From Streptomyces sp. NBC_00287 (lineage in GTDB: Bacteria; Actinomycetota; Actinomycetes; Streptomycetales; Streptomycetaceae), in assembly GCF_036173105.1 (NCBI RefSeq), contig NZ_CP108053.1, positions 3,968,001-4,032,000 on the forward strand: a stretch of DNA of 64,000 nucleotides. Direction: 5' to 3'. The position numbers and the translations under genes were made by a program. The notes under the pieces were generated by a model. The model had not been told where the DNA came from. It worked only from the letters and a program-made list of their open reading frames with translations, and searched no databases. Position 1 is the first letter of the stretch, and every line of letters starts with the position of its first letter. Below, one piece after another: positions 1-64,000 of this stretch.

Positions 1-860
1 GGGCGGGGCCGTACCCGGTCCACCACGGCCATCCCGGCGCGGAACAGCGCGGCCGGTACGACCAGGCAGACCAGGATCCAGAACAGGGTCACACCCCAGG
101 GGCGGCCCACGCCCCAGGGCTGTTCGGCCATCACCTTGCCGCCGTACTTCAGCGAGACGGTGTAGCCGCTGTGCGCCCCGGCGGCCAGTTCGACGGGCAG
201 CTCGATGCGCGCCTTCCCGCCGGGCCGGATCGTGCCGCGCCACTGCTGTTCCTGCCACTCCGGGGCGAACACGCCGTGCGAGGTGCCGACTTGGAAGACG
301 GGGTTCTTCACGGCCGAGGTGCCGACATTGCCGACGGTGAAGACCAGGGTGCGGGCGGGTGGGGCGCCGAACCAGGTCAGTAGGCCGCTGGAGCCGTCGA
401 GGCGGGTGTCGGTGAGGATCGACAGCCGTCCGCCGGAGCCGTCGGCGGGCAGCGGCTCGACCGCGTGCCCGGCCACCTGGAACACGGCGTCGGCCTCGGC
501 CTTCGCCCCCTGAACCGTGGCGACATGCACCACGCACGGACACGGCACCGGCGGTTCGGCCACTGGCAGCTTCCGGCTGAACCGGCCCTCGGCGTCTGTC
601 GTCACCGCCCGCCCGTCGGCGTTGGCACAGGAGTTGGTGCCACCGGTCACACCCGTCGACGGCACCGACTGCCCGCAGATCAGGATCATCAGCAGCGCCC
701 GGGGCCGCCAGCCCTCCCCGGTGACGGTGACCGAACCCCCAGTCCCCGCCTGCGACTTGGAGACCTTCACGGTGGGGGGATCGGCGGCCGACGCAGGCGC
801 CACCGACAGTGCGAGAAGCAGCAGAACGAGCAGCGCCGAGATCCGCACCTTGCCGTTCAC
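1..860 (-). CDS. Secreted, membrane-anchored hypothetical protein (3' end beyond window)
   Basis: The reading frame opens with GTG at 860 and is still open at base 1, so the C-terminus is missing. Translation gives a signal peptide (KVRISALLVLLLLALSVAPASA), then an Ig-like beta-rich region beginning PPTVKVSKSQAGTGGSVTVTG, and near the window edge a hydrophobic stretch (VTLFWILVCLVVPAALF) that should be a membrane anchor. The start overlaps the stop of the preceding gene by 4 bp (GTGA, 857-860), so the two are translationally coupled. I do not recognise a named family. The N-terminal part resembles bacterial surface domains placed next to DUF916-like proteins. Inferred role: cell-surface protein working with its two operon partners. 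Confidence 0.75.
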   Translation of the reverse strand, partial: MNGKVRISALLVLLLLALSVAPASAADPPTVKVSKSQAGTGGSVTVTGEGWRPRALLMILICGQSVPSTGVTGGTNSCANADGRAVTTDAEGRFSRKLPVAEPPVPCPCVVHVATVQGAKAEADAVFQVAGHAVEPLPADGSGGRLSILTDTRLDGSSGLLTWFGAPPARTLVFTVGNVGTSAVKNPVFQVGTSHGVFAPEWQEQQWRGTIRPGGKARIELPVELAAGAHSGYTVSLKYGGKVMAEQPWGVGRPWGVTLFWILVCLVVPAALFRAGMAVVDRVRPR

Positions 861-1696
861 TTCGCCGCTCCCATCAACTCGACGTCTGCATAAAGCGGTT
901 CGGCTACTTCCTCGATACGGCGCCTACGACGTCGTACGAGGAAGAAGGCGGCGGTCGCCACCGCCCCCGCGCTGCCCGCCACCGATCCCCACGGCACGAA
1001 CCGCGCCGACGCCTCGGCCGTGTCGTAGGCCCCTCCCCCGGCGGTCACCGTCAGCCGGACGTCGGCCGTGTCCAGGGACGGGCGGTCGGGCCAGGGTTCG
1101 GTGAGCTTGGCCCGGCGGCCCGGGGGGAGTTCGACGGGGAGGGTGCGCGCGGGGCGGTTGAGGAGGGGGCCGAGGAGGCCGTCGGCGCGTACGGCGAGGC
1201 GGGGTTCGAGGGTGGTCGTGCCGCGGTTGACGATCTCGTACGAGATGCCGGAGTCGGTGACCTTCACCTGCTCGACCGTCAGCGCGGACAACTGGGGGAC
1301 CTTGACGCGTAGATGGAGGGCGACCGAGTCGGAGCGGCCGTCGGGGCCGCGGGCGACGATGCCCGCGGAGCGGTCGGCGTCCGGGACGGTCACCGTGAAG
1401 GGGACGTCGGCGCGGGTGCGGGCCGGGACGCGGACCTCGGAGCGGGCGAAGGCGACCCGGGCGCCCGTGGCGGACAGCCGGACGGTGACCGGCTCACCGC
1501 CACGGTTGGTCACCGACACCGTGTCCTCGAGGACCGCCCCGGGCTCGCCCTCGGCGTAGAAGGAGGGGCGCCCGCCGCCGGACGGCGCGACGGACCAGCC
1601 CCCGGCGGCCGCCGCGGGCGGGGCGGCCACCAGCAGGAGCAGCAGGGCGGGGGGCAGCACAGGCAGGACGGACAGGACACGGCCGGTCAGCGACAT
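857..1696 (-). CDS. DUF916/WxL-interacting-like surface protein with C-terminal anchor
   Basis: About 279 residues. It has a signal peptide ending near PAAAAG, an Ig-like beta-sandwich typical of DUF916 or WxL-protein peptidoglycan-binding domains (SFYAEGEPGAVLEDTVSVTNRGGEPVTVRL), a second beta domain, and a C-terminal membrane helix (VAGSAGAVATAAFFLV) followed by RRRRRR, the usual stop-transfer signature. ATG at 1696 is chosen because GGAG sits about 7 nt upstream; a TTG 12 bp further out is possible. It lies 27 bp after the LPQTG gene and overlaps the next gene by 4 bp, so all three form one leftward operon. In the family such proteins bind the wall and partner surface proteins. Function here is inferred. 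Confidence 0.75.
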   Translation of the reverse strand: MSLTGRVLSVLPVLPPALLLLLVAAPPAAAAGGWSVAPSGGGRPSFYAEGEPGAVLEDTVSVTNRGGEPVTVRLSATGARVAFARSEVRVPARTRADVPFTVTVPDADRSAGIVARGPDGRSDSVALHLRVKVPQLSALTVEQVKVTDSGISYEIVNRGTTTLEPRLAVRADGLLGPLLNRPARTLPVELPPGRRAKLTEPWPDRPSLDTADVRLTVTAGGGAYDTAEASARFVPWGSVAGSAGAVATAAFFLVRRRRRRIEEVAEPLYADVELMGAAK

Positions 1697-1723
1697 GGGC
1701 GGCTCCAACGGTGGTACGAGGGG

Positions 1724-2413
1724 TCAGCGGCGTACCGTCTGGTTCCGCCGCGTCAGCCACAGCGCGCCCGCCGCGCCCGCGAGCAGCACCGTGCCGCCGA
1801 GGGTGCCGAGGGCGACGGCCGAGTCCTCGGGGCCGGTCTGCGGGAGTTCGGAACCGGAGCCGGAGCCGGAGCCGCTGCCGCTCTGCGTGCCGCCGGTTCC
1901 GCCCGCGGCCTTGACGTCGAGGGTCAGCGCCGGGCCCGGGCTGTTCGACGGGGTGCAGGTGGTCGTCGTACCGAGCGCCTTGATGGTGAGGATGGCCGGG
2001 GTGAAGGTGACCTTGCCGGACTTCTTCGGGGTGTAGGTCCCCGTCAGGTCATTGATCTTGATGGGGGTGTCGGCCGGGATGGCCTCCTGGTTCGCCGGGC
2101 CCGTCACCGTCATGGTGCCGCTGTCGGCGCCGCCCAGTTTGATGGTGGCGCTGGGGTTCATCGCCCCCTTGCCCAGCTCGACCGGGCTGGAGGAGACGCC
2201 CTTCTGCCAGGACATGGTGATCTTGTAGCCGCCGCCGCTCTCGACACCCTTGATGTCGATGGGCGAGACGGCGCTCTTGTCGCCGATCGGGGTCTTGCAC
2301 TGGTAGTTGACGTCGACGACCTCGGCCCGGGCTGCGGGGGCGGCCATCAGCACCGCCGAGCCGGCCAAGGCCGCGACGGACGCGAGCGCGGCGGTTCGTT
2401 TCCGGTACGACAC
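1724..2413 (-). CDS. LPQTG-type cell-wall-anchored protein
   Basis: About 229 residues: signal peptide (ALASVAALAGSAVLMAAPAARA), a central beta-rich domain, a Gly-Ser linker (GSGSGSGSGS), the sortase signal LPQTG at about residue 190, a hydrophobic helix and the tail RRNQTVRR. This is a complete sortase substrate. GTG at 2413 was chosen because GAGGGAG lies 7 nt upstream; a GTG 30 bp upstream lacks a comparable site. Many Streptomyces sortase substrates carry LAxTG, so LPQTG is worth noting. It is the first gene of the three-gene surface operon. No sortase gene is visible in this window. Confidence 0.85.
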   Translation of the reverse strand: MSYRKRTAALASVAALAGSAVLMAAPAARAEVVDVNYQCKTPIGDKSAVSPIDIKGVESGGGYKITMSWQKGVSSSPVELGKGAMNPSATIKLGGADSGTMTVTGPANQEAIPADTPIKINDLTGTYTPKKSGKVTFTPAILTIKALGTTTTCTPSNSPGPALTLDVKAAGGTGGTQSGSGSGSGSGSELPQTGPEDSAVALGTLGGTVLLAGAAGALWLTRRNQTVRR

Positions 2414-2518
2414 GGTTCCGCTCCCTCTCGTTCCTGACGGCACATCAGATCGGCCGTCAAGGTACGCCCGGGGCCGAGAGGAGGGAAGACACAGTGCGTG
2501 TCGGAAGTGTGGGGATGC

Positions 2519-3022
2519 TCAGGCGGGCGCGCCGAGCTCCGCCCAGACCGTCTTGCCGGTCACCCCTGGGGTCCGTACGACCCCCCAGTCCAGACAGAGC
2601 CGCTGCACGATGAACATTCCGTGGCCGCCGGGGCGGCCGGCACGGTGCGGTGTCCGGGGCGCCGGCTGACCCGCGCCCCGGTCGGAGACCTCCAGCCGGA
2701 TGACCTTGTTGTCGCAGGTGATCCGGAGCCGGTCAGGGCCCTCGGCGTGCAGACAGGCGTTGGTGACCAGCTCGGACACGACCAGCAGCACATCCTCCGC
2801 CGCCGCCCGCTGATCGGCGGTCGCCGCCGGCAGCCAGCCCCACGCATACAGCGCCTGGCGGGTGAAGTCGCGGGCGAGCGGCACGACGCCGCTCCGCCCG
2901 TCGAGGCCCAGACTGCGGACCTGTGGGCCCGGCGGGGTCTCGGAGGACGGCTCGGACACCCCGGAAGCGCCGCTGGGCTCAGGGCCGCGGTCGCCCGGCG
3001 AGTAGGGCCGGGTGGTGCTCAT
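2519..3022 (-). CDS. prsI: Anti-sigma factor, RsbW/SpoIIAB-type serine kinase (PrsI)
   Basis: 167 residues with a GHKL ATPase fold: N box ELVTNACLHA, G1 box DRGAG, G2 box GGHGMFIV and GKTVW near the end. Such proteins bind a cognate sigma factor and phosphorylate a STAS antagonist. Start ATG at 3022 follows GAGGTG by 8 nt. The N-terminal 45 residues are Pro/Ser/Gly rich and probably disordered. It sits next to a STAS antagonist gene and a divergent sigma-B-type gene. In S. coelicolor the same arrangement is PrsI-ArsI-SigI, which is why I use the name; the family call rests on the motifs and the symbol on gene order. Confidence 0.8.
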   Translation of the reverse strand: MSTTRPYSPGDRGPEPSGASGVSEPSSETPPGPQVRSLGLDGRSGVVPLARDFTRQALYAWGWLPAATADQRAAAEDVLLVVSELVTNACLHAEGPDRLRITCDNKVIRLEVSDRGAGQPAPRTPHRAGRPGGHGMFIVQRLCLDWGVVRTPGVTGKTVWAELGAPA

Positions 3023-3243
3023 CAGCGCTTCACCTCACCGATTCACCAGTTCACGATTGAAGAAGTCAGTCACTACGGAGGTTCGGTCGGCTCCGCACGC
3101 CGCCATGACAGCGACATGTTCAGGATGTCTCCTGCCCGAGCGGACCGGCGGAACACCCCCGTATTCGGCACGAATCACGTGACGTCCGGAGAGTGGCGTT
3201 CCGCATGGGACGGCCGGTGCGGCACAAGGGGCCGCCATCAGGG

Positions 3244-3621
3244 TCAGTCGACCTCGTCGGCGAGCGCGGAATCGAGGCTGTCATGGACGGTGAAGACCGC
3301 CTCCGCCCCGGTGATCTCGAACACCCGGGCGACCACGGGCTGCATCGCCGCGAGGTGGACGCCACCGCCGGCGGCCTCCGCCTTCAGGCGGGCACCGAGC
3401 AGCACATTGAGTCCGGTCGAGTCACAGAAGTCCAGCCGTCCGCAGTCGACGACCAGTCGGCTGAACCCTTTCTCGAGGCAGTCCTCGAGTGGCTCACGCA
3501 ACAAATCGGCGGTGTGGTGATCCAACTCACCTACGGGAGTCACGACGGCACTGGAGCCCGCTTCCCGCACCTCCACCAGAAGTCGGCCGGACTGTGCGCT
3601 GCCGACTGTCCCGCGGTCCAT
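3244..3621 (-). CDS. arsI: Anti-anti-sigma factor, STAS domain (ArsI)
   Basis: About 125 residues, a single STAS domain. It contains VGELDHHTADLLREPL and the phosphorylation loop DFCDSTGLNVLL, where the Ser of DSTGL is the residue phosphorylated by the partner kinase in SpoIIAA/RsbV proteins. In the unphosphorylated state the protein binds the anti-sigma kinase and frees the sigma factor. ATG at 3621 is preferred, with GGGAG 11 nt upstream; an in-frame GTG at 3633 is the alternative. It lies 221 bp upstream of prsI on the same strand, and divergent from sigI. Confidence 0.8.
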   Translation of the reverse strand: MDRGTVGSAQSGRLLVEVREAGSSAVVTPVGELDHHTADLLREPLEDCLEKGFSRLVVDCGRLDFCDSTGLNVLLGARLKAEAAGGGVHLAAMQPVVARVFEITGAEAVFTVHDSLDSALADEVD

Positions 3622-3875
3622 GCCGTGTCTCACTCCCGACGTCGTGGCTGCTGACTGACGCCCTCGAACACTACGCCTTCCCTACGACCTTCGACACCCG
3701 AACAACCACCCTAAAACGGACATTTCACAACAGAACGCACTTGCGGTGGCCTGTGGAAAGCGGGTAGGGCTAGTAGGGACACGTAATCAAACACGGCCGG
3801 CTTTGGAGGCGCCGCACACCGCAGTGCACGCACAGGCTTCGGCAGCCGTATTTGCCGAGAACGATGGAGGACATC
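3622..3875. promoter_or_regulatory. Divergent arsI/sigI intergenic region
   Basis: This 254-bp gap separates the leftward arsI from the rightward sigI and must carry both promoters. It is more AT-rich than its surroundings around 3700-3800, as promoter regions here usually are. GTGGAAAGCGGGTAG near 3752-3766 has the GGGTA core of SigB-type minus-10 elements, but I see no convincing minus-35 GTTT at the right distance, so I do not assign a promoter. The sigI ribosome-binding site GGAGG is at 3866-3870. Confidence 0.4.
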
Positions 3876-4769
3876 ATGTCACCCCGGCTCGACGCATCGC
3901 ATACCCATGAGGCGACGTCGACTTCCCTCCCGGAACATCTGGATCCCATCGAGCAGGACGACGCACTCGCCGGACTACCGGAGATACCCCCCTTCGACGA
4001 GGTGGGGCCGGTGGACGCACGGGCCCTGTCCAAAACCCTCTTCGAGCGGCTGGAGTCGCTGGAGGAAGGGACCCACGAGTACGCGTACGTCCGCAACACG
4101 CTCGTCGAACTCAACCTCGCGCTGGTCAAGTTCGCCGCCTCCCGCTTCCGCTCGCGCAGCGAGCCCATGGAGGACATCATCCAGGTCGGCACGATCGGCC
4201 TGATCAAGGCGATCGACCGCTTCGAACTCAGCCGCGGAGTCGAGTTCCCCACCTTCGCGATGCCCACCATCGTGGGCGAGATCAAGCGTTTCTTCCGGGA
4301 CACCTCCTGGTCCGTGCGGGTACCGCGCCGACTCCAGGAACTCCGGCTCGACCTGGCCAAGGCGGGCGACGAACTCGCCCAGCAGCTCGACCGCGCCCCG
4401 ACGGTGGCCGAGCTCGCCGAGCGCCTCGGTCTGACCAACGACGAGGTCGTCGAGGGCATGGCGGCGTCGAACGCGTACACCGCCTCCTCGCTGGACGCCC
4501 AGCCGGAGGAGGACGACGCCGAGGGAGCGCTCGCCGACCGCATCGGCTACGAGGACCACGGACTCGAAGGCATCGAGTACGTCGAGTCGTTGAAGCCGCT
4601 GATCGCCGAACTCCCGCCCCGGGACCGCCAGATCCTCTCCTTGCGGTTCGTCGCGGGCATGACCCAGTCGGAGATCGGCGAGGAGCTCGGCATCTCCCAG
4701 ATGCATGTCTCCCGGCTGCTGTCACGGACGCTGGTGCGACTGCGCAAGGGGCTGACGGTCGAGGAGTAA
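3876..4769 (+). CDS. sigI: SigB/SigF-family stress sigma factor SigI
   Basis: About 297 residues. Region 2 lies near residues 78-145 (NLALVKFAASRF, EDIIQVGTIGLIKAIDRFE, FPTFAMPTIVGEIKRFFRD), region 3 follows (VPRRLQELRLDLAKAGDEL), and region 4 near 245-292 (LPPRDRQILSLRFVAGMTQSEIGEELGISQMHVSRLLSR). These are hallmarks of the SpoIIAC/SigB group. ATG at 3876 has GGAGG 5 nt upstream; in-frame starts at 3852 and 3864 lack a site. Divergent anti-sigma and antagonist genes indicate control by partner switching. In S. coelicolor the homologue responds to osmotic stress. The stop codon lies in a 17-bp tandem duplication. Confidence 0.85.
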   Translation: MSPRLDASHTHEATSTSLPEHLDPIEQDDALAGLPEIPPFDEVGPVDARALSKTLFERLESLEEGTHEYAYVRNTLVELNLALVKFAASRFRSRSEPMEDIIQVGTIGLIKAIDRFELSRGVEFPTFAMPTIVGEIKRFFRDTSWSVRVPRRLQELRLDLAKAGDELAQQLDRAPTVAELAERLGLTNDEVVEGMAASNAYTASSLDAQPEEDDAEGALADRIGYEDHGLEGIEYVESLKPLIAELPPRDRQILSLRFVAGMTQSEIGEELGISQMHVSRLLSRTLVRLRKGLTVEE

Positions 4770-4787
4770 AGACGGTCGAGGAGTAAA
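4754..4787. repeat. Perfect 17-bp tandem duplication across the sigI stop codon
   Basis: GACGGTCGAGGAGTAAA occurs at 4754-4770 and again, with no spacer, at 4771-4787. The first copy encodes the C-terminal residues TVEE and the stop TAA; the second is outside the gene and repeats the stop in another frame. It looks like a recent slippage duplication. The protein is unaffected. Confidence 0.95.
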
Positions 4788-4917
4788 AGCCTCCGTCGAC
4801 TCATGGGTTACCCACAGAAACCCTTTCGTCCTGGGTTCCCTTCCTCCACTATGAGCCGTCGTACCCGCCGGTAGGCCAGAACTCCGGCGGGTTTGGCGGC
4901 TGCGAGGAGGCAGGTCG

Positions 4918-6408
4918 ATGGCGCGGGCCGAGGACAGTGACGCACGGCTCACAGAACTGCTGCGGGCCGACTCCGCCACCGCGTACGAGGCGCTGCAGGA
5001 ACTCCGGGCCCGCCATCGGCCGTCCGTACTGAAGTACGCCCGGCTGTGCGCCACGAGCGACTCCGTGGCCCGCCAGCTGGCGGCGCAGGTCTTCACGTTC
5101 GCGGCCCGCGAGACGGCTCGCGGTATCGACCCCGGCGGGCCCTGGCGGCACCGGCTCCTGCTGCTCACCGGGCGGCTGGCCGCGTCCTGGGCGAGCGACG
5201 AACGCGCGGCGGGCCTCGACGCGGGCCTGCTGCTCGTCCTCAACGCGGCGGGCCCGAACGGCCCCGTGCCGACCGTGCTCGGCGCCTTCCAATCGCTGCC
5301 CCCGCGCGCGCAGGGCGTGATCTGGTACGCGATCGTGGAGCGGGAAGCCGACGAGCGGACCGCCGCCTTCCTCGGCCTCACCGGCGAGGACGTGGCCTAC
5401 GGCGCGGGCGCGGCGCTCCAGCAGCTCGGCCGCGCGTGTCTGCGCGCCCGCCTGGCCGCCTCCGCCGACCCCGACTGCCGCGACTTCCACCGCCTCATCG
5501 AGGAGTCGGTACGGCCGGACAGCCCGCGCGGGAGTGCCGATCTGCACGCCCACATGGCGCGCTGCGCGACCTGTACGGCCGCCTACGAGGAGCTGTCGGC
5601 CCTGCGGGACGACCCGCGCCGGACGCTGGGCGAGGGCCTGCTGCCATGGGCGGGGACGGCGTACGTCATGGACGACCCGGCTCCTGTCGCCCACAACCCC
5701 GTTGCCACGACCGCCCATTGGCCGCTGTCCCGGCGCTTCGCGCTGGTGTCGGCGGCGCTGGGCGTGGCACTGGCGCCCCTGCTGGTCTTCCTGCTGACGC
5801 AGGGCGGCACCGCCGAGGACGGCCAGGATCCGGTGAGCGCGGTGAGCAGCCCGACGAGTGCGCCGCCGGTGACGGTGACGGCGACGGTGTCCGCTCCTAC
5901 GCCCTCACCGTCGGCGACCTCCAAGCCGCCTTCTCCTACGCCCACGAGGAGTTCGGCGCCGCCGCCGTCCCGGACGCCCAGTCCGACGCCCACCCCGTCG
6001 CACCGGCCGCCCGGCGCCTCGTACGCGCGCGTGGTGAACGTTTCCAGCGGGCTGTGCCTGGACGTCCGCGACGCTGTCTTCGAGAAGGGCACCGACGTCA
6101 TCACGGCACCCTGCACGTCCTCCCCCACCCAGGTGTGGCGGGTCGACACCGCGCGGGGCGTCGTGCAGTCGTCCGCCGACCCGGAGTTCTGCCTGGACAG
6201 CCGGGGTTCCGTGGATCGGGGTGTCGGCATCTGGGAGTGCGACTCGGTCCACGGGAGCAACGGCCAGAACCTGCGGTTCGCGGTCGACTCACGCGGGGTC
6301 GTCCGCCCGGGCATCGCCCCGGACCATGCGGTGACGCCGGTCGGGGGCGGGGCGGTGGCGTTGGTCGTGGAGAGCGGGGGTGCGGGGCAGCGGTGGCGGG
6401 CCGGGTGA
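4918..6408 (+). CDS. Sigma-like / zinc-finger / transmembrane / ricin-B lectin fusion protein
   Basis: 496 residues. Residues 1-180 resemble an ECF sigma factor, with a region-2-like helix set (AYEALQELRARHRPSVLKYARL) and a region-4-like part (FQSLPPRAQGVIWYAIVEREADERTAAFLGLTGEDV). Near residues 210-225 is a zinc anti-sigma signature H-x3-C-x2-C (HMARCATC). A membrane helix spans about 274-294. A Pro/Ser/Thr-rich linker (300-365) leads to a ricin-type beta-trefoil domain (367-496: SSGLCLDVRD, VWRVDT, FCLDSRGS). So a cytoplasmic sigma/anti-sigma-like half is tied to an extracellular carbohydrate-binding half. A ribosome-binding GAGGAGG lies upstream. The stop TGA directly abuts the convergent hutI stop. 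Role as a glycan sensor is inference; whether it still binds RNA polymerase is unknown. Confidence 0.7.
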   Translation: MARAEDSDARLTELLRADSATAYEALQELRARHRPSVLKYARLCATSDSVARQLAAQVFTFAARETARGIDPGGPWRHRLLLLTGRLAASWASDERAAGLDAGLLLVLNAAGPNGPVPTVLGAFQSLPPRAQGVIWYAIVEREADERTAAFLGLTGEDVAYGAGAALQQLGRACLRARLAASADPDCRDFHRLIEESVRPDSPRGSADLHAHMARCATCTAAYEELSALRDDPRRTLGEGLLPWAGTAYVMDDPAPVAHNPVATTAHWPLSRRFALVSAALGVALAPLLVFLLTQGGTAEDGQDPVSAVSSPTSAPPVTVTATVSAPTPSPSATSKPPSPTPTRSSAPPPSRTPSPTPTPSHRPPGASYARVVNVSSGLCLDVRDAVFEKGTDVITAPCTSSPTQVWRVDTARGVVQSSADPEFCLDSRGSVDRGVGIWECDSVHGSNGQNLRFAVDSRGVVRPGIAPDHAVTPVGGGAVALVVESGGAGQRWRAG

Positions 6409-7581
6409 TCAGAGTTCGCGTACACCCTTGCGCCATACGCCGGTGACCAGGGGTACGCCCGGCCGGTAGGCCAGGTGCACATGGCTCGGGGCGTCGAGGA
6501 GTGTGAGGTCGGCGCGGGCGCCCGGGGCGAGGCGGCCGATGTCGTCGCGGCGCAGGGCTGCCGCGCCGCCCGCTGTGGCCGACCAGAGCGCCTCGTCCGG
6601 GGTCATCCCCATGTCCCGTACCGCGAGCGCGATGCAGAAGGGTACGGACGAGGTGAAGGACGAGCCCGGGTTGCAGTCGGTGGACAGGGCGACGGTGACG
6701 CCCGCGTCGAGGAGGCGGCGGGCGTTCGGCCACTCGGCCCGGGTGGAGAACTCGGCGCCGGGGAGGAGGGTGGCGACGGTGTCGCTGTGCGCGAGGGCGT
6801 CCACGTCCGCGTCCGTCAGGTGGGTGCAGTGGTCGGCGCTGGCGGCGTCGAGTTCCACGGCGAGTTGGACGCCTGGGCCGTAGGAGAGCTGGTTGGCGTG
6901 GATGCGGGGGTGCAGGCCCTTGGCCTTGCCCGCGGTGAGGATGGCCCGGGCCTGGTCGCCGTCGAAGGCGCCCTTCTCGCAGAAGACGTCGATCCAACGG
7001 GCGTACGGCGCACAGGCGTCGAGCATCTCGCCGGTGACGAGGGCGACATAACCGGCCGGGTCGTCGGCGTAGTCCGGGGAGACGATGTGGGCGCCGAGGT
7101 AGGTGACCTCGTCGGTGTGCGCGGCGGCGATGCGCAGGGCGCGGGACTCGTCCTCGGTGGTCAGGCCGTAGCCGGACTTCGTCTCGAAGGTCGTCGTGCC
7201 CTGGCGGAGGGCCTCGGTGAGGTAGCGGGTGAGGTTGGCTTCGAGTGCGGTGTCCGTGGCGGCGCGGGTCGCGGCGACGGTGGTGCGGATGCCACCGGCC
7301 GTGTAACCGCGCCCTGACATGCGCGCGTTGAACTCCTGCGTCCGGTCGCCCGCGAAGACGAGGTGGGAGTGGGAGTCCACGAAGCCCGGGAGGACGGCCC
7401 TGCCCCCGGCGTCGACCCGATTGTCAGTGGCGGGTGCTTTGCTTGATTCACCGGTCCACGCGATGCGGTCGCCGTCGATGACGACGGCCGCGTCCTGGAT
7501 CAGACCGAGGGGAGAACCGTCGCCGAGGGAGGGGTCGTTCGTGACGAGTGTGGCGATGTTGGTGATGACAGTGCTGCTCAT
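6409..7581 (-). CDS. hutI: Imidazolonepropionase HutI
   Basis: 390 residues, the normal length for HutI. It is a metal-dependent amidohydrolase: the metal-binding pair HxH is in [14 protein letters not shown], with later conserved segments [42 protein letters not shown] and STDCNPGSS. It hydrolyses 4-imidazolone-5-propionate to N-formimino-L-glutamate, the third step of histidine degradation. ATG at 7581 follows the hutF stop by about 20 bp, so it is last in the leftward hutU-M20-hutF-hutI operon. Its stop complement TCA (6409-6411) follows the stop of the convergent lectin-fusion gene with no spacer. Confidence 0.95.
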
Positions 7582-7601
7582 GGCGTCCTCGTGGGTGGTC
7601 G

Positions 7602-8936
7602 TCAGGCGCGGAGGGCTTCGACAGCCTTCGCCAGGGCTTGCGGCACATCGGGGACGAGCGTGTGCGCCCCGTCGCGTACGACGTGCCGGCCCGCCACGAT
7701 CGTGTGCCGTACGTCCGCTGCTGTCGCGGCGAATACGGCCGTCTCGGCGCCGAGGCGTGGCAGCGGCCCTGCCGTTCTGACCGAGTCGAGCGCGATCGTC
7801 GTGAAGTCGGCGCGTGCGCCCGTCTCCAGGCTGCCCACGCCGTCCCAGCCGAGGGCCGCGTGGCCGTCGGCCGAGGCCGCCCGCAGAAGAGCCGCCACCG
7901 TCCAGTGGCCTCGCGTACGGGTGCGCAGGCGCTCGTTGAGCTCCATCGCGCGTGCCTCTTCGAGCAGGTCGATGACGGCGTGGCTGTCGGAGCCGAGGGA
8001 GAGGGGGGACCCTTCGTTCTGAAGGGCGACGGCCGGCCCGATGCCGTCCGCGAGGTCCCGTTCGGTCGTCGGGCACATACAGGTGCCGGTGCCGCTGCCG
8101 CCGATCAGAGAGATGTCCTCGGCGGTGAGATGGGTGTTGTGGACGCCGGTGGTGCGCGGCCCGAGGACGCCGTGGAGGGCGAGGAGCTGGGTCGGGGTGC
8201 ATCCGTGGACTTCCAGGCACGCCTCGTTCTCGGCGGTCTGCTCCGACAGGTGCACATGCAGCGGGGCCCGCCGCTCCTCGGCCCACCGGGCCACGGTCGC
8301 CAACTGGTCGGCGGGCACGGCCCGTACGGAGTGGATGGCGGCACCGATCCGCGCGTGATCCCGTTCCTTGAGAACTGAACAGCGTTCGGCCCATTCCTGA
8401 GCCGTCCGGTCGGAGAAGCGGAGCTGGTGGGAGTTGGGCGGCTGTCCGAAGCCGGAGGAGAGGTAGGCGGTGTCGAGGAGGGTGATCCGGATACCGGCGT
8501 CGGCGGCGGCCGCGATGAGGGCCTCGCCCATGGCGTTGGGGTCGGCGTACGGGGTGCCGCCCGGGGCGTGGTGGACGTAGTGGAACTCGCCGACGGCCGT
8601 GATCCCGGCGAGCGCCATCTCGGCGTACACGGCCCGGGCGAGGGCGTGATAGCTGTCCGGGGTGAGCCGGTCGGCGGTGGCGTACATGACCTCGCGCCAG
8701 GTCCAGAAGGTGCCGCTGCCGACCTGGACGGTGCCGCGCAGGGCGCGGTGGAAGGCGTGCGAGTGGGCGTTCGCCAGCCCAGGGAGGGTGAGACCGCGGA
8801 GGATCTCGGCGCCGGGGGGCGGGGTGTCGATGCCCTGGCGGACGGCGGTGATCCGCCCGTCGCTGATGTCGATCGCGACGCCCGGCTCGACATGGGTGCC
8901 GAGCCAGGCGTGCTCCAGCCAGTACGTCCGTGTCAC
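7602..8936 (-). CDS. hutF: Formimidoylglutamate deiminase HutF
   Basis: 444 residues of the amidohydrolase superfamily (TRZ/ATZ/HutF group). The metal site is in [13 protein letters not shown]; other conserved parts are [38 protein letters not shown] and [21 protein letters not shown]. It deaminates N-formimino-L-glutamate to N-formyl-L-glutamate, which defines the five-step hut pathway used by Streptomyces rather than direct cleavage by HutG formiminoglutamase. The GTG start at 8936 overlaps the upstream TGA by 4 bp (8933-8936), so it is translationally coupled to the M20 hydrolase. Confidence 0.93.
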
Positions 8937-10189
8937 GTGCAGGCCAGCCCTTCCAGTACGTCGGCGAGTGCGAGCACCCCGGCCACGCAGTCGTCCTCGG
9001 CCGCGAACTCGGCCGGGGAGTGCGAGACGCCGGTGGGGTTGCGCACGAACAGCATGGCGGTCGGGATCGTCCCGGACAGGATTCCGGCGTCGTGTCCGGC
9101 GCCGGTGCCGAGGACGGGCACCTTGAGGTCGGTGTCCTTGTCCTCGTCCTTGCCGAGGATGCGGGCGAGTTCGTCGCGCAGGGCGTGGTCGAACTCGACG
9201 ACGGGGGTGAAGGACTCGCGGACGATGTCGAGGTCGATGCCGTGGGCTGCCGCGTACTCCCGGGCGGCCTTCTCGATGCCGCCGACCACGCGGTCGAGGC
9301 CGGCCTGGTCCTCGGCGCGGGAGTCGAGCCAGCCGCGCACCAGGGAGGGGATGGCGTTGACGCCGTTCGGCTCGACGGAGATCTTGCCGAAGGTGGCGAC
9401 GGCACCGGCGAGTTCGGCCTCGCGGCGGGCGGCGAGCACGGTCTCGGCGTACGACAGCATGGGGTCGTGCCGGTCCACGAGCCGGGTGGTCCCGGCGTGG
9501 TTGGCCTCACCCCGGAAGTCGAACCGCCACCGCCCGTGCGGCCAGATGGCACTGGCGATGCCGACCCGGTCGCCGGACAGGTCGAGGGCGCGCCCCTGCT
9601 CGACATGCAGCTCGACGAAGGCACCGATGCGCGCGAGCCGCTCGGGGTCGGGACCGATGGCGTCGGGGTCGTACCCGGCGGCCTCCATGGCCCGGGGGAG
9701 GGTGATTCCGTCCCCGTCGGTGAGCAGCTGCGCCTGCGCGAGGCTGAGCTGCCCGGAGGCGAGCCTCGACCCGACACAGGCGAGCCCGAACCGGGCGCCC
9801 TCCTCGTCCCCGAAATTCACGATGGCGAGGGGCTTGCTGAAGTGCGCGTCTCGGCCCCGGAGTTCATCGAGAGCGGCGAAGGAGGACACGACACCGAGGG
9901 GGCCGTCGAAGGCCCCACCGTCGGGCACGGAGTCAAGATGCGACCCGGTGACGACGGCGTCCCCGGCGGAGGGATCGCCGAGCCAGGCCCACTGATTCCC
10001 GTTCCGGTCGACCTCGTAGGCCAGTCCCCGGGACTCGGCCTGCGCCTTGAACCAGGCCCGGCATTCGGCGTCGGCACCGGTCCAGGCGTAGCGACGGTAG
10101 CCGTGGGAGTCGGAGTGCCGACCGATGGGGAGCAGCTCACGCCACATGGAGTGAAAGGAGCTGCCGCCCGGTACTGGCTGTTCGGTCAC
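8933..10189 (-). CDS. M20-family amidohydrolase (allantoate/N-carbamoyl-amino-acid hydrolase type) in hut operon
   Basis: 418 residues of the M20/M40 dinuclear zinc family: [19 protein letters not shown] supplies a His and an Asp ligand, [11 protein letters not shown] the bridging Glu and catalytic base, and [10 protein letters not shown] a further ligand. By similarity it would be called allantoate amidohydrolase or N-carbamoyl-L-amino-acid hydrolase. It sits between hutU and hutF with 4-bp overlaps on both sides. The pathway needs a hydrolase that turns N-formyl-L-glutamate into glutamate, and no HutG-type deformylase is visible here. My inference is therefore that it is the deformylase of the hut pathway; N-carbamoylglutamate hydrolysis is the main alternative. 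Confidence 0.8.
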
Positions 10190-11850
10190 GCCGAGTCACC
10201 TTCGCGCATCGGGACCCGTACGCCCCGCTCATCGGCAACCGACTCCGCGATGTCGTAGCCCGCGTCCACGTGCCGGATGACGCCCATGCCCGGGTCGTTC
10301 GTGAGGACCCGGCGGATCTTCTCGCCTGCCAGCTTCGTGCCGTCGGCCACCGTCACCTGGCCGGCGTGGATGGAGCGGCCCATGCCGACGCCGCCGCCAT
10401 GGTGGATGGAGACCCAGGAGGCACCGGAAGCGACGTTCACCATCGCGTTCAGCAGCGGCCAGTCGGCGATCGCGTCGGAGCCGTCGAGCATGGCCTCCGT
10501 CTCCCGGTAGGGAGAGGCGACGGACCCGCAGTCCAGGTGGTCGCGGCCGATGGCCAGCGGCGCCGCCAGCTCACCGCTCGCCACCATGTCGTTGAACCGC
10601 TCGCCCGCCTTGTCCCGCTCGCCGTACCCCAGCCAGCAGATACGCGCGGGCAGCCCCTGGAAGTGGACCCGCTCGCGGGCCATCTTGATCCAGCGGGCGA
10701 GGGACTCGTTCTCCGGGAAGAGGTCGAGCATCGCCTTGTCGGTCTTGGCGATGTCGGCCGGGTCACCGGAGAGCGCGGCCCAGCGGAAGGGACCCTTGCC
10801 CTCGCAGAACAGGGGGCGGATGTACGCGGGGACGAAGCCCGGGAAGGCGAACGCCCGGTCGTATCCGGCGAGTTGGGCCTCGCCACGGATGGAGTTGCCG
10901 TAGTCGAAGACCTCCGCACCGGCGTCCATGAAGCCGACCATCGCCTCGACGTGCCGGGCCATGGACTCCCGCGCGCGGGTCGTGAAGCCGGCCGGGTCCT
11001 TCGCGGCGTAGGAGGCCATGTCGTCGAAGTCGACGCCGACGGGCAGGTACGCCAGCGGGTCGTGCGCCGAGGTCTGGTCGGTGACGATGTCGATGGGGGC
11101 GCCCTCGGCGAGCATGCGCGGCAGCAGCTCCGCCGCGTTGCCGAGCAGGCCGATGGAGAGCGGGCGGCGGGCGTCCCGGGCCTCGACGGCGAGCTGGAGG
11201 GCGTGCTCCAGACTGTCGGCCTTCACATCGAGGTACCGGTGCTCGATGCGCCGCTCGATCGCGCGCGGGTCGCAGTCGATGCAGATCGCGACTCCGTCGT
11301 TCATCGTCACGGCGAGCGGCTGGGCGCCGCCCATGCCACCGAGCCCGGCGGTGAGGGTGATCGTCCCGGCGAGGGTGCCGTTGAACTTCTTCGCGGCGAC
11401 GGCGGCGAAGGTCTCGTAGGTGCCCTGGAGGATGCCCTGGGTGCCGATGTAGATCCAGGAGCCGGCGGTCATCTGGCCGTACATGGTCAGACCGAGCTGT
11501 TCCAGGCGGCGGAACTCCTCCCAGTTGGCCCAGTCGCCGACCAGGTTGGAGTTGGCGATGAGGACGCGGGGGGCCCACTCGTGGGTCTGCATCACGCCGA
11601 CCGGGCGGCCGGACTGGACGAGCATGGTCTCGTCCTGCTTCAGGCCCCGCAGGGTGCGGACCATCGCGTCGAAGGAGCGCCAGTCGCGGGCGGCCTTGCC
11701 GGTGCCGCCGTAGACGACGAGCTTGTCGGGGTGCTCGGCGACCTCGGGGTCGAGGTTGTTCTGCAGCATCCGCAGGGCGGCCTCCTGCTGCCATCCCAGG
11801 GCGCTCAGTTCCGTACCGCGCGGCGCTCGTACGGGGCGGGGTCCTGACAT
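10186..11850 (-). CDS. hutU: Urocanate hydratase HutU
   Basis: 554 residues, full length for urocanase. Recognisable segments are [59 protein letters not shown] (the NAD-binding region), [27 protein letters not shown] and [19 protein letters not shown]. It hydrates urocanate to imidazolonepropionate using tightly bound NAD+. ATG at 11850 has AGGAGG upstream, making it the first gene of the operon. The 133-bp gap to the divergent decarboxylase gene should hold the promoter. A canonical hutH is not part of this operon, as is usual in Streptomyces, where hutH lies elsewhere. Confidence 0.96.
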
Positions 11851-11983
11851 GGTCTGCCTCCTAGCGGATGGTGCTGCCGGATATTACTGCCGTTATTCAC
11901 ATCCTGGCGCTCTGAATAGAGCTAGTCAATACGTTCGTGCGCCAGCGCGGGCGCCCTGCGGATGTTTGTCTGGATACGTGGTC

Positions 11984-13405
11984 ATGGGGAACGACTCGAC
12001 GGGGGATGCGGTGGACAGGGATGCGGTGGACAGCGTCAAGGGCGGGCGGACAAGCGACGGCGAGCGGGCGGCGCGCCGGGACGAGGCGGTACGGGCCGCC
12101 GTGGAGCGGGGGCTGCTGGGGCCGGACTCCCCCATCGTGGGGCTGCTCGACGTCACCGGCATCCGGGAGTCGGCGGCGGAGCTGAGGTCGGCGTTCGACG
12201 CGGTCACCGCGCCCGGCACCCCGGTGCTGCACGCCTTCGCGGTCAAGGCGACCCCGCTGGTGCCGGTACTGCGACTGCTGCACGAGGCGGGGATCGGCGC
12301 CGAGGTGGCGAGCCCCGGCGAGCTTGCGCTGGCGCGGGCGGCGGGGCTGCCGCCGGAGCTGACGGTGCTGGACTCCCCCGCGAAGACGCCGGCCGAGCTG
12401 AGGGAGGCGCTGGCGCTCGGGATCGCGATCAACGCCGACAATCCGCAGGAGCTGGACCGTATCGACGCCCTGATGAAGTCGGCGCCGAGCCGTTCCCCGC
12501 TCGGAATCCGGGTCAATCCGCAGGTCGGCGCCGGTGCCATCGAGGCGCTGTCGACGGCGACGGCGACCTCGAAGTTCGGGGTGGCGCTGCGCGACGAGGG
12601 GGCGCGGGAGTGGGTCGTACGGGCGTATCTGGACCGGCCGTGGCTGACCCGGCTGCATGCGCACACCGGGTCCCAGGGCGTGCCGCTGTCGCTGATGGCG
12701 CGGGGCGTGGCGGAGACGTACGAGCTGGCCGAGGAGATCAACGGGCGGATCGGGCGACGGCAGATCGACACGGTCGACATCGGCGGCGGGCTGCCGGTGA
12801 ACTTCTCCTCGGACGCCACGACACCGACGTACGCGCAGTACGCGCGGCTGCTGAGCGAGGCGGTGCCGGGGCTGTTCGACGGGCGGTACGGGCTGGTGAC
12901 CGAGTTCGGGCGGTCGCTGCTGGCCAAGCACGGGACGGTGCTGGCGCGGGTGGAGTACACCAAGAGCGCGGGCGGGCGGCCGGTCGCGGTGACGCACGCG
13001 GGCGTGCAGGTGGCGACGCGGACGGTGTACGCGCCGGGGTCCTGGCCGCTCAGGATCGCCGCGTACGACGCGAAGGGGCGGCCGAAGACGGGGGCCGAGG
13101 TGGTCCAGGACGTGGCCGGGCCCGCCTGTTTCGCGGGTGATCTGCTGGCCGAGGCGCGGGCGCTGCCGCCGCTGGAGCAAGGGGACTTGGTGGCGGCACT
13201 GGACACGGGCGCGTACTACTTCGCGCACCACTACGCGTACAACTCCCTGGCCCGGCCCGGTGTTTACGGCTTTGCGCCGGGCGGCTCAGAGGGTGTCGCC
13301 TTCGCGACGGTGCGGGAGCCGCAGAGCCTCGACTCGATCGTGGCCGAATCCGGAGGGGCGCACGCGTCCGCCCTCACCACCCTCCGCACACCCGGCCGCG
13401 CTTGA
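11984..13405 (+). CDS. Fold-III PLP-dependent decarboxylase (diaminopimelate decarboxylase/LysA-like)
   Basis: About 473 residues with an alanine-racemase-type barrel: the PLP lysine in HAFAVKATPLVPVL, GAEVASPGELALARAAG, HTGSQG, the phosphate-binding GGGLPVNF and EFGRSLLA. The C-terminal beta domain carries CFAGDLL, corresponding to the CxxGD segment of diaminopimelate decarboxylases, and GAYYFAHHYAYNSLARPGVYG in place of the usual YNSRPR, so a substrate contact may differ. It may decarboxylate diaminopimelate or a related amino acid. ATG at 11984 is the most likely start but has only a weak ribosome site; GTG near 12011 is possible. It is divergent from hutU. Confidence 0.75.
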   Translation: MGNDSTGDAVDRDAVDSVKGGRTSDGERAARRDEAVRAAVERGLLGPDSPIVGLLDVTGIRESAAELRSAFDAVTAPGTPVLHAFAVKATPLVPVLRLLHEAGIGAEVASPGELALARAAGLPPELTVLDSPAKTPAELREALALGIAINADNPQELDRIDALMKSAPSRSPLGIRVNPQVGAGAIEALSTATATSKFGVALRDEGAREWVVRAYLDRPWLTRLHAHTGSQGVPLSLMARGVAETYELAEEINGRIGRRQIDTVDIGGGLPVNFSSDATTPTYAQYARLLSEAVPGLFDGRYGLVTEFGRSLLAKHGTVLARVEYTKSAGGRPVAVTHAGVQVATRTVYAPGSWPLRIAAYDAKGRPKTGAEVVQDVAGPACFAGDLLAEARALPPLEQGDLVAALDTGAYYFAHHYAYNSLARPGVYGFAPGGSEGVAFATVREPQSLDSIVAESGGAHASALTTLRTPGRA

Positions 13406-13574
13406 CGCACTCCGGCGGATCTGCGGTTCAACAGGCTGGTAAACAGGGTCAGTTGACCTACCTTAGCCATCCGCCGCATGTTCCACTGGAAAATGCCAGA
13501 ACCCTCACCCGCCGCTCACACGTTGCGTAGTTTCGGCGTTACTCAGCCGAACCCGAGGCGGGAGGGGAGCCACG

Positions 13575-13967
13575 GTGCCCGGAATCGACGAGTGCCTGCT
13601 CGAGGCCATGCGGCTGCCCGGAGCACGGGGCGTGGCGCTGGTCGACTGGACCAGCGGGCTTGCCCTGGGCACGGTCGGCGAATCCCCGGGCGGCGATCCG
13701 GAGGCAAGCGCGGCGGAGGCGGCGGAGCTGGCCCGGCTGGCGGCGGAGCACCGGGCGTTCGCGCCGGGCGACGACGCCGACGAGGCGGAGCTCCCGCTCG
13801 AGGACCTGATCCTCAGCAACCGGGACAGCTACCACGTGCTGCGGTTCGTCTGGACGTCCTTCGACAGCAGCGTCTTCCTGCACCTGTGGCTGAACCGCGA
13901 GGAGGGCAACCTCGCTCTGGCCCGGATCCGACTCGGGGAGCTGGCCGGACGGCTGGTGCTGGGATGA
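13575..13967 (+). CDS. Roadblock/LC7-domain protein 1
   Basis: 130 residues. The pattern GARGVALVDWTSGLALGTVGE, a central helix and a C-terminal SYHVLRFVW...VFLHLWLNREEGNLALARIRL fit the roadblock/LC7 fold, and it parallels the third roadblock gene at 15457 (GATGVALVDYTSGMALGTLGG). Roadblock proteins dimerise and modulate small GTPases (MglB type) or join Streptomyces conservons. GTG at 13575 follows GGGAGGGGAG. It opens a four-gene cluster, yet no MglA-type GTPase or conservon kinase is nearby. Function unknown beyond fold. Confidence 0.7.
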   Translation: MPGIDECLLEAMRLPGARGVALVDWTSGLALGTVGESPGGDPEASAAEAAELARLAAEHRAFAPGDDADEAELPLEDLILSNRDSYHVLRFVWTSFDSSVFLHLWLNREEGNLALARIRLGELAGRLVLG

Positions 13968-14049
13968 GGGCGCTACGAGCCATGGCGACCGGACGGTGGT
14001 CCTGGCATGACGGCGCGACGAGCCACGCCGGCCGGGCGGTGGTGCCGGC

Positions 14050-14976
14050 ATGACCGCACTGCGAGCCACTCCGGCCGGACCGCCCCGGCTGCCGGTGCGG
14101 GACCGAAGTACGGCCGGGGAGCGGGCGCCGCGCGGACTTTCGCCGATGCTGAGCCGGCTCGCCGCCGAGCAGGCCACCGGCGTCCTGCTGCGCGAGCGCG
14201 GCACGCTGTATCTCGCCGAGGGCCGGGTGGTGCATGCCGAGAGCCCGGCCGCCCCGGGTCTGGACGTCCTGCTGACCGCGCACGGCACCCTCTCCACCGC
14301 CGCCTGGCGGGACGCCGTCGCCCGGGCCGACGACCGGCACGGCGCCGCCCGGCTCCTGGTCGACGGCGGCCGGATCACCCCGGGCACGCTGGAACTGTGC
14401 CACCTGGGCGCGCTCTACGACGCCGCGTACTTCGCCCTCGCCCCCAGCAGCACCCCGGGCCGCTTCCGCTACGGCACCGGGCACTGGCTCGGCCCCGTGC
14501 ACCCGGTGCCGGTGGCCGCCGTCGAGCGCGAGACGCTGCGCCGCCGCGACCTGCTGCACCGCATCTGGCCCGACCCGGGCACGGACCAGGCCCCCCTCGC
14601 CCGCGCCGACCCGCTCCGCACCCCGATGCTCACCGCACGCCAGCGAGCGGTCGTGGCCCTGCTGGACGGCGTACGCACGGCGACGGACATCGCCCGCGCC
14701 CTGGGCCGCCCGGCGTTCCACACCCTGGTGGACATACGACGCCTGGCAGCGGCGGGAGTCCTGACCCCACGGCCCGTGGAGCCGGAGCGCACGGCCGCGG
14801 TAGCCACCCCGCTCAGCCCCCCGAGCACCCCGCGGTCCGAGCCTCCGAACCCGACCCCCGCACCCCCACCCCTCCCCACCCGACCGAACCCCCCGTCCCC
14901 CGCGGAGCGCCTCGCGGTTGACGACCCCGATGTCGCCCTGCTGAAGAGAGTCCGGGATGCGCTGGAGGCGCTTTGA
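14050..14976 (+). CDS. DUF4388/PatA-N-like protein with C-terminal winged-helix-like region
   Basis: 308 residues. The N-terminal half (LSRLAAEQATGVLLRERGTLYLAEGRVVHAESPAAPGLDVLL) matches the DUF4388 pattern, which is found in response-regulator-like and gliding-motility proteins that work with Mgl or roadblock partners. Residues 190-235 (RQRAVVALLDGVRTATDIARALGRPAFHTLVDIRRLAAAGVLTP) look like a winged helix. A Pro-rich stretch (250-290) precedes a short C-terminal helix. It lies 82 bp after the first roadblock gene and about 20 bp before the next. Probably a scaffold or regulator for the roadblock proteins; this is inference from context. Confidence 0.65.
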   Translation: MTALRATPAGPPRLPVRDRSTAGERAPRGLSPMLSRLAAEQATGVLLRERGTLYLAEGRVVHAESPAAPGLDVLLTAHGTLSTAAWRDAVARADDRHGAARLLVDGGRITPGTLELCHLGALYDAAYFALAPSSTPGRFRYGTGHWLGPVHPVPVAAVERETLRRRDLLHRIWPDPGTDQAPLARADPLRTPMLTARQRAVVALLDGVRTATDIARALGRPAFHTLVDIRRLAAAGVLTPRPVEPERTAAVATPLSPPSTPRSEPPNPTPAPPPLPTRPNPPSPAERLAVDDPDVALLKRVRDALEAL

Positions 14977-14995
14977 TCGACAAAGGAGAGAGTTG

Positions 14996-15442
14996 ATGGG
15001 CGCCGAGGCGTCGATAGTCGATGAGTTGCAGCGGCTCCGAGCCCATATCCCCCAGCTGACCGGCTCCCTCGTGGCCGGCGTCGACGGGCTGGTCGTTGTC
15101 GAGGACACCCCCGGTGTGGAGCCGGAGGGCGTGGCCGCGCTCACCGCCGCCGCGCTGGGCGTGGCCGTGCGGCTCACGGACGTCACCGGCCGGGGCGAGC
15201 TGCGCGAACTGCTCGTCCGCGGCCGGGACGGCTATGTGGCGACATACGCGGCGGGCCGGAGCGCCGTACTGACCCTGCTCGCCCGGGACGACGTCAGCGT
15301 GGGCCGTCTCCATCTGGAGGGCCGCCGCGCCGCAATCCGGATCGGGGAGCTGGTCGACAGCGCCGTAGTAGCCACCAAGCCCCGCGCGAAAGCCCAGCGC
15401 ACCGCACCTACCCCCCAACCACGCACCACCACGGAGAGTTGA
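14996..15442 (+). CDS. Roadblock/LC7-domain protein 2
   Basis: About 148 residues. VDELQRLRAHIPQLTGSLVAGVDGLVVVEDTPGVEPEGVAALTAAALGVAVRL is a typical roadblock beginning (inactivating the GTPase partner or forming a platform), followed by ELLVRGRDGYVATYAAG and a basic, Pro/Thr-rich tail. ATG at 14996 follows AAGGAGAG by 5 nt. It ends 14 bp before the next roadblock gene, so the two are almost certainly co-transcribed. No GTPase gene is present in the cluster. Confidence 0.72.
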   Translation: MGAEASIVDELQRLRAHIPQLTGSLVAGVDGLVVVEDTPGVEPEGVAALTAAALGVAVRLTDVTGRGELRELLVRGRDGYVATYAAGRSAVLTLLARDDVSVGRLHLEGRRAAIRIGELVDSAVVATKPRAKAQRTAPTPQPRTTTES

Positions 15443-15456
15443 GAGGAAGCACCGTC

Positions 15457-15831
15457 ATGGCCAACACCGAGACCTCGCTCAAAGAGGCACTGACCTCGAT
15501 CGAGGGCGCGACCGGAGTCGCGCTCGTCGACTACACCAGCGGCATGGCCCTGGGCACCCTGGGCGGCAGCAAGAGCTTCGACCTGGGCGTGGCCGCCGCC
15601 GGCAACACGGATGTCGTACGCGCCAAGATGCGCACCATGGAACACCTCGGTCTCAAGGGCGAGATCGAGGACATCCTGATCACCCTGTCCGACCAGTACC
15701 ACCTGATCCGTCTGCTCAGCGGCCGCAGCGGCAACGGCCTCTTCCTGTACCTGGTGCTGGACGCCAAGCGCGCCAACCTGGCGATGGCCCGGCACCAGTT
15801 GAGGAAGATCGAGCAGGACCTGGAGATCTGA
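15457..15831 (+). CDS. Roadblock/LC7-domain protein 3
   Basis: About 124 residues. It has the same plan as the protein at 13575: GATGVALVDYTSGMALGTLGG, a helix, then DILITLSDQYHLIRLLSGRSGNGLFLYLVLDAKRANLAMARHQL. The resemblance in length and motifs suggests these two are paralogues, with the middle gene more diverged. ATG at 15457 has AGAGGAAG upstream. It ends 4 bp from the stop of the convergent membrane-protein gene, so transcription must end inside or past the next gene unless a terminator overlaps coding sequence. Confidence 0.72.
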   Translation: MANTETSLKEALTSIEGATGVALVDYTSGMALGTLGGSKSFDLGVAAAGNTDVVRAKMRTMEHLGLKGEIEDILITLSDQYHLIRLLSGRSGNGLFLYLVLDAKRANLAMARHQLRKIEQDLEI

Positions 15832-15835
15832 CGCC

Positions 15836-16420
15836 CTAGACCAGCGCGTCGGCGCGGCGGCGCGCCCCGCCCGGGGCCGCGTCGCCCGCCGCGATACCGG
15901 TGGAGCGGTAGGCCTTGACGGCCTTTCCGGCGGGACGCCCGCCGCCGCCCGCGAGCCAGTCCACACGGACCCACAGCAGCTCTTCCTCGGCCCGCTCGCG
16001 CCGCCCGATCCAGCCGGACTTCAGCCACAGCCCGGCGCCCGCCCCGGCCAGCAGCATGCCGCCCGCCGCGGGCACCGCGAACGCGCTGCCGAGGGCGGCC
16101 GCGAAGGCCCCCACCAGCCACCAGCGATGGCCCCGGCGCCAGTTCCGTACGGTCACCGCCCGGTCCTGGAGCACATCGTGCTTGCCCGCGCGGGCGGTCC
16201 CGCGCATGAGGGCGCCGTACCGCCTGCGCCGCCGGTACGCCACGACCGCCGTCGTGACGATGAACAGCGCCGCACCCGCCAGCACCCCGATCCGGCGCCC
16301 GGTCAGGCCCGGCACCAGTACGCCGATCCCGGCCGCGAACACCCCGAGCCACCACAGCGGTGCCGCTCCGGCCCGTACGACGACGGCCACCCGAGCGAGA
16401 CCCTGACCTCCGCGTGCCAC
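15836..16420 (-). CDS. Membrane protein, four predicted helices, unknown function
   Basis: 194 residues. Two pairs of hydrophobic segments are visible: PLWWLGVFAAGIGVLV and IGVLAGAALFIVTTAVVAY, then WWLVGAFAAALGSAFAV and GGMLLAGAGAGLWL, each pair joined by Arg-rich loops (RRRRRYG, RNWRRGHR). The C-terminal 60 residues are soluble and basic. GTG at 16420 follows GGGAGG by about 7 nt. I do not recognise a family. The gene converges on the roadblock cluster and lies downstream of the RpiR regulator gene on the same strand, separated by 91 bp. Confidence 0.6.
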   Translation of the reverse strand: MARGGQGLARVAVVVRAGAAPLWWLGVFAAGIGVLVPGLTGRRIGVLAGAALFIVTTAVVAYRRRRRYGALMRGTARAGKHDVLQDRAVTVRNWRRGHRWWLVGAFAAALGSAFAVPAAGGMLLAGAGAGLWLKSGWIGRRERAEEELLWVRVDWLAGGGGRPAGKAVKAYRSTGIAAGDAAPGGARRRADALV

Positions 16421-16511
16421 GTTCCGCCTCCCAATCGCCTCGCAGTCGAACTCGCAGTGGCGGGAGGGTAGCGGGCCTACGTGAGACCTGTCTGAGAAGC
16501 CACGAGAAGTG

Positions 16512-17366
16512 TCACTCCACGAACAGGCCCCGCGCCGCCGCCCGCACGTCGAACTGCTCCAGGCGGGCCTGCGCGTCCGGCAGGTCGTCGCACATGGCCT
16601 CCAGCAGGACCCGGCCGAGCAGCATCGGGGCGCACGCGGTGTCGAAGGCGAGCCCGGTGCCGACCGCCGCGGGCAGCAGCAGGTCGGAGGCCTTGGCGAC
16701 GGGCGCGAAAGCGGAGTCGGCGACCGTGACCACGGTCAGCCCGGCCTCCTTGGCGTAGCCGAGGGTGTCCAGGACCTCGCGCGGATGCCGGGGCAGCGCG
16801 AAGCAGAGCAGGGCCGTGGCCCCGGCCCGGACGCAGGCGTCGATCCGGTCGTGGATCATCGTGCCGCCCTCGTTCAGCAGCCGGACGTCCGGATGGACCT
16901 TGGCGGCGAAGTAGGCGAAGCCGTACGCCTGGGAGGCCGCCGCGCGCAGTCCGAGCACCGGCAGTGGCCGGGAGGCGGCGAGCAGTCGGCCCGCCCGCTG
17001 CACCGGGCGCGGGTCGGCCAGCAGCTCCGCCAGATGCCGCAGGTTTTCGATCTCGGCCTCGACGGCCTGCTGGTACTCGTTGTACGCGCCCGGGGCGGCC
17101 GCCGGTTCGGCGGGCGCGACCTCGCGCAGATGCTTGCGCAGGGCCGGGTAGCCGTCGAAGCCGAGGGCGACGGCGAAGCGGGTCACGGACGGCTGGCTGA
17201 CACCGGCCAGTTCGGCCAGTTCGACGCTGGAGAGGAAGGGCACGTCGGCGGCCCGGCGCACCATGCTGTGCGCGATGCGCCGCTGGGTCGGGGTCAGCCG
17301 GTGCCCCTCGAAGAGCGCCTGCAGCCGTGCCGCCGGGGTGTCCCCCGTGTTCCTGTCCGCGCTCAT
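16512..17366 (-). CDS. RpiR/MurR-family transcriptional regulator
   Basis: About 284 residues. The N-terminal HTH_6 domain (RLTPTQRRIAHSMVRRAADVPFLSSVELAELAGVSQPSVTRFAVALGFDGYPALRKHL) is followed by a SIS domain (about 120-270: VLGLRAAASQAYGFAYFAAK, TALLCFALPRHPREVLDTLGYAKEAGLTVVTVAD). These regulators normally sense sugar phosphates, but several control amino-acid or imidazole catabolism. ATG at 17366 has GGAGGGGGAG upstream and overlaps the stop of the lyase gene by 4 bp (ATGA, 17363-17366), so it is translationally coupled to it. It probably regulates the lyase and the divergent importer, with inverted repeats in their shared promoter region as candidate operators. Confidence 0.85.
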   Translation of the reverse strand: MSADRNTGDTPAARLQALFEGHRLTPTQRRIAHSMVRRAADVPFLSSVELAELAGVSQPSVTRFAVALGFDGYPALRKHLREVAPAEPAAAPGAYNEYQQAVEAEIENLRHLAELLADPRPVQRAGRLLAASRPLPVLGLRAAASQAYGFAYFAAKVHPDVRLLNEGGTMIHDRIDACVRAGATALLCFALPRHPREVLDTLGYAKEAGLTVVTVADSAFAPVAKASDLLLPAAVGTGLAFDTACAPMLLGRVLLEAMCDDLPDAQARLEQFDVRAAARGLFVE

Positions 17367-18871
17367 GCCGCGCTCCCCCTCCAGATCTCCGTGAACCGGT
17401 CGAGCAGCCGGGCCGCCGCCGTCACGTCGTCCGTGAGCGGCCGGTCGGCCTGGTCCTCGTCGAGCACCGCCTCGGCGAGCTCCAGCGCACGCCCTGCCGG
17501 AACTCCCGGCTCGGGCCTGAGGCCGCGCTGGCGCAGCGCCCTTACGGCGGCGACGAGTTCGCAGCCGACGACGAGACGGTACGCGCCGCACGCGCGCAGC
17601 GTCTGCCGGGCGGCGAGCGAGGCGAAACTGGCCTGTTCCTCGACGCCCCGGGAGAGTACAGCGTGACCGAGGGAGGCGGGCGCCGAGAAGGCGCGCAGGT
17701 CACCGAGGGCGGCCGCGGCGGAGTACTCCAGGATCATCACGCCGGACGAGGCGGGCTCGTTGTCGGCGAGGAAGGGCCTGAGGCGGGTGTAGGCGGGCTC
17801 GTTGAGGGTGGACAGGCGGGAGGTGGAGAGCCGGGCCACCTGGGTGACCGCGAGCCGGAAGTGGTCCAGGGCGAGGGCGAGTTGGGCCTGGTAGAAGCCG
17901 CCGTGGTGGTAGGCGGCCAGGTCCTCGACGGCGATCAGCGGGTTCTCGGCGGCGGCGTTGATCTCCACCGCGAGCACCGTCTCCAGGGCGTCCGCCGCGT
18001 CCTGCGCGGGGCCGTGGATCTGCGGCACACAGCGGAAGCCGTACGGGTCCTGGATCCGGCCGAGCGGGGGCGTGGGCCGGTCCGCGGCACCGATCAACTC
18101 CCGCATGCTCCGGGCGACTTCGGTGGAACCGCGGTGCGGTCGGGCCTCGTGGACGGGGGCGGCGTAGGGCTCGTGCGAGCCGTCGACGGCGAGGAGGGAC
18201 AGCGCGGCGACGACCTGCGTGGCGGCGATGAGCCCGCGCAGCTCGTGCAGGGCGAGCGCGGCCTGGCCGAGGGTGAGGGCGTTGCTGCTGATCAGGGCGA
18301 GGGCGTCGTTGTTGTCGAGGGGCTGCGGCTCAGGGGCACCGGCGCCGCGCCAGGGGTGTTCTCCGGCGAGCGCGAGACCCACCTGCGCAAGCGCCGCCAG
18401 ATCCCCTGTACCCACCGAGCCGAACTCGTTGACGACCGGATACGCCCCGCTCTCCAGCGCCTCGCACAGCGAAGTGACCACGGTCGGCCGCAGCCCCGCG
18501 CCCCCCGCCAGCAGCTGATTCGCCCGTACGGCGAGCATGGCCCGCACCTGTCGTGCCGGAAGCTCCTCCCCGATGCCCCCCGCATGGCTGCGCAGCAATC
18601 GGAGCCCGTGCCCGGCGGCGGCCTCGGTCGGCACATCCTCGTTCCGGTTGGCGCCCACGCCGGTCGAGCGGCCGTAGACGCGCCCCGTCGCGGCGATCTG
18701 CCGGGCGGCGTCCCAGGAGCGGGTGGCCCGCTTCATCGCCTCGTCCTCCGGCGCCGGCCGCGCGGCTCCGTCGGCGAGGCGGACGACGTCCGCGACGGAG
18801 AGTCCGCGGCCGTCGAGGAGTACCGACCCGGTGTCCCCGGCCACCGACCTGTCCACGATCCGAGACGACAT
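17363..18871 (-). CDS. Histidine/aromatic ammonia-lyase homologue lacking the MIO triad (possible ergothionase-type lyase)
   Basis: About 502 residues, the usual lyase length. Family signatures kept: VYGRSTGVGANR (Tyr 66), LLRSHAGGIG, LALISSN, QDPYGFRCVPQIHG (Tyr 277), AENPLI and EEQASFAS. The prosthetic-group motif is different: ammonia-lyases have GSVGASGDL, whose Ala-Ser-Gly cyclises to MIO, whereas here the codons read GSVGTGDL (Thr at residue 155). One residue is deleted and the Ser is gone, so MIO cannot form in the usual way. It therefore should not be called histidine ammonia-lyase without proof. MIO-free members of this family include ergothionase, which eliminates trimethylamine from ergothioneine. 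A divergent quaternary-amine-type importer supports such a substrate. ATG at 18871 is the chosen start; GAGGGGAG lies 10 nt upstream. Confidence 0.8.
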   Translation of the reverse strand: MSSRIVDRSVAGDTGSVLLDGRGLSVADVVRLADGAARPAPEDEAMKRATRSWDAARQIAATGRVYGRSTGVGANRNEDVPTEAAAGHGLRLLRSHAGGIGEELPARQVRAMLAVRANQLLAGGAGLRPTVVTSLCEALESGAYPVVNEFGSVGTGDLAALAQVGLALAGEHPWRGAGAPEPQPLDNNDALALISSNALTLGQAALALHELRGLIAATQVVAALSLLAVDGSHEPYAAPVHEARPHRGSTEVARSMRELIGAADRPTPPLGRIQDPYGFRCVPQIHGPAQDAADALETVLAVEINAAAENPLIAVEDLAAYHHGGFYQAQLALALDHFRLAVTQVARLSTSRLSTLNEPAYTRLRPFLADNEPASSGVMILEYSAAAALGDLRAFSAPASLGHAVLSRGVEEQASFASLAARQTLRACGAYRLVVGCELVAAVRALRQRGLRPEPGVPAGRALELAEAVLDEDQADRPLTDDVTAAARLLDRFTEIWRGSAA

Positions 18872-19012
18872 CAAGCCCAAACTCCCCTCAATCCGGACAC
18901 CTGATCTTGCGCATCGGTCATCCGTTACTTCGGATTTACACCAACCCGTTGACAACCTATTCAGCTACAGAGAACTCTGCATGACGTTATACAGCCGGGC
19001 AAGGGACAACTC
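18872..19012. promoter_or_regulatory. Divergent lyase/importer promoter region with two inverted repeats
   Basis: A 141-bp, comparatively AT-rich gap between the leftward lyase and the rightward importer. A consensus minus-35 TTGACA is at 18949-18954 on the + strand. Two inverted repeats are visible: ATCCG-N6-CGGAT at 18920-18935 and CAGAG-AA-CTCTG at 18968-18979. The second lies where the minus-10 region of the TTGACA promoter would be, a position suited to repression. The adjacent RpiR regulator is the obvious candidate ligand-responsive binder. No clear minus-10 is seen at 17-18 nt. Confidence 0.5.
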
Positions 19013-20044
19013 ATGATCCAGTTCGACGCGGTCCACAAGCGCTTCCCCAACGGCACGACAGCAGTTCACGATCTCACCCTCGACCTGCCGGAAGGCGGCG
19101 TCACCGTCCTCGTCGGATCCTCCGGTTGCGGCAAGACGACCACCCTGCGGATGGTCAACCGGATGATCGAGCCGACCTCCGGCACCATCCGGGTCGGCGG
19201 CAAGGACGTCACCGAGCAGGACGCCGCCGAGCTGCGCCGTTCCATCGGCTACGTCATCCAGCAGGCCGGCCTCTTCCCGCACCGCACGGTGCTGGACAAC
19301 ATCGCCACCGTGCCGCTGCTGCTCGGCTGGGGCCGCCGCAAGGCGCGTACGAAAGCGGCCGAGCTGCTGGAGACCGTCGGCCTGTCCGCCGAGGCCGGCA
19401 AGCGCTACCCGCACCAGCTCTCCGGAGGCCAGCAGCAGCGCGTCGGCGTTGCGCGCGCCCTCGCCGCCGACCCGCCGGTGCTGCTCATGGACGAGCCGTT
19501 CGGCGCGGTCGACCCCGTGGTGCGCACCCAGCTCCAGGACGAACTGCTCCGGCTCCAGAAGGAGTTGAGCAAGACCATCGTCTTCGTCACGCACGACATC
19601 GACGAGGCCGTACGGCTCGGCGACCGGATCGCCATCTTCCGCACCGGCGGCCAACTGGTGCAGTGCGCGACCCCGGCCGAACTCCTCGCCCGCCCCGCCG
19701 ACGACTTCGTGGCCGACTTCCTCGGCGCCGAGCGCGGCCTGAAGCTGCTCTCGCTGAAGACCCTGGCCGAGGTCCCCCAGGGCCCCGCGCCCCAAGGCGA
19801 CTGGACCCTCGTACTCGACGAGGCCCGCAAGCCCCTCCACTGGGCGAGACAGGACGCCGAGCTCCCCGTACGACCGCTCAAGGACAGCGACTCCCTGCTC
19901 TCCGCGCTCAACGAGTCGCTCTCCTCCCCCACCGGCCTGATCGCCCGCGTCGACGCCGACGGTGTCCTCACCGGCGTCTCCTCGCGCGATGACATCCATG
20001 AGCACGCGGGCCGGGCGCACACCGAAGCGCGGGTGGCCGCATGA
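19013..20044 (+). CDS. ABC importer ATPase, quaternary-amine (OpuCA/ProV) family
   Basis: 343 residues. Walker A GSSGCGKTT, Q loop VIQQAGLFP, signature LSGGQQQR, Walker B VLLMDEPFG and H loop VTHDID are all intact. The C-terminal 100 residues hold a shortened CBS-like region (PLKDSDSLLSALNESLSSPTGLIARVDADGVLTGVSSRDDI), as in OpuA/OpuC ATPases. ATG at 19013 is divergent from the lyase gene. It overlaps the first permease by 4 bp (ATGA, 20041-20044). The family imports glycine betaine, choline, carnitine or proline betaine; close relatives import histidine (HutV) or ergothioneine (EgtUV type). Confidence 0.92.
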   Translation: MIQFDAVHKRFPNGTTAVHDLTLDLPEGGVTVLVGSSGCGKTTTLRMVNRMIEPTSGTIRVGGKDVTEQDAAELRRSIGYVIQQAGLFPHRTVLDNIATVPLLLGWGRRKARTKAAELLETVGLSAEAGKRYPHQLSGGQQQRVGVARALAADPPVLLMDEPFGAVDPVVRTQLQDELLRLQKELSKTIVFVTHDIDEAVRLGDRIAIFRTGGQLVQCATPAELLARPADDFVADFLGAERGLKLLSLKTLAEVPQGPAPQGDWTLVLDEARKPLHWARQDAELPVRPLKDSDSLLSALNESLSSPTGLIARVDADGVLTGVSSRDDIHEHAGRAHTEARVAA

Positions 20045-20682
20045 CCATCGACTGGTCGTGGATATCCGGCCATACCGACGACCTCACCACGCTCACGGTC
20101 TCCCACCTCCAGGCGGCGCTCAGCGCGGTAGCACTCGGCCTGCTGATCTCGCTGCCGCTGGCGGTCGTCGCCCACCGCGTCCGCCCCCTGCGCGGCTTTC
20201 TGCTCGGCCTGTCGAACGTGCTCTTCACGATCCCCTCGATCGCGATCTTCGTGCTCCTGCTCCCGATCAGCGGTCTGACCCGGACCACCACCGTCATCGG
20301 CCTGACGGTCTACACCCTGGTCGTCCTGCTCCGGAACACGGTCGAGGGCCTGGACTCGGTGCCCGCGAAGACGAAGGAGGCGGCGAAGGCGATGGGCACG
20401 CGCCCGCTGCGCACGCTGCTCACGGTCGAGTTCCCGCTCGCCCTCCCCGTGATCATGGCGGGCGTCCGGATCGCGACGGTCATGTCGATCTCGCTCGTCT
20501 CGGTCGCGACCTACATCGGCGACGGCGGCCTCGGCCAGCTCTTCACCGACGGCTTCCAGCGCAACTTCCCGACCCCGGTGATCGCCGGAGTGGTCCTCAC
20601 CCTGCTGCTGGCCGTGGTCGCGGACGCGGCTCTGGTCGCCCTCCAGTACGTGCTGACCCCCTGGCGCAGGAGGCGAGCCTGA
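20041..20682 (+). CDS. ABC importer permease 1, OpuCB-like
   Basis: 213 residues with five to six hydrophobic helices. The binding-protein-dependent transport motif EAAKAMGTRPLRTLLTVEFPLALPVIMAG (the EAA loop that docks to the ATPase) and the ending GDGGLGQLFTDGF are typical of the OpuCB/ProW group. ATG at 20041 overlaps the ATPase stop. It ends 1 bp before the second permease begins, so the three are one transcript. Confidence 0.9.
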   Translation: MTIDWSWISGHTDDLTTLTVSHLQAALSAVALGLLISLPLAVVAHRVRPLRGFLLGLSNVLFTIPSIAIFVLLLPISGLTRTTTVIGLTVYTLVVLLRNTVEGLDSVPAKTKEAAKAMGTRPLRTLLTVEFPLALPVIMAGVRIATVMSISLVSVATYIGDGGLGQLFTDGFQRNFPTPVIAGVVLTLLLAVVADAALVALQYVLTPWRRRRA

Positions 20683-20683
20683 T

Positions 20684-21346
20684 ATGTACGAACTCATCAA
20701 GAACCTCGGCGACTGGCTGACCAGCGGCGAGCAGTGGACCGGCCCCGACGGCATCGCCCACCGCCTCACCGAGCACCTCCAGTACTCGCTCCTCGCCACC
20801 CTCATCGCGGCCGCGATCGGCCTCCCGCTCGGCCTGCTGATCGGGCACACCGGCAAGGGCGCGTTCCTCGCGATCAACCTGGCGTCCTTCGGCCGCGCCC
20901 TGCCCACCGTCGGTCTGGTCGTGCTGGTCTTCCTGGCCAGCGGTCTGTCCATGACGCCGGTGTACGTCGCCCTGGTCGCCCTCGCGGTCCCGGCGATCGT
21001 CACCAACACCTACGCGGGCATGACGGCCGTGGATCCGGATGTGAAGGACGCGGCGAAGGGCCAGGGCATGCGCGGCCACCAGGTCCTCTTCCAGGTGGAA
21101 CTCCCGCTGGCCCTCCCCCTGATCATGACCGGCCTGCGCCTGGCGCTGATCCAGGTCGTCGCGACGGCGACCATCGCCGCGTACGTCTCCTTCGGCGGCC
21201 TGGGCCGCTACGTCTTCGACGGTCTGGCCCAGCGCGACCTGGTGCAGGTGCTGGGCGGCGCGGTGCTGGTGGCCGTGATCGCCGTAGCCCTGGATCTGTC
21301 GCTCTCCGCCCTTCAGCGCTTCCTCTTCCGCCACCGCACTGCCTAG
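20684..21346 (+). CDS. ABC importer permease 2, OpuCD-like
   Basis: 220 residues, homologous in plan to the preceding permease: DAAKGQGMRGHQVLFQVELPLALPLIMTGLRLAL is the EAA loop and YVSFGGLGRYVFDGL the conserved end. Two non-identical permeases are the rule for OpuB/OpuC systems. AGGAGGCGAG in the end of the previous gene serves as ribosome-binding site. The binding-protein gene follows after 10 bp. Confidence 0.9.
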   Translation: MYELIKNLGDWLTSGEQWTGPDGIAHRLTEHLQYSLLATLIAAAIGLPLGLLIGHTGKGAFLAINLASFGRALPTVGLVVLVFLASGLSMTPVYVALVALAVPAIVTNTYAGMTAVDPDVKDAAKGQGMRGHQVLFQVELPLALPLIMTGLRLALIQVVATATIAAYVSFGGLGRYVFDGLAQRDLVQVLGGAVLVAVIAVALDLSLSALQRFLFRHRTA

Positions 21347-21356
21347 GGACCTCTCG

Positions 21357-22289
21357 ATGAACCGACGCACTCTCCTCGGCGGCCTCTTCGCAGCCGCCTC
21401 CGTCCCCGCCCTGTCCGCCTGCGCGAGCGGCATCACCTCCCTCGACAACGAGGGCACCTCCTCCGGTGGCGGCGGCTCCAGCAAGGGCGGCATCACCATC
21501 GGCACCGCCAACTTCACCGAGAACCAGGTGCTCGGGTACCTGTACGCGGCCGTGCTGCAGGCGGCCGGGGTCGAGGTGAACGTCCGCCCCAACCTCGGCA
21601 CCCGGGAGATCCTCATCCCCGCCATCAGGGGCGGCGACATCGATCTGCTCCCCGAGTACCAGGGCGCCCTTCTGCACTACGTCGCCCCGAAGGCGACGGC
21701 GACGGAGGAGGGCGAGATGCAGAACGCCCTCGCGATGGCCCTCCCGGCCGGCCTCCAGGTGCTGCCGTACGGCATGGCCGAGGACTCGGACGCCTTCGTG
21801 GTCACACAGGAGACCGCGCGGAAGTACGGCCTGACTTCCCTCGCCGACCTGAAGAAGCAGAACGGCAAGCTGGTCATCGGCGCCGCGCCCGAGGTCAAGA
21901 AGCGCGAGGTCGGCGCGGTGGGCCTGAAGGAGGTCTACGGCGTGGAGTTCAAGGAGTTCAAGTCGCTCGACTCCTCGGGCCCGCTGGTCAAGGGCGCCCT
22001 GAAGAAGGGCGACGTGGACGTGGCGAACCTCTTCACCACGGACACGGACATCGTGGCCAACGACTGGGTGGTCCTGTCGGACCCGAAGAACCTGATCCCC
22101 GGCCAGCACATCGTCCCCCTCATCGCCGACCGCAAGGCGGACTCCACGGTCCGCAAGGCCCTCGCCGAGCTCGGCAACGTCCTCACCACGGCCCAGCTCA
22201 CCGAGCTGAACCGCCAGGTGGACAAGGACAAGAAGGACCCGGAGGACGTGGCGAACGCCTACGCCGAGCAGCACGGGCTGACCGCCTGA
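21357..22289 (+). CDS. Quaternary-amine-type substrate-binding lipoprotein (OpuCC-like)
   Basis: 310 residues. The N-terminus NRRTLLGG followed by LSACAS gives a lipobox with the modified Cys near residue 21, and the twin Arg suggests possible Tat export. A Ser/Gly linker precedes the OpuAC-type domain: ITIGTANFTENQVLGYLYAAVLQAAGVEV, then IDLLPEYQGALLHYV, ANLFTTDTDIVANDWVVLSDPKNLIP and the C-terminal lobe. It captures the substrate outside the cell and delivers it to the permeases. Tyr and Trp residues (LPEYQG, LLHY, NDWV) could form a cation cage, but I cannot tell the ligand from sequence. Confidence 0.9.
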   Translation: MNRRTLLGGLFAAASVPALSACASGITSLDNEGTSSGGGGSSKGGITIGTANFTENQVLGYLYAAVLQAAGVEVNVRPNLGTREILIPAIRGGDIDLLPEYQGALLHYVAPKATATEEGEMQNALAMALPAGLQVLPYGMAEDSDAFVVTQETARKYGLTSLADLKKQNGKLVIGAAPEVKKREVGAVGLKEVYGVEFKEFKSLDSSGPLVKGALKKGDVDVANLFTTDTDIVANDWVVLSDPKNLIPGQHIVPLIADRKADSTVRKALAELGNVLTTAQLTELNRQVDKDKKDPEDVANAYAEQHGLTA

Positions 22290-22357
22290 GGACCCGAGGT
22301 CGAACAGGGGGGATATCCCCAGTGCCCCGACCGGCCGGGCTCCCTAACGTTGTCCGT

Positions 22358-22792
22358 ATGACGGGAATGGACGCGCGGGACACCGAGCTGAAGAAAGAAC
22401 TCAACGCCACCCTGCAGGCCCGCAGGGAGCTGGGTGAGGAGTACGAGTCCGCGCTGGTCGACTCGTTCCTGGAGAAGGTCGACCAGCGCATCGACGGGGC
22501 GGTCGAGCGCCGGGTGCGCCGGCAGCTCGCCGAGCAGCAGATGGTGGTGGCCCGGGGTTCCCGGTCACCGCAGACGACGGACTCGTGGGGCGAGCGCTTC
22601 GGCTTCGGCATCGTCTCGCTGGTGCTCGCGATCCCGCTGTCCGGCATCGGCGGCGGGGTGGCCCACCTGCCCGGCCTGCTGGTCGCCTGGGCGGGCATCG
22701 TCGGGGTGAACGTGGTCCAGGCCGCCCGCACCCACCCGGACCTGTTCCGGCGCCGCCGCAAGTCCCAGAAGGACAGCGACTGGGAGGGCTGA
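22358..22792 (+). CDS. Small membrane protein with N-terminal coiled region
   Basis: About 144 residues. The N-terminal half is charged and helical (DTELKKELNATLQARRELGEEYESALVDSFLEKVDQRIDGAVERRVRRQLAEQQ), followed by two hydrophobic helices (GFGIVSLVLAIPLSGIGGG and LPGLLVAWAGIVGVNVV) and a basic tail. I see no ribosome-binding site before ATG 22358, but TAACGT at 22345-22350 has the TAnnnT pattern of a minus-10 element and ends 7 nt before the ATG. A leaderless transcript is therefore likely. Unknown function; similar proteins are conserved in streptomycetes next to cbs. Confidence 0.7.
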   Translation: MTGMDARDTELKKELNATLQARRELGEEYESALVDSFLEKVDQRIDGAVERRVRRQLAEQQMVVARGSRSPQTTDSWGERFGFGIVSLVLAIPLSGIGGGVAHLPGLLVAWAGIVGVNVVQAARTHPDLFRRRRKSQKDSDWEG

Positions 22793-22858
22793 GTTGACCA
22801 CCAGGTCGGCAGTTGCCGGGGAGTTGGGCCAGTACGGCCCGCTGACCAAAAGATAATG

Positions 22859-22913
22859 CGCGGGGACCGCCGCACCCCCGTTGCCGGGGGGCGGGACGAC
22901 GGCGGTCCCCGCG
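22859..22913. terminator. Stem-loop between convergent genes (14-bp perfect stem)
   Basis: CGCGGGGACCGCCG at 22859-22872 pairs perfectly with its complement at 22900-22913 across a 27-nt GC-rich loop. There is no U tract, which is common for Streptomyces terminators. It lies about 65 bp after the small membrane-protein gene and downstream of the convergent cbs gene. Confidence 0.8.
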
Positions 22914-23174
22914 AAGGACGTCGACCGGGTCAGGACCGGGTCTCACGTCCGGCGTCCATGGAGGTCCGGGAGCCGCTCCGGAGGTCCTTGGACGTTCGGC
23001 GCCGGCTGGGGCGGGGAGCCGCTCCCGCCCTGCCGACACCCACTAATGTGCCGGACCCGTGTTAAGCGGGTGCTGCGCGGACGTGACACCCTCGTACCAC
23101 TTCCGCGAAGCCCCGAAGGCTGCTGATCACCGCAAGTTCGCCACCGACACGGGCCGTTCACCGTACGTTCGCCG
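22914..23174. other. Gene-free spacer downstream of cbs
   Basis: The full gap between the two convergent genes is 22793-23174 (382 bp). Apart from the stem-loop at 22859-22913 I see no gene, RNA or clear repeat in it. Short reading frames here lack ribosome-binding sites and family features. Confidence 0.5.
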
Positions 23175-24563
<1,389 letters not shown>

Positions 24564-24720
24564 CGTTGTCTCCGGATGCTGCAAAAGATGTCGTTAGTGG
24601 TTCCGCCAGCCTATTGGCTCCAGGGCCCCCATGACGGTCGTTCACTCCCCGTTGGGATTGGGCCACGGTCCGTGCGGGGCAATGAGTGGATGTACGGGTT
24701 CGAGGAGGTGGCGGCGAGGC

Positions 24721-25749
24721 ATGACGAGCATGTCGAGGGCGAGGGTGGCCCGTCGGATCGCGGCCGGTGCCGCGTACGGCGGCGGTGGGATCGGGCTGGC
24801 CGGCGCGGCCGCCGTGGGTCTGGTGCTGGCGGAGGTCCAGCTGGCCAAGCGCGCCGTGAGCAATGGCACGGCGCCGCACGCGCCGAGCGCGGAGGGCCTG
24901 TACGGCAATGGCTACACCACCGCCGGTGAGCCTCCGCTCAGGCTGTTGATGCTGGGCGACTCCACGGCCGCGGGCCAGGGCGTACGGCGGGCCGGGCAGA
25001 CGCCGGGCGCGCTGCTGGCGTCGGGACTGGCGGCGGTGGCGGAGCGCCCGGTGCGGCTGCGCAATGTCGCCTCCCCCGGCGCCACCTCCGACGACCTGGA
25101 ACGCCAGGTGGCGCTGGCCCTGGCGGACTCCGACCGGCTGCCCGACGTCTGCGTGATCATGATCGGCGCCAATGACGTCACCCACCGCATGCCGGCGACC
25201 CGTTCGGTGCGGTATCTGGCGACGGCGGTACGACGGCTGCGCACGGCCGGCGCCGAGGTGGTCGTCGGCACCTGCCCCGACCTCGGCACCATCGAGCCGG
25301 TCCAGCAGCCCCTGCGCTGGTTGGCCCGACGCGCCTCCCGTCAGCTCGCGGCGGCCCAGACGATCGGCGTCGTCGAGCAGGGCGGCCGTACGGTGTCGCT
25401 GGGCGATCTGCTGGGCCCGGAGTTCGCGGCGAACCCCCGCGAGCTGTTCGGCCCCGACAGCTACCACCCCTCGGCGGAGGGCTACGCCACGGCGGCGATG
25501 GCCGTACTCCCGACGGTCTGCGCCGCCCTGGGCCTGTGGCCGGCCGAGGAAGAGCGCCCCGACGTCTCCCGCCGCGAGGGCTTCCTGCCGGTCGCCCGGG
25601 CCGCAGCGGAGGCGGCGTCCGAGGCGGGTACGGAGGTCACGGCGGCGATGCCGACCGGCCCCCGGGGCCCGTGGGCGCTGCTCAAGCGCAGGCGCCGGCG
25701 CCGGGTCGGGGAGGCGGAACCGTCCCCCACCAGCGCGTCCGGCGTGTGA
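24721..25749 (+). CDS. SGNH/GDSL-family hydrolase, secreted or membrane-anchored
   Basis: About 342 residues. A hydrophobic N-terminal segment (AAYGGGGIGLAGAAAVGLVLAEV) acts as signal anchor. Block I LMLGDSTAAGQG holds the nucleophilic Ser, block III GAND the oxyanion Asn, and block V DSYHPS the catalytic Asp-x2-His. Family members hydrolyse acyl esters on lipids or glycans. The C-terminal 80 residues are low-complexity and basic. ATG at 24721 is favoured by a GGAGG/GAGG stretch just upstream. Substrate unknown. Confidence 0.85.
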   Translation: MTSMSRARVARRIAAGAAYGGGGIGLAGAAAVGLVLAEVQLAKRAVSNGTAPHAPSAEGLYGNGYTTAGEPPLRLLMLGDSTAAGQGVRRAGQTPGALLASGLAAVAERPVRLRNVASPGATSDDLERQVALALADSDRLPDVCVIMIGANDVTHRMPATRSVRYLATAVRRLRTAGAEVVVGTCPDLGTIEPVQQPLRWLARRASRQLAAAQTIGVVEQGGRTVSLGDLLGPEFAANPRELFGPDSYHPSAEGYATAAMAVLPTVCAALGLWPAEEERPDVSRREGFLPVARAAAEAASEAGTEVTAAMPTGPRGPWALLKRRRRRRVGEAEPSPTSASGV

Positions 25750-25890
25750 AGCGGAACCGGACCCTCCTAGCGAGCCGCCTTCCGTACACGCACAGTTCAC
25801 CGTCCGAGCGATACCGCGTAACCGGATCACCCCCGGCTTTCGCGAGGGTGTGCTTCCGCTGTCAGCTGCTGTCAGGAGCACGCCCCCGCG

Positions 25891-26985
25891 ATGGAAAAGC
25901 CCCTTCCGAGACCCACCGGCCAGAGCCGTACCCGTGACCCCTGGTGGGACAACGCCCGGTTCGTCTCCGCCGCACTGATCGTGGTCCTGCACTCCATCGG
26001 CAGCCTCATGAGCCGCCACGACACCCTGGCGGTCTACCACGTCGGAACCTGGGCCTTCCGGGTGCCGCTCTTCGTCATCCTGGCCGGGGTCTTCAGCAGC
26101 GGAGGGCCACTCGGCCCGCGCCAGCTGCGCACCCTGCTGCGCAACATCGCCCTGCCCGCCCTGATCTTCAGCCTGCTGTTCTCGCTGGAGTCGTACGCAC
26201 TCGGCCGCCCCTTCAAGCTGCACATCACCGAGCTGCCGTGGACGCTGTGGTTCCTGATGGCGCTCTTCTTCTGGCGGCTGCTGCTGCCCCTGGTGGTCCA
26301 GCTGCGCCATCCGCTGCTGGTCACCACGGTCGTGGCGCTCGCGGTCGGGTACATCGACGAGTTCGGCATGCGGTTCGCGGCCAGCCGGACCCTGGTGTAC
26401 CTGCCGCTGTTCTACTTCGGCTGGAGGCTGGGCCAGGGCATGTTCCGGGAGTGGTTCGCGAGCCGGTGGAGCCTGCCGGTCGCGGTGGCGGGGATCCTCG
26501 CCTCCTTCGCCGTGGCCTGGCACGGGGGCGTCAGGGGCACCTGGCTCTCGATGAGCCATGCGTATGCGGCCGACACCCCGCTGGGCATGGAGGGCGCCTG
26601 GCTGGTCCGGCTGCTGGTGCTGGCCTCGGCGGCGGCGCTGGTGCTGTGCCTGCTGCGGCTGGTGCCGAAGCGGCGGCTGCCGTTGATCTCCGTGCTCGGG
26701 ACGGGCGGTTTCACCATCTACCTGCTGCACCCGCTGGTCATTCTGCCGTTCCGTGAGCGCGGTCTGATAGCCCGGGCCGACACCCATCTGGAGCTGATCG
26801 CCCTGATGGTGGGCGGGGTCCTGCTCGCGGCGGTGCTCGGGTCGCCGTTCGTACGCCGACTGGTCCAGCCGCTGACCCAGCCGCCTGTGGACTGGCTGTT
26901 CGCCCCCATGCCGGCGCAGGCAACGCCGACACCCATCACACCACCTAAGCAAGCGCTTGGAAAAGAGTTCCGCATCACACCCTGA
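25891..26985 (+). CDS. Acyltransferase family 3 membrane protein
   Basis: 364 residues with about ten membrane helices. The start RDPWWDNARFVSAALIVVLHSIG, LFVILAGVFSS and LWFLMALFFWRLLLP fit the acyltransferase-3 (fucose 4-O-acetylase-like) family, and GTGGFTIYLLHPLVI is the conserved late His-containing segment. These enzymes move acetyl or succinyl groups from the cytoplasm to exported sugars or lipids. It follows the SGNH hydrolase gene by 141 bp. Acyltransferase-3 and SGNH partners often act together in O-acylation, so a joint role is plausible but inferred. Confidence 0.85.
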   Translation: MEKPLPRPTGQSRTRDPWWDNARFVSAALIVVLHSIGSLMSRHDTLAVYHVGTWAFRVPLFVILAGVFSSGGPLGPRQLRTLLRNIALPALIFSLLFSLESYALGRPFKLHITELPWTLWFLMALFFWRLLLPLVVQLRHPLLVTTVVALAVGYIDEFGMRFAASRTLVYLPLFYFGWRLGQGMFREWFASRWSLPVAVAGILASFAVAWHGGVRGTWLSMSHAYAADTPLGMEGAWLVRLLVLASAAALVLCLLRLVPKRRLPLISVLGTGGFTIYLLHPLVILPFRERGLIARADTHLELIALMVGGVLLAAVLGSPFVRRLVQPLTQPPVDWLFAPMPAQATPTPITPPKQALGKEFRITP

Positions 26986-27057
26986 TGGCGGTGACCGAGG
27001 CCTTACGTACGGGTAACTTCCCCCATACACCCTCTTCCGTCGTCGTCTGGAGCCGTG

Positions 27058-28278
27058 ATGCCCGAAGCCGTGATCGTCTCGACCGCCCGCTCCCCCATCG
27101 GCCGCGCTTTCAAGGGCTCTCTGAAGGACCTGCGCCCGGACGACCTCACCGCCACGATCATCCAGGCCGCCCTCGCCAAGGTCCCGGAGCTGGACCCCCG
27201 GGACATCGACGACCTGATGCTCGGCTGCGGTCTGCCCGGCGGCGAGCAGGGCAACAACCTCGGCCGGATCGTGGCCGTACAGATGGGGATGGACCACCTC
27301 CCCGGCTGCACCGTCACCCGGTACTGCTCCTCCTCGCTGCAGACCTCCCGCATGGCCCTGCACGCCATCAAGGCCGGCGAGGGCGATGTCTTCATCTCGG
27401 CCGGTGTCGAGATGGTCTCCCGCTTCACCAAGGGCAACTCCGACTCGCTGCCCGACACGCACAACCCCTTCTTCGCCGAGGCCGAGGCCCGCACCGAGGC
27501 CGTCGCCCAGCAGGAGGGCACGACCTGGCACGACCCGCGCGAGGACGGGCTGGTCCCGGACGCCTACATCGCGATGGGCCAGACCGCCGAGAACCTCGCC
27601 CGCTGGAAGGGCGTGACCCGCGCGGACATGGACGAGTTCGGCGTCCGCTCGCAGAACCTCGCCGAGGAAGCCATCAAGAACGGCTTCTGGGAGCGCGAGA
27701 TCACCCCGGTGACCCTCCCCGACGGCACGGTCGTCTCGAAGGACGACGGTCCGCGCGCCGGCGTCACCCTGGAGGGCGTCCAGGGCCTGAAGCCCGTCTT
27801 CCGCCCCGACGGCATGGTCACCGCCGCCAACTGCTGCCCGCTGAACGACGGCGCCGCCGCGGTCGTCATCATGAGTGACACCAAGGCCCGCGAGCTGGGC
27901 CTGACCCCGCTCGCCCGCATCGTGTCGACCGGTGTCTCGGGCCTGTCCCCCGAGATCATGGGCCTCGGCCCGGTCGACGCCAGCCACCAGGCCCTGCGCC
28001 GCGCCGGCCTGACCATCGACGACATCGACCTGGTCGAGATCAACGAGGCGTTCGCCGCGCAGGTGATCCCCTCCTACCGCGACCTGGGCATCCCGCTGGA
28101 GAAGCTGAACGTCAACGGCGGTGCCATCGCGGTCGGCCACCCCTTCGGCATGACCGGCGCCCGCATCACCGGCACGCTCATCAACTCCCTCCAGTTCCAC
28201 GACAAGCAGTTCGGTCTGGAGACGATGTGCGTCGGCGGCGGCCAGGGCATGGCGATGGTCATCGAGCGACTGAGCTGA
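27058..28278 (+). CDS. Acetyl-CoA acetyltransferase / thiolase
   Basis: 406 residues of the thiolase I/II family. The acyl-carrying Cys is in [10 protein letters not shown], the active-site His in [16 protein letters not shown], and the proton-donor Cys in [16 protein letters not shown] is also conserved. It condenses or cleaves 3-ketoacyl-CoA with CoA. ATG at 27058 has GGAG 5 nt upstream; GTG directly before it is an alternative. It is followed by a clear rho-independent terminator, so its transcript ends here. Confidence 0.92.
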
Positions 28279-28310
28279 CCGTAGCCGTCGCGAGACCCTG
28301 AGTGACCCAT

Positions 28311-28351
28311 AGGCCCAGAACCCGGTAACCGCCCAGGTTCTGGGCCTTTTT
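28311..28351 (+). terminator. Rho-independent terminator after the thiolase gene
   Basis: AGGCCCAGAACC (28311-28322) pairs perfectly with GGTTCTGGGCCT (28336-28347) across a 13-nt loop and is followed by TTTTT. It is one of the few in this window with a real T tract. Confidence 0.93.
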
Positions 28352-28544
28352 GTGATCCAATCTCCCCCAGGATGTGACCTATCTCCCTCGGTTGAGGGAT
28401 TTGCGCAGGTCAGAGGCGTTACGCCGGTACCCGCCAGGCCCAAAGTCCTGTCCGGTTCGTGACGTTACGCACTGACAGCTGGTTAGTCCACCCTTCAAGC
28501 TGATGTAGGAAGTCGGGGGTCGACTTTGAACCGGGAGTACGTCA

Positions 28545-29336
28545 GTGAGCGCCATGCCGATCGCCCTGCTGCTCACCACGGCAGCCACCGGCGCCGTGGG
28601 CGTCGCCGTCCTGCGCACCCTCATGGTGTTGCGCCGACAGGTCGCGGCCCTGCACACCGAGCTCGCCGCGAACAACGCGGCCGCGGCCCGGGGTCTGGTG
28701 CCCGCCGCCCGTCCGGCCGCGGACACCGAGGAGATACGCGCCGCCGTGGCCGAGGCCCTGGCGGAGGAGCGCGAGCGGGAGCTCGCCGAGGCGCGCGCCT
28801 TCTGGGCAGCGCAGGAGGCCCGTGACGCCTCCGACGCCCCGACGCTGCTGGGCCTGACCGACAGCGAGCTGTTCCTGCCCCGGCAGAGCGATTTCGTGGG
28901 CCTTGAGCCGCTGGAGCCGGTCACCGAGCCGACCACGGACGCCGACGAGTTCGCCGGCGAGTCCCCGGAACTGGCCGCGGCCCGCCGCCGCCACCCCTCG
29001 CACCCGGATTTCGTACCGGTGCAGTCACCGGTCGTGAACGACCACGAGCGCACGGTAGCCACCCTCGAGGAACTGGCCGCCTCCGCCACCGAACTGACCG
29101 ACGTCCGCCCGGGCCCCCTCGGCACCCTCGACGTCTACGTCTTCGCCGACGGCACGACACTGTGCATGACCCCGGGCCACCGAGAAACAGCAGAACGCCT
29201 GGCCGAAGCCCTCCGCGCGGGCGAGACCCCGGTACTGCTGGGCGGCTCCGGAATCTCAGGGGCGTACACCCTGACATTCGCTTGCGGCGAGGAGAACGTG
29301 TACATCTTGGCCGACCGAGTCATAGCGTCCCTTTAG
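28545..29336 (+). CDS. Conserved hypothetical protein with N-terminal anchor
   Basis: 263 residues. A short hydrophobic segment (PIALLLTTAATGAVGVAVL) is followed by a charged helix (EEIRAAVAEALAEERERELAEARAFWAAQEAR), an acidic low-complexity middle and a compact C-terminal domain (GTLDVYVFADGTTLCMTPGHRETAERLAEALRAGETPVLLGGSGISGAYTLTFACGEENVYILADRVI). GTG at 28545 has GGGAG 7 nt upstream. The C-terminal half looks like a small beta-alpha domain but I cannot name it. Confidence 0.7.
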   Translation: MSAMPIALLLTTAATGAVGVAVLRTLMVLRRQVAALHTELAANNAAAARGLVPAARPAADTEEIRAAVAEALAEERERELAEARAFWAAQEARDASDAPTLLGLTDSELFLPRQSDFVGLEPLEPVTEPTTDADEFAGESPELAAARRRHPSHPDFVPVQSPVVNDHERTVATLEELAASATELTDVRPGPLGTLDVYVFADGTTLCMTPGHRETAERLAEALRAGETPVLLGGSGISGAYTLTFACGEENVYILADRVIASL

Positions 29337-29391
29337 GGGCGCGGGGAACTGCGCGACCAGCCCCCACCGGGCCGCACCCGCCGACGAGACC

Positions 29392-29703
29392 TCAGACCCC
29401 CGCCCTCTTCTGCGCTTCTGCCACCAGTTCCAGCGCTTCGTCCACTTGGGCTTCGTCCGTCAATACGAGGCCCAAGTCATGCACCGCGACGGTGATTTGA
29501 TCAGCCGCGGCAAACATCCCCGCATCAGGCATGACCCGAGGCTCAACCCCCGGCGCCTCCAAAACCTGCGCCCGGGACGCCAACTCCCTGGCCAGCGCCA
29601 GCGCCTCCGCGGCAGCCCCCCGTTGCAAACGGGATTGCGGCGCCGCCCTCAACCGGTCGGCGAAGTGATCCACAGCCTGGGTCAGACGCGTCGTATCCAC
29701 CAC
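29392..29703 (-). CDS. Small helical hypothetical protein
   Basis: 103 residues, predicted mostly alpha-helical (TTRLTQAVDHFADRLRAAPQSRLQRGAAAEALALARELASRAQVLEAPG, then ITVAVHDLGLVLTDEAQVDEALELVAEAQKR). It lies 55 bp past the convergent neighbour and begins with GTG. The amphipathic helices suggest a small dimer or bundle. No family recognised; its high coding-type codon bias supports it being real. Confidence 0.6.
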   Translation of the reverse strand: MVDTTRLTQAVDHFADRLRAAPQSRLQRGAAAEALALARELASRAQVLEAPGVEPRVMPDAGMFAAADQITVAVHDLGLVLTDEAQVDEALELVAEAQKRAGV

Positions 29704-29805
29704 GCCGCAACCGTACGCGCCGAACCGGGACTGTTGCCAACACGCGAACGCTCAGGCACGGTGACCTGAAGGACCGGCTTACATCCCCTGCGTCCGGAGG
29801 CGCCG

Positions 29806-30036
29806 ATGTCCCACGTCCTCTCCGAGGAGACCCACCGCAACATGCTCGCCCGCATCCCCCATTGCACCGGTCGTGAAGTCTCCGACTGGCTGCGCACCGT
29901 AGAAGAAGGCCCGGCCCTCGTCCGCTTCGAGGAGAAGGTCAGCTGGCTTCGCCACGAATACGACCTCGCGTACGGCCACGCGAAGGCGATCGTCCACGAG
30001 TACGACCTGAGGAGGGCGGCGCGCAAGTTCTTCTAG
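29806..30036 (+). CDS. DUF4287-like small protein
   Basis: 76 residues. SEETHRNMLARIPHCTGREVSDWLRTVEEGP and SWLRHEYDLAYGHAKAIVHEYDLRRAARKFF fit the DUF4287 family, a short helical domain common in actinobacteria. ATG at 29806 follows GGAGG by 6 nt. Biochemical function is unknown. A 15-bp hairpin right after the gene terminates it. Confidence 0.75.
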   Translation: MSHVLSEETHRNMLARIPHCTGREVSDWLRTVEEGPALVRFEEKVSWLRHEYDLAYGHAKAIVHEYDLRRAARKFF

Positions 30037-30061
30037 GCGCGCATTGTGTACCGCAGACGCC

Positions 30062-30094
30062 GAAGGGCCCCGGGTCGATGACCCGGGGCCCTTC
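30062..30094. terminator. Bidirectional terminator, 15-bp perfect stem
   Basis: GAAGGGCCCCGGGTC (30062-30076) pairs perfectly with 30080-30094 across a 3-nt loop. It stands between the convergent DUF4287 and Bax-inhibitor genes and can serve both. Confidence 0.92.
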
Positions 30095-30105
30095 CGAAGC
30101 GGCAA

Positions 30106-31017
30106 TCAGTCGCTGCTGTTGAGGATCGCGATGATCCTCAGGAACTCCATGTAGATCCACACCAGCGTCAGCGTGAGACCGAAGGCGGCGAGCCAGGCCT
30201 CCTCGCGCGGGGCACCGTAGGCGATGCCGTCCTCGACCTGCTTGAAGTCCAGGGCGAGGAAGCAGGCACCGAGCAGGATGCCGACGACACCCATGATGAT
30301 GCCGAGCGGACCGCTGCGGAAGCCGAGGCCGTCACCGCCGCCGAAGACGGCGAACAGCAGGTTGACCGCCATCAGCAGGATGAAGCCGAGCGCGGCCGCC
30401 ATCACAAAGCCGACGAAACGGCGGTTGACGCGGATCCAGCCCGCCTTGTACGCCACCAGCACGCTGAGGAAGACCGCCATCGTGCCGAGCACGGCCTGCA
30501 TGGCCGCACCGTCGGCGAGACGGTTGTCGACAACGCTGGAGACGACGCCGAGGAACACACCCTCGAACGCGGCGTACGACAGGATCAGCGCCGGCGAGGC
30601 CTTGCGCTTGAAGGACTGCACGAGCGCCAGGACCATGCCGAGCAGGCCCGCGCCGATGGCGATGCCGTAGGACCGGCTGATGTTGGCGTCGTCGACCGGC
30701 AGCAGCGCCCAGGCGAGCGCGGCGGTGACGATCAGGACGCCGAGGGTCGTGCCGGTGCGCATGATGACGTCGTCCAGCGTCATCCGGCCAGTGGTGACCG
30801 GGGCCTGCGGCGGCGCGCCGTGCTGCAGGTCCTGCTGGGCGTAAGGGTTCTGCGCGTACGGGTTCTGGGCGTAGGGGTTGGCCCCCTGCGGCTGGGCATA
30901 CGGGTTGCCCTGCGTACCCACAGCGGCGCCCCCGGCCTGCGGCTGGGCGTTGAAGCCCGCGTAGCCGTTGTCGCGGCTGAACCCCCGTCGCGAGAAGACC
31001 GGGTTGCTGCTCCTCAT
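30106..31017 (-). CDS. Bax inhibitor-1/YccA-family membrane protein
   Basis: About 303 residues. A Gln/Asn/Pro/Tyr-rich N-terminus with repeats of NPYAQ (residues 35-65) is probably disordered and cytoplasmic. Seven hydrophobic helices follow, with YAAFEGVFLGVVS and the late acidic pair in ACFLALDFKQVEDG typical of the BI-1 fold, whose relatives leak calcium in a pH-dependent way. ATG at 31017 has GGAGGAG upstream. TAGAGT at 31081-31086 on the minus strand resembles a minus-10 element. Physiological role in Streptomyces unknown. Confidence 0.9.
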   Translation of the reverse strand: MRSSNPVFSRRGFSRDNGYAGFNAQPQAGGAAVGTQGNPYAQPQGANPYAQNPYAQNPYAQQDLQHGAPPQAPVTTGRMTLDDVIMRTGTTLGVLIVTAALAWALLPVDDANISRSYGIAIGAGLLGMVLALVQSFKRKASPALILSYAAFEGVFLGVVSSVVDNRLADGAAMQAVLGTMAVFLSVLVAYKAGWIRVNRRFVGFVMAAALGFILLMAVNLLFAVFGGGDGLGFRSGPLGIIMGVVGILLGACFLALDFKQVEDGIAYGAPREEAWLAAFGLTLTLVWIYMEFLRIIAILNSSD

Positions 31018-31206
31018 TTCACTCCTCCATGGCCGCCTTGCGGGCCTTGGGCTCAAGAGTAATGGAAAGGCAAAAGAAAGACTCTAGTGCTTGGGGAGGA
31101 TCTTTCCCTTGCTGTGCTGCGCAACACGCTACGCGGGTCCGTGATTCCCGGCACCGGAGGCCCTCATTCATGACCAACCCGCTACATGGCCGGAACCCAT
31201 CGGTGA

Positions 31207-32382
31207 TCAGCCGACCGGGAACCCCGTATACGCCTCGGCCAGCTCGGTCTCGGCGGCCCGCGAGGACGCGATCCGCGCCAGCCGGGCGAGCTGGAGCCGG
31301 TCCTCGAACGGGGTGGCGTCCGGGGCCCGGTGGAGCAGCGTCGTCATGTCGTAGGAGAACCGCTCGGCCTGCCACACCCGCCGCAGACACTGCGCCGAGT
31401 AGGCGTCGAGCAGCTCGGCGGAGCCGATCTCCTTCTCGTACGTCAGCGCCCGCGCGAAGGTGACGACGTCCCCCACGGCCAGGTTCAGCCCCTTGGCCCC
31501 GGTCGGCGGCACGATGTGCGCCGCGTCACCGGCGAGGAAGAGCCGGCCGTACCGCATGGGCTCGTGGACGTAGGAGCGCATGGGGGTGACCGACTTCTGG
31601 GTGATCGGGCCGCGTTCGAGCCGCCAGTCGTCGTCCGTCTCGAAGCGGCGCTCCAGCTCGGCCCAGATCGCGTCGTCGGACCACTCCTTGGGGTCAGTGC
31701 CTTCCGGCACCTGGAGGTAGAGGCGGGAGACGGACGGGGAGCGCATGGACAGGAGGGCGAAGCCGCGGTCGTGGCGGGCGTACACCAGCTCGTCGTGGGA
31801 GGGCGGGACGTCGGCCAGGATGCCGAGCCAGGCGAAGGGGTACGTCCGCTCGAAGGTCCGGGTGACGGAGGCGGGGATCGCCTGCCTCGCCACCCCCCAG
31901 AAGCCGTCGCAGCCCACGACGTAGTCGCACTCCAGGACGTCCTCGCGGCCCTCGTGCCGGAAGCGGATGCGCGGGCGGTCGCTGTCGGCGTCCTCCACGG
32001 CCAGTCCCTCCGCCTCGAAGAGGAGCGGGCCGCCGTCCTTCAATTGGAGGGCGATGAGGTCCTTGCAGACCTCGGTCTGGGCGTAGACCATCACCGACCG
32101 GCCGCCGGTGAGGGCGGGGAAGTCGACGCGGTGGCGGGTGCGGTCGTAGCGGAGCTCTATGCCGTCGTGACGCAGGCCCTCGTGGTCCATGCGCGCGCCG
32201 GCCCCGGCCGCGCGCAGGACGTCGACGGTGCCCTGTTCCAGGATTCCGGCCCGCTGGCGCTGCTCGACATAGACGCGGTCGCGGCTCTCCAGGACGACCG
32301 AGTCGATTCCCGCGTCGGTCAGGAGCCGGGCGAGGAGGAGGCCTGCGGGGCCGGCTCCGATGATGCCGACGGTGGTGCGCAT
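31207..32382 (-). CDS. pobA: 4-Hydroxybenzoate 3-monooxygenase PobA
   Basis: 391 residues, the exact length class of PobA. FAD-binding GIIGAGPAGLLLARLL opens the protein; the DG motif (VVGCDGFWGVAR) and GD motif (RLFLAGDAAHIVPPTGAKGLNLA) follow. Conserved segments such as ERTYPFAWLGILADVPPS and VYVEQRQRAGILEQGTVD are those of p-hydroxybenzoate hydroxylase. It makes protocatechuate, feeding the beta-ketoadipate pathway. ATG at 32382 follows AAGGGA. No pobR or pca genes are adjacent. Confidence 0.93.
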   Translation of the reverse strand: MRTTVGIIGAGPAGLLLARLLTDAGIDSVVLESRDRVYVEQRQRAGILEQGTVDVLRAAGAGARMDHEGLRHDGIELRYDRTRHRVDFPALTGGRSVMVYAQTEVCKDLIALQLKDGGPLLFEAEGLAVEDADSDRPRIRFRHEGREDVLECDYVVGCDGFWGVARQAIPASVTRTFERTYPFAWLGILADVPPSHDELVYARHDRGFALLSMRSPSVSRLYLQVPEGTDPKEWSDDAIWAELERRFETDDDWRLERGPITQKSVTPMRSYVHEPMRYGRLFLAGDAAHIVPPTGAKGLNLAVGDVVTFARALTYEKEIGSAELLDAYSAQCLRRVWQAERFSYDMTTLLHRAPDATPFEDRLQLARLARIASSRAAETELAEAYTGFPVG

Positions 32383-32569
32383 CGGTCGTTCCCTTCGACG
32401 GTGGCGGTCGAGGTTTCCCTCGGCGTTCGTCTGGTGAAGTTTGTTTCACTGACTTCTTGCCGTGAGTCTCCGACCGCAACCGGCCGCTGTCAACGGTCCC
32501 TGCGGTGAAGTTCTCGATGAAGGGTGCACGGAAAGGGCCGCGAATCGGCGGCCGTGCGTGGGTCGGAGG

Positions 32570-32652
32570 TGCCCGGAACCGGACTTGAACCGGTACGCCC
32601 GCGAGGGGCAGCGAGGTTTAAGCTCGCCGTGTCTGCATTCCACCATCCGGGC
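32570..32652 (-). tRNA. bldA: tRNA-Leu (anticodon UAA), bldA
   Basis: On the minus strand the acceptor arm GCCCGGA...TCCGGGC (32646-32652 with 32571-32577), the T arm with GGTTCAAGTCC, a long class-II variable arm (GCCCC...GGGC) and the anticodon stem GCGAG/CTCGC enclosing the loop CTTAAAC are all visible. The loop gives anticodon UAA, reading the codon UUA. In Streptomyces this rare tRNA is bldA, the developmental regulator needed for aerial growth and antibiotic production. CCA is not encoded. TAGGCT at 32681-32686 (minus strand) is a plausible minus-10 element. Confidence 0.95.
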
Positions 32653-33044
32653 AGGCCATGGGCTCCGCGTCGAGGTTCCGAGCCTATCGGGATACATCCC
32701 CCGAACAGCGGAAGGACGGCCCGATGTTGTCTTATTTTATTGACGTCTGAGGGTGCATCAGCCCACGGTACGGGCCATCCGCACTTGCCAATAGCCTTGC
32801 AACCGCCGCCCGGCCACGCATGGGGAATGACGGAATTTCACCGCCCGAACAAGGACGCTCCACCTGTTCTCGACAGGCGGGCTCTCAGGGGTCGCCGTCA
32901 TCCCCAGGTATGACACCGCCGCGTTCGGTGCGACCCGAGTCTGCCTTCGGAACCGGAACAGCGGCTGACTACACGGACACCGGCGGCCATGACGATGGAG
33001 ACGTTCCCGAAACACTTCCAACCTCTGTCGAGGAGCGCCTTCTC
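32653..33044. promoter_or_regulatory. Divergent bldA / ABC transporter upstream region
   Basis: This 392-bp gap holds the bldA promoter at its left end (minus-10-like TAGGCT, minus strand) and must carry the promoter of the MacB-type operon at its right. The stretch 32730-32760 is strikingly AT-rich (CTTATTTTATTGACG) for this genome. Reading frames in the region show no protein-like features. GAGGAG at 33030-33035 is the ribosome-binding site for the next gene. Confidence 0.5.
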
Positions 33045-33815
33045 GTGACCACCGCATCCATCGCCGGCCGGGCCACCGCCGTGGCCGCGCGCGCCACGGA
33101 TCTGTCGAAGATCTACGGACAGGGCGAGACCCAGGTGGTCGCCCTGGACCGGGTCTCCGTCGACTTCCGGCAGGCCGAGTTCACCGCGATCATGGGCCCG
33201 TCCGGCTCCGGCAAGTCCACGCTGATGCACTGCGTGGCGGGCCTGGACACCTTCTCCTCCGGCTCCGTGCGCATCGGCGACACCGAGCTGGGCTCGCTGA
33301 AGGACAAGCAGCTCACCAAGTTGCGCCGGGACAAGATCGGCTTCATCTTCCAGGCGTTCAACCTGCTGCCGACGCTGACCGCGCTGGAGAACATCACCCT
33401 CCCGATGGACATCGCGGGGCGCAAGGCGGACAAGCAGTGGCTGGATTCCGTGATCCAGATGGTGGGTCTCAAGGACCGCCTCTCGCACCGGCCCTCCCAG
33501 CTCTCCGGCGGCCAGCAGCAGCGCGTCGCCGTGGCCCGTGCGCTCGCCTCCCGGCCGGACATCATCTTCGGCGACGAGCCGACCGGAAACCTCGACTCGC
33601 GCTCCGGCGCCGAGGTGCTGGGCTTTCTGCGCAACTCCGTACGGGAGTTGGGGCAGACCGTGGTGATGGTGACTCATGACCCGGTGGCCGCGGCCTACGC
33701 GGACCGGGTGGTCTTCCTCGCCGACGGCCGGATCGTGGACGAGATGTACCAGCCCACGGCCGACAACGTCCTCGACTTCATGAAGCAGTTCGACGCGAAG
33801 GGCCGCACCAGCTGA
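33045..33815 (+). CDS. ABC transporter ATPase, MacB/LolD family
   Basis: About 256 residues. Walker A GPSGSGKST, Q-loop FQAFNLLPTLTALENI, signature LSGGQQQRVAVARAL, Walker B DIIFGDEPTGNLDS and H-loop VTHDP are complete; the DEPTGNLDS form is characteristic of the MacB/LolD/FtsE group that drives mechanotransmission rather than transport through the membrane. GTG at 33045 with GAGGAG upstream is chosen. Its TGA shares one base with the ATG of the permease (33813-33817). Confidence 0.92.
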   Translation: MTTASIAGRATAVAARATDLSKIYGQGETQVVALDRVSVDFRQAEFTAIMGPSGSGKSTLMHCVAGLDTFSSGSVRIGDTELGSLKDKQLTKLRRDKIGFIFQAFNLLPTLTALENITLPMDIAGRKADKQWLDSVIQMVGLKDRLSHRPSQLSGGQQQRVAVARALASRPDIIFGDEPTGNLDSRSGAEVLGFLRNSVRELGQTVVMVTHDPVAAAYADRVVFLADGRIVDEMYQPTADNVLDFMKQFDAKGRTS

Positions 33816-36343
33816 TGTTCCGCACCGCCCTGCGCAACGTCCTCGCGCACAAGGCCCGCCTGTTGATGACCGTGCTCGCCGTCATGCTCGGCGTCGCGTT
33901 CGTCTCCGGCACCCTGGTCTTCACCAACTCCCTCTCCAACGCCCTGCAGAACAGCTCCGCCAAGGGCTTCGACCATGTCGACGTCGCCGTGACGCCCGAG
34001 TCCCAGGAGGACAAGGGCAATACGATCGGCAAGACACCCGAGCTGACGAAGGCTCAGCTCGACACGGCCGCCGAGGTGCCCGGCGCCGCCTCCGCGATCG
34101 GCGTCGTCAGCGGCTTCACCGCCATCGCCGACAAGGACGGCAAGCTCATCGGCGGCGGCTTCCAGTCGCAGGGCGGGAACTACTGGGGCGACAAGGACGC
34201 CCGGTACCCGCTCGTCGACGGGCACAAGCCCAGCGGCGAGGGCGAGGTCCTCATCGACTCCGAGACCGCCGAGCGCGCCGGGTACAAGGTCGGCGACACC
34301 GTCCGGCTGTCCGTCGACGGACCGGTGCTGGGGCCCACGATCGTCGGCATCTTCACCACCGACGACGGCAATGTCGCCGCCGGCGGCAGCCTCGCCCTGT
34401 TCGACACGGCGACCGCGCAGCAGCTGTTCGGCAAGACGGGCACGTACGACGAGATCGATGTGAAGGCGGCGGCCGGCACCAGCCAGACCGCGCTGAAGGC
34501 CGCGCTCGACGAGGCGCTGCCGAAGAACCTGGTGGAGACCACCACCGGTACCCAGCTCGCCGACGACCAGGCCGAGACGATCTCCTCGTCGATGAGCGGG
34601 CTGAAGCAGGGGATGCTGGTCTTCGCCGGTATCTCGCTCTTCGTCGGCACATTCATCATCGCCAACACCTTCACCATGCTGGTCGCCCAGCGCACCAAGG
34701 AGCTGGCGCTGCTGCGTGCGGTCGGTGCCTCGCGCAAGCAGGTCACGCGGTCGGTGCTGATCGAGGCGTTCGTGGTCGGCGCGGTGGCCGCGGTGGCCGG
34801 TCTGGTCGCGGGCATCGGCATCGGGGCCGGACTGCGCTCCCTGATGGGCGTGCTCGGCGCGACCATCCCCGACGGACCGCTGGTGATCTCGCCCGGCACC
34901 ATCGTGACCGCGCTCGTCGTCGGCGTGGTGATCACCATGGTGGCGGCATGGCTGCCCGGCCGCCGCGCGGCGAAGATCCCGCCGGTGGCGGCGATGAGCA
35001 GCCTGCACGCGCAGGCGACCACCAAGTCGCTGGTGCTGCGCAACACGCTCGGCGCGCTGTTCTCCGGCGCGGGTGTCGCGGTCGTGCTCGCGGCGACCTC
35101 GATGGACGGCTCGGACGGCCAGGCCCCGATGGGTCTCGGCGCGGTCCTGCTGATCATCGGTGTCTTCATCCTGACGCCGCTACTGTCCCGCCCGCTGATC
35201 GCGGCGGCCTCGCCGGTGCTGCGGATCTTCGGGGTCTCGGGCAAGCTCGCCCGGCAGAACTCGGTCCGCAATCCGCGCCGTACGGCCGCCACCGCCTCCG
35301 CGCTGATGATCGGGCTCACCCTGATCACCGGTATGACGGTGATGGCGGGCAGCCTCCAGCAGGGCATCGACAAGATGGCGAGCTCGGCGCTGCGCGCGGA
35401 CTACGTGGTCTCCATGGCGAACGGCAACGAGCTCTCGCCGGACGTCGACAAGAAGCTGCGCGAGCTGGACGACGTCACCGCCACCAGCCCGCTGCGCAAC
35501 GCGCCCTCCCGGATCGACGGCGACACCGAGTATCTGACCGGCGTCAACGGCTCCTCGATCACCGATCTGACCGAGCTGCCCATGGCAAGCGGCGCCTTCG
35601 AGGTCGGCGGCACCCAGGTGGTCGTCGACGACGACACCGCCAAGTCCCATGGCTGGAAGTCCGGTTCGAGCTTCACCGCGCACTACGAGGACGGCAAGGC
35701 GCAGCGGCTGACCGTCGCCGGGGTCTACGAGGGCAACGAGATGATCAGCGGGATCATGCTCGACAACCGCACCCTCACCCCGCACCTCACCGACCCGGCC
35801 GACATGCAGGTCATGGTGAAGACGGCCGACGGGGCGTCGGACGCCACGAAGGACGCACTGGAGAAGGCCCTCGGCGCCAACCCGGCGATCAAGGTCCAGG
35901 ACAAGAAGGACCTCTCCAACGAGATCGCGCAGATGTTCACGCTGATCCTCAACATGGTCTACGGCCTGCTCGCCATGGCGGTGATCGTGGCGGTGCTCGG
36001 CGTCATCAACACCCTCGCGATGTCGGTGTTCGAGCGCTCCCAGGAGATCGGCATGCTCCGCGCGATCGGCCTGGACCGCAAGGGCATCAAGCGGATGGTC
36101 CGGCTGGAGTCCCTGGTGATCTCGCTGTTCGGCGGGGTGCTGGGCATCGGCCTCGGCGTGTTCTTCGGCTGGGCGGCCGGGGAGCTGCTGGCGTCGAGGA
36201 TGGCGACGTACGAACTGGTCCTGCCGTGGGCCCGGATGGGCGTCTTCCTGCTGCTGGCGGCGACCGTGGGCGTGCTGGCGGCGCTGTGGCCGGCCCGCCG
36301 GGCGGCGCGGCTGAACATGCTGACGGCGATCAAGTCGGAGTAG
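33815..36343 (+). CDS. FtsX/MacB-type permease with two FtsX cores
   Basis: 842 residues. A first helix (LLMTVLAVMLGVAFVSGTLVF) leads to a large extracytoplasmic MacB periplasmic-core-like domain. Two FtsX modules follow, each with three helices: one near residues 265-400 (FAGISLFVGTFIIANTFTMLVAQRTKELALLRAVGASRKQV) and one at the C-terminus (YGLLAMAVIVAVLGVINTLAMSVFERSQEIGMLRAIGLDRKGI). This is the actinobacterial ten-helix form. With its ATPase it may extract lipoproteins or export peptides; substrate unknown. Such systems are often under envelope-stress control, but I find no firm promoter evidence. Confidence 0.9.
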   Translation: MFRTALRNVLAHKARLLMTVLAVMLGVAFVSGTLVFTNSLSNALQNSSAKGFDHVDVAVTPESQEDKGNTIGKTPELTKAQLDTAAEVPGAASAIGVVSGFTAIADKDGKLIGGGFQSQGGNYWGDKDARYPLVDGHKPSGEGEVLIDSETAERAGYKVGDTVRLSVDGPVLGPTIVGIFTTDDGNVAAGGSLALFDTATAQQLFGKTGTYDEIDVKAAAGTSQTALKAALDEALPKNLVETTTGTQLADDQAETISSSMSGLKQGMLVFAGISLFVGTFIIANTFTMLVAQRTKELALLRAVGASRKQVTRSVLIEAFVVGAVAAVAGLVAGIGIGAGLRSLMGVLGATIPDGPLVISPGTIVTALVVGVVITMVAAWLPGRRAAKIPPVAAMSSLHAQATTKSLVLRNTLGALFSGAGVAVVLAATSMDGSDGQAPMGLGAVLLIIGVFILTPLLSRPLIAAASPVLRIFGVSGKLARQNSVRNPRRTAATASALMIGLTLITGMTVMAGSLQQGIDKMASSALRADYVVSMANGNELSPDVDKKLRELDDVTATSPLRNAPSRIDGDTEYLTGVNGSSITDLTELPMASGAFEVGGTQVVVDDDTAKSHGWKSGSSFTAHYEDGKAQRLTVAGVYEGNEMISGIMLDNRTLTPHLTDPADMQVMVKTADGASDATKDALEKALGANPAIKVQDKKDLSNEIAQMFTLILNMVYGLLAMAVIVAVLGVINTLAMSVFERSQEIGMLRAIGLDRKGIKRMVRLESLVISLFGGVLGIGLGVFFGWAAGELLASRMATYELVLPWARMGVFLLLAATVGVLAALWPARRAARLNMLTAIKSE

Positions 36344-36356
36344 GAACAAGGCGATC

Positions 36357-36390
36357 GGGCCCCGCTTCCGTGACGGAAGCGGGGCCCTTT
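36357..36390. terminator. Terminator between permease and cfa-like genes, 14-bp stem
   Basis: GGGCCCCGCTTCCG (36357-36370) pairs perfectly with 36374-36387 across the loop TGA and is followed by TTT. It lies between convergent genes and can work in both directions. Confidence 0.92.
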
Positions 36391-36391
36391 G

Positions 36392-37678
36392 TCAGTTCCA
36401 GGTCCGGGATCTCAGCGGCATCCCGGAGGCGCCCGAGTCGGGGGTGCGGACCGCCAGGACCTGGTTGACGCCGATGCGGTTGCGCTCGAAGGCGAGCGCC
36501 GAGGCCGCCATGTACAGGCGCCACACCCGGGCCCGGCCCGGGCTGGTGAGCCGTACCGCCCGGTCCCAGTCGGCCTCCAGACGGGTGACCCACTGGCGCA
36601 GGGTGAGGCCGTAGTGCTCCCGGATCGACTCGACGTCCCGCACCTCGAACCCGGCGCGTTCCAGCTGGCCGACGGTGCTGCCGAGGGGCTGGAGCTCGCC
36701 GTCGGGGAAGACGTAGGCGTCGATGAACTCGTCGACGCGGTACGTGGATTCATCGCGCTGCGGGCGCCGGCCGATCTGGTGGTTGAGCAGCCGTCCACCG
36801 GGCTTCAGCAGCCGGTGCAGCACATCGGCGTACTCCAAGTACCGCTCGGCGCCGACGTGTTCGGCCATGCCGATGGAGGAGATCGCGTCGTACGGCCCGT
36901 CCGCCACATCGCGGTAGTCCTGCACCCGGATCTCGATCCGGTCGGTGAGCCCCTCGTCGGCGGCGCGCTTACGGGCGTACGCCGCCTGCTCCTGCGACAG
37001 CGTGATGCCGACGACACGTTCGCCGTACTCCCGGGCGGCGTGGATCGCCATGGAGCCCCAGCCGCAGCCGACGTCCAGGAGCCGCTGCCCCGGGGTCAGG
37101 GCGAGCTTGCGGCAGATGAGGTCCAGCTTGTCGCGCTGGGCGTCCTCCAGCGTCCCGGCGTCCTCCCAGTAGGCGCAGGAGTACACCATCGAGGGGCCGA
37201 GGACGATCTCGTAGAAGTCGTTGCCGACGTCGTAGTGATGGCTGATGGCGCGTCGGTCGGAGCGCTTGGTGTGGAGGTGGCGGCGCCGGCGGACCTCCTC
37301 CTCCGGGGGCGCGGGCGGGGGCAGCGGCCGGGCCAGTCCGATGAGCCCTCTCACCGCCGCGCGCACCTCGGGGTCGCGCAGCGCCTCGGTGAGCGAGCGG
37401 GCGTCCTCGCCGCGCTCCCACACCAGGCCGGAGAGCAGTTCGAGGGCGGTGTACAGGTCCCCCTCGATGTCCAGATCGCCCGCCACCCAGGCGCGGGCGA
37501 GACCGAGTTCGCCCGGCCGCCACAGCAGACGGCGGACGGCACGGCGGTTACGGACGATCAGCAGCGGTGCGCCCGGCGGGCCCGTCTGTGATCCGTCCCA
37601 GGCGCGGATACGCATGGGGAGCGGTGCTCCCAGCAACTGTTCGACGAGGCCCTTCAGCCGCAGCGCGGCGTCTGCCAT
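36392..37678 (-). CDS. cfa: Cyclopropane-fatty-acyl-phospholipid synthase-like methyltransferase
   Basis: About 428 residues. The N-terminal 150 residues are the Cfa-specific lipid-binding region; the SAM-binding methyltransferase has motif I LLDVGCGWGSMAIHAA, VVGITLSQEQ, and the Cfa hallmark ISHHYDVGNDFYEIVLGPSMVYSCAYW. Near the end REHYGLTLRQWVTRLEADWD is conserved in the family. It would add a methylene bridge to unsaturated acyl chains of membrane phospholipids. ATG at 37678 follows GGAGGTG. It is transcribed separately from ndh because a strong hairpin lies between them. Confidence 0.9.
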   Translation of the reverse strand: MADAALRLKGLVEQLLGAPLPMRIRAWDGSQTGPPGAPLLIVRNRRAVRRLLWRPGELGLARAWVAGDLDIEGDLYTALELLSGLVWERGEDARSLTEALRDPEVRAAVRGLIGLARPLPPPAPPEEEVRRRRHLHTKRSDRRAISHHYDVGNDFYEIVLGPSMVYSCAYWEDAGTLEDAQRDKLDLICRKLALTPGQRLLDVGCGWGSMAIHAAREYGERVVGITLSQEQAAYARKRAADEGLTDRIEIRVQDYRDVADGPYDAISSIGMAEHVGAERYLEYADVLHRLLKPGGRLLNHQIGRRPQRDESTYRVDEFIDAYVFPDGELQPLGSTVGQLERAGFEVRDVESIREHYGLTLRQWVTRLEADWDRAVRLTSPGRARVWRLYMAASALAFERNRIGVNQVLAVRTPDSGASGMPLRSRTWN

Positions 37679-37788
37679 GGCGCACACCTCCATGACGGTG
37701 ATCCCGGAATGTCCACCACCCACGTAAACACCAACGGGGCGACTGCGCAGTCCCCCATCTGCGTTAAGACTTCCCCATCCGCAAACAC

Positions 37789-37828
37789 CGAAGGACCTCC
37801 CGCACCACGGATGGCGGGAGGTCCTTCG
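37789..37828. terminator. Terminator of ndh, 15-bp stem
   Basis: CGAAGGACCTCCCGC (37789-37803) pairs perfectly with 37814-37828 across a 10-nt loop. It lies just downstream of the leftward ndh gene. Confidence 0.9.
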
Positions 37829-37851
37829 GGTGGATCAGCGGGCGGCGACCG

Positions 37852-39270
37852 TCAGGAGGCCTTCGCCTTCTCCTCGGTCTTGCTCGCGTCGGTCTTGCTC
37901 GCGTCGGTCTTGCTCGCGGCAGCTACCGGCGCGGGGGCCGGCTTGGCAGCCTCGTAGAACTCCTCGCGCGGGGACTCGAGAGCACCCAGGGCGACGACCT
38001 CGCGCTTGAGGAACATGCCGAGCGTCCAGTCGGCGAAGACGCGGATCTTGCGGTTCCACGTCGGCATCGCCATGCCGTGGTAGCCGCGGTGCATGTACCA
38101 CGCCAGCCGGCCCTTGAGCTTGATCTTCATCTTGCCCATGACGATCATCGCGACGCCCTTGTGGAGGCCGAGGCCCGCCACAGCACCCTTGTTGGCGTGG
38201 CTGTAGTCCTTCTGCGGGAAGCCCCGCATACCGGAGATCACGTTGTCGCCGAGGACGCGGGCCTGCCGCAGCGCGTGCTGCGCGTTCGGCGGGCACCAGG
38301 CGTTCTCGTTGCCCGCCTTGCGGCCGATGAGGTCCGGGACCTGGGCGTTGTCGCCGGCGGCCCAGATGTAGTCGGTGCCCTTGACCTGGAGCGTCGGCTC
38401 GCAGTCGACGTGACCACGGGGGCCGAGCGGCAGACCGAAGCGGGTCAGGGCCGGGTTCGGCTTGACGCCCGCGGTCCACACGATGGTGTTGGAGTCGACC
38501 TCGAGGCCGTTCTTCAGCACGACATGGCCGTCGACGCAGGAGTCCATCGAGGTGGAGAGGTAGACCTCGACCCCGCGGGCCTCCAGGTGCTCCTTGCCGT
38601 ACTGGCCGAGCTTGGGGCCGACCTCGGGGAGGATCTTGTCGGCCGCGTCGACGAGGACGAACCGCATGTCCTCACGGGACACGCTGGTGTAGTACTTGGC
38701 CGCGTCGCGGGCCATGTCCTCGACCTCGCCGATGGTCTCCGCACCCGCGAAGCCACCGCCGATGAAGACGAAGGTGAGCGCCTTGCGGCGGATCTCCTCG
38801 TCGGTGGTGGAGTCGGCCTTGTCCAGCTGCTCCAGCACGTGGTTGCGCAGGCCGATGGCCTCCTCGATGCCCTTCATACCGATGCCCTGCTCGGCGAGGC
38901 CGGGGATCGGGAAGGTGCGGGAGACCGCGCCCATCGCGATGACCAGGTAGTCGAACGGCAGCTCGTACGCCTCGCCCACGAGGGGGGCGATCGTGGCGAC
39001 CTTGCGGTCCTGGTCGATGGTGGTGACCCGGCCGGTGAGGACCTCCGCCTTGGGCAGCACGCGTCGCAGCGGGACGACGACGTGGCGCGGGGAGATGCTG
39101 CCGGCGGCGGTTTCGGGGAGGAAGGGCTGGTAGGTCATGTACGACCGGGGGTCGACGACCGTGACGGTCGCCTCGCCGTAGCGCATCTTCTTGAGAATGC
39201 GCCGAGCTGCGTACAGGCCTACGTACCCACCGCCTACTACGAGGATCCTGGGACGCTCCGTGGTGCTCAT
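37852..39270 (-). CDS. ndh: Type II NADH dehydrogenase (Ndh)
   Basis: 472 residues, a two-dinucleotide-fold flavoenzyme: FAD site ILVVGGGYVGLYAARRI, NADH site LTFVFIGGGFAGAETIGEV, and the second FAD segment TDYIWAAGDNAQVPD. It oxidises NADH and passes electrons to menaquinone without pumping protons. The C-terminal region (FADWTLGMFLKREVV) should attach it to the membrane. The last 20 residues contain SKTDA repeated in tandem, encoded by a 15-bp DNA repeat. A Rex-type operator upstream suggests control by the NADH/NAD+ ratio, as known for ndh in S. coelicolor. Confidence 0.93.
   Translation of the reverse strand: MSTTERPRILVVGGGYVGLYAARRILKKMRYGEATVTVVDPRSYMTYQPFLPETAAGSISPRHVVVPLRRVLPKAEVLTGRVTTIDQDRKVATIAPLVGEAYELPFDYLVIAMGAVSRTFPIPGLAEQGIGMKGIEEAIGLRNHVLEQLDKADSTTDEEIRRKALTFVFIGGGFAGAETIGEVEDMARDAAKYYTSVSREDMRFVLVDAADKILPEVGPKLGQYGKEHLEARGVEVYLSTSMDSCVDGHVVLKNGLEVDSNTIVWTAGVKPNPALTRFGLPLGPRGHVDCEPTLQVKGTDYIWAAGDNAQVPDLIGRKAGNENAWCPPNAQHALRQARVLGDNVISGMRGFPQKDYSHANKGAVAGLGLHKGVAMIVMGKMKIKLKGRLAWYMHRGYHGMAMPTWNRKIRVFADWTLGMFLKREVVALGALESPREEFYEAAKPAPAPVAAASKTDASKTDASKTEEKAKAS
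37874..37918. repeat. 15-bp tandem repeat (3 copies) in the ndh 3' end
   Basis: The unit TCGGTCTTGCTCGCG begins at 37874, 37889 and 37904. It encodes the repeated pentapeptide A-S-K-T-D in the disordered C-terminal tail of Ndh, a likely site of copy-number variation. Confidence 0.9.
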
Positions 39271-39304
39271 GCCATCGAGTATCCACCTGCCTCAGGGGGG
39301 TCGC

Positions 39305-39322
39305 TCGTGCGCCCCTTCACAA
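39305..39322. promoter_or_regulatory. Degenerate Rex-like site close to the ndh start
   Basis: On the minus strand TTGTGAA-GGGG-CGCACGA lies 35 bp upstream of the ndh start. The left half is a perfect Rex half-site, the right half keeps 5 of 7 bases of TTCACGA. It could be a weak second operator, or chance. Confidence 0.35.
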
Positions 39323-39589
39323 GCTTCTGCAGGGGGTGTGCTATCCTCCGCGGCTCGCGTGATCCAGGTCATGGCGGCGAGGGGGTTCCACCGTGTAGGG
39401 CGGACCGTTGTCAATGCCGCGTGAGCTGCCTCTCTGGCCGCCGGAGGCCACCGTGAGCCCTCCGAAACACTCCCCCGCGACCCCCTCCTCCGGAACCCTC
39501 GCACACCCCTCCTGAACATGTTCAAGCGGGTGTTGGGCCCCCGGAAGGGCCAACCGGCCCCCTTCCGTGCCCCGACCGGGCCGAATTCC

Positions 39590-39608
39590 TTGTGAAGAAC
39601 TTCACGAA
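39590..39608. promoter_or_regulatory. Rex operator upstream of ndh
   Basis: TTGTGAAGAACTTCACGAA is close to the Rex consensus TTGTGAA-N4-TTCACAA, with a near-perfect dyad. Rex is the actinobacterial repressor that releases DNA when NADH is high, and ndh is a known target in S. coelicolor. The site lies 320 bp upstream of ndh, so either the leader is long or the promoter is distal. The rest of the 39271-39715 gap holds a TGAACATGTTCA palindrome (39514-39525), a minus-strand TTGACA (39409-39414) and the ppx terminator. Confidence 0.75.
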
Positions 39609-39630
39609 CTTTTCCCGACGGAGTGTCGCA

Positions 39631-39652
39631 GAGGGGCCCTCAAGGGCCCCTC
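39631..39652 (-). terminator. Hairpin terminator downstream of ppx
   Basis: GAGGGGCCC (39631-39639) pairs with GGGCCCCTC (39644-39652) around a TCAA loop. It lies about 65 bp past the ppx stop on the minus strand. Confidence 0.7.
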
Positions 39653-39715
39653 GAACGCGCTCAGACGCTACATGACCTGCTCAGCCGAGGGCTACCGATC
39701 GGTAACAAAGGAGAG

Positions 39716-40657
39716 CTACGCCACCGACCAGGCGATGCCGTCGAGGATGTCGTGCTCACTGACGACGACCTCCTCGGCCCCGATCCGCTCCATGATCGCC
39801 AGCAGTACGAGGGCCCCCGCGGCGATGACGTCGACCCGCCCCGGATGCATGGAGGGAACGGCCGCGCGCTCGGCATGCGTGGAGTGCAGCAGCCACTCGG
39901 TGATCTCGCGGACGCGGTCGTGGGAGACCCGGGAGTGGTGGATGCGGGCGGAGTCGTACTCCGGCAGCTCCTGCGCGATGGCCGACACGGTGGTGACGGA
40001 CCCGGCGAGCCCCACGAGCGTGTGCGCCTCCCGCAACGGCACGGTCTGCTCGGCGAGATCGAGAGCGGCCTCGATATCGGCACGCATGGCGGCGATCCGC
40101 TCCGCGCCGGGCGGATCGGCCACGACCCCGTCCCGCACGAGATGCCGCTCGGTCATCCGCACACACCCGACGTCGACGGACCGGGCGGCACGGACGTGCT
40201 CCTCACCGACGACGAACTCGGTGGATCCACCGCCGATGTCCACGACGAGATACGGCTTGGGGAGGTGGTCGTGCTCGGCCAGCTCCTTGGTCGCACCGGT
40301 GAAGGAGAACTCGGCCTCCTGATCCCCGCTGATCACCTCGGGCTCGACCCCGAGGATGTCGATGACCCCCCGCACGAAGTCATCGCGGTTCTCGGCGTCC
40401 CGAGAGGCGGAGGTGGCGACGAACCGCACCCGCTCCGCGCCATGCTCCTTGATGACCGCCGCATACTCCCGGCAAGCGGCAAAGGTCCGCTCCAACGCCT
40501 CGGGAGCAAGCCGCCCGGTACGGTCGACCCCCTGCCCGAGCCGCACGATGGTCATACGACGGTCCAGATCGACGAGTTCACCGGTCGCCGGGTCACAGTC
40601 GGCGACGAGCAGACGAATGGAGTTGGTACCGCAGTCGATGGCGGCAACGCGGGTCAC
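39716..40657 (-). CDS. ppx: Exopolyphosphatase / Ppx-GppA family phosphatase
   Basis: About 313 residues, one ASKHA ATPase-like domain without the C-terminal HD domain, the short actinobacterial form. Motifs: VAAIDCGTNSIRLLVAD at the start, FVATSASRDAENRDDF, YLVVDIGGGSTEFVVG and LVGLAGSVTTVSAIAQ. It hydrolyses polyphosphate or guanosine pentaphosphate, linking phosphate storage and the stringent response. GTG at 40657 has AGGAGG upstream and overlaps the DUF501 stop by 4 bp (40654-40657). Confidence 0.9.
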   Translation of the reverse strand: MTRVAAIDCGTNSIRLLVADCDPATGELVDLDRRMTIVRLGQGVDRTGRLAPEALERTFAACREYAAVIKEHGAERVRFVATSASRDAENRDDFVRGVIDILGVEPEVISGDQEAEFSFTGATKELAEHDHLPKPYLVVDIGGGSTEFVVGEEHVRAARSVDVGCVRMTERHLVRDGVVADPPGAERIAAMRADIEAALDLAEQTVPLREAHTLVGLAGSVTTVSAIAQELPEYDSARIHHSRVSHDRVREITEWLLHSTHAERAAVPSMHPGRVDVIAAGALVLLAIMERIGAEEVVVSEHDILDGIAWSVA

Positions 40658-41184
40658 TGGACGTCCTCCTGAACCCGCGTCACACAAGCGCCCTTGCGCC
40701 ACCACTCCGGCAGCATCGCCAGCGCCTCGTCCCCCAGAGGGTTCACCCCCGGCCCCGCCGCCAGCGAGTGCGCCACCAGCACATGCAGACACTTCACCCG
40801 GTCCGGCATCCCCCCGGCGCTCGGGAAGCCCTTCAGCTCCTCGATCTCATCGCGGCGCCGGATGTAGTCCTCGTGCGCCGAGCGATACGCCGCGGCCAGC
40901 TCAGGATCCGTCTGCAACCGCTCGGTCATCTCCTTCATGACCCCCTCCGCCTCCAGCGTCCCGATGGCGGAGTTCGCCTTGGGGCACGTCAGGTAGTAGA
41001 GCGTCGGGAAGGGCGTACCGTCCGGCAGCCGGGGTGCCGTCTCGACCACATCCGGCTGGCCGCAGGGACAGCGGTGGGCGATCGCACGCAACCCACGCGG
41101 CGGCCGGCCGAGCTGCTGCTTGAAGGCCTCGACATCCGCGTCGGTCGGCTCGGTACGCGGAGTGGTGGGCGGGGGCGTTTCCAT
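40654..41184 (-). CDS. DUF501-family protein
   Basis: 176 residues. VEAFKQQLGRPPRGLRAIAHRCPCGQPDVVETAPRLPDGTPFPTLYYLTCPKANSAIGTLEAEGVM, with a Cys pair CPCG and later TCPK, is the DUF501 signature. It is conserved between divIC and ppx in actinobacteria. The Cys/His pattern suggests metal binding. Translationally coupled to ppx by a GTGA overlap. Function not established. Confidence 0.88.
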   Translation of the reverse strand: METPPPTTPRTEPTDADVEAFKQQLGRPPRGLRAIAHRCPCGQPDVVETAPRLPDGTPFPTLYYLTCPKANSAIGTLEAEGVMKEMTERLQTDPELAAAYRSAHEDYIRRRDEIEELKGFPSAGGMPDRVKCLHVLVAHSLAAGPGVNPLGDEALAMLPEWWRKGACVTRVQEDVQ

Positions 41185-41198
41185 AACAGTCTTTCGTC

Positions 41199-41240
41199 TC
41201 TGTCTATCCAGCGCGATCTGTCTATCGCGGTCTGTCTATC
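41199..41240. repeat. Triplicated TCTGTCTATC motif between divIC and DUF501 genes
   Basis: The 10-mer TCTGTCTATC occurs at 41199-41208, 41217-41226 and 41231-41240 with unequal spacers. The last copy overlaps the divIC stop. Purpose unknown: slippage remnant, or binding site for a regulator of the DUF501-ppx transcript. Confidence 0.85.
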
Positions 41241-41712
41241 GATCGGCGGCGTCGGACTTGTCGACCCCGTCCCAGACGTTCGCGTACCAGGGCCGGTCGG
41301 CCGCGCCCAGGTCGGTGCGCGCCTGCTTCGCCGCGTCGGGATCGACCACGATGAACCCGGTCTCCCCCGGCATCACATAGTGCAGCCGCTCCCGGATCCG
41401 CTGCTCCGCGTACGCGTCGTCCTGCCAGCGTGCCTTGAGATCGCGCAGTTCCTCCACCCGCTCCTGGGCCTGCTGCTTCTGCTGCTCCAGATCGGCGATC
41501 TCGGCGCGCTGGGCGACGTACTGCCTTATCGGATAGGCGAGGGCGACGACCAGGGAGCAGACGACGAGGGCGAGCAGGGCCGCGCGGCCGGTGAGCCGGG
41601 AGCGGCGGGCCTGTCGTTTGGTCTGGGAGCGGTAGACACGGGCCGCCGTCTGCTCACCGAGCAACCGGATCCTGGTCGCGGTGGAGAAACGGTCCCGGTC
41701 CTTGACGGCCAT
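41236..41712 (-). CDS. divIC: Septum formation initiator DivIC/FtsB-like
   Basis: 158 residues. A basic cytoplasmic N-terminus (RSQTKRQARRSRLTG) precedes one membrane helix (AALLALVVCSLVVALAYPI), a coiled coil (AQRAEIADLEQQKQQAQERVEELRDLKARWQDDAYAEQRIRERL) and the conserved HYVMPGETGFIVV. This is the FtsB/DivIC plan; the protein joins FtsL and FtsQ at the division site. The position next to eno is conserved in actinobacteria. ATG at 41712 has GGGAGTGAG upstream. Confidence 0.9.
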   Translation of the reverse strand: MAVKDRDRFSTATRIRLLGEQTAARVYRSQTKRQARRSRLTGRAALLALVVCSLVVALAYPIRQYVAQRAEIADLEQQKQQAQERVEELRDLKARWQDDAYAEQRIRERLHYVMPGETGFIVVDPDAAKQARTDLGAADRPWYANVWDGVDKSDAADR

Positions 41713-41734
41713 CGCTCACTCCCGTTCACACGCG

Positions 41735-41779
41735 CGTACGTCCCCGCACACGGTACGGGACCGGGTACGGGGACGTACG
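41735..41779. terminator. Hairpin between eno and divIC, 12-bp stem
   Basis: CGTACGTCCCCG (41735-41746) pairs perfectly with 41768-41779. It stands 65 bp after the eno stop and only 23 bp before the divIC start, so it either ends eno transcription or folds in the divIC leader. Confidence 0.7.
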
Positions 41780-41843
41780 TACGACTGGCTAGGCCTTAGC
41801 CCTTACTGTGCCCGTGGTCCGCAGAGCGGACGTGCGGGAAGGC

Positions 41844-43424
<1,581 letters not shown>

Positions 43425-44108
43425 TTACTTGAGGTGCAGCTGCTGACCGGGGTAGATCAGGTCGGCGTCCGCGACGATGTCCTTGTTCAGCTGGAAGAGC
43501 TTCTCCCAGCCGCCCTTGACGTCGTGCTCCTCGGCGATGGTGCTGAGGGTGTCACCCTTGACGACCTTGTACTCGCCGTCGCCCTTCTTGACCTTCTTGC
43601 CGGTCGGGGTGGTGACGGTCTTCTGCGTCTTCTGCGCCGGACGCTCGGTCGAACGCGAGGCGGACTGCTCCTCGGTCGAACGGGTCTCGGTGCTGCTCTC
43701 GGTGGAGCCGGTGGAGCTGGAGCCGCCGGTGTACGCGGCGCTCGACAGGCCGGTGCCGCAGTGCGGCCAGGCGCCCTTGCCCTGGCCGGCGAGGACCTTC
43801 TCGGCTATCTCGATCTGCTGGGCCTTGCTGGCCTGGTCGGCGGTGGAGGCGTACTGCGTGCCGCCGTACGCGGCCCAGGTGGAGGCGGAGAACTGCAGAC
43901 CGCCGTAGTAGCCGTTGCCGGTGTTGATGGACCAGTTGCCGCCGGACTCGCACTGGGCGACGGTGTCCCACTCGGAGGCGGTGGCGGCGGAGGCGTTGCC
44001 GGCCGCCATCAGCGGGGCGGCGACAGCGGCGCCGGTGACGCCGGCGATGGCGATGGCGCGAGTGGCCTTGGACGGACGACGGTGCTTGCCCTTGCCGGAA
44101 AACAGCAT
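43425..44108 (-). CDS. rpfA: Resuscitation-promoting-factor-like muralytic enzyme RpfA (Rpf + LysM)
   Basis: 227 residues. A signal peptide ([21 protein letters not shown]) is followed by the Rpf transglycosylase domain at about 42-120 ([39 protein letters not shown]), with the catalytic Glu in CESGGNW. A Ser/Thr-rich linker and a C-terminal LysM domain ([47 protein letters not shown]) complete it. It cleaves peptidoglycan during spore germination. The leader carries a c-di-AMP riboswitch, as established for rpfA of S. coelicolor. Gene order eno-rpfA-second rpf matches that species. Confidence 0.92.
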
Positions 44109-44124
44109 GGATCGATCCCCTCAC

Positions 44125-44305
44125 CGACGCCTGCGAGGTGAGCTGTCGGGTTCGGGCCGGTTGAGTTGCCCGGCCGCGGACCGTCGCCTTTCGGCTCCTG
44201 GTCGCGCGGCTTCACCCCAAGCCGGTGCCGTCTGTTGAGCTGCCTCAACTGCCGGTCCCGGCGCTTACCTTGGGTCCCCCGCTCCTGCCTACGGCGCATG
44301 ACGCG
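44125..44305 (-). promoter_or_regulatory. ydaO/yuaA-type c-di-AMP riboswitch in the rpfA leader
   Basis: The 374-bp gap upstream of rpfA is not coding. On the minus strand it contains, in order, the conserved ydaO blocks: GGGGGACCC (about 44276-44280 region), TTGGGGTGAAGCC (around 44208-44220) and CCCGACAGCTCACCTCGCAGGCG split over 44128-44150. Spacing between blocks fits the family. The 3' end is 17 bp from the rpfA start, close to the ribosome site GAGGGG. ydaO aptamers bind c-di-AMP and turn expression off. Exact ends are approximate. Confidence 0.88.
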
Positions 44306-44482
44306 ACGACTGTTCCCGTACGGCCGCTGGCAGGATTCGGCGTTGCGGCAGCCGGGGCTCGTGTTGGCGAGCGGTCCTGACCGTAGACAGGCGATCCGCG
44401 GAATTTCAAAGACGATCAGGGCTTCTGAGACTCATCCCACACTTTCGCCAAACCGGACATTCAGCGCGAAGCGTGACGTGAA

Positions 44483-45469
44483 CTACCGCTGCTTTTCGAC
44501 CGGTTCGACCCCTACTTCAAGGGTCTGACCGGGAAGGATGAGGTCCGGGTCGGTACCGACGGTCGACTTGTTGGCGGCGTAGAGGCCGCGCCATCCGCCG
44601 TTCAGGTCAAGGGAGTCCGCGATGCCCACGAGACTGTCGCCGACGCGGACGACGTACGAGCCGTCGGCTTCTTCGGCACCCTCTTCGGCGGGTTCGCCGC
44701 GATGGCGGCCGGTGCCGGTGCCGTTTTCGGTGGTGGAGCCGGTGTCGGTGAGGGCGGAATCACCTTCGGTCTGACCGGAGTTGTCCGAGTTGTCCCGCCC
44801 TGGGGTGGCTGTGGGTTCGCTGTCGACTTCCTGAGAGGGGTCGCTCTCGGGGGATGTCGAGGGTTCCGCGGACTCCCCAGCCTCCGGGGAGTTGGAGGAC
44901 TTGTCCGACTTAGCCGAGTTGGCCGTAGCCTCGGGCGAGGGGGAGGAATCGGACTTCGAGTCGGAGGAGTCGCCGTCGATGGAGTCCAGCAAACCGGATG
45001 AATCGGGTGAAGCGGAGGAGTCGGGTGAAGCGGAGGAGTCGGGTGAAGCGGGCTCATCGCTCGCCACGCCCGTGTCGATGTCGACCGAACCCGACTCGGC
45101 GTCAAGGCCGGAGAGCGGGCCGCAGGTCGGCCAGACGGCGAGACCCTGGTCGGCGAGGATGCGCTCGGCGACGGCTATCTGCTGGGAGCGGCTGGCCTGG
45201 TCCGCGCTGGCGGCGTACGTCGTGCCGCCGTACCGCTCCCAGTTCTCCTGGGTGACCTGGAGACCGCCGTAATAGCCGTTGCCGCTGTTCTCGCTCCAGG
45301 AGGCACCGCTCTCGCACTCCGCGACCCGGTCCCAGGTCGTGCCCTCGGCAGCGCTCGCGCCCGAGGCGCCGAGGAGCGGGATGGCGATGGCAGAGCCGGT
45401 CACTCCGGCCGCGACGATGAGAGCCGGGGCCTGGCGGGGGCGACGGTGACGACCGTTCCCGGAGAGCAT
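44483..45469 (-). CDS. Second Rpf-like muralytic enzyme with long acidic linker and LysM
   Basis: About 328 residues. Signal peptide (PALIVAAGVTGSAIAIPLLGASGASA), Rpf domain ([39 protein letters not shown]; catalytic Glu in CESGASW), then an unusually long Ser/Asp/Glu/Pro linker of about 150 residues with DSSASP repeats, and a LysM-like domain at the end (YVVRVGDSLVGIADSLDLNGGWRGLYAANKSTVGTDPDLILPGQTLEV). It lies directly upstream of rpfA on the same strand but has its own leader. It should cleave peptidoglycan. ATG at 45469 has AAAGG upstream. Confidence 0.9.
   Translation of the reverse strand: MLSGNGRHRRPRQAPALIVAAGVTGSAIAIPLLGASGASAAEGTTWDRVAECESGASWSENSGNGYYGGLQVTQENWERYGGTTYAASADQASRSQQIAVAERILADQGLAVWPTCGPLSGLDAESGSVDIDTGVASDEPASPDSSASPDSSASPDSSGLLDSIDGDSSDSKSDSSPSPEATANSAKSDKSSNSPEAGESAEPSTSPESDPSQEVDSEPTATPGRDNSDNSGQTEGDSALTDTGSTTENGTGTGRHRGEPAEEGAEEADGSYVVRVGDSLVGIADSLDLNGGWRGLYAANKSTVGTDPDLILPGQTLEVGVEPVEKQR
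45003..45053. repeat. 18-bp tandem repeat in the second rpf gene linker
   Basis: TCGGGTGAAGCGGAGGAG starts at 45003, 45021 and 45039 (the third copy partial). On the coding strand it encodes DSSASP repeated. Likely length-variable linker. Confidence 0.9.
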
Positions 45470-45662
45470 GCGGGGGCCTTTCGAAGACGTCAGGGACCGG
45501 CGCGGTGCCGGTGACGCAAGGCGCCGCGCTGACGAGTGAACGTATCGCCAGACGATCACTTGTCACAAGTTAATGCCGCGCAGATCACGTGAAGATCACA
45601 GGCTTGAGGGCGTGTCACGTTTGACCTGACGATCCGTCGAACGCGGGCTCTGCGCGGGACGT

Positions 45663-46946
45663 TCAGGCACTCGGGGTGAACTCGACCGGAAGCGTGCGCA
45701 GTCCGCGCATGATGAGCCCGCCACGCCAGCGCAAATCATCCGGTTCCACCGCGAGTCGGAGATCCGGGAGGCGGGTGAGGAGGGTGGCCAGCGCGGTCTG
45801 ACCCTCCAGACGGGCGAGCGGGGCGCCCAGGCAGTAGTGGATGCCATGGCCGTAGCCGAGGTGCTGGTTGTCGCGGCGGGAGAGGTCGAGCGTGTCGGGG
45901 TCGGCGAACCGCTCCGGGTCCCGGTCGGCGGCGGCGAGGACGACGAGGACCGGGTCGCCGGGGGCGATGTCCTGGCCGCCGATGGTGAGGGGCTGCGTGG
46001 CGAAGCGCCAGGTGGCCAGCTCCACGGGGCCGTCGTAGCGGAGGAGTTCCTCTACGCCGGTTTCGAGGAGGTCCGTCTCCTGTGCGGCGAGGGATTGCTG
46101 GAGGCGGGCCCTCTGATCGGGGTGGGTCAGCAGGGCAAATGTTCCATTACCGATCAAATTCACCGTGGTTTCAAAGCCGGCGAACAGAAGGATGAAGGCC
46201 ATCGCCGCGGCCTCGTTCTCGGTGAGGTGCTCGCCGTGGTCGGAGGCGCGGATGAGCCCGGAGATGAGGTCCTCGCCGGGGGCGGGCTCGGCGGGCAGCG
46301 CCTCGCGCTTGCGGTGGATGAGCTCGGCGAGATAGCCGCGCATCTTCTTCACGGACCGGGCGACTCCGCCCCTGGGGCCGCCCTGGTGGCGGATCATCAT
46401 GCCCGCCCAGTCCCGGAAGTCGTCCTGGTCCTCGCGGGGGACGCCGAGCAGATCGCAGATCGCGTAGATGGGGAGCGGGAAGGCGAACTCATGGATGAGG
46501 TCGGCGCTGCCGGTGTGCGCGAACTTGTCGATGAGCTGGTCGGTGAGCTCCTGCACGCGCGGCGCGAACTCGGCGACCCGGCGCGGCGTGAACGCCTTGC
46601 TGACGAGCCGTCGCAGCCGGGTGTGGTCCGGCGGGTCGATATTGAGCAGATGCGTCATCAGCTCGGCCTTGCGCTCACCGGGGATACCGGTCTTGCCCTT
46701 GGCGTGGGCGGGCTCGTCGTGATGTGCGGGGTTCTTGCTGAGCCGCTGGTCGGCCAGGGCCTGCTTGGCGTCGGCGTAACGGGTGACCAGCCAGGCCTCC
46801 ACTCCGCTGGGGAGCGTGGTCCGGTGCACGGGGGCGTGCTCACGGAGCCAGGCGTAGGCGGGGTAGGGGTCGGCGGCGAACTCCCAGGTGAAGAGGTCGG
46901 GGGCCGGGGCGGGGGTGTTGGGGGCGGGGGTGGAGTGGTCGGTCAC
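45663..46946 (-). CDS. Cytochrome P450
   Basis: 427 residues, typical bacterial class I P450. I helix AFILLFAGFETTVN with the AGxxT oxygen-activation motif, ExxR as EELLRYDGP, and haem loop GYGHGIHYCLGAPLARLEG with the Cys ligand. Overall pattern is of the CYP105/107 region of the family. It hydroxylates an unknown small molecule and needs a ferredoxin, none of which is encoded nearby. GTG at 46946 overlaps the stop of the upstream ATPase gene by 4 bp (46943-46946), so its translation is tied to a TTA-containing message. Confidence 0.93.
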   Translation of the reverse strand: MTDHSTPAPNTPAPAPDLFTWEFAADPYPAYAWLREHAPVHRTTLPSGVEAWLVTRYADAKQALADQRLSKNPAHHDEPAHAKGKTGIPGERKAELMTHLLNIDPPDHTRLRRLVSKAFTPRRVAEFAPRVQELTDQLIDKFAHTGSADLIHEFAFPLPIYAICDLLGVPREDQDDFRDWAGMMIRHQGGPRGGVARSVKKMRGYLAELIHRKREALPAEPAPGEDLISGLIRASDHGEHLTENEAAAMAFILLFAGFETTVNLIGNGTFALLTHPDQRARLQQSLAAQETDLLETGVEELLRYDGPVELATWRFATQPLTIGGQDIAPGDPVLVVLAAADRDPERFADPDTLDLSRRDNQHLGYGHGIHYCLGAPLARLEGQTALATLLTRLPDLRLAVEPDDLRWRGGLIMRGLRTLPVEFTPSA

Positions 46947-49069
46947 TCCTTGACGGTATCCGGCGGTGTCTCAAGGGTCTCTTCGAGTGCCGGGTCGTGG
47001 TGTCGGCCGAGGACCAGGTCGACGCCGATGCGGACGGCGCGTTCCGACGACAGTGCGGGGCCGGGGGCGGGGGGCCGCTTCGGGGCGGCCTCGGCGCGAT
47101 GCCGCATCAGGGCGGCCACGATCTGTTCCTCCCCGAGGGCCGCCCGAAGCGCGGGGAGAACCTCGCCGGCGGAGGGCTTGCCGTTCTCGGCCGCCACGCC
47201 CAGCCAGTGCAGGGCCCGCGCGAGCAGAAGGAAACCCAGTAGCTCCGCGGGTTCGGGATTTCCGGCCTCCGCCGCCACCTGGATATAGGGGATGGCCTCG
47301 GTCAGCTCTCCCTGTTCAAGGAGGAGATACCGCCCGAGGGAGTCGGCCATGCTCGGCTCTCTCTCCGCGATCCTGCCCCACCAGCGCCGCGCCTCCGGGG
47401 CGTCGCCGGCCCAGGTCGACAGAACGGCCAGGATCGCATCGGCGCCGAGTTCGCCCGCCTCGGCCGCGATCCGCACGACGTCGCGAGCCGCCCGGGACAC
47501 CTCGTCGCGCTCGGGCAGGTCATACTCCGCCGCCACGTGGGCCATGGTCCCCCAGAGGTGAGAGGTGAAGGGCGGCAGGCCGGGGCAACGGCTCGCGTCC
47601 GCGACGAGCGTCCCGCACGCCCGCCACGTGCCCTCTTCCGCACCGGGTACGAGCAGCCCGCTGACTCCGAGCCGGGGCCTGGTCGCCCACTCCAGGTCGT
47701 CCTGCGAGACGGGACCGTCCAGGCGTCTGTCCCCGTGCACCCGGCTATATCCGTACATGCCGCGTACGTTGATCATGTACTCCCATGTCTCGGGCGCCAG
47801 ACCACTGGTGAGACCACAGCGGGCCGCGTCGATGGCCGCGCTCACCAGCAGATACCCGTTCGCCCGCCCGCCCGGACGGCTCGCCCGGCACCACTCCTCC
47901 CACAACTCCGGGCCGACCGACAGGAACTGGGTGACCCCCAGCTCGCCCCGCCATCGCAACGCGTCCCCGAGCCGTGGGTCGTCCGACCGAGCGAGCCGCG
48001 CGAGTTCGTCCTCGCTCCAGTCGCAGGTCAGATCCACGGTGCGGGCACCACGCAGGGCACGGGCCGTCGGATGGTCCCCGAAGCGGTGTGCCTCGTACGC
48101 CGTGTCCCGCATCGTCGCGAGCACCAGCACGCCCTCGTGGATGACCTGCGCCAACGGCCCCGCCACCACGCCCCGTTCGTCGAGATGGCCCTCCAGATCG
48201 TCCAGCCACACCACATACGTACCGGCGGGATCGCGCCCGCGCAGGGCGGCGGGGAGCTCGCGCAGATCCGTCCCGGAGTGGGCGTTGAAGATACGGGTGT
48301 TGTCGTCGGCGTTGCGGTGCAGCGCGGCCCAGGCCGTCGCCGTCTTGCCGGCCAGCGGCTCGCCGGTGACCACGACCAGACCACCCTCACGCAAGGCCTG
48401 CGCGACCAGCCGGTCGAGGTCCGCGTCCCGGTCGCGCGGGATGTACGGCGGCAGGGCGGGCTCGTCCCCGAAGGCACTGACGGGCCGTACGCCCAGGGCG
48501 CGGCGCCGTAACTCGGCGAGGCGGGGCCAGCGGTCGGCGGATGCGGAGCCTATGTGGCCGTAGTTGTTCTGTACGCCGATGACGGGGGCGTTGAAGCGGG
48601 ACCGGCTGAAGTCGACGTGCTCTTGGGGGCCGGGGACGTGGGGCGTGTCCTGGGAGACGGAGATGACGGAGACGGGGGGCGGTACCGGAACCGGGGCGCC
48701 GAGGACGTCACCGCACTCCACGCAGTAGATGTCGCCGCTTTCCGTCTGGGCCTCACAGGACGGACAGGCGGCCGAGGGGACCGGCTTGAACTCCTCGATG
48801 AACTGCTGGACTTCATGGGCGATGACCGCCCTGTTGAAGGCCATACGGATCTTGGACTTCCAGATCAGCGCCGCGTTCCGCGCGGAGATCGCCCCGCTGC
48901 TCACATCGCGCCGGAAGCTGTCCAGGGTCGGGCCGGCGTCCTCCTTCATGGCGATGCCGTAGATATGGACGAACGTCGGCTTGGCCCGCAGTTCCCACTC
49001 CGCCGATCCCATCGACGACACCAGAACCCCAGCCGCCGCAGCCGCCAGATCGTCCAACATGCCTGACAT
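46943..49069 (-). CDS. Large P-loop NTPase (STAND-like) with zinc ribbon; contains a TTA codon
   Basis: 708 residues. Residues 1-95 form an unrecognised helical domain. A zinc ribbon follows (CPSC...CVEC, about 100-118). Near 157-171 FNAPVIGVQNNYG resembles the short beta motifs that mark many Streptomyces STAND or conflict proteins. The P-loop GEPLAGKTA is near residue 235 with a Walker-B-like VVWLDDLEGHL, so this is an ATPase. From about 500 onward helical Sel1/TPR-like repeats appear (ARRWWGRIAEREP, AIPYIQVAAEAGNPEPAELLGFLLL). Leu 187 is encoded by TTA (48509-48511, in frame), so translation depends on bldA. Coupled to the downstream P450. Function unknown; a signal-sensing switch is the likeliest class. 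Confidence 0.75.
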   Translation of the reverse strand: MSGMLDDLAAAAAGVLVSSMGSAEWELRAKPTFVHIYGIAMKEDAGPTLDSFRRDVSSGAISARNAALIWKSKIRMAFNRAVIAHEVQQFIEEFKPVPSAACPSCEAQTESGDIYCVECGDVLGAPVPVPPPVSVISVSQDTPHVPGPQEHVDFSRSRFNAPVIGVQNNYGHIGSASADRWPRLAELRRRALGVRPVSAFGDEPALPPYIPRDRDADLDRLVAQALREGGLVVVTGEPLAGKTATAWAALHRNADDNTRIFNAHSGTDLRELPAALRGRDPAGTYVVWLDDLEGHLDERGVVAGPLAQVIHEGVLVLATMRDTAYEAHRFGDHPTARALRGARTVDLTCDWSEDELARLARSDDPRLGDALRWRGELGVTQFLSVGPELWEEWCRASRPGGRANGYLLVSAAIDAARCGLTSGLAPETWEYMINVRGMYGYSRVHGDRRLDGPVSQDDLEWATRPRLGVSGLLVPGAEEGTWRACGTLVADASRCPGLPPFTSHLWGTMAHVAAEYDLPERDEVSRAARDVVRIAAEAGELGADAILAVLSTWAGDAPEARRWWGRIAEREPSMADSLGRYLLLEQGELTEAIPYIQVAAEAGNPEPAELLGFLLLARALHWLGVAAENGKPSAGEVLPALRAALGEEQIVAALMRHRAEAAPKRPPAPGPALSSERAVRIGVDLVLGRHHDPALEETLETPPDTVKE

Positions 49070-49110
49070 ACAAGCCCCCGTGCCCCAGAGCCGGCCCTTG
49101 GGTAACCGTA

Positions 49111-50100
49111 CTAACCTTCCAGGCCCTCGGCAGCCCGCACCGCATCCCGGTATGCCCGTCCCGCCGCCCGCAGCGCGGCCTCCGGGTCCACGCCCTCCGC
49201 CTCGGCGCGCACCGCGAGGGCGAGGAGGTCGTAGCCGATGCCCTCGGTCTGCGGCAGGGGGACGTCAAGACCGGCCGTTCTGACGCGGGACGCCAGCTTC
49301 GCCGCGAGGGCGAGGCCCGGCTGGCCGAGGGGGATGCCGTCGGTGACGGACTCCCTGCGCTTCTCTGTCGCCTTGGTCCGCAGCCAGTGCTCCTTGACCT
49401 CCTCCGGGGTGGTGGCCGTCTCGTCTCCGAAGACATGCGGGTGGCGGTGGATCAGCTTGGCGACGATGGTGCCGGCGACATCGTCGATGGAGAAGGGCGC
49501 GTCGGGATCCTCCTCGGCGATGCGGGCGTGGAAGACGACCTGGAGGAGGACGTCCCCCAGTTCCTCGCGCAGTTCGTCCCGGTCCCCTTCCTCGATGGCC
49601 TCGACGAGTTCATAGGCCTCCTCGATGCCGTACTTGGCCAGCCCCTTGTGGGTCTGCTGGGACGACCAGGGGCACTCGGCGCGGATGCGGTCCATGACCT
49701 GGACGAGGTCGAGCAGGCGGGCGCCCGGCAGGTCGTAGGAGGCGGGGAGCAGTTCCAGCTCCGGCATGCTGACGCGGCCGGAGCCGGCGAGGCGGGCGAG
49801 GCCGTCGGTCAGCGCCGGTTCGCCCTCGCCGGTCGCCACGACCACGACGGTGCGGCCGCCGGCGCAGATGTCGACCAGCTCCTCGGCGGTCGGCGCCGCC
49901 TCGGCCACCCGTATCCCCGCCTCGCGCAGATACGGCAGCTGCGGGTGGGCGCCGTCCGCGCACAGCACGCTGTCGGCGGAGTGCAGCGCCTGCCAGGCGG
50001 GCCAGGACAGCAGGCCGGGGGCGACGCGGTGGCTGGTGGTGAGCAGGACGATGCGGCCGGGGGCGGCGGCGGGCGTGGCTTCGGGGCTGGTGGTGTTCAC
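49111..50100 (-). CDS. mazG: Nucleoside triphosphate pyrophosphohydrolase MazG
   Basis: 329 residues. The N-terminal 120 residues look like a degenerate tetrapyrrole-methylase-like domain, as in YabN-type fusions. The MazG domain follows: CPWSSQQTHKGLAKYGIEEAYELVEAIEEGDRDELREELGDVLLQVVFHARIAEE contains the EExxE and ExxD metal ligands. A second weaker MazG-like half is at the end. It hydrolyses aberrant NTPs or ppGpp-related nucleotides. No ribosome site is obvious before GTG 50100, but TAGCTT (minus strand, 50107-50112) ends 6 nt away, so the transcript may be leaderless. Confidence 0.9.
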   Translation of the reverse strand: MNTTSPEATPAAAPGRIVLLTTSHRVAPGLLSWPAWQALHSADSVLCADGAHPQLPYLREAGIRVAEAAPTAEELVDICAGGRTVVVVATGEGEPALTDGLARLAGSGRVSMPELELLPASYDLPGARLLDLVQVMDRIRAECPWSSQQTHKGLAKYGIEEAYELVEAIEEGDRDELREELGDVLLQVVFHARIAEEDPDAPFSIDDVAGTIVAKLIHRHPHVFGDETATTPEEVKEHWLRTKATEKRRESVTDGIPLGQPGLALAAKLASRVRTAGLDVPLPQTEGIGYDLLALAVRAEAEGVDPEAALRAAGRAYRDAVRAAEGLEG

Positions 50101-50195
50101 GGTTCGAAGCTAACGCACGGCGGTGACGGACCCGATCAAGTTATCCACAGGCGGAGCGTGGGGTGTGATCGTATGACCGCAGCACCTCGGTGCTT

Positions 50196-50849
50196 CTATG
50201 CCGGCTGCTCGGCCCCTGCCGCCGTCACCTCACGCACCCACGGCGTCTTGGCGTCCACCCGGCTGCTCTTCTGGACGTCCCAGCTGCCGTAGCGCGGGTT
50301 GAGGTCGACGTCGAGCTTCTCGGAGGCCTCGGACAGGGCCTTCCAGAACTCCGGCTGGGTGGTGTCGGTGCCGAGCTTGGCGGCCAGCTTCTGGGCCTCC
50401 AGCTGCAGGCGGAGGTTCTCCTCCAGGCGCTGCGGGGCCACGCCGTACTCCTGGAGCCAGGCCGTCTCCAGCTCCTTGACACCGCCGGCCTGCTGTTCCA
50501 GGCCGCTGCGCATCTCCTGGATCTCCTTGCGGCTGACGGTGATGCCCGCGTCCTGGGCGGCCTGGTGCAGCACCCGGTCCAGGACCATGCCGTGCAGGGT
50601 GTCGCGGGTGAGGCTGCCGGTCCGGGCGACGGCCTGGGCGTACTGCGTCTCGTCCCGCACGACCGCGCGCTGTGCCGCGCGCACCTCCTTCACCCTGTTC
50701 TCCAGCTGGGAGACGGTGATCCGCTGATCGCCGACGACGGCCGCCGCGCCGGGATGCGCATCGTTTCCGCAGGCGGTGAGGAGGGGCGCAGCGGCGATGG
50801 CGGCGGAGAGGAGGAGCGCGGTGCGACGGCGGCGGTAGCGGCGGTGCAA
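50196..50849 (-). CDS. SurA-N-like lipoprotein (foldase-type)
   Basis: About 217 residues. A basic start (HRRYRRRRTALLLSAAIAAAPLLTACGND) gives a lipobox with Cys near residue 25. The rest is helical and matches the SurA N-terminal chaperone domain (AVVGDQRITVSQLENRVKEVRAAQ, GITVSRKEIQEMRSGLEQQ). There is no rotamase domain. It probably helps fold exported proteins. TTG at 50849 is chosen because GGGAGG lies 5 nt upstream. The miniature element at 50995-51184 sits in its promoter-proximal region. Confidence 0.8.
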   Translation of the reverse strand: MHRRYRRRRTALLLSAAIAAAPLLTACGNDAHPGAAAVVGDQRITVSQLENRVKEVRAAQRAVVRDETQYAQAVARTGSLTRDTLHGMVLDRVLHQAAQDAGITVSRKEIQEMRSGLEQQAGGVKELETAWLQEYGVAPQRLEENLRLQLEAQKLAAKLGTDTTQPEFWKALSEASEKLDVDLNPRYGSWDVQKSSRVDAKTPWVREVTAAGAEQPA

Positions 50850-50994
50850 GGAAGCCTCCCGAGGAGATTGTGCGGCGGTGCACAAAGTCTTGCGTTGATC
50901 GATGGTAGGCAGTGGCCAAGCTCTGGCCAACCCATTCGACCAACGATTCACCGGGACTTCGGGCACCGGCACGCTGTCCGTGGCCGGCGCCCTG

Positions 50995-51184
50995 CTAGGG
51001 CCTGTCCGGCGGATCATGCCGGCGTCGCGGGCCCTGGCACGCACATCTGCGGCGTTGTCGTCACTCGCCGACGCTCCGCGTCGACTCCCTCCTCCGCCTT
51101 GCAGCTGCACGCACCAGACCCCGCTCGGCTCAGTTGCAATGCGCCGTTCCCTGCAGCCGACCTGATCCGCCGGACAGGCCCTAG
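50995..51184. mobile_element. 190-bp palindrome-ended miniature element (MITE-like)
   Basis: Perfect 22-bp inverted repeats bound it: 50995-51016 (CTAGGGCCTGTCCGGCGGAT plus CA) and 51163-51184. No coding capacity. The outer CTAG on both ends may be a target duplication or part of the repeat, since CTAG is palindromic. The right end supplies the TAG stop (51181-51183, minus strand) of the kinase gene. From memory this repeat is widespread in Streptomyces genomes; no transposase is in the window. Confidence 0.88.
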
Positions 51185-52716
51185 CCGCGCACCTGACCCA
51201 GCCACTGCAGCGTCCGCCGGATGTCCGTCGCCAGGGGGTGGCCGGGCCCGTGCAGGCGTTCCACGTCGTGCAGGAGGCGGACGAGGGTGTCGTGGGCGGC
51301 GGGGCGGTCGCCGAGGGCGAGCAGGAGGTGGCCGATGCGGCGGCGGACGTCGTGGGCGAGCTCCGGGTCGCCGGCCACGTACTGGTTCTCGTAGTACGGG
51401 AGGAGGGCCCGGTATTCCGTCAGCGCCGCCGCCGGGTCGCCGAGCTGCTCCAGGCACTGGGCCGCGTCGTAGCGGAAGCGCAGGGACTGGGGGTCGGCGT
51501 GGCCGGCCTCGGCGGCGCGTTCGGCGGCGAGGGCGCGCAGGACGGGCAGCGCGCGCCGGTACTGGCCGTCGTCCAGGAGCGTGGCCGCGTACTGCTTGCG
51601 CAGGGTGCGTACGACCGGGGACTTCTCGCCGTGCTGCTCGGCGGCGACCGGGAGTATCGCGCCGAGGATGTCGACGGCCTGGGTGATACGGCCCTCGCCG
51701 AGGAGGCGCTTGACCTCGTCGACGGCCCGCGCGACGTCCGGCTTCTCGGCGGCCGGGGTGACCGGTGTGGCGAGGGCGGGCTGGGGCGCGGGCGTGCGCG
51801 CGCGGTCCGGCCAGGGGGCGTGCGGGCGCAGGAAGGGACGCGTGGGGTCGAGGGGCGCCCCGGTGGGCGTCCCGCGCGCGGGCAGGAGCAGCGCCAGGTC
51901 CTCGTACACCTCCTGCGCGGACGCCGGGCGGTGCTGCGGGTCCTTGGCGAGCAGGCGCAGGACCAGCGCTTCCAGCGCCTCGGGCACCTCGGGGCGCATC
52001 CGGCGCACGGGCAGCGGCGGCTCGTACAGATGCCGGTGCAGCACACCGAGCGCCGTGGAGCCGGAGAACGGCACGTCGCCGCTGAGGAGTTCATGCAGGA
52101 GCACACCGAGCGCGTACAGGTCGGTGTACGGGCCGACCGCGCCGCCCATCGCCTGCTCGGGCGCCATGTATGCGGGCGAGCCGATGGGGGTGCCGGTGTG
52201 GGTGAGGCGGGTGGTGTCGGCGTCCATGACGGAGGCGACGCCGAGGTCGAGGACGGTGACCGTGCCGTCCTGTTTCACCATCACATTGCGCGGCTTGAGG
52301 TCGCGGTGGACGATCGGCACGGCGTGCACGGCGCTCAGCACGGCGCACAGTTGCGCGGCGACCGCGACCGCCCACTGCCAGGGGTACGGGTCGTGCTCGG
52401 CAAGGTGGTCGGAGAGGTCCGCGCCGTCGACGTACTGCATGACGAGGAACAGCTCCTCGCCCTCGCTGCCCGCGTCGTGCACGGTGACCAGACCGGGATG
52501 GTCGACCTGCGCGGTCACCCGGCACTCCCGCACGAACCGGCGGCGCAGCTCGTCCGCCTCCTGACCCGCCACCTTGTCCGGGCGCAGCAGCTTCACCGCC
52601 ACGCGCCGGTCGAGCCGCTGGTCGTACGCCGTCCAGACCTGGCCCATGCCGCCCTGCCCGATGAGCGTGGACAGTTCGTAACGGCCGGCGACGACACGCC
52701 CTGTCGTCACGGTCAC
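51181..52716 (-). CDS. Ser/Thr protein kinase with C-terminal TPR region
   Basis: 511 residues. Kinase domain at 10-270: IGQGGMGQVW glycine loop, VAVKLL with the ATP-binding Lys, HRDLKPRNVMV catalytic loop, DLGVAS in the place of DFG, and GSPAYMAPEQ. A Pro-rich linker follows, then TPR-like helices (370-500: LRFRYDAAQCLEQLGDPAAALTEYRALLPYY, DPELAHDVRRRIGHLLLALGDRPAAHDTLVRLLHDVERLHG). No membrane helix, so it is a soluble kinase that probably recognises partners through TPRs. GTG at 52716 overlaps the upstream gene stop by 4 bp. Its stop codon lies in the edge of the miniature element. Confidence 0.92.
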   Translation of the reverse strand: MTVTTGRVVAGRYELSTLIGQGGMGQVWTAYDQRLDRRVAVKLLRPDKVAGQEADELRRRFVRECRVTAQVDHPGLVTVHDAGSEGEELFLVMQYVDGADLSDHLAEHDPYPWQWAVAVAAQLCAVLSAVHAVPIVHRDLKPRNVMVKQDGTVTVLDLGVASVMDADTTRLTHTGTPIGSPAYMAPEQAMGGAVGPYTDLYALGVLLHELLSGDVPFSGSTALGVLHRHLYEPPLPVRRMRPEVPEALEALVLRLLAKDPQHRPASAQEVYEDLALLLPARGTPTGAPLDPTRPFLRPHAPWPDRARTPAPQPALATPVTPAAEKPDVARAVDEVKRLLGEGRITQAVDILGAILPVAAEQHGEKSPVVRTLRKQYAATLLDDGQYRRALPVLRALAAERAAEAGHADPQSLRFRYDAAQCLEQLGDPAAALTEYRALLPYYENQYVAGDPELAHDVRRRIGHLLLALGDRPAAHDTLVRLLHDVERLHGPGHPLATDIRRTLQWLGQVRG

Positions 52717-53372
52717 CTTCCGCCCTCGTGGTCGCCGTTGTTCCGGCCGTCGTGGTGGCGCAGATAGTCACTGAGCTCGTCGAGCTCGGCGCGCACCTGG
52801 TCGATACGCGCGGGCGCGGGCCGCTGCGGGGGCGCCGGTACGGGGCTGGGGGGCACGGCGTCGTGGGGCATCGGCGGACGGGGGGTCGACGGGTGCGGTA
52901 TCGGCGCGGGCGGCTGCTGCGCCAGGGGCTGCTGGACCGGCGTGGTCGTGTACGGCGACGGCGGCTGCGGGTAGCCGTAACCGGCGGGCCCGTTCGGCGC
53001 GTGCATCGTCGTGGCCTGCGCCTGCGCGTAACCGCCGTACTGCCGGCGGAGCCTGCTGTGGAAGCGGATGTCCATCACCAGGAAGTACACGGAACTGAAC
53101 GCGCCGAGCAGCAGGACCGCGGCCAGCGCGATGTCCGACTTCACGTCCTCCTCCGGCACCGAGCCGACCACCGCGAAACACGCGATGCCCACCGGCAGGC
53201 TCACCCAGGCCAGCAGCCAGTCCGGCCACCGCCCGCGCAGGATGGCCACGCGGAACAGCGGCACGCACGCGAGGATCCCGCAGGAGAGGAGACCGGCGGC
53301 GGCGAACAGCACCCGCAGGGAGATGACAGTTGCCTCACTGCGGGTGGGCGGCGCCGCGCCGTGGCCGTACAT
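52713..53372 (-). CDS. Membrane protein coupled to the Ser/Thr kinase
   Basis: About 219 residues. Four hydrophobic segments in the first 110 residues (VISLRVLFAAAGLLSCGILACVPLF, WLLAWVSLPVGIACFAVVG, DIALAAVLLLGAFSSVYFLVM) are followed by a long Pro/Gln/Tyr-rich tail and a C-terminal acidic helix (RIDQVRAELDELSDYLRHHDGR). ATG at 53372 follows AGGAG. Overlap with the kinase gene (GTGA, 52713-52716) suggests the two proteins act together, perhaps as membrane sensor and soluble kinase. This is inference. Confidence 0.75.
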   Translation of the reverse strand: MYGHGAAPPTRSEATVISLRVLFAAAGLLSCGILACVPLFRVAILRGRWPDWLLAWVSLPVGIACFAVVGSVPEEDVKSDIALAAVLLLGAFSSVYFLVMDIRFHSRLRRQYGGYAQAQATTMHAPNGPAGYGYPQPPSPYTTTPVQQPLAQQPPAPIPHPSTPRPPMPHDAVPPSPVPAPPQRPAPARIDQVRAELDELSDYLRHHDGRNNGDHEGGR

Positions 53373-53553
53373 GACTGCTCCTGGACCGGTTGGCCGATGG
53401 GGACGAACGAACGAGAGAGTTCGAGCGTATAGGCCGACACGGACAACCGGTCCCGGGTTGTACCGAACCGTTGTTGTACTGATCACTTCCCTCGGCAGGA
53501 CCCAGGGCCGGACCCTCGCCCGGTCGCATGGCCGGGGTCTCATGGCCGGTGGC

Positions 53554-55845
53554 TCAGTCGGGGGCGACCGTCCCGTCGGTCAGACCGTCGTACATCCCGC
53601 GCACGAGCTGGTCCCCGAGCCGGTTCGCGTGCCTGAGCGCCCGCTCGAACTCGTCGAGGGCGCGGAAGCGCGCGCCGTAGCGCCGTTGTTCGTCGAGGGG
53701 GAGCCGGGGCAGTTGGAGGCGGCGCACGTCGAGGCGGGTCGCGGTGGACGCGTAACTGCTGGCCTGGCGGTTGTTGGCGGTGCCGCGCAGGAAGCCGGCG
53801 AGGAACCACGCGTCGAGCGCCGTGCGATCGGGGCGCAGAAGCACGAGGTTGCGCCCCAGGGCGGCGCCCCCCGTCGCATCGTCGATCACACGCGCCATCG
53901 AGCCGCCACCGAGCACCGGGACGACGACATCGCCGGGCTCCGTCAGCACCGGCTCCTCGTCGCTCTCGGGCAGCGTCCCCGAGGGTGCCGTCCCGGCGAG
54001 GACGTCATGGTCGGTGAGCACCGGTACGCGCGCGTGGCCGCCGTTTCCGCCGGTACGCATCACCAGGGCGCCCCCGCGCGCGAGTTCACCGACCGTGGTG
54101 AGCGGCCAGCGCACGGGCCGGGCGCCCGCGGCGGGAGGGGGCGTGAGTTCGGCCGCGAGCCCCAGGGTCTCCCCCAGGCGCTCGCGCACGGCCGTGAGCG
54201 CCTCGGCGCCGTCGGTCGCCGTCGGGGGCGGCAGATGGCGGGCCGGGGCGAGATCGACGTCGTCGTCGAGGAGGTCGATCACGGGCAACGCGCGGGCCAG
54301 GCCCGGCCGCTCATCGAGGGTGCCGGCCCGGTCGAAGGCGCGCCAGGCGTCGAGCACGGCATCCCGCACGGCCCGCCAGTCGGGCCCCCCGCGCCCCTCC
54401 GTCGCGAACTGCCCGGCGTCCGCGAGCAGCACCTCGGGCTGAGCGGGCGCCTTGTCGGGCCTGCGCAGCACCCACAGGTGGAGCGGAATGTTGTACGGCG
54501 GTGCCGCACCGACCGGCAGGGCGACGACGGCGCGCAACGCACCGCGCCGCAGCAGGTCGGCGCGGATCCGGCGGCCGGAGCGGCGGGAGGCGGCGGCGGG
54601 CGGCATGAGCAGCACGGCGGTACCGCCGTCCTTCAGCCGCGCGAGCGCGTGCTGCACCCAGGCCAGCTCGGACTCGGTACGCGCCGGGAAGCCGTACTCC
54701 CAGCGGGGGTCGTAGGCGAGTTCGTCGTGGCCCCAGTTGCGCTCGTTGAACGGCGGGTGGCACAGGACGGTGTCGGCGCGCAGCTCGGGATGGGCGTCGG
54801 CGCGCAGGGTGTCACCGACGGCGGCGCGCACGGTGGCCCGGGTGCGCAGGGCGAGCCGGAGCGCGGTCACGGCGGCGAGGTCGGGGGCGCTGTCCTGGGC
54901 GTACAGCTCCTGCTCGGGGCGGGGGGCAACGGCGCGCAGGAGGGCGCCGGTGCCGCAGGCGGGGTCGAAGGCGGTACGGGCCGGGCCGGCCAGGTCGGCC
55001 ATGAGACCGGCGAGTTCGGCGGGGGTGAGCGTGTACTGCCGCGGGTTGGCGTCGAGGTGCCGCCCGAGCAGGAACTCGAAGGCCTGGCGGGCGCCACCCA
55101 TCTCGGCGGCGAGCTCGGCGGCACCGCGCAGGAGGGGGGCGGAGGGGAGGACTTCGGGGCCGGTGGGGGTGTGCACGGCGGGGGCGTGAACCGTGGGCGT
55201 GTGAACGGTGGGCGTGGTGTTCACAGGGGATGGGGTGTTCACGGCATCGGGGCGGATTCCGGCAGCGGGCGCGGTCGGGGCGGCGGGGGTGTTCACAGCG
55301 GCCGACGTGTTCACGGCGCCTGGCTCGTTCACAGCGGCGCCCGACTTCACATCGCCGCGCGAGTTCGCGCTGCTACGGGTGTTCACAGCACCCGGCGAGT
55401 TCACAGCCGAACGCGAGTTCACAGCCCCCGCGCCCCTTCGCGCCGACGTCACCCCGAACCGCGGCGCGAGCACCTGCTCCAGCGCCCCTGGCAGCATCGC
55501 GGCGAGCCGTTCGTCGGAGCCGGCGCTCACCTCCAGCCAGAGCGTGGGCCGGTCATGGATGAGCAGCAGGACGCAGCCGGCGTGTGTGAGGGCGGCGACC
55601 GGGCCTTCGGGGTGGCCGACAAGCTGCTGCCAGACCCGTTCACGCAGTGGGACTTCGGCGAGTTTGCCCTGGTAGCGAAGCCACGCCTCGACTTCGGCGA
55701 GCGCGAAGGACGGGCTGGTCTCAGTGCCGCCCACGGGCTTGGGGAAGTCGGCGTGCCGGCGCCGCCAGTTACTGACGGCGGCACGGCCGACGCCTGCGAG
55801 CCGGGCGATTCCGGCCGCGGTCACCTCTGTCGCATTGTCCTGCAC
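53554..55845 (-). CDS. N6-adenine DNA methylase-like protein with HTH, hexapeptide repeats and altered motif IV
   Basis: About 763 residues. An N-terminal HTH (TAAGIARLAGVGRAAVSNWRRRHADFPKPVGG) is followed by a hexapeptide repeat x-V-N-[ST]-x-x at 137-222, then an N6_Mtase domain: motif I FDPACGTGALLRAV (Asp 294) and motif IV HPPFNERNWG (His 363). In active adenine methylases motif IV is [N/D/S]PP[Y/F/W], so His in the first place is abnormal. The C-terminal 200 residues resemble a type I specificity/target-recognition domain (VRWPLTTVGELARGG...LDEQRRYGARFRALDEFERAL). No restriction subunit is nearby. GTG at 55845 has GAGGGGAG 7 nt upstream. It may be an inactive or repurposed methylase acting as DNA-binding regulator. 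Confidence 0.8.
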   Translation of the reverse strand: MQDNATEVTAAGIARLAGVGRAAVSNWRRRHADFPKPVGGTETSPSFALAEVEAWLRYQGKLAEVPLRERVWQQLVGHPEGPVAALTHAGCVLLLIHDRPTLWLEVSAGSDERLAAMLPGALEQVLAPRFGVTSARRGAGAVNSRSAVNSPGAVNTRSSANSRGDVKSGAAVNEPGAVNTSAAVNTPAAPTAPAAGIRPDAVNTPSPVNTTPTVHTPTVHAPAVHTPTGPEVLPSAPLLRGAAELAAEMGGARQAFEFLLGRHLDANPRQYTLTPAELAGLMADLAGPARTAFDPACGTGALLRAVAPRPEQELYAQDSAPDLAAVTALRLALRTRATVRAAVGDTLRADAHPELRADTVLCHPPFNERNWGHDELAYDPRWEYGFPARTESELAWVQHALARLKDGGTAVLLMPPAAASRRSGRRIRADLLRRGALRAVVALPVGAAPPYNIPLHLWVLRRPDKAPAQPEVLLADAGQFATEGRGGPDWRAVRDAVLDAWRAFDRAGTLDERPGLARALPVIDLLDDDVDLAPARHLPPPTATDGAEALTAVRERLGETLGLAAELTPPPAAGARPVRWPLTTVGELARGGALVMRTGGNGGHARVPVLTDHDVLAGTAPSGTLPESDEEPVLTEPGDVVVPVLGGGSMARVIDDATGGAALGRNLVLLRPDRTALDAWFLAGFLRGTANNRQASSYASTATRLDVRRLQLPRLPLDEQRRYGARFRALDEFERALRHANRLGDQLVRGMYDGLTDGTVAPD
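55180..55434. repeat. 18-bp periodic repeat encoding V-N hexapeptides
   Basis: On the plus strand GTTCAC (GTGAAC on the coding strand) recurs at 55219, 55237, 55291, 55309, 55327, 55381, 55399 and 55417, with variants at 55345 and 55363. All spacings are multiples of 18 bp. It encodes a low-complexity linker between the HTH and the methylase domain. Confidence 0.9.
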
Positions 55846-55952
55846 CGCCCGGCTCCCCTCGCCCGCCCGATTCACCTGCACCTGGTCTGTGACGACGAGC
55901 ATACCGACGTACGCAAGATCTGAGCATTCACGGCCGTGTACACAAGACATTC

Positions 55953-55978
55953 TGTGAACCGTGTTGACTCGGTTCACA
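55953..55978. promoter_or_regulatory. Inverted repeat TGTGAACC-N10-GGTTCACA in divergent promoter region
   Basis: A perfect 8-bp dyad lies between the leftward methylase-like gene and the rightward duplicated-domain gene. TTGACT at 55964-55969 inside it could be a minus-35 element. The half-site GTGAAC is the same hexamer that recurs in the methylase coding repeats. Likely an operator; the binder is unknown. Confidence 0.65.
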
Positions 55979-56053
55979 CGCTCTGCTCTTATTGACCCAT
56001 CGAACGAGCGACCGCCGGTGGAGGCGGTCGCCGCTCAGGGGAGGGGAACAGCC

Positions 56054-56734
56054 ATGGGCATGAAGGGCAAGGTCGCGCTGGGCGCCGTCGTGGGGATCGT
56101 CGTGATCGGCGCCGTGTCGGCGAACGCCGGGAACGACAGCGGCGACTCCAGCGACAAGGGCTCTTCGGCGTCCGCGGACCGCAGCACCGGTGGCGAGAAG
56201 CAGAAGTCGGACGCGGCGGAAGTCGCCGAGAAGAAGGTCGCGTTCGAGGGGGACGGCGACTTCCAGGTCGGTTCGGACATCAAGCCCGGCACCTACCGCA
56301 CCACCGGCAACACCGACGGCATGTGCTACTGGGAGCGGGCCAAGGACTCGTCCGGCGAGATGGACTCGCTGCTGGCCAACGACAATGTGACCGGCACGAG
56401 TTACGTCACCATCAAGGCCACGGACAAGCTCTTCTCGTCCAGCGGCTGTGGCGACTGGGAGGCCGTCGACGAGAAGGCGAAGGGCTCCCCGGCCTCCAAG
56501 ATGGCCGGCGACGCGGGCATGCTCAGAGTCGGCGTGGACATCGCACCCGGCACCTACAAGTCCACCGGCAACACCGACGACTCCTGCTACTGGGAGCGCG
56601 CCAAGAACGCCGACCACTCGATCGACTCGATCATCGCGAACAATAATGTGACCGGCACGGCCGTCGTCACCATCAGTTCCTCGGACGCCTACTTCAAGAC
56701 GTACGGCTGCCAGGACTGGAAGAAGTCCGCCTGA
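56054..56734 (+). CDS. Exported protein with two tandem copies of a 65-residue domain
   Basis: 226 residues. An N-terminal hydrophobic helix (VALGAVVGIVVIGAVSANAG) is a signal anchor, then a Ser/Asp-rich linker. Two repeats follow: residues about 74-137 (FQVGSDIKPGTYRTTGN...CYWERAKD...GCGDWE) and 156-222 (LRVGVDIAPGTYKSTGN...CYWERAKN...GCQDWK). Each has two Cys, probably one disulfide. The domain is seen in many actinobacterial secreted proteins but has no known function. ATG at 56054 follows GGGAGGGG. Divergent from the methylase-like gene. Confidence 0.8.
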   Translation: MGMKGKVALGAVVGIVVIGAVSANAGNDSGDSSDKGSSASADRSTGGEKQKSDAAEVAEKKVAFEGDGDFQVGSDIKPGTYRTTGNTDGMCYWERAKDSSGEMDSLLANDNVTGTSYVTIKATDKLFSSSGCGDWEAVDEKAKGSPASKMAGDAGMLRVGVDIAPGTYKSTGNTDDSCYWERAKNADHSIDSIIANNNVTGTAVVTISSSDAYFKTYGCQDWKKSA

Positions 56735-56887
56735 CCCCGGCCCCTGGGCCGACGTGTCGCCACACGGGGCGCGGCACCACCGCAACACGCACCGCCGCGC
56801 CCCGCCCTTGCCGCCCACCCCCATAGGCGGCCTCACCTCAACTGCCAACCAGCGCCCCGCGCGCTACGTCTTCACCGAGGAACCCTC

Positions 56888-57688
56888 ATGCGTCGCACCG
56901 CACTTGCCGCTCTCTGTCTCACCGCCGTCGCCACCGTGGCCGTCACCGGCTGCCAGGGCGACGACAAGTCGGAGGGCAAGGCGAAGGACAAGCCGAGCGC
57001 CGGCCAGTCCGACAAGGCCAGTCCGTCCAGTGAGCCGAAGGAAGCATTCGCCGGGCTGACCGGCGGGGAGATCGTCGACCGGGCGGTGCAGGCCACCAGC
57101 GACGCGGACTCGTTCCGGATCAAGGGCGACATCCCCGACGAGGAGAGCGGCGGCCGGATAGGCATGGACATGGCCGTCAATCAGCAGGGCGAGTGCGCCG
57201 GCCATATGAACATGGACGGCGAGGGCAGGGCCGACCTGATCAAGACCGGCGACACCGTCTATATGAAGTACGACGAGGCCTTCCTGCGCAGCCAGAGCGA
57301 GGGTGAGCCCAAGGCGGACACCGACGCGGTGGTTGCCATGCTGGCCGGGAAGTGGACCAAGATGTCCGCCACGGGCGGGGGCGCCGAGGAATTGGCCGAC
57401 TTCTGCGACGTGAACACGATCCTCGGTGACGCCACCGACGGTGAGTCGGACGCCACCCGCGGCAAGACCACGACGGTCGACGGCACGCCCGCGATCACCC
57501 TGCACGAGAAGGACGGCAAGGAGAGCTTCACGCTCTACGTCGCCACCGAGGGTGAGCCGTATGTGCTGAAGCTCGTCAGCACCACCCCCGGCGACAGCGG
57601 TTCGCTCTCCTTCAGCGACTACGACAAGCCGGTCCCCGCGGACAAGCCCACCGGCGAGATCCTCGACCTGGACGCGCTCGGCGCCTGA
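56888..57688 (+). CDS. Lipoprotein, LppX/LprG-like fold
   Basis: 266 residues. Lipobox VAVTGCQG with Cys near residue 22, then a Lys/Ser-rich linker and a beta-rich domain (EIVDRAVQATSDADSFRIKGDIPDE, INMDMAVNQQGECAGHMNMDGEGRADLIKTGDTVYMKYDEAFLR). This order resembles mycobacterial LppX/LprG-type lipoproteins that carry lipids, and related streptomycete lipoproteins. ATG at 56888 follows GAGGAAC. It lies 153 bp after the duplicated-domain gene; both are exported. Confidence 0.8.
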   Translation: MRRTALAALCLTAVATVAVTGCQGDDKSEGKAKDKPSAGQSDKASPSSEPKEAFAGLTGGEIVDRAVQATSDADSFRIKGDIPDEESGGRIGMDMAVNQQGECAGHMNMDGEGRADLIKTGDTVYMKYDEAFLRSQSEGEPKADTDAVVAMLAGKWTKMSATGGGAEELADFCDVNTILGDATDGESDATRGKTTTVDGTPAITLHEKDGKESFTLYVATEGEPYVLKLVSTTPGDSGSLSFSDYDKPVPADKPTGEILDLDALGA

Positions 57689-57689
57689 G

Positions 57690-58033
57690 CCGTGGGCACC
57701 TCGATGTGGCCCGGGGTGTCGAAGGGCAGCCCGGTCCACTCGCGCAACTGCTCAAGCGAGCCGGACACGGTCATCGAGGCCGGGGCCACCGAGTCGATGA
57801 CGGCGCCCGCCCGGGCGTGGGCGCTCAGCGGGCACGCTCTAGGCGTGGGCGACGACCTCGCCCTGCTCGTCCTCGGCGAACTGCACATACTCGGGGAGTT
57901 CGGTGGCGATCCGGCCGTAGTGGGCGTTGCCCACCGGGTCGTTCAGCACCGGCTCCGGCCAGCTGGCCGCCACCCCCACGACCTGCTCGAACTTCTCGGG
58001 GCGCTCGGCCAGGCTAGATACCGTCAACTGCAT
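57690..58033 (-). pseudogene. GNAT-family acetyltransferase relic with internal deletion
   Basis: On the minus strand 57839-58033 encodes a 64-residue N-terminal piece (SWPEPVLNDPVGNAHYGRIATELPEYVQFAEDEQGEVVAHA) and then stops. In another frame just downstream, near 57700-57810, the C-terminal piece of the same family follows (VIDSVAPASMTVSGSLEQLREWTGLPFD). Intact streptomycete relatives are about 270 residues, so most of the catalytic middle is gone and the pieces are out of frame. It is not a functional gene. Confidence 0.7.
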
Positions 58034-58037
58034 GCGG

Positions 58038-58808
58038 TCAGCCTCCGCACTGCCGCAGCATCATCTCCTTGTCGGGCGCCGTCACGGGCAGCTCGTACTT
58101 CAGCGAGACCTGAGCGAAGCGCACCGCGTAGGAGCAGCGGATCTGCTTGTTCGGGGGGAGCCAGGAGGCGGGGCCCGAGTCGCCCTTGGAACTGTTGGTC
58201 CGGCCATCGACCGGCATCAGGTTCAGCGGGTCGTTGGCGATGGCCTGGCGTTTTCCTTCGGTCCAGCGTGCGGCGCCCATCTGCCAGTCGTAGGAGAGCG
58301 GCATGACGTGGTCGATCTGGACCTCCGTGGCACGGGACTTGGTCCAGTCGATCGCCTTGCCCGTGTACGGGTCGTTCAGCCGCATCGACATCACGACGCA
58401 GTCCGAGCCGGACCGGAAGCGCAGGTCCTCGCCGTCCCGCTGGAGGAGGTCGTTGCGGGTGTCGCAGCCGTTGCGGGCGAACGGTATGCCGCCCGGCGCC
58501 GAGTCCATCCAGGCGTAGCCGAACTCGTCACGGTCGTACCCGGTCTTGGGGCCGCGGCCCTTGGTCGCCACCTTCTCGATCAGCGCCCGTGCCTCGGCCC
58601 GGTCGGCGTCGGAGGTGATGACCGCCAATCCCGGCTCGGTGCCGTCGGGGTTGTCCAGAGGACTGACCGCGCGGCCTGGGCCGGCGTCCTGGGCTGAGCC
58701 GGAAGCGGCATCGTCCAGGGGCAGATCCTCCAGGTCGTCGCAGCCCGCGAGTACGAGCACCATGCCGAGCACCGCGGCGGATGCCGCCGCCCCGCCCCTC
58801 AGACGCAT
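58038..58808 (-). CDS. Secreted lipoprotein HNH nuclease (DUF1524-type)
   Basis: About 256 residues. Lipobox VLVLAGCDD with Cys near residue 23. The nuclease domain is in the C-terminal half: EVQIDHVMPLSYDWQMGAARWTEGKRQAIANDPLNLMPVDGRTNSSKGDSGPASWLPPNKQIRCSYA carries the DH, N and final N/H-like residues of the DUF1524/GmrSD-type HNH fold. It should degrade nucleic acid outside the membrane, for example nutrient DNA. ATG at 58808 has GGGAGGGG upstream. Divergent from a small antitoxin-like gene, with a 12-bp palindrome between. Confidence 0.85.
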   Translation of the reverse strand: MRLRGGAAASAAVLGMVLVLAGCDDLEDLPLDDAASGSAQDAGPGRAVSPLDNPDGTEPGLAVITSDADRAEARALIEKVATKGRGPKTGYDRDEFGYAWMDSAPGGIPFARNGCDTRNDLLQRDGEDLRFRSGSDCVVMSMRLNDPYTGKAIDWTKSRATEVQIDHVMPLSYDWQMGAARWTEGKRQAIANDPLNLMPVDGRTNSSKGDSGPASWLPPNKQIRCSYAVRFAQVSLKYELPVTAPDKEMMLRQCGG

Positions 58809-58886
58809 CACGATGCGCCCCTCCCCTGCGTGCCGGATTTCTCCGTCCCACGGTAGCGGCCGAGAGGTCCAGACCATACCGACTGA

Positions 58887-58898
58887 TAATGCGCATTA
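58887..58898. promoter_or_regulatory. 12-bp palindrome TAATGCGCATTA between divergent genes
   Basis: TAATGCGCATTA is perfectly symmetric and is flanked by GAC-N3 on the left and GTC on the right. It lies between the nuclease and antitoxin-like starts in an AT-rich patch. Candidate operator for both genes. Confidence 0.6.
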
Positions 58899-58951
58899 GT
58901 CATATCAGCGGCGTATCGTCGGTTCTGAGTCACCTCCGGAAGGAGCTCTGG

Positions 58952-59137
58952 ATGGGCATCTTCGACAGGTTCAAGAGCAACCGCGGGATGCAGGACAAAG
59001 CCAAGGACATGTCCGACACCGCAGAGAAGAAGGCCAACGAGAAGACGGGCAACAAGTACGAGAGCCAGGTCGACGACGCGCAGCGAAGGGGCGAAGGCGC
59101 GCTCGGCATGGACCGCGACAGGCCCGAACAGCCGTAG
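58952..59137 (+). CDS. MT0933-like small antitoxin-family protein
   Basis: 61 residues: GIFDRFKSNRGMQDKAKDMSDTAEKKANEKTGNKYESQVDDAQRRGEGALGM. The amphipathic, Lys/Glu/Asp-rich helix and the ending match the Rv0909/MT0933 antitoxin family, many of which in streptomycetes stand without an obvious toxin. AAGGAG lies 8 nt before ATG 58952. No toxin gene follows. Role uncertain. Confidence 0.7.
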   Translation: MGIFDRFKSNRGMQDKAKDMSDTAEKKANEKTGNKYESQVDDAQRRGEGALGMDRDRPEQP

Positions 59138-59471
59138 ACCGGAGACCCACGGAGGCCCTGAAACCCGCCGGACGCCACACCCCAACGGGGACGCGCCCCG
59201 CCGGTTCCCTGAACCACCCCGAAAATAGAGGCCGTCCGCGGAGCCCCACCACCCGCGGGCGGCTTCGTCTCTTCCCACAACGACGGCGCCCACGACGAAG
59301 GTTCAAAAAGGCACAGCCAGCCCGGCCGCTCGCAGCCGGAGCAGCGCCCTGCCCATGCACTGCGCGGCCGAGTCCCCGTCGACCCGCATCGGTTCGGGAA
59401 GCGGCCCGCCACCGGCGGCGAACGTCCACGCCGGTCGGCCTTCCGGCATGCGCACTAGACTCCGGCGCCCC
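59138..59471. other. Non-coding gap with a terminator-like hairpin
   Basis: A 334-bp gap. GCCGTCCGCGG at 59231-59241 pairs with 59253-59263 (one G-U pair) and is followed by TTCGTCTCTT, so it probably ends the antitoxin-like transcript. Apart from that I see no gene or RNA. Confidence 0.5.
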
Positions 59472-60371
59472 TCAGACCTTGCCTATCCCCAGCGTCGTCT
59501 CCGAGGGCAGCAGGCCTGAGGAGAGGACCGCGACCCAGAACTCGCCCAGCAGGTTGGTGAGTCGGTCGATGTCCTGAGGGGTGAGCGGGCGCCAGGGGGC
59601 GGCGGCGAGGTGGTCGGTTTGGTTCTCTATGCCGCGGCGCAGGGCGTGGCCCGCGTCCGTTGCCGTGCCGTCGGGGTTCAACAGGCCGCGGGTTACAAGG
59701 CGTTCGCGGGCCGTTGCCCACTCCTGCGCGCTCCAGCCCCGGCTCTCGAAGCGTTCGACGGGCGCGGCGCCTATCGCGGCGAAGGACACGAGTGACTCGA
59801 TCGGGTCGAGGTCGGCGATGAGCAGGGCGGCGAGGTGGCCGTCGCCGCGGTGTTCGCGCAGGATCGTCGCGGCGTGCCACAGCTGGAGGTGGGGTGGCTC
59901 GGGCCAGTCCAGTTCGGCGTTGGCCGCGGCGAGCGGGCGGCCCGCCGTGTTCGCCGCCTCGGCAGCGCGCCGGGCGAGGGCGGCGGCCTCCGCCAGCTCC
60001 GGGCTGTCGATGCGGTCACCGAATATCGCGCGGTACGCCCGGTCCATGCCGCGCAGTCTCGCCTCCAGTACGTCATCCGGGCTCGCGATCTTCCACGCCG
60101 GGTCGATGTGCTCGGCGACCATGCAGGGGCTGAAGCTGTAGAAGGCGGAGGTCACGCGCTCACTGCCCACCGCACCCAACGGCGCCGCCCGGAACGGGAA
60201 GTAGCTCGGCCAGCGCTCCTTCGTGTCGTACCCGAGCGCGGCGGCCTCCTCAAAGACCTCCGGCGCGTAGTACAGCACCGCATGCAGCGGCTCCAGCAGG
60301 TGCCAGAGCTGGCGGACACGGGCCGGTTCGATCCCACCGACTCCGCCGACCTCTTCGTCGTACGTCGACAT
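59472..60371 (-). CDS. SCO6745-family (SalK-like) protein
   Basis: About 299 residues. ARVRQLWHLLEPLHAVLYYAPEVFEEAAALGYDTKERWPSYFPFRAAPLGAVGSERVTSAFYSFSP is the signature of the SCO6745/SalK-like family. The C-terminus (FESRGWSAQEWATARERLVTRGLLNPDGTATDAGHALRRGIENQTD) looks like a winged helix. Function not established. ATG at 60371 follows GGGGGAAG. A minus-strand promoter TTGACA-N17-CAATCT is visible at 60462-60467 and 60439-60444. Divergent from the TetR regulator, its likely repressor. Confidence 0.85.
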   Translation of the reverse strand: MSTYDEEVGGVGGIEPARVRQLWHLLEPLHAVLYYAPEVFEEAAALGYDTKERWPSYFPFRAAPLGAVGSERVTSAFYSFSPCMVAEHIDPAWKIASPDDVLEARLRGMDRAYRAIFGDRIDSPELAEAAALARRAAEAANTAGRPLAAANAELDWPEPPHLQLWHAATILREHRGDGHLAALLIADLDPIESLVSFAAIGAAPVERFESRGWSAQEWATARERLVTRGLLNPDGTATDAGHALRRGIENQTDHLAAAPWRPLTPQDIDRLTNLLGEFWVAVLSSGLLPSETTLGIGKV

Positions 60372-60425
60372 GATGCTTCCCCCTCGCACTCCAGGCAGCC
60401 TCGGAGTCAGCGACCCGCTCCGCAA

Positions 60426-60440
60426 CTTGACACTGACAAG
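60426..60440. promoter_or_regulatory. Candidate TetR operator CTTGACACTGACAAG
   Basis: The 15-mer fits the dyad CTTGnCAnTGnCAAG and overlaps the minus-10 element of the leftward gene. A further half-site CTTGTCA is at 60460-60466 on the same strand, overlapping the minus-35. Divergent arrangement with a tetR gene makes repression of both genes likely. Confidence 0.6.
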
Positions 60441-60495
60441 ATTGCCCGAGCCCGTCGAACTTGTCAATGCCTAGATTGCGCGTACGCTGCTGAGC

Positions 60496-61086
60496 ATGAC
60501 CCCCGCACCCGCCAAGAAGCCCGCCGAACGCCCGTACCACCACGGTGACCTGCGCCGCGCCATCCTCACCGCCGCGCTCGACGTCATCGCCGCCGACGGC
60601 CCGTCCGCGCTGAGCCTGCGTGATCTCGCCCGCCGCGCCGAGGTCTCGCACGCGGCGCCGGCCTACCACTTCAAGGACCGCACCGGGCTGCTCACCGCCA
60701 TCGCGGCCGAAGGATTCGGGCTGCTCGCGGCCACGCTCACCGAGGCCACGGACCTGAAGGACTCGGGCGTGCGCTACGTACGCTTCGCTCGCGAGCACCC
60801 GGCGCACTTCCAGGTCATGTTCTCCCCCGAACTGCTGCGCGCCGACGACCTCGAACTCACCACCGCCCGCACCCTCGCCGGCGACGCCCTGCGCCGGGCC
60901 GTCGCCACCGTGCAGTCCGAGGAACTCGGCATCGACAGCCGCCTCGCGGGCGTCGCCGCATGGTCACTGGCCCACGGGTTCGCCACGCTGCTCCTGGGGC
61001 ACAACCTGGACGGTCCGGTCGGCGACCGGGATCCGGAAGAGGTCTTCCGCGAGTTGGCGGGCATGCTGTTCCGACGCGAGTCATAA
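60496..61086 (+). CDS. TetR/AcrR-family transcriptional regulator
   Basis: 196 residues. The HTH (YHHGDLRRAILTAALDVIAADGPSALSLRDLARRAEVSHAAPAYHFKDRTGLLTAIAAEGF) is clear; the HAAPAYHFKDR recognition helix and the later REHPAHFQVMFSPELL identify the WHG-type C-terminal ligand domain. ATG at 60496; TAGATT at 60472-60477 is a plausible minus-10. It is convergent with mfd, 17 bp apart, and divergent from the SCO6745-family gene, which it probably represses. Confidence 0.92.
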   Translation: MTPAPAKKPAERPYHHGDLRRAILTAALDVIAADGPSALSLRDLARRAEVSHAAPAYHFKDRTGLLTAIAAEGFGLLAATLTEATDLKDSGVRYVRFAREHPAHFQVMFSPELLRADDLELTTARTLAGDALRRAVATVQSEELGIDSRLAGVAAWSLAHGFATLLLGHNLDGPVGDRDPEEVFRELAGMLFRRES

Positions 61087-61103
61087 GGCGCGCTCAGGGC
61101 AGG

Positions 61104-64000
61104 TCACGACCCCAGAATCGACGCAAGGAACTCCCCGACCCAGCCCAGCAGTTCCCGCCCGACCAGTGGCTTCCCGCCCACCTTCGCCGTCTTCGGCCGC
61201 GGCACCAGCACCTGATGCGCCGCCGGCTTGATCACGCTGCCCGGGTACAGGCGCTTCAGCCGCAGCTCCTGCGACTCGCGCAACTCCACCGGGGCGAAGC
61301 GGATGTTGTTGCCCTGCAGGACGACCTCGCCGACCCCGCACGCGCGGGCGAGCATGCGCAGTCCTGCCACCAGCAGCAGGTTCTCCACCGGCTCGGGCAA
61401 CTTGCCGTAGCGGTCGACGAGTTCCTCGCGTACGGCCTTGACGTCCTCCTCCGTGTTGGCGGAGGCGATGGAACGGTAGGCCTGCAGGCGCAGCCGCTCG
61501 CCCGGTGCGTAATCGTGCGGGACGTGCGCGTCGACCGGGAGCTCGATCTTGACCTCCAGCGGCGGTTCCTCCTCCACGCCGCCTTCCAGGGACGCGCGGT
61601 AGTCCGCCACCGCCTCGCCGACCATACGGACGTACAGATCGAAGCCGACGCCCGCGATATGGCCGGACTGCTCGCCGCCGAGGAGGTTGCCCGCGCCGCG
61701 GATCTCCAGGTCCTTCATCGCCACGTACATGCCCGCGCCCATCTCCGTGTGCTGGGCGATCGTCGCCAGGCGCTCGTGGGCCGTCTCCGTCAGCGGCTTC
61801 TCCGGCGGGTACAGGAAGTACGCGTAGCCGCGCTCCCGGCCACGGCCGACCCGGCCGCGCAGCTGGTGCAGCTGGGAGAGGCCGAAGTTGTCGCCGCGCT
61901 CCACGATCAGCGTGTTGGCGTTGGAGATGTCGATGCCCGACTCGACGATCGTCGTCGAGACGAGCACGTCGAACTTCTTCTCCCAGAAGTCCACCACCAC
62001 CTGCTCCAGCGCCGTCTCCGACATCTGGCCGTGCGCGGTCGCGATCCGCGCCTCGGGGACGATCTCACGGAGCCTGGCGGCCGCGCGGTCGATGGACTCC
62101 ACCCGGTTGTGGATGTAGAAGACCTGGCCCTCGCGCAGGAGTTCACGGCGGATCGCCGCGCCGATCTGCTTCTCCTCGTACGGGCCGACGAAGGTCAGGA
62201 CCGGGTGCCGCTCCTCCGGGGGCGTGGTGATCGTGGACATCTCGCGGATGCCGGTGACCGCCATCTCCAGGGTCCTGGGGATGGGCGTCGCGGACATAGT
62301 CAGGACGTCCACATTGGCGCGCAGCTTCTTCAGCTGCTCCTTGTGCTCGACGCCGAAGCGCTGCTCCTCGTCGACGATGACCAGACCGAGGTCCTTGAAC
62401 TTCGTCTCCGCCGAGAACAGACGGTGCGTGCCGATGACGATGTCCACCGCCCCGTCCTTCAGGCCCCCCAGGACCGCCTTCGCCTCGGTGTCCGTCTGGA
62501 AGCGGGACAACGCCCGTACATTGACCGGGAATTGGGAGTACCGGTCGGAGAACGTCCCGAAGTGCTGCTGCACCAGCAGCGTCGTCGGCACCAGCACCGC
62601 CACCTGCTTGCCGTCCTGTACGGCCTTGAAGGCGGCCCGGACCGCGATCTCCGTCTTGCCGTAGCCGACGTCGCCGCAGATCAGGCGGTCCATCGGGACC
62701 GTCTTCTCCATGTCCTCCTTGACCTCGGCGATGGTGGTGAGCTGATCCGGCGTCTCCGCGTAGGGGAAGGCGTCCTCCAACTCACGCTGCCACAGGGTGT
62801 CCGAGCCGAAGGCGTGCCCCGGGGCCGCCATCCGCGCGCTGTACAGCTTGATCAGGTCGGCCGCGATCTCCTTGACGGCCTTCTTCGCACGTGCCTTGGT
62901 CTTCGTCCAGTCCGCGCCGCCCAGGCGGTGCAGCGTGGGCGCCTCGCCGCCGACGTACTTGGTGATCTGCTCCAGCTGGTCGGTGGGGATGTAGAGCCGG
63001 TCGCCGGGCTGGCCGCGCTTGGCGGGGGCGTACTCCACGACGAGGTACTCGCGCGTGGCGCCCTGCACGGTCCGCTGGACCATCTCGATGTAGCGGCCCA
63101 CGCCGTGCTGCTCGTGGACGATGTAGTCGCCCGCCTCCAGGGTGAGCGGGTCGATGGTCTTGCGGCGGCGCGCGGGCATGCGCGCGCCGTCCTTGCCAGC
63201 CGCCTTCTGGCCGGACAGGTCGGTCTCGGTGAGGACGGCGAGCCGGAGCGCCGGATCGACGAAGCCGTAGTCGATCGAGCCGCACGCCACGTGCACGACG
63301 GACGGGCTCAGCGTCGCCAGGTCCGCGTCCAGGCGGGCGGCGATACCCTCGCCGCCGAGCACCTCGACCGTACGGGCGGCGGGGCCGTGGGCCTCGGTGA
63401 CGTAGACCGTGCGCCAGCCGTCGGCGAGCCAGCCCTTGGTGTCGGCGAGCGCCTTCGCGGTGTCGCCGCGGTACGTCTCGGGCGCGTGCATGCCGAGCTT
63501 GAGCGTGTCGGCCTCTTCCAGCGCCTCGTCCGCCGCGAAAGGCGACACCGACCACCACATCATGTCCAGCTCGCCCGCGCGGTCGCGGACGTCCGCGATG
63601 GACCACAGGGAGGCCGCATCGACATCGATGGGCGCCTCGCCACCGCCCGCGGTGGCCGCCCAGGACGCCTGCAGGAACTCCTGCGAGGTCGCTACGAGAT
63701 CGGCCGCACGCGTGCGTACCCGCTCCGGATCGCACACCAGGGCCATCGCACCCTTGGGCAGGACGTCGAGCAGCAGCTCCATGTCGTCGACCAGGACCGG
63801 AGCCAGCGACTCCATTCCTTCTACGGCGATCCCCTCGGCGATCTTGCCGAGCAGCTCGCCGAGCTCCGGGTGCTGCTCGGCGAGTGCACGCGCGCGTGCG
63901 CGTACGTCCTCGGTGAGCAGCAGCTCGCGGCAGGGCGGCGCCCACAGTCCGTGCTCGGCGACCTCGAGGGATCGCTGGTCGGCGACCTTGAAGTAGCGGA
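61104..64000 (-). CDS. mfd: Transcription-repair coupling factor Mfd (5' end beyond window)
   Basis: The frame is open to the right edge, so the start and roughly the first 200 residues of a protein usually near 1180 are missing. Visible domains: part of the UvrB-like N-terminus, the RNA-polymerase interacting domain (YIVHEQHGVGRYIEMVQRTVQG), then the translocase with motif I CGDVGYGKTEIAVRAAF, Walker B VIVDEEQRFGV, MSATPIPRTLEM, and motif VI LHQLRGRVGRGRERGYAYF, followed by the C-terminal TRCF domain. It removes stalled RNA polymerase at lesions and recruits UvrA. It converges on the TetR gene. Confidence 0.96.
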   Translation of the reverse strand, partial: RYFKVADQRSLEVAEHGLWAPPCRELLLTEDVRARARALAEQHPELGELLGKIAEGIAVEGMESLAPVLVDDMELLLDVLPKGAMALVCDPERVRTRAADLVATSQEFLQASWAATAGGGEAPIDVDAASLWSIADVRDRAGELDMMWWSVSPFAADEALEEADTLKLGMHAPETYRGDTAKALADTKGWLADGWRTVYVTEAHGPAARTVEVLGGEGIAARLDADLATLSPSVVHVACGSIDYGFVDPALRLAVLTETDLSGQKAAGKDGARMPARRRKTIDPLTLEAGDYIVHEQHGVGRYIEMVQRTVQGATREYLVVEYAPAKRGQPGDRLYIPTDQLEQITKYVGGEAPTLHRLGGADWTKTKARAKKAVKEIAADLIKLYSARMAAPGHAFGSDTLWQRELEDAFPYAETPDQLTTIAEVKEDMEKTVPMDRLICGDVGYGKTEIAVRAAFKAVQDGKQVAVLVPTTLLVQQHFGTFSDRYSQFPVNVRALSRFQTDTEAKAVLGGLKDGAVDIVIGTHRLFSAETKFKDLGLVIVDEEQRFGVEHKEQLKKLRANVDVLTMSATPIPRTLEMAVTGIREMSTITTPPEERHPVLTFVGPYEEKQIGAAIRRELLREGQVFYIHNRVESIDRAAARLREIVPEARIATAHGQMSETALEQVVVDFWEKKFDVLVSTTIVESGIDISNANTLIVERGDNFGLSQLHQLRGRVGRGRERGYAYFLYPPEKPLTETAHERLATIAQHTEMGAGMYVAMKDLEIRGAGNLLGGEQSGHIAGVGFDLYVRMVGEAVADYRASLEGGVEEEPPLEVKIELPVDAHVPHDYAPGERLRLQAYRSIASANTEEDVKAVREELVDRYGKLPEPVENLLLVAGLRMLARACGVGEVVLQGNNIRFAPVELRESQELRLKRLYPGSVIKPAAHQVLVPRPKTAKVGGKPLVGRELLGWVGEFLASILGS

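Follow-up and report, generated by a model that had tools for sequence, protein, structure and literature searches.

This locus raises the question of whether a P450 gene of Streptomyces sp. NBC_00287 is held back by a single rare codon in the ATPase gene whose stop overlaps its start. Both genes lie in 64,000 nt of DNA (GCF_036173105.1, NZ_CP108053.1, positions 3,968,001–4,032,000 of the forward strand), and this whole stretch is referred to as the window. TTA is a rare leucine codon by which many genes are confined to late development; a gene that contains it should give full-length protein only where the bldA tRNA is charged. An earlier note had named codon 187 of the P-loop gene as the window's only in-frame TTA and had read the stop/start overlap as translational coupling, both genes thus being held back until the bldA tRNA is charged. 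The gene coordinates and frames, the 4-bp overlap (46943–46946) and TTA codon 187 (48509–48511) were all verified here; the features of the locus are compiled in Table 1. The P450 we take to be CYP107U1.

Table 1. Features of the mazG/P450 slot and its surroundings (window positions; residues refer to the STAND protein).
Feature	Position	Strand	Remark
STAND (NLR-type) NTPase gene	46943–49069	-	708 aa
P450 gene	45663–46946	-	427 aa; near-core
mazG-type gene	49111–50100	-	conserved upstream border of the slot
STAND stop/P450 start overlap	46943–46946	-	4 bp, GTGA
TTA codon 187 of the STAND gene	48509–48511	-	
tRNA-Leu(UAA), bldA-type	32568–32652	-	reads TTA
Conserved -10-like element of the STAND gene, TACGGT	49105–49110	-	directly 3' of the mazG stop; putative promoter
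Conserved -10-like element of the P450 gene, TACCGT	46953–46958	-	6 nt 5' of the GTG, within the STAND 3' end; putative promoter
N-terminal five-helix domain, residues 2–94	48788–49066	-	the genome also encodes related small proteins that stand alone
Zinc-ribbon-like CxxC..CxxC, residues 102–119	48713–48766	-	
Candidate RHIM/BASS-like motif HVDFSRSRFNAPVIGVQNNYG, residues 151–171	48557–48619	-	in a disordered stretch of the model
Walker A GEPLAGKT, residues 236–243	48341–48364	-	
Walker B-like VVWLDDL, residues 286–292	48194–48214	-	
C-terminal helical repeat region (TPR/Sel1-like), residues 503–661	47087–47563	-	

A GC3-based gene call yielded 54 genes in the window, two of which contained an in-frame TTA, namely the P-loop gene and eno (codon 16). 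The eno codon lies in a mechanical N-terminal extension preceding the recognisable enolase start (the start being our reading), and on these grounds the P-loop gene can be said to carry the only TTA of the window, as claimed, with this gene call as the basis and the eno codon discounted.

Homologues were surveyed in 150 genomes of the genus, with 141 P450 loci compared. The 15 closest homologues of the ATPase gene are all located between mazG and the same P450 (the gene being broken in one case), which confirms the linkage in other genomes that the earlier note had named as a check. With 144 of 150 genomes carrying it, the P450 is near-core, and for this reason we rejected the idea that the STAND protein uses it as effector. 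Of the 141 P450 loci, 19 hold the STAND gene or a remnant thereof, and on the P450 tree its presence switches no fewer than 12 times; two remnants exist (L081, L082), the slot genes sit in separate parts of that tree, and in 42 loci mazG and the P450 are at most 120 bp apart. Median identity over 105 pairs amounted to 39.8% for the STAND protein versus 88.2% for the P450 and 81.1% for MazG, and dN/dS was below 1 in 8 of 8 pairs. Judged from these comparisons, the STAND gene is a fast-diverging occupant of a slot that is filled in some genomes and empty in others, flanked by mazG on one side and the conserved P450 on the other. A functional partnership of ATPase and P450 finds no support in a distribution in which the P450 is near-core and the ATPase is missing from 122 of the 141 loci.

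How, then, is the P450 expressed? A -10-like TANNGT was present 6–7 nt before its start in 124 of 141 loci, compared with a mean of 0.61 and a maximum of 3 in shuffled sequences, the scan itself imposing TA..GT. The element occurs in loci with and without the ATPase gene; no conserved -35 column was found upstream of the P450 in the compared loci. GTG serves as the P450 start in 103 of 125 cases, which counts against a leaderless reading, as AUG is preferred in leaderless mRNAs. Nearly all STAND orthologues end in PDTVKE, and upstream frames in loci lacking the STAND gene likewise read PDTV.. before a stop codon. PDTVKE was therefore rejected as a protein motif, since similar letters close upstream frames where there is no STAND gene; they represent the P450 -10 element. 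Both the conserved ending and the 4-bp overlap can thus be explained by the P450 -10 element and start codon being read as codons. From these sequence features, the P450 probably has its own promoter, independent of the STAND gene. The STAND gene, too, seems to be transcribed from a promoter of its own, as suggested by a conserved -10-like TACSGT in 13 of 15 intact loci. A polar effect on the P450 via read-through mRNA is possible.

These findings bear on two ways of joining the genes functionally. In a single operon, the TTA would hold back the STAND protein and, by translational coupling, the P450 until bldA tRNA is charged. All 18 non-remnant slot copies have the overlap (GTGA or ATGA) in the reading frame of the P450, which would fit such an arrangement, as would a precedent reported from S. 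coelicolor, where the TTA gene of the SCO6638/SCO6637 pair overlaps the next start and the neighbour is lowered in a bldA mutant (PMC2000904). However, most P450 loci manage without the STAND gene, the P450 -10-like element is kept regardless, and xTGA also stands at the P450 start in 56 of 105 loci lacking the STAND gene. We therefore regard the joint delay of both genes as doubtful and the operon as unlikely. Even less probable, to the point that we would hardly expect it, is a STAND protein acting as dedicated sensor or regulator of the P450: the close slot linkage in separate parts of the P450 tree speaks in its favor, but the P450 persists without the STAND gene, the latter comes and goes or decays in place, the two proteins diverge at very different rates, and searches with the window STAND protein gave no DNA-binding family. 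If the reading with separate promoters is true, a 4-bp stop/start overlap in Streptomyces need not indicate translational coupling but can arise from a promoter and start codon embedded in the preceding gene.

As to the nature of the slot protein, the P-loop residues G236, G241, K242 and T245 are invariant in 16 of 16 orthologues. The window protein matched nSTAND3 of Pfam with E=7.7e-5 and 22.9 bits, under the curated cut-off of 27.2, and 4 of 16 members of the orthologue set did so at E<=0.01. Its zinc ribbons reached E>=0.045, likewise under the curated cut-offs, and in the alignment of slot orthologues the CxxC pairs (residues 102–105 and 116–119) are seen in the window protein only. Pfam called no TPR or Sel1 repeats in the window protein itself; among the 16 orthologues (window included), TPR_12 was called in 11 and Sel1 in 7, and C-terminal helical repeats are visible in the predicted model of the window protein. 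Foldseek (E<=0.001) returned RPP1, CED-4, SAMD9 and AVAST5 alongside ORC/Cdc6 and MuB, with low TM scores; by Z (VIA-align), general AAA+ chains lead, NLR chains are not singled out and Avs5 is tied with AAA+. With PADLOC, the window protein matched nothing at E<=1, and the one match among the 16 orthologues (E=0.0099) was left unused. Searching GTDB contigs with the window protein produced 37 stretches fitting a pattern and no confirmed relatives. From the earlier description of the ATPase, the P-loop and the short beta motif stand, the zinc ribbon is weak in Pfam, and Sel1 repeats are called in 7 of 16 orthologues though not in the window protein. Its view of the ATPase as STAND-like, with an unusual beta motif, is supported, and the architecture is of a conflict type: the window protein looks like an NLR-type STAND receptor comprising a helical domain, a RHIM/BASS-like motif, an NTPase and repeats.

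Within this motif, FNAPVIGVQNNYG occupies residues 159–171; for the window protein, Pfam gave no match to a BASS-type family. The motif recurs at STAND N-termini in the same genome and at the C-terminus of a nucleosidase-type PNP_UDP_1 protein (L215:12914-13909, E=2e-5) that is encoded in the same genome and not adjacent to the slot. No effector gene carrying the motif was found beside the slot, mazG and the near-core P450 both being without it. The helical N-domain recurs in small proteins of the same genome, and the gene for one of them directly precedes a STAND frame that has a similar motif; for three such relatives, Pfam assigned no family to two and gave weak matches for the third (E>=0.031). 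We discarded the idea that all orthologues share a single N-domain family: the window type matched the L072–L075 type with a probability of 0.2% and the L066/L069/L071 type with 0.6%, while the latter two types match each other (85.4%).

TTA codons are found in 8 of the 16 intact slot genes (9 codons in 7 alignment columns), where 0.85 would be expected from the genes' own Leu codons; the chance of at least 7 is ~3e-5 (Poisson, near relatives not being independent). The flanking genes contained TTA at 1 of 141 loci (P450) and 0 of 121 (mazG). Controls on other gene families were mixed. NB-ARC genes of the same genome had 9 TTA codons versus 1.64 expected and accessory P450s 3 versus 0.6 (26 genes; 31 stretches had matched, five of which were further parts of genes already counted), whereas distant STANDs showed no excess, with 3 versus 2.9 (18 rows, including the slot copies L017 and L028, both without TTA). 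The independence expectation is an imperfect null, as the accessory P450s exceed it too. The earlier note had made its reading depend on linkage and on conservation of the TTA; the linkage holds, but the TTA position is not conserved, yet a TTA occurs somewhere in 8 of 17 orthologues. The slot STAND gene is possibly bldA-gated. That the TTA merely accompanies the rapid change of an accessory gene, as a passive mark with no regulatory role of its own, is a serious contender, if not quite a probable one: it would account for the scattered sites, the distant STANDs and the excess in accessory P450s, and agrees with a survey in which most TTA sites are reported to be poorly conserved and some are tied to gene transfer (PMC10327506). 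The accumulation of TTA in the slot genes and in the NB-ARC genes weighs against it.

On balance, we consider it somewhat probable that an NLR-type STAND receptor occupies the mazG/P450 slot under its own promoter and limited by TTA, with the P450 relying mainly on its own promoter and the overlap being a by-product. By analogy, the repeat region would sense a trigger, upon which the NTPase may oligomerise, and the RHIM/BASS-like motif and helical N-domain might relay the signal, perhaps to effectors encoded elsewhere. The STAND gene would be transcribed from the promoter suggested by its -10-like element, and the TTA should, according to known bldA biology, allow full-length protein only in cells whose bldA tRNA is charged. 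The P450 would be transcribed mainly from its own promoter; both the -10 element and the start codon of the P450 fall within the 3' end of the STAND gene, and the 4-bp overlap would therefore be a by-product of position, not a dedicated coupling device. A more far-reaching idea, which we put forward tentatively and rate as rather improbable, is that a one-chain receptor (Bell-like helical domain, exchangeable amyloid-type motif, STAND sensor) in a fixed core slot beside mazG and the P450 diversifies like an immune receptor and has repeatedly come under the control of bldA as TTA codons arose anew, which would confine the arming of a conflict or cell-death switch to developing mycelium. If true, this would bear on the role of amyloid-type NLR networks in filamentous bacteria and on the reason for TTA codons in the many Streptomyces genes that have them outside secondary metabolism. 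The slot offers a simple comparative system for such questions, with the same flanks, a gene that is present, decayed or absent, and an exchangeable motif and N-domain.

Comparison with known systems places the locus near several of them. As reported for SCO6638/SCO6637, a TTA gene overlaps the next start with its stop, but the downstream P450 here has its own conserved -10-like element. The putative STAND fold and the C-terminal helical repeats, with Foldseek matches, resemble Avs/AVAST defence receptors, from which the window protein differs in its low TM scores and in lacking a PADLOC call and an N-terminal nuclease or SIR2. STAND conflict systems of multicellular bacteria are described with effector-associated domains (EADs; PMC7159879); no EAD family was called by Pfam in the window protein and orthologues and no paired effector lies next door, but the locus shares with them a filamentous host and a STAND NTPase whose N-terminal, adaptor-type domain is exchangeable. 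Finally, amyloid NLR signalosomes have been proposed for bacteria in which BASS motifs are combined with Bell-domain effectors (PMC7889193, PMC8086366, PMC12261475). In contrast to these, the window protein joins helical domain, motif and STAND core in one chain, the slot is without an adjacent motif-bearing effector gene, and the motif is BASS-like by resemblance rather than by a BASS1-10 profile. In both cases an NLR-like receptor bears a short beta-type motif, a second protein of the genome has a related motif C-terminally, and there are small helical-domain proteins, one of them encoded next to a STAND frame whose motif is similar.

The positions of the P-loop gene, a proposed NLR-type STAND NTPase gene, and of the P450 gene given in the earlier note were borne out, the TGA stop of the former overlapping the GTG of the latter by 4 bp. 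Codon 187 of the STAND gene is indeed the single in-frame TTA among the 54 predicted genes, a TTA in eno being discounted as a product of mechanical extension. A tRNA-Leu(UAA) gene and the STAND gene with its TTA are ~14–16 kb apart. In six other genomes of the genus, frames of 460–507 aa match the zinc-ribbon and linker part of the STAND protein at 35–49% identity, so this part looks like a shared module.

Features of the window and of other stretches (L-numbers, DNA taken from genus genomes including the own one)
Feature	Location	Strand	Remark
P-loop (STAND) gene	46943-49069	minus	708 aa
P450 gene	45663-46946	minus	
mazG	49111-50100	minus	
tRNA-Leu(UAA)	32568-32652		bldA-type, reads TTA; within the same window
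Zinc-ribbon and linker stretch	~48608-48787		codons 95-154 of the STAND gene
STAND/TPR cluster	L215:2809-13909		own genome, ~6.45 Mb
Small N-domain protein	L219:1486-1950		near 57.6 kb of the chromosome
Second small helical-domain protein	L220:1441-1917		
Globin/FAD/NAD reductase gene	L133:1808-3026		

The P450 was matched at E ≤ 1e-120 in 144 of the 150 genus genomes (own genome counted), with 76–94% identity for the best match in each other genome. The P-loop protein is patchy, giving some match at E ≤ 0.001 in 80 of the 150, many of them confined to the repeat part or the zinc-ribbon linker. Its 15 best non-self matches (E 1.3e-104 to 2.9e-66) all lie in the slot between mazG and this P450, so that linkage of the pair is upheld in other genomes; in one, L079, the P450 that follows directly is broken, with a whole one close by that faces the other way. 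We compared 141 loci, namely 140 of the 143 non-self P450 loci (G008, G038 and G145 omitted) and the window's own. A STAND gene or remnant is present in 19: 15 intact with the P450 next (window included), L079, L080 (cut at a contig end) and the remnants L081 and L082. Elsewhere, mazG and the P450 lie within 120 bp (42/141), 121–900 bp apart (30/141) or more than 900 bp apart without a STAND gene (32/141), and 18/141 have no mazG upstream within the stretch taken. An additional slot copy, L217, stands beside mazG in genome G139, which gave no P450 match at E ≤ 1e-120; its contig ends just downstream. In a tree with four distant STANDs, a branch with support 100/100 separates all 18 non-remnant slot copies from these, and STAND presence switches at least 12 times on the P450 tree, which was built quickly and has many weakly supported forks. 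In some genomes the slot is occupied instead by an opposite-strand, flavohaemoprotein-like gene, assigned by Pfam in L133 and by N-terminal sequence in L098, L118, L163 and L179.

The STAND gene is constrained but fast-changing: among 15 loci (105 pairs), the median identity amounts to 39.8% for STAND, 88.2% for the P450 and 81.1% for mazG, the window protein being 33–41% identical to the other 14 (P450, 86–94%), and NG86 dN/dS is below 1 in 8/8 pairs, with STAND dN ~4 to 12 times that of the P450. Exchange between lineages is possible, since the window STAND groups with L065 (97/92) and the window P450 with L091 (88, unstarred). The P-loop residues are invariant across 16 aligned orthologues. 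The AlphaFold model (mean pLDDT 75.3, pTM 0.59) comprises a five-helix N-domain (residues 2–94), an NTPase core and a helical repeat region. Foldseek returned ten chains at E ≤ 0.001, all with low TM, including two of SAMD9, the plant NLR RPP1, CED-4 and an AVAST5 filament, and also ORC/Cdc6 chains and MuB; Apaf-1 and Avs4 fell just above this cut, and ranking by Z placed general AAA+ chains on top with Avs5 level with them. The Pfam nSTAND3 match of the window protein is below its cut-off. More distant relatives of the NTPase core carry N-terminal parts that read, from the letters, as trypsin-like, HTH-like or membrane segments, a variety in keeping with a STAND family in which output modules can be swapped.

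The earlier note had regarded the two genes as translationally coupled and both held back until the bldA tRNA is charged. A TANNGT element lies 4–9 nt before the P450 start in 125/141 loci, at 6 nt in 107, 7 nt in 17 and 5 nt in L102, the last held to be spurious as it lies 1002 nt away from where the start is expected. When the upstream DNA was shuffled, on average 0.61 and never more than 3 of the 141 loci had the element at 6–7 nt spacing; invariance of TA and GT follows from the scan by construction, while spacing and frequency were not imposed. No conserved −35 column was found upstream of the P450 starts with the element. The geometry matches that published for leaderless Streptomyces genes, for which passages of PMC6742748 and PMC4895711 give a −10 TANNNT and ~20–21% leaderless mRNAs, and a stricter list counts 264 (PMC4681348). 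The missing −35 column speaks against this reading, and so do the start codons: AUG is preferred in leaderless mRNAs, whereas the P450 start is GTG in 103 of the 125 loci. The STAND C-terminus, PDTVKE and stop, is this element read in codons (CCG GAT ACC GTC AAG GAG TGA), the stop being supplied by the P450's own GTGA. An xTGA at the P450 start occurs in 19/19 STAND or remnant loci and 56/105 other element-bearing loci, and frames reading PDTV.. and a stop are also found without a STAND gene. A separate TACSGT precedes the STAND gene in 13 of the 15 intact loci (absent in L065 and L070), directly after the mazG stop in ten and 24–41 nt beyond that point in three. Transcription of the two genes thus appears, on sequence grounds, to be separate. 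A polar effect of the STAND UUA on the P450 via read-through mRNA is possible by analogy with SCO6638/SCO6637 of S. coelicolor, where a UUA in the upstream gene can reduce the next gene when the stop of the first overlaps the start of the second (passages of PMC2000904).

A TTA occurs in 8/16 intact slot genes (9 codons versus 0.85 expected; three near relatives share one) and, with L217 lacking it, somewhere in 8/17 orthologues, but its site is not conserved, the nine codons falling in seven columns. The P450 has one in 1/141 (L115 codon 4, close to the inferred start), mazG in 0/121. Distant STANDs had 3 TTA codons versus 2.9 expected (2 of the 18 rows being slot copies), own-genome P450s 3 codons in 3/26 genes versus 0.6, and own-genome NB-ARC genes (L223–L240) 9 codons in 7/18 versus 1.64, some near uncertain starts and some in genes that read as SARP-type regulators. 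As these controls cut both ways, recurrent bldA gating of slot STAND genes is plausible at most. Going by the NB-ARC counts, TTA may be frequent in STAND genes generally. Passages of a survey put the mean number of TTA genes at 177 per genome; these are often enriched for roles in transcription and signal transduction, and the majority of TTA sites are poorly conserved (PMC10327506).

By gene order we take the window P450 to be CYP107U1, which is reportedly needed for sporulation, going by the title of a cited paper. SCO3099 is placed in CYP107U in a passage of PMC6838473. Among the papers covered, titles and abstract starts on CYP107U1, SCO3099, bacterial amyloid/NLR, STAND and bldA topics yielded none on this slot.

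The RHIM/BASS-like motif (residues 151–171) lies in a part of the model, residues 120–175, with pLDDT < 50. Slot proteins carry it as HVDFR..F..PVVGVQ.N.YG-like (window, L070, L072–L076, L078; L079 more loosely), VSGG..F..PVVQAG-like (L067, L068, L071; L065 and L077 more loosely) or mixed (L066, L069) forms. A profile of nine form-1 sequences matched, in the own genome, the window protein itself (5e-13), a PNP_UDP_1 protein at its C-terminus (2.0e-5), encoded immediately before an NB-ARC STAND frame, and two more STAND/TPR proteins at their N-termini (3.1e-5 and 0.012); five weaker matches (0.09 to 5.3) were left unused. A match at 0.0049 was set aside, its frame being judged not a gene. The STAND/TPR cluster of L215 contains a nucleosidase-STAND-TPR fusion (917 aa), a STAND with N-terminal motif and a motif-ending PNP_UDP_1 protein just before a STAND frame overlapping it.

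Slot orthologues have an N-domain of the window type or a different one, or lack it (L065, L067, L068). The N-domain profile matched own-genome proteins of ~150 aa (3.1e-6, 1.7e-5, two at 0.0084), and hhalign against three of them gave 93.6% (E = 2.1e-7). The gene of a second small helical-domain protein (L220, with L228) immediately precedes an NB-ARC STAND gene, with no clear motif common to the two. Another, with a TAIQTG motif, was found at ~11.6 kb (L221, alone translated) and 9.631 Mb (L222), equidistant from both chromosome ends, as a terminal inverted repeat would be. The small protein in L219 has FAVQGGNLHLH at its end, and no more than ~30 nt downstream comes a P-loop frame whose N-terminus, YAVQNGDLSVYF, has by eye, without a profile, a similar motif. 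The two are a candidate two-gene amyloid-type pair, resembling the published Bell/BASS and NLR pair; the N-domain may accordingly be a Bell domain. In proposed bacterial amyloid signalosomes, the hallmark is, in passages of PMC7889193, PMC8086366 and PMC12261475, a motif common to receptor and effector; the related motif at STAND N-termini and at the PNP_UDP_1 C-terminus of the own genome resembles this arrangement.
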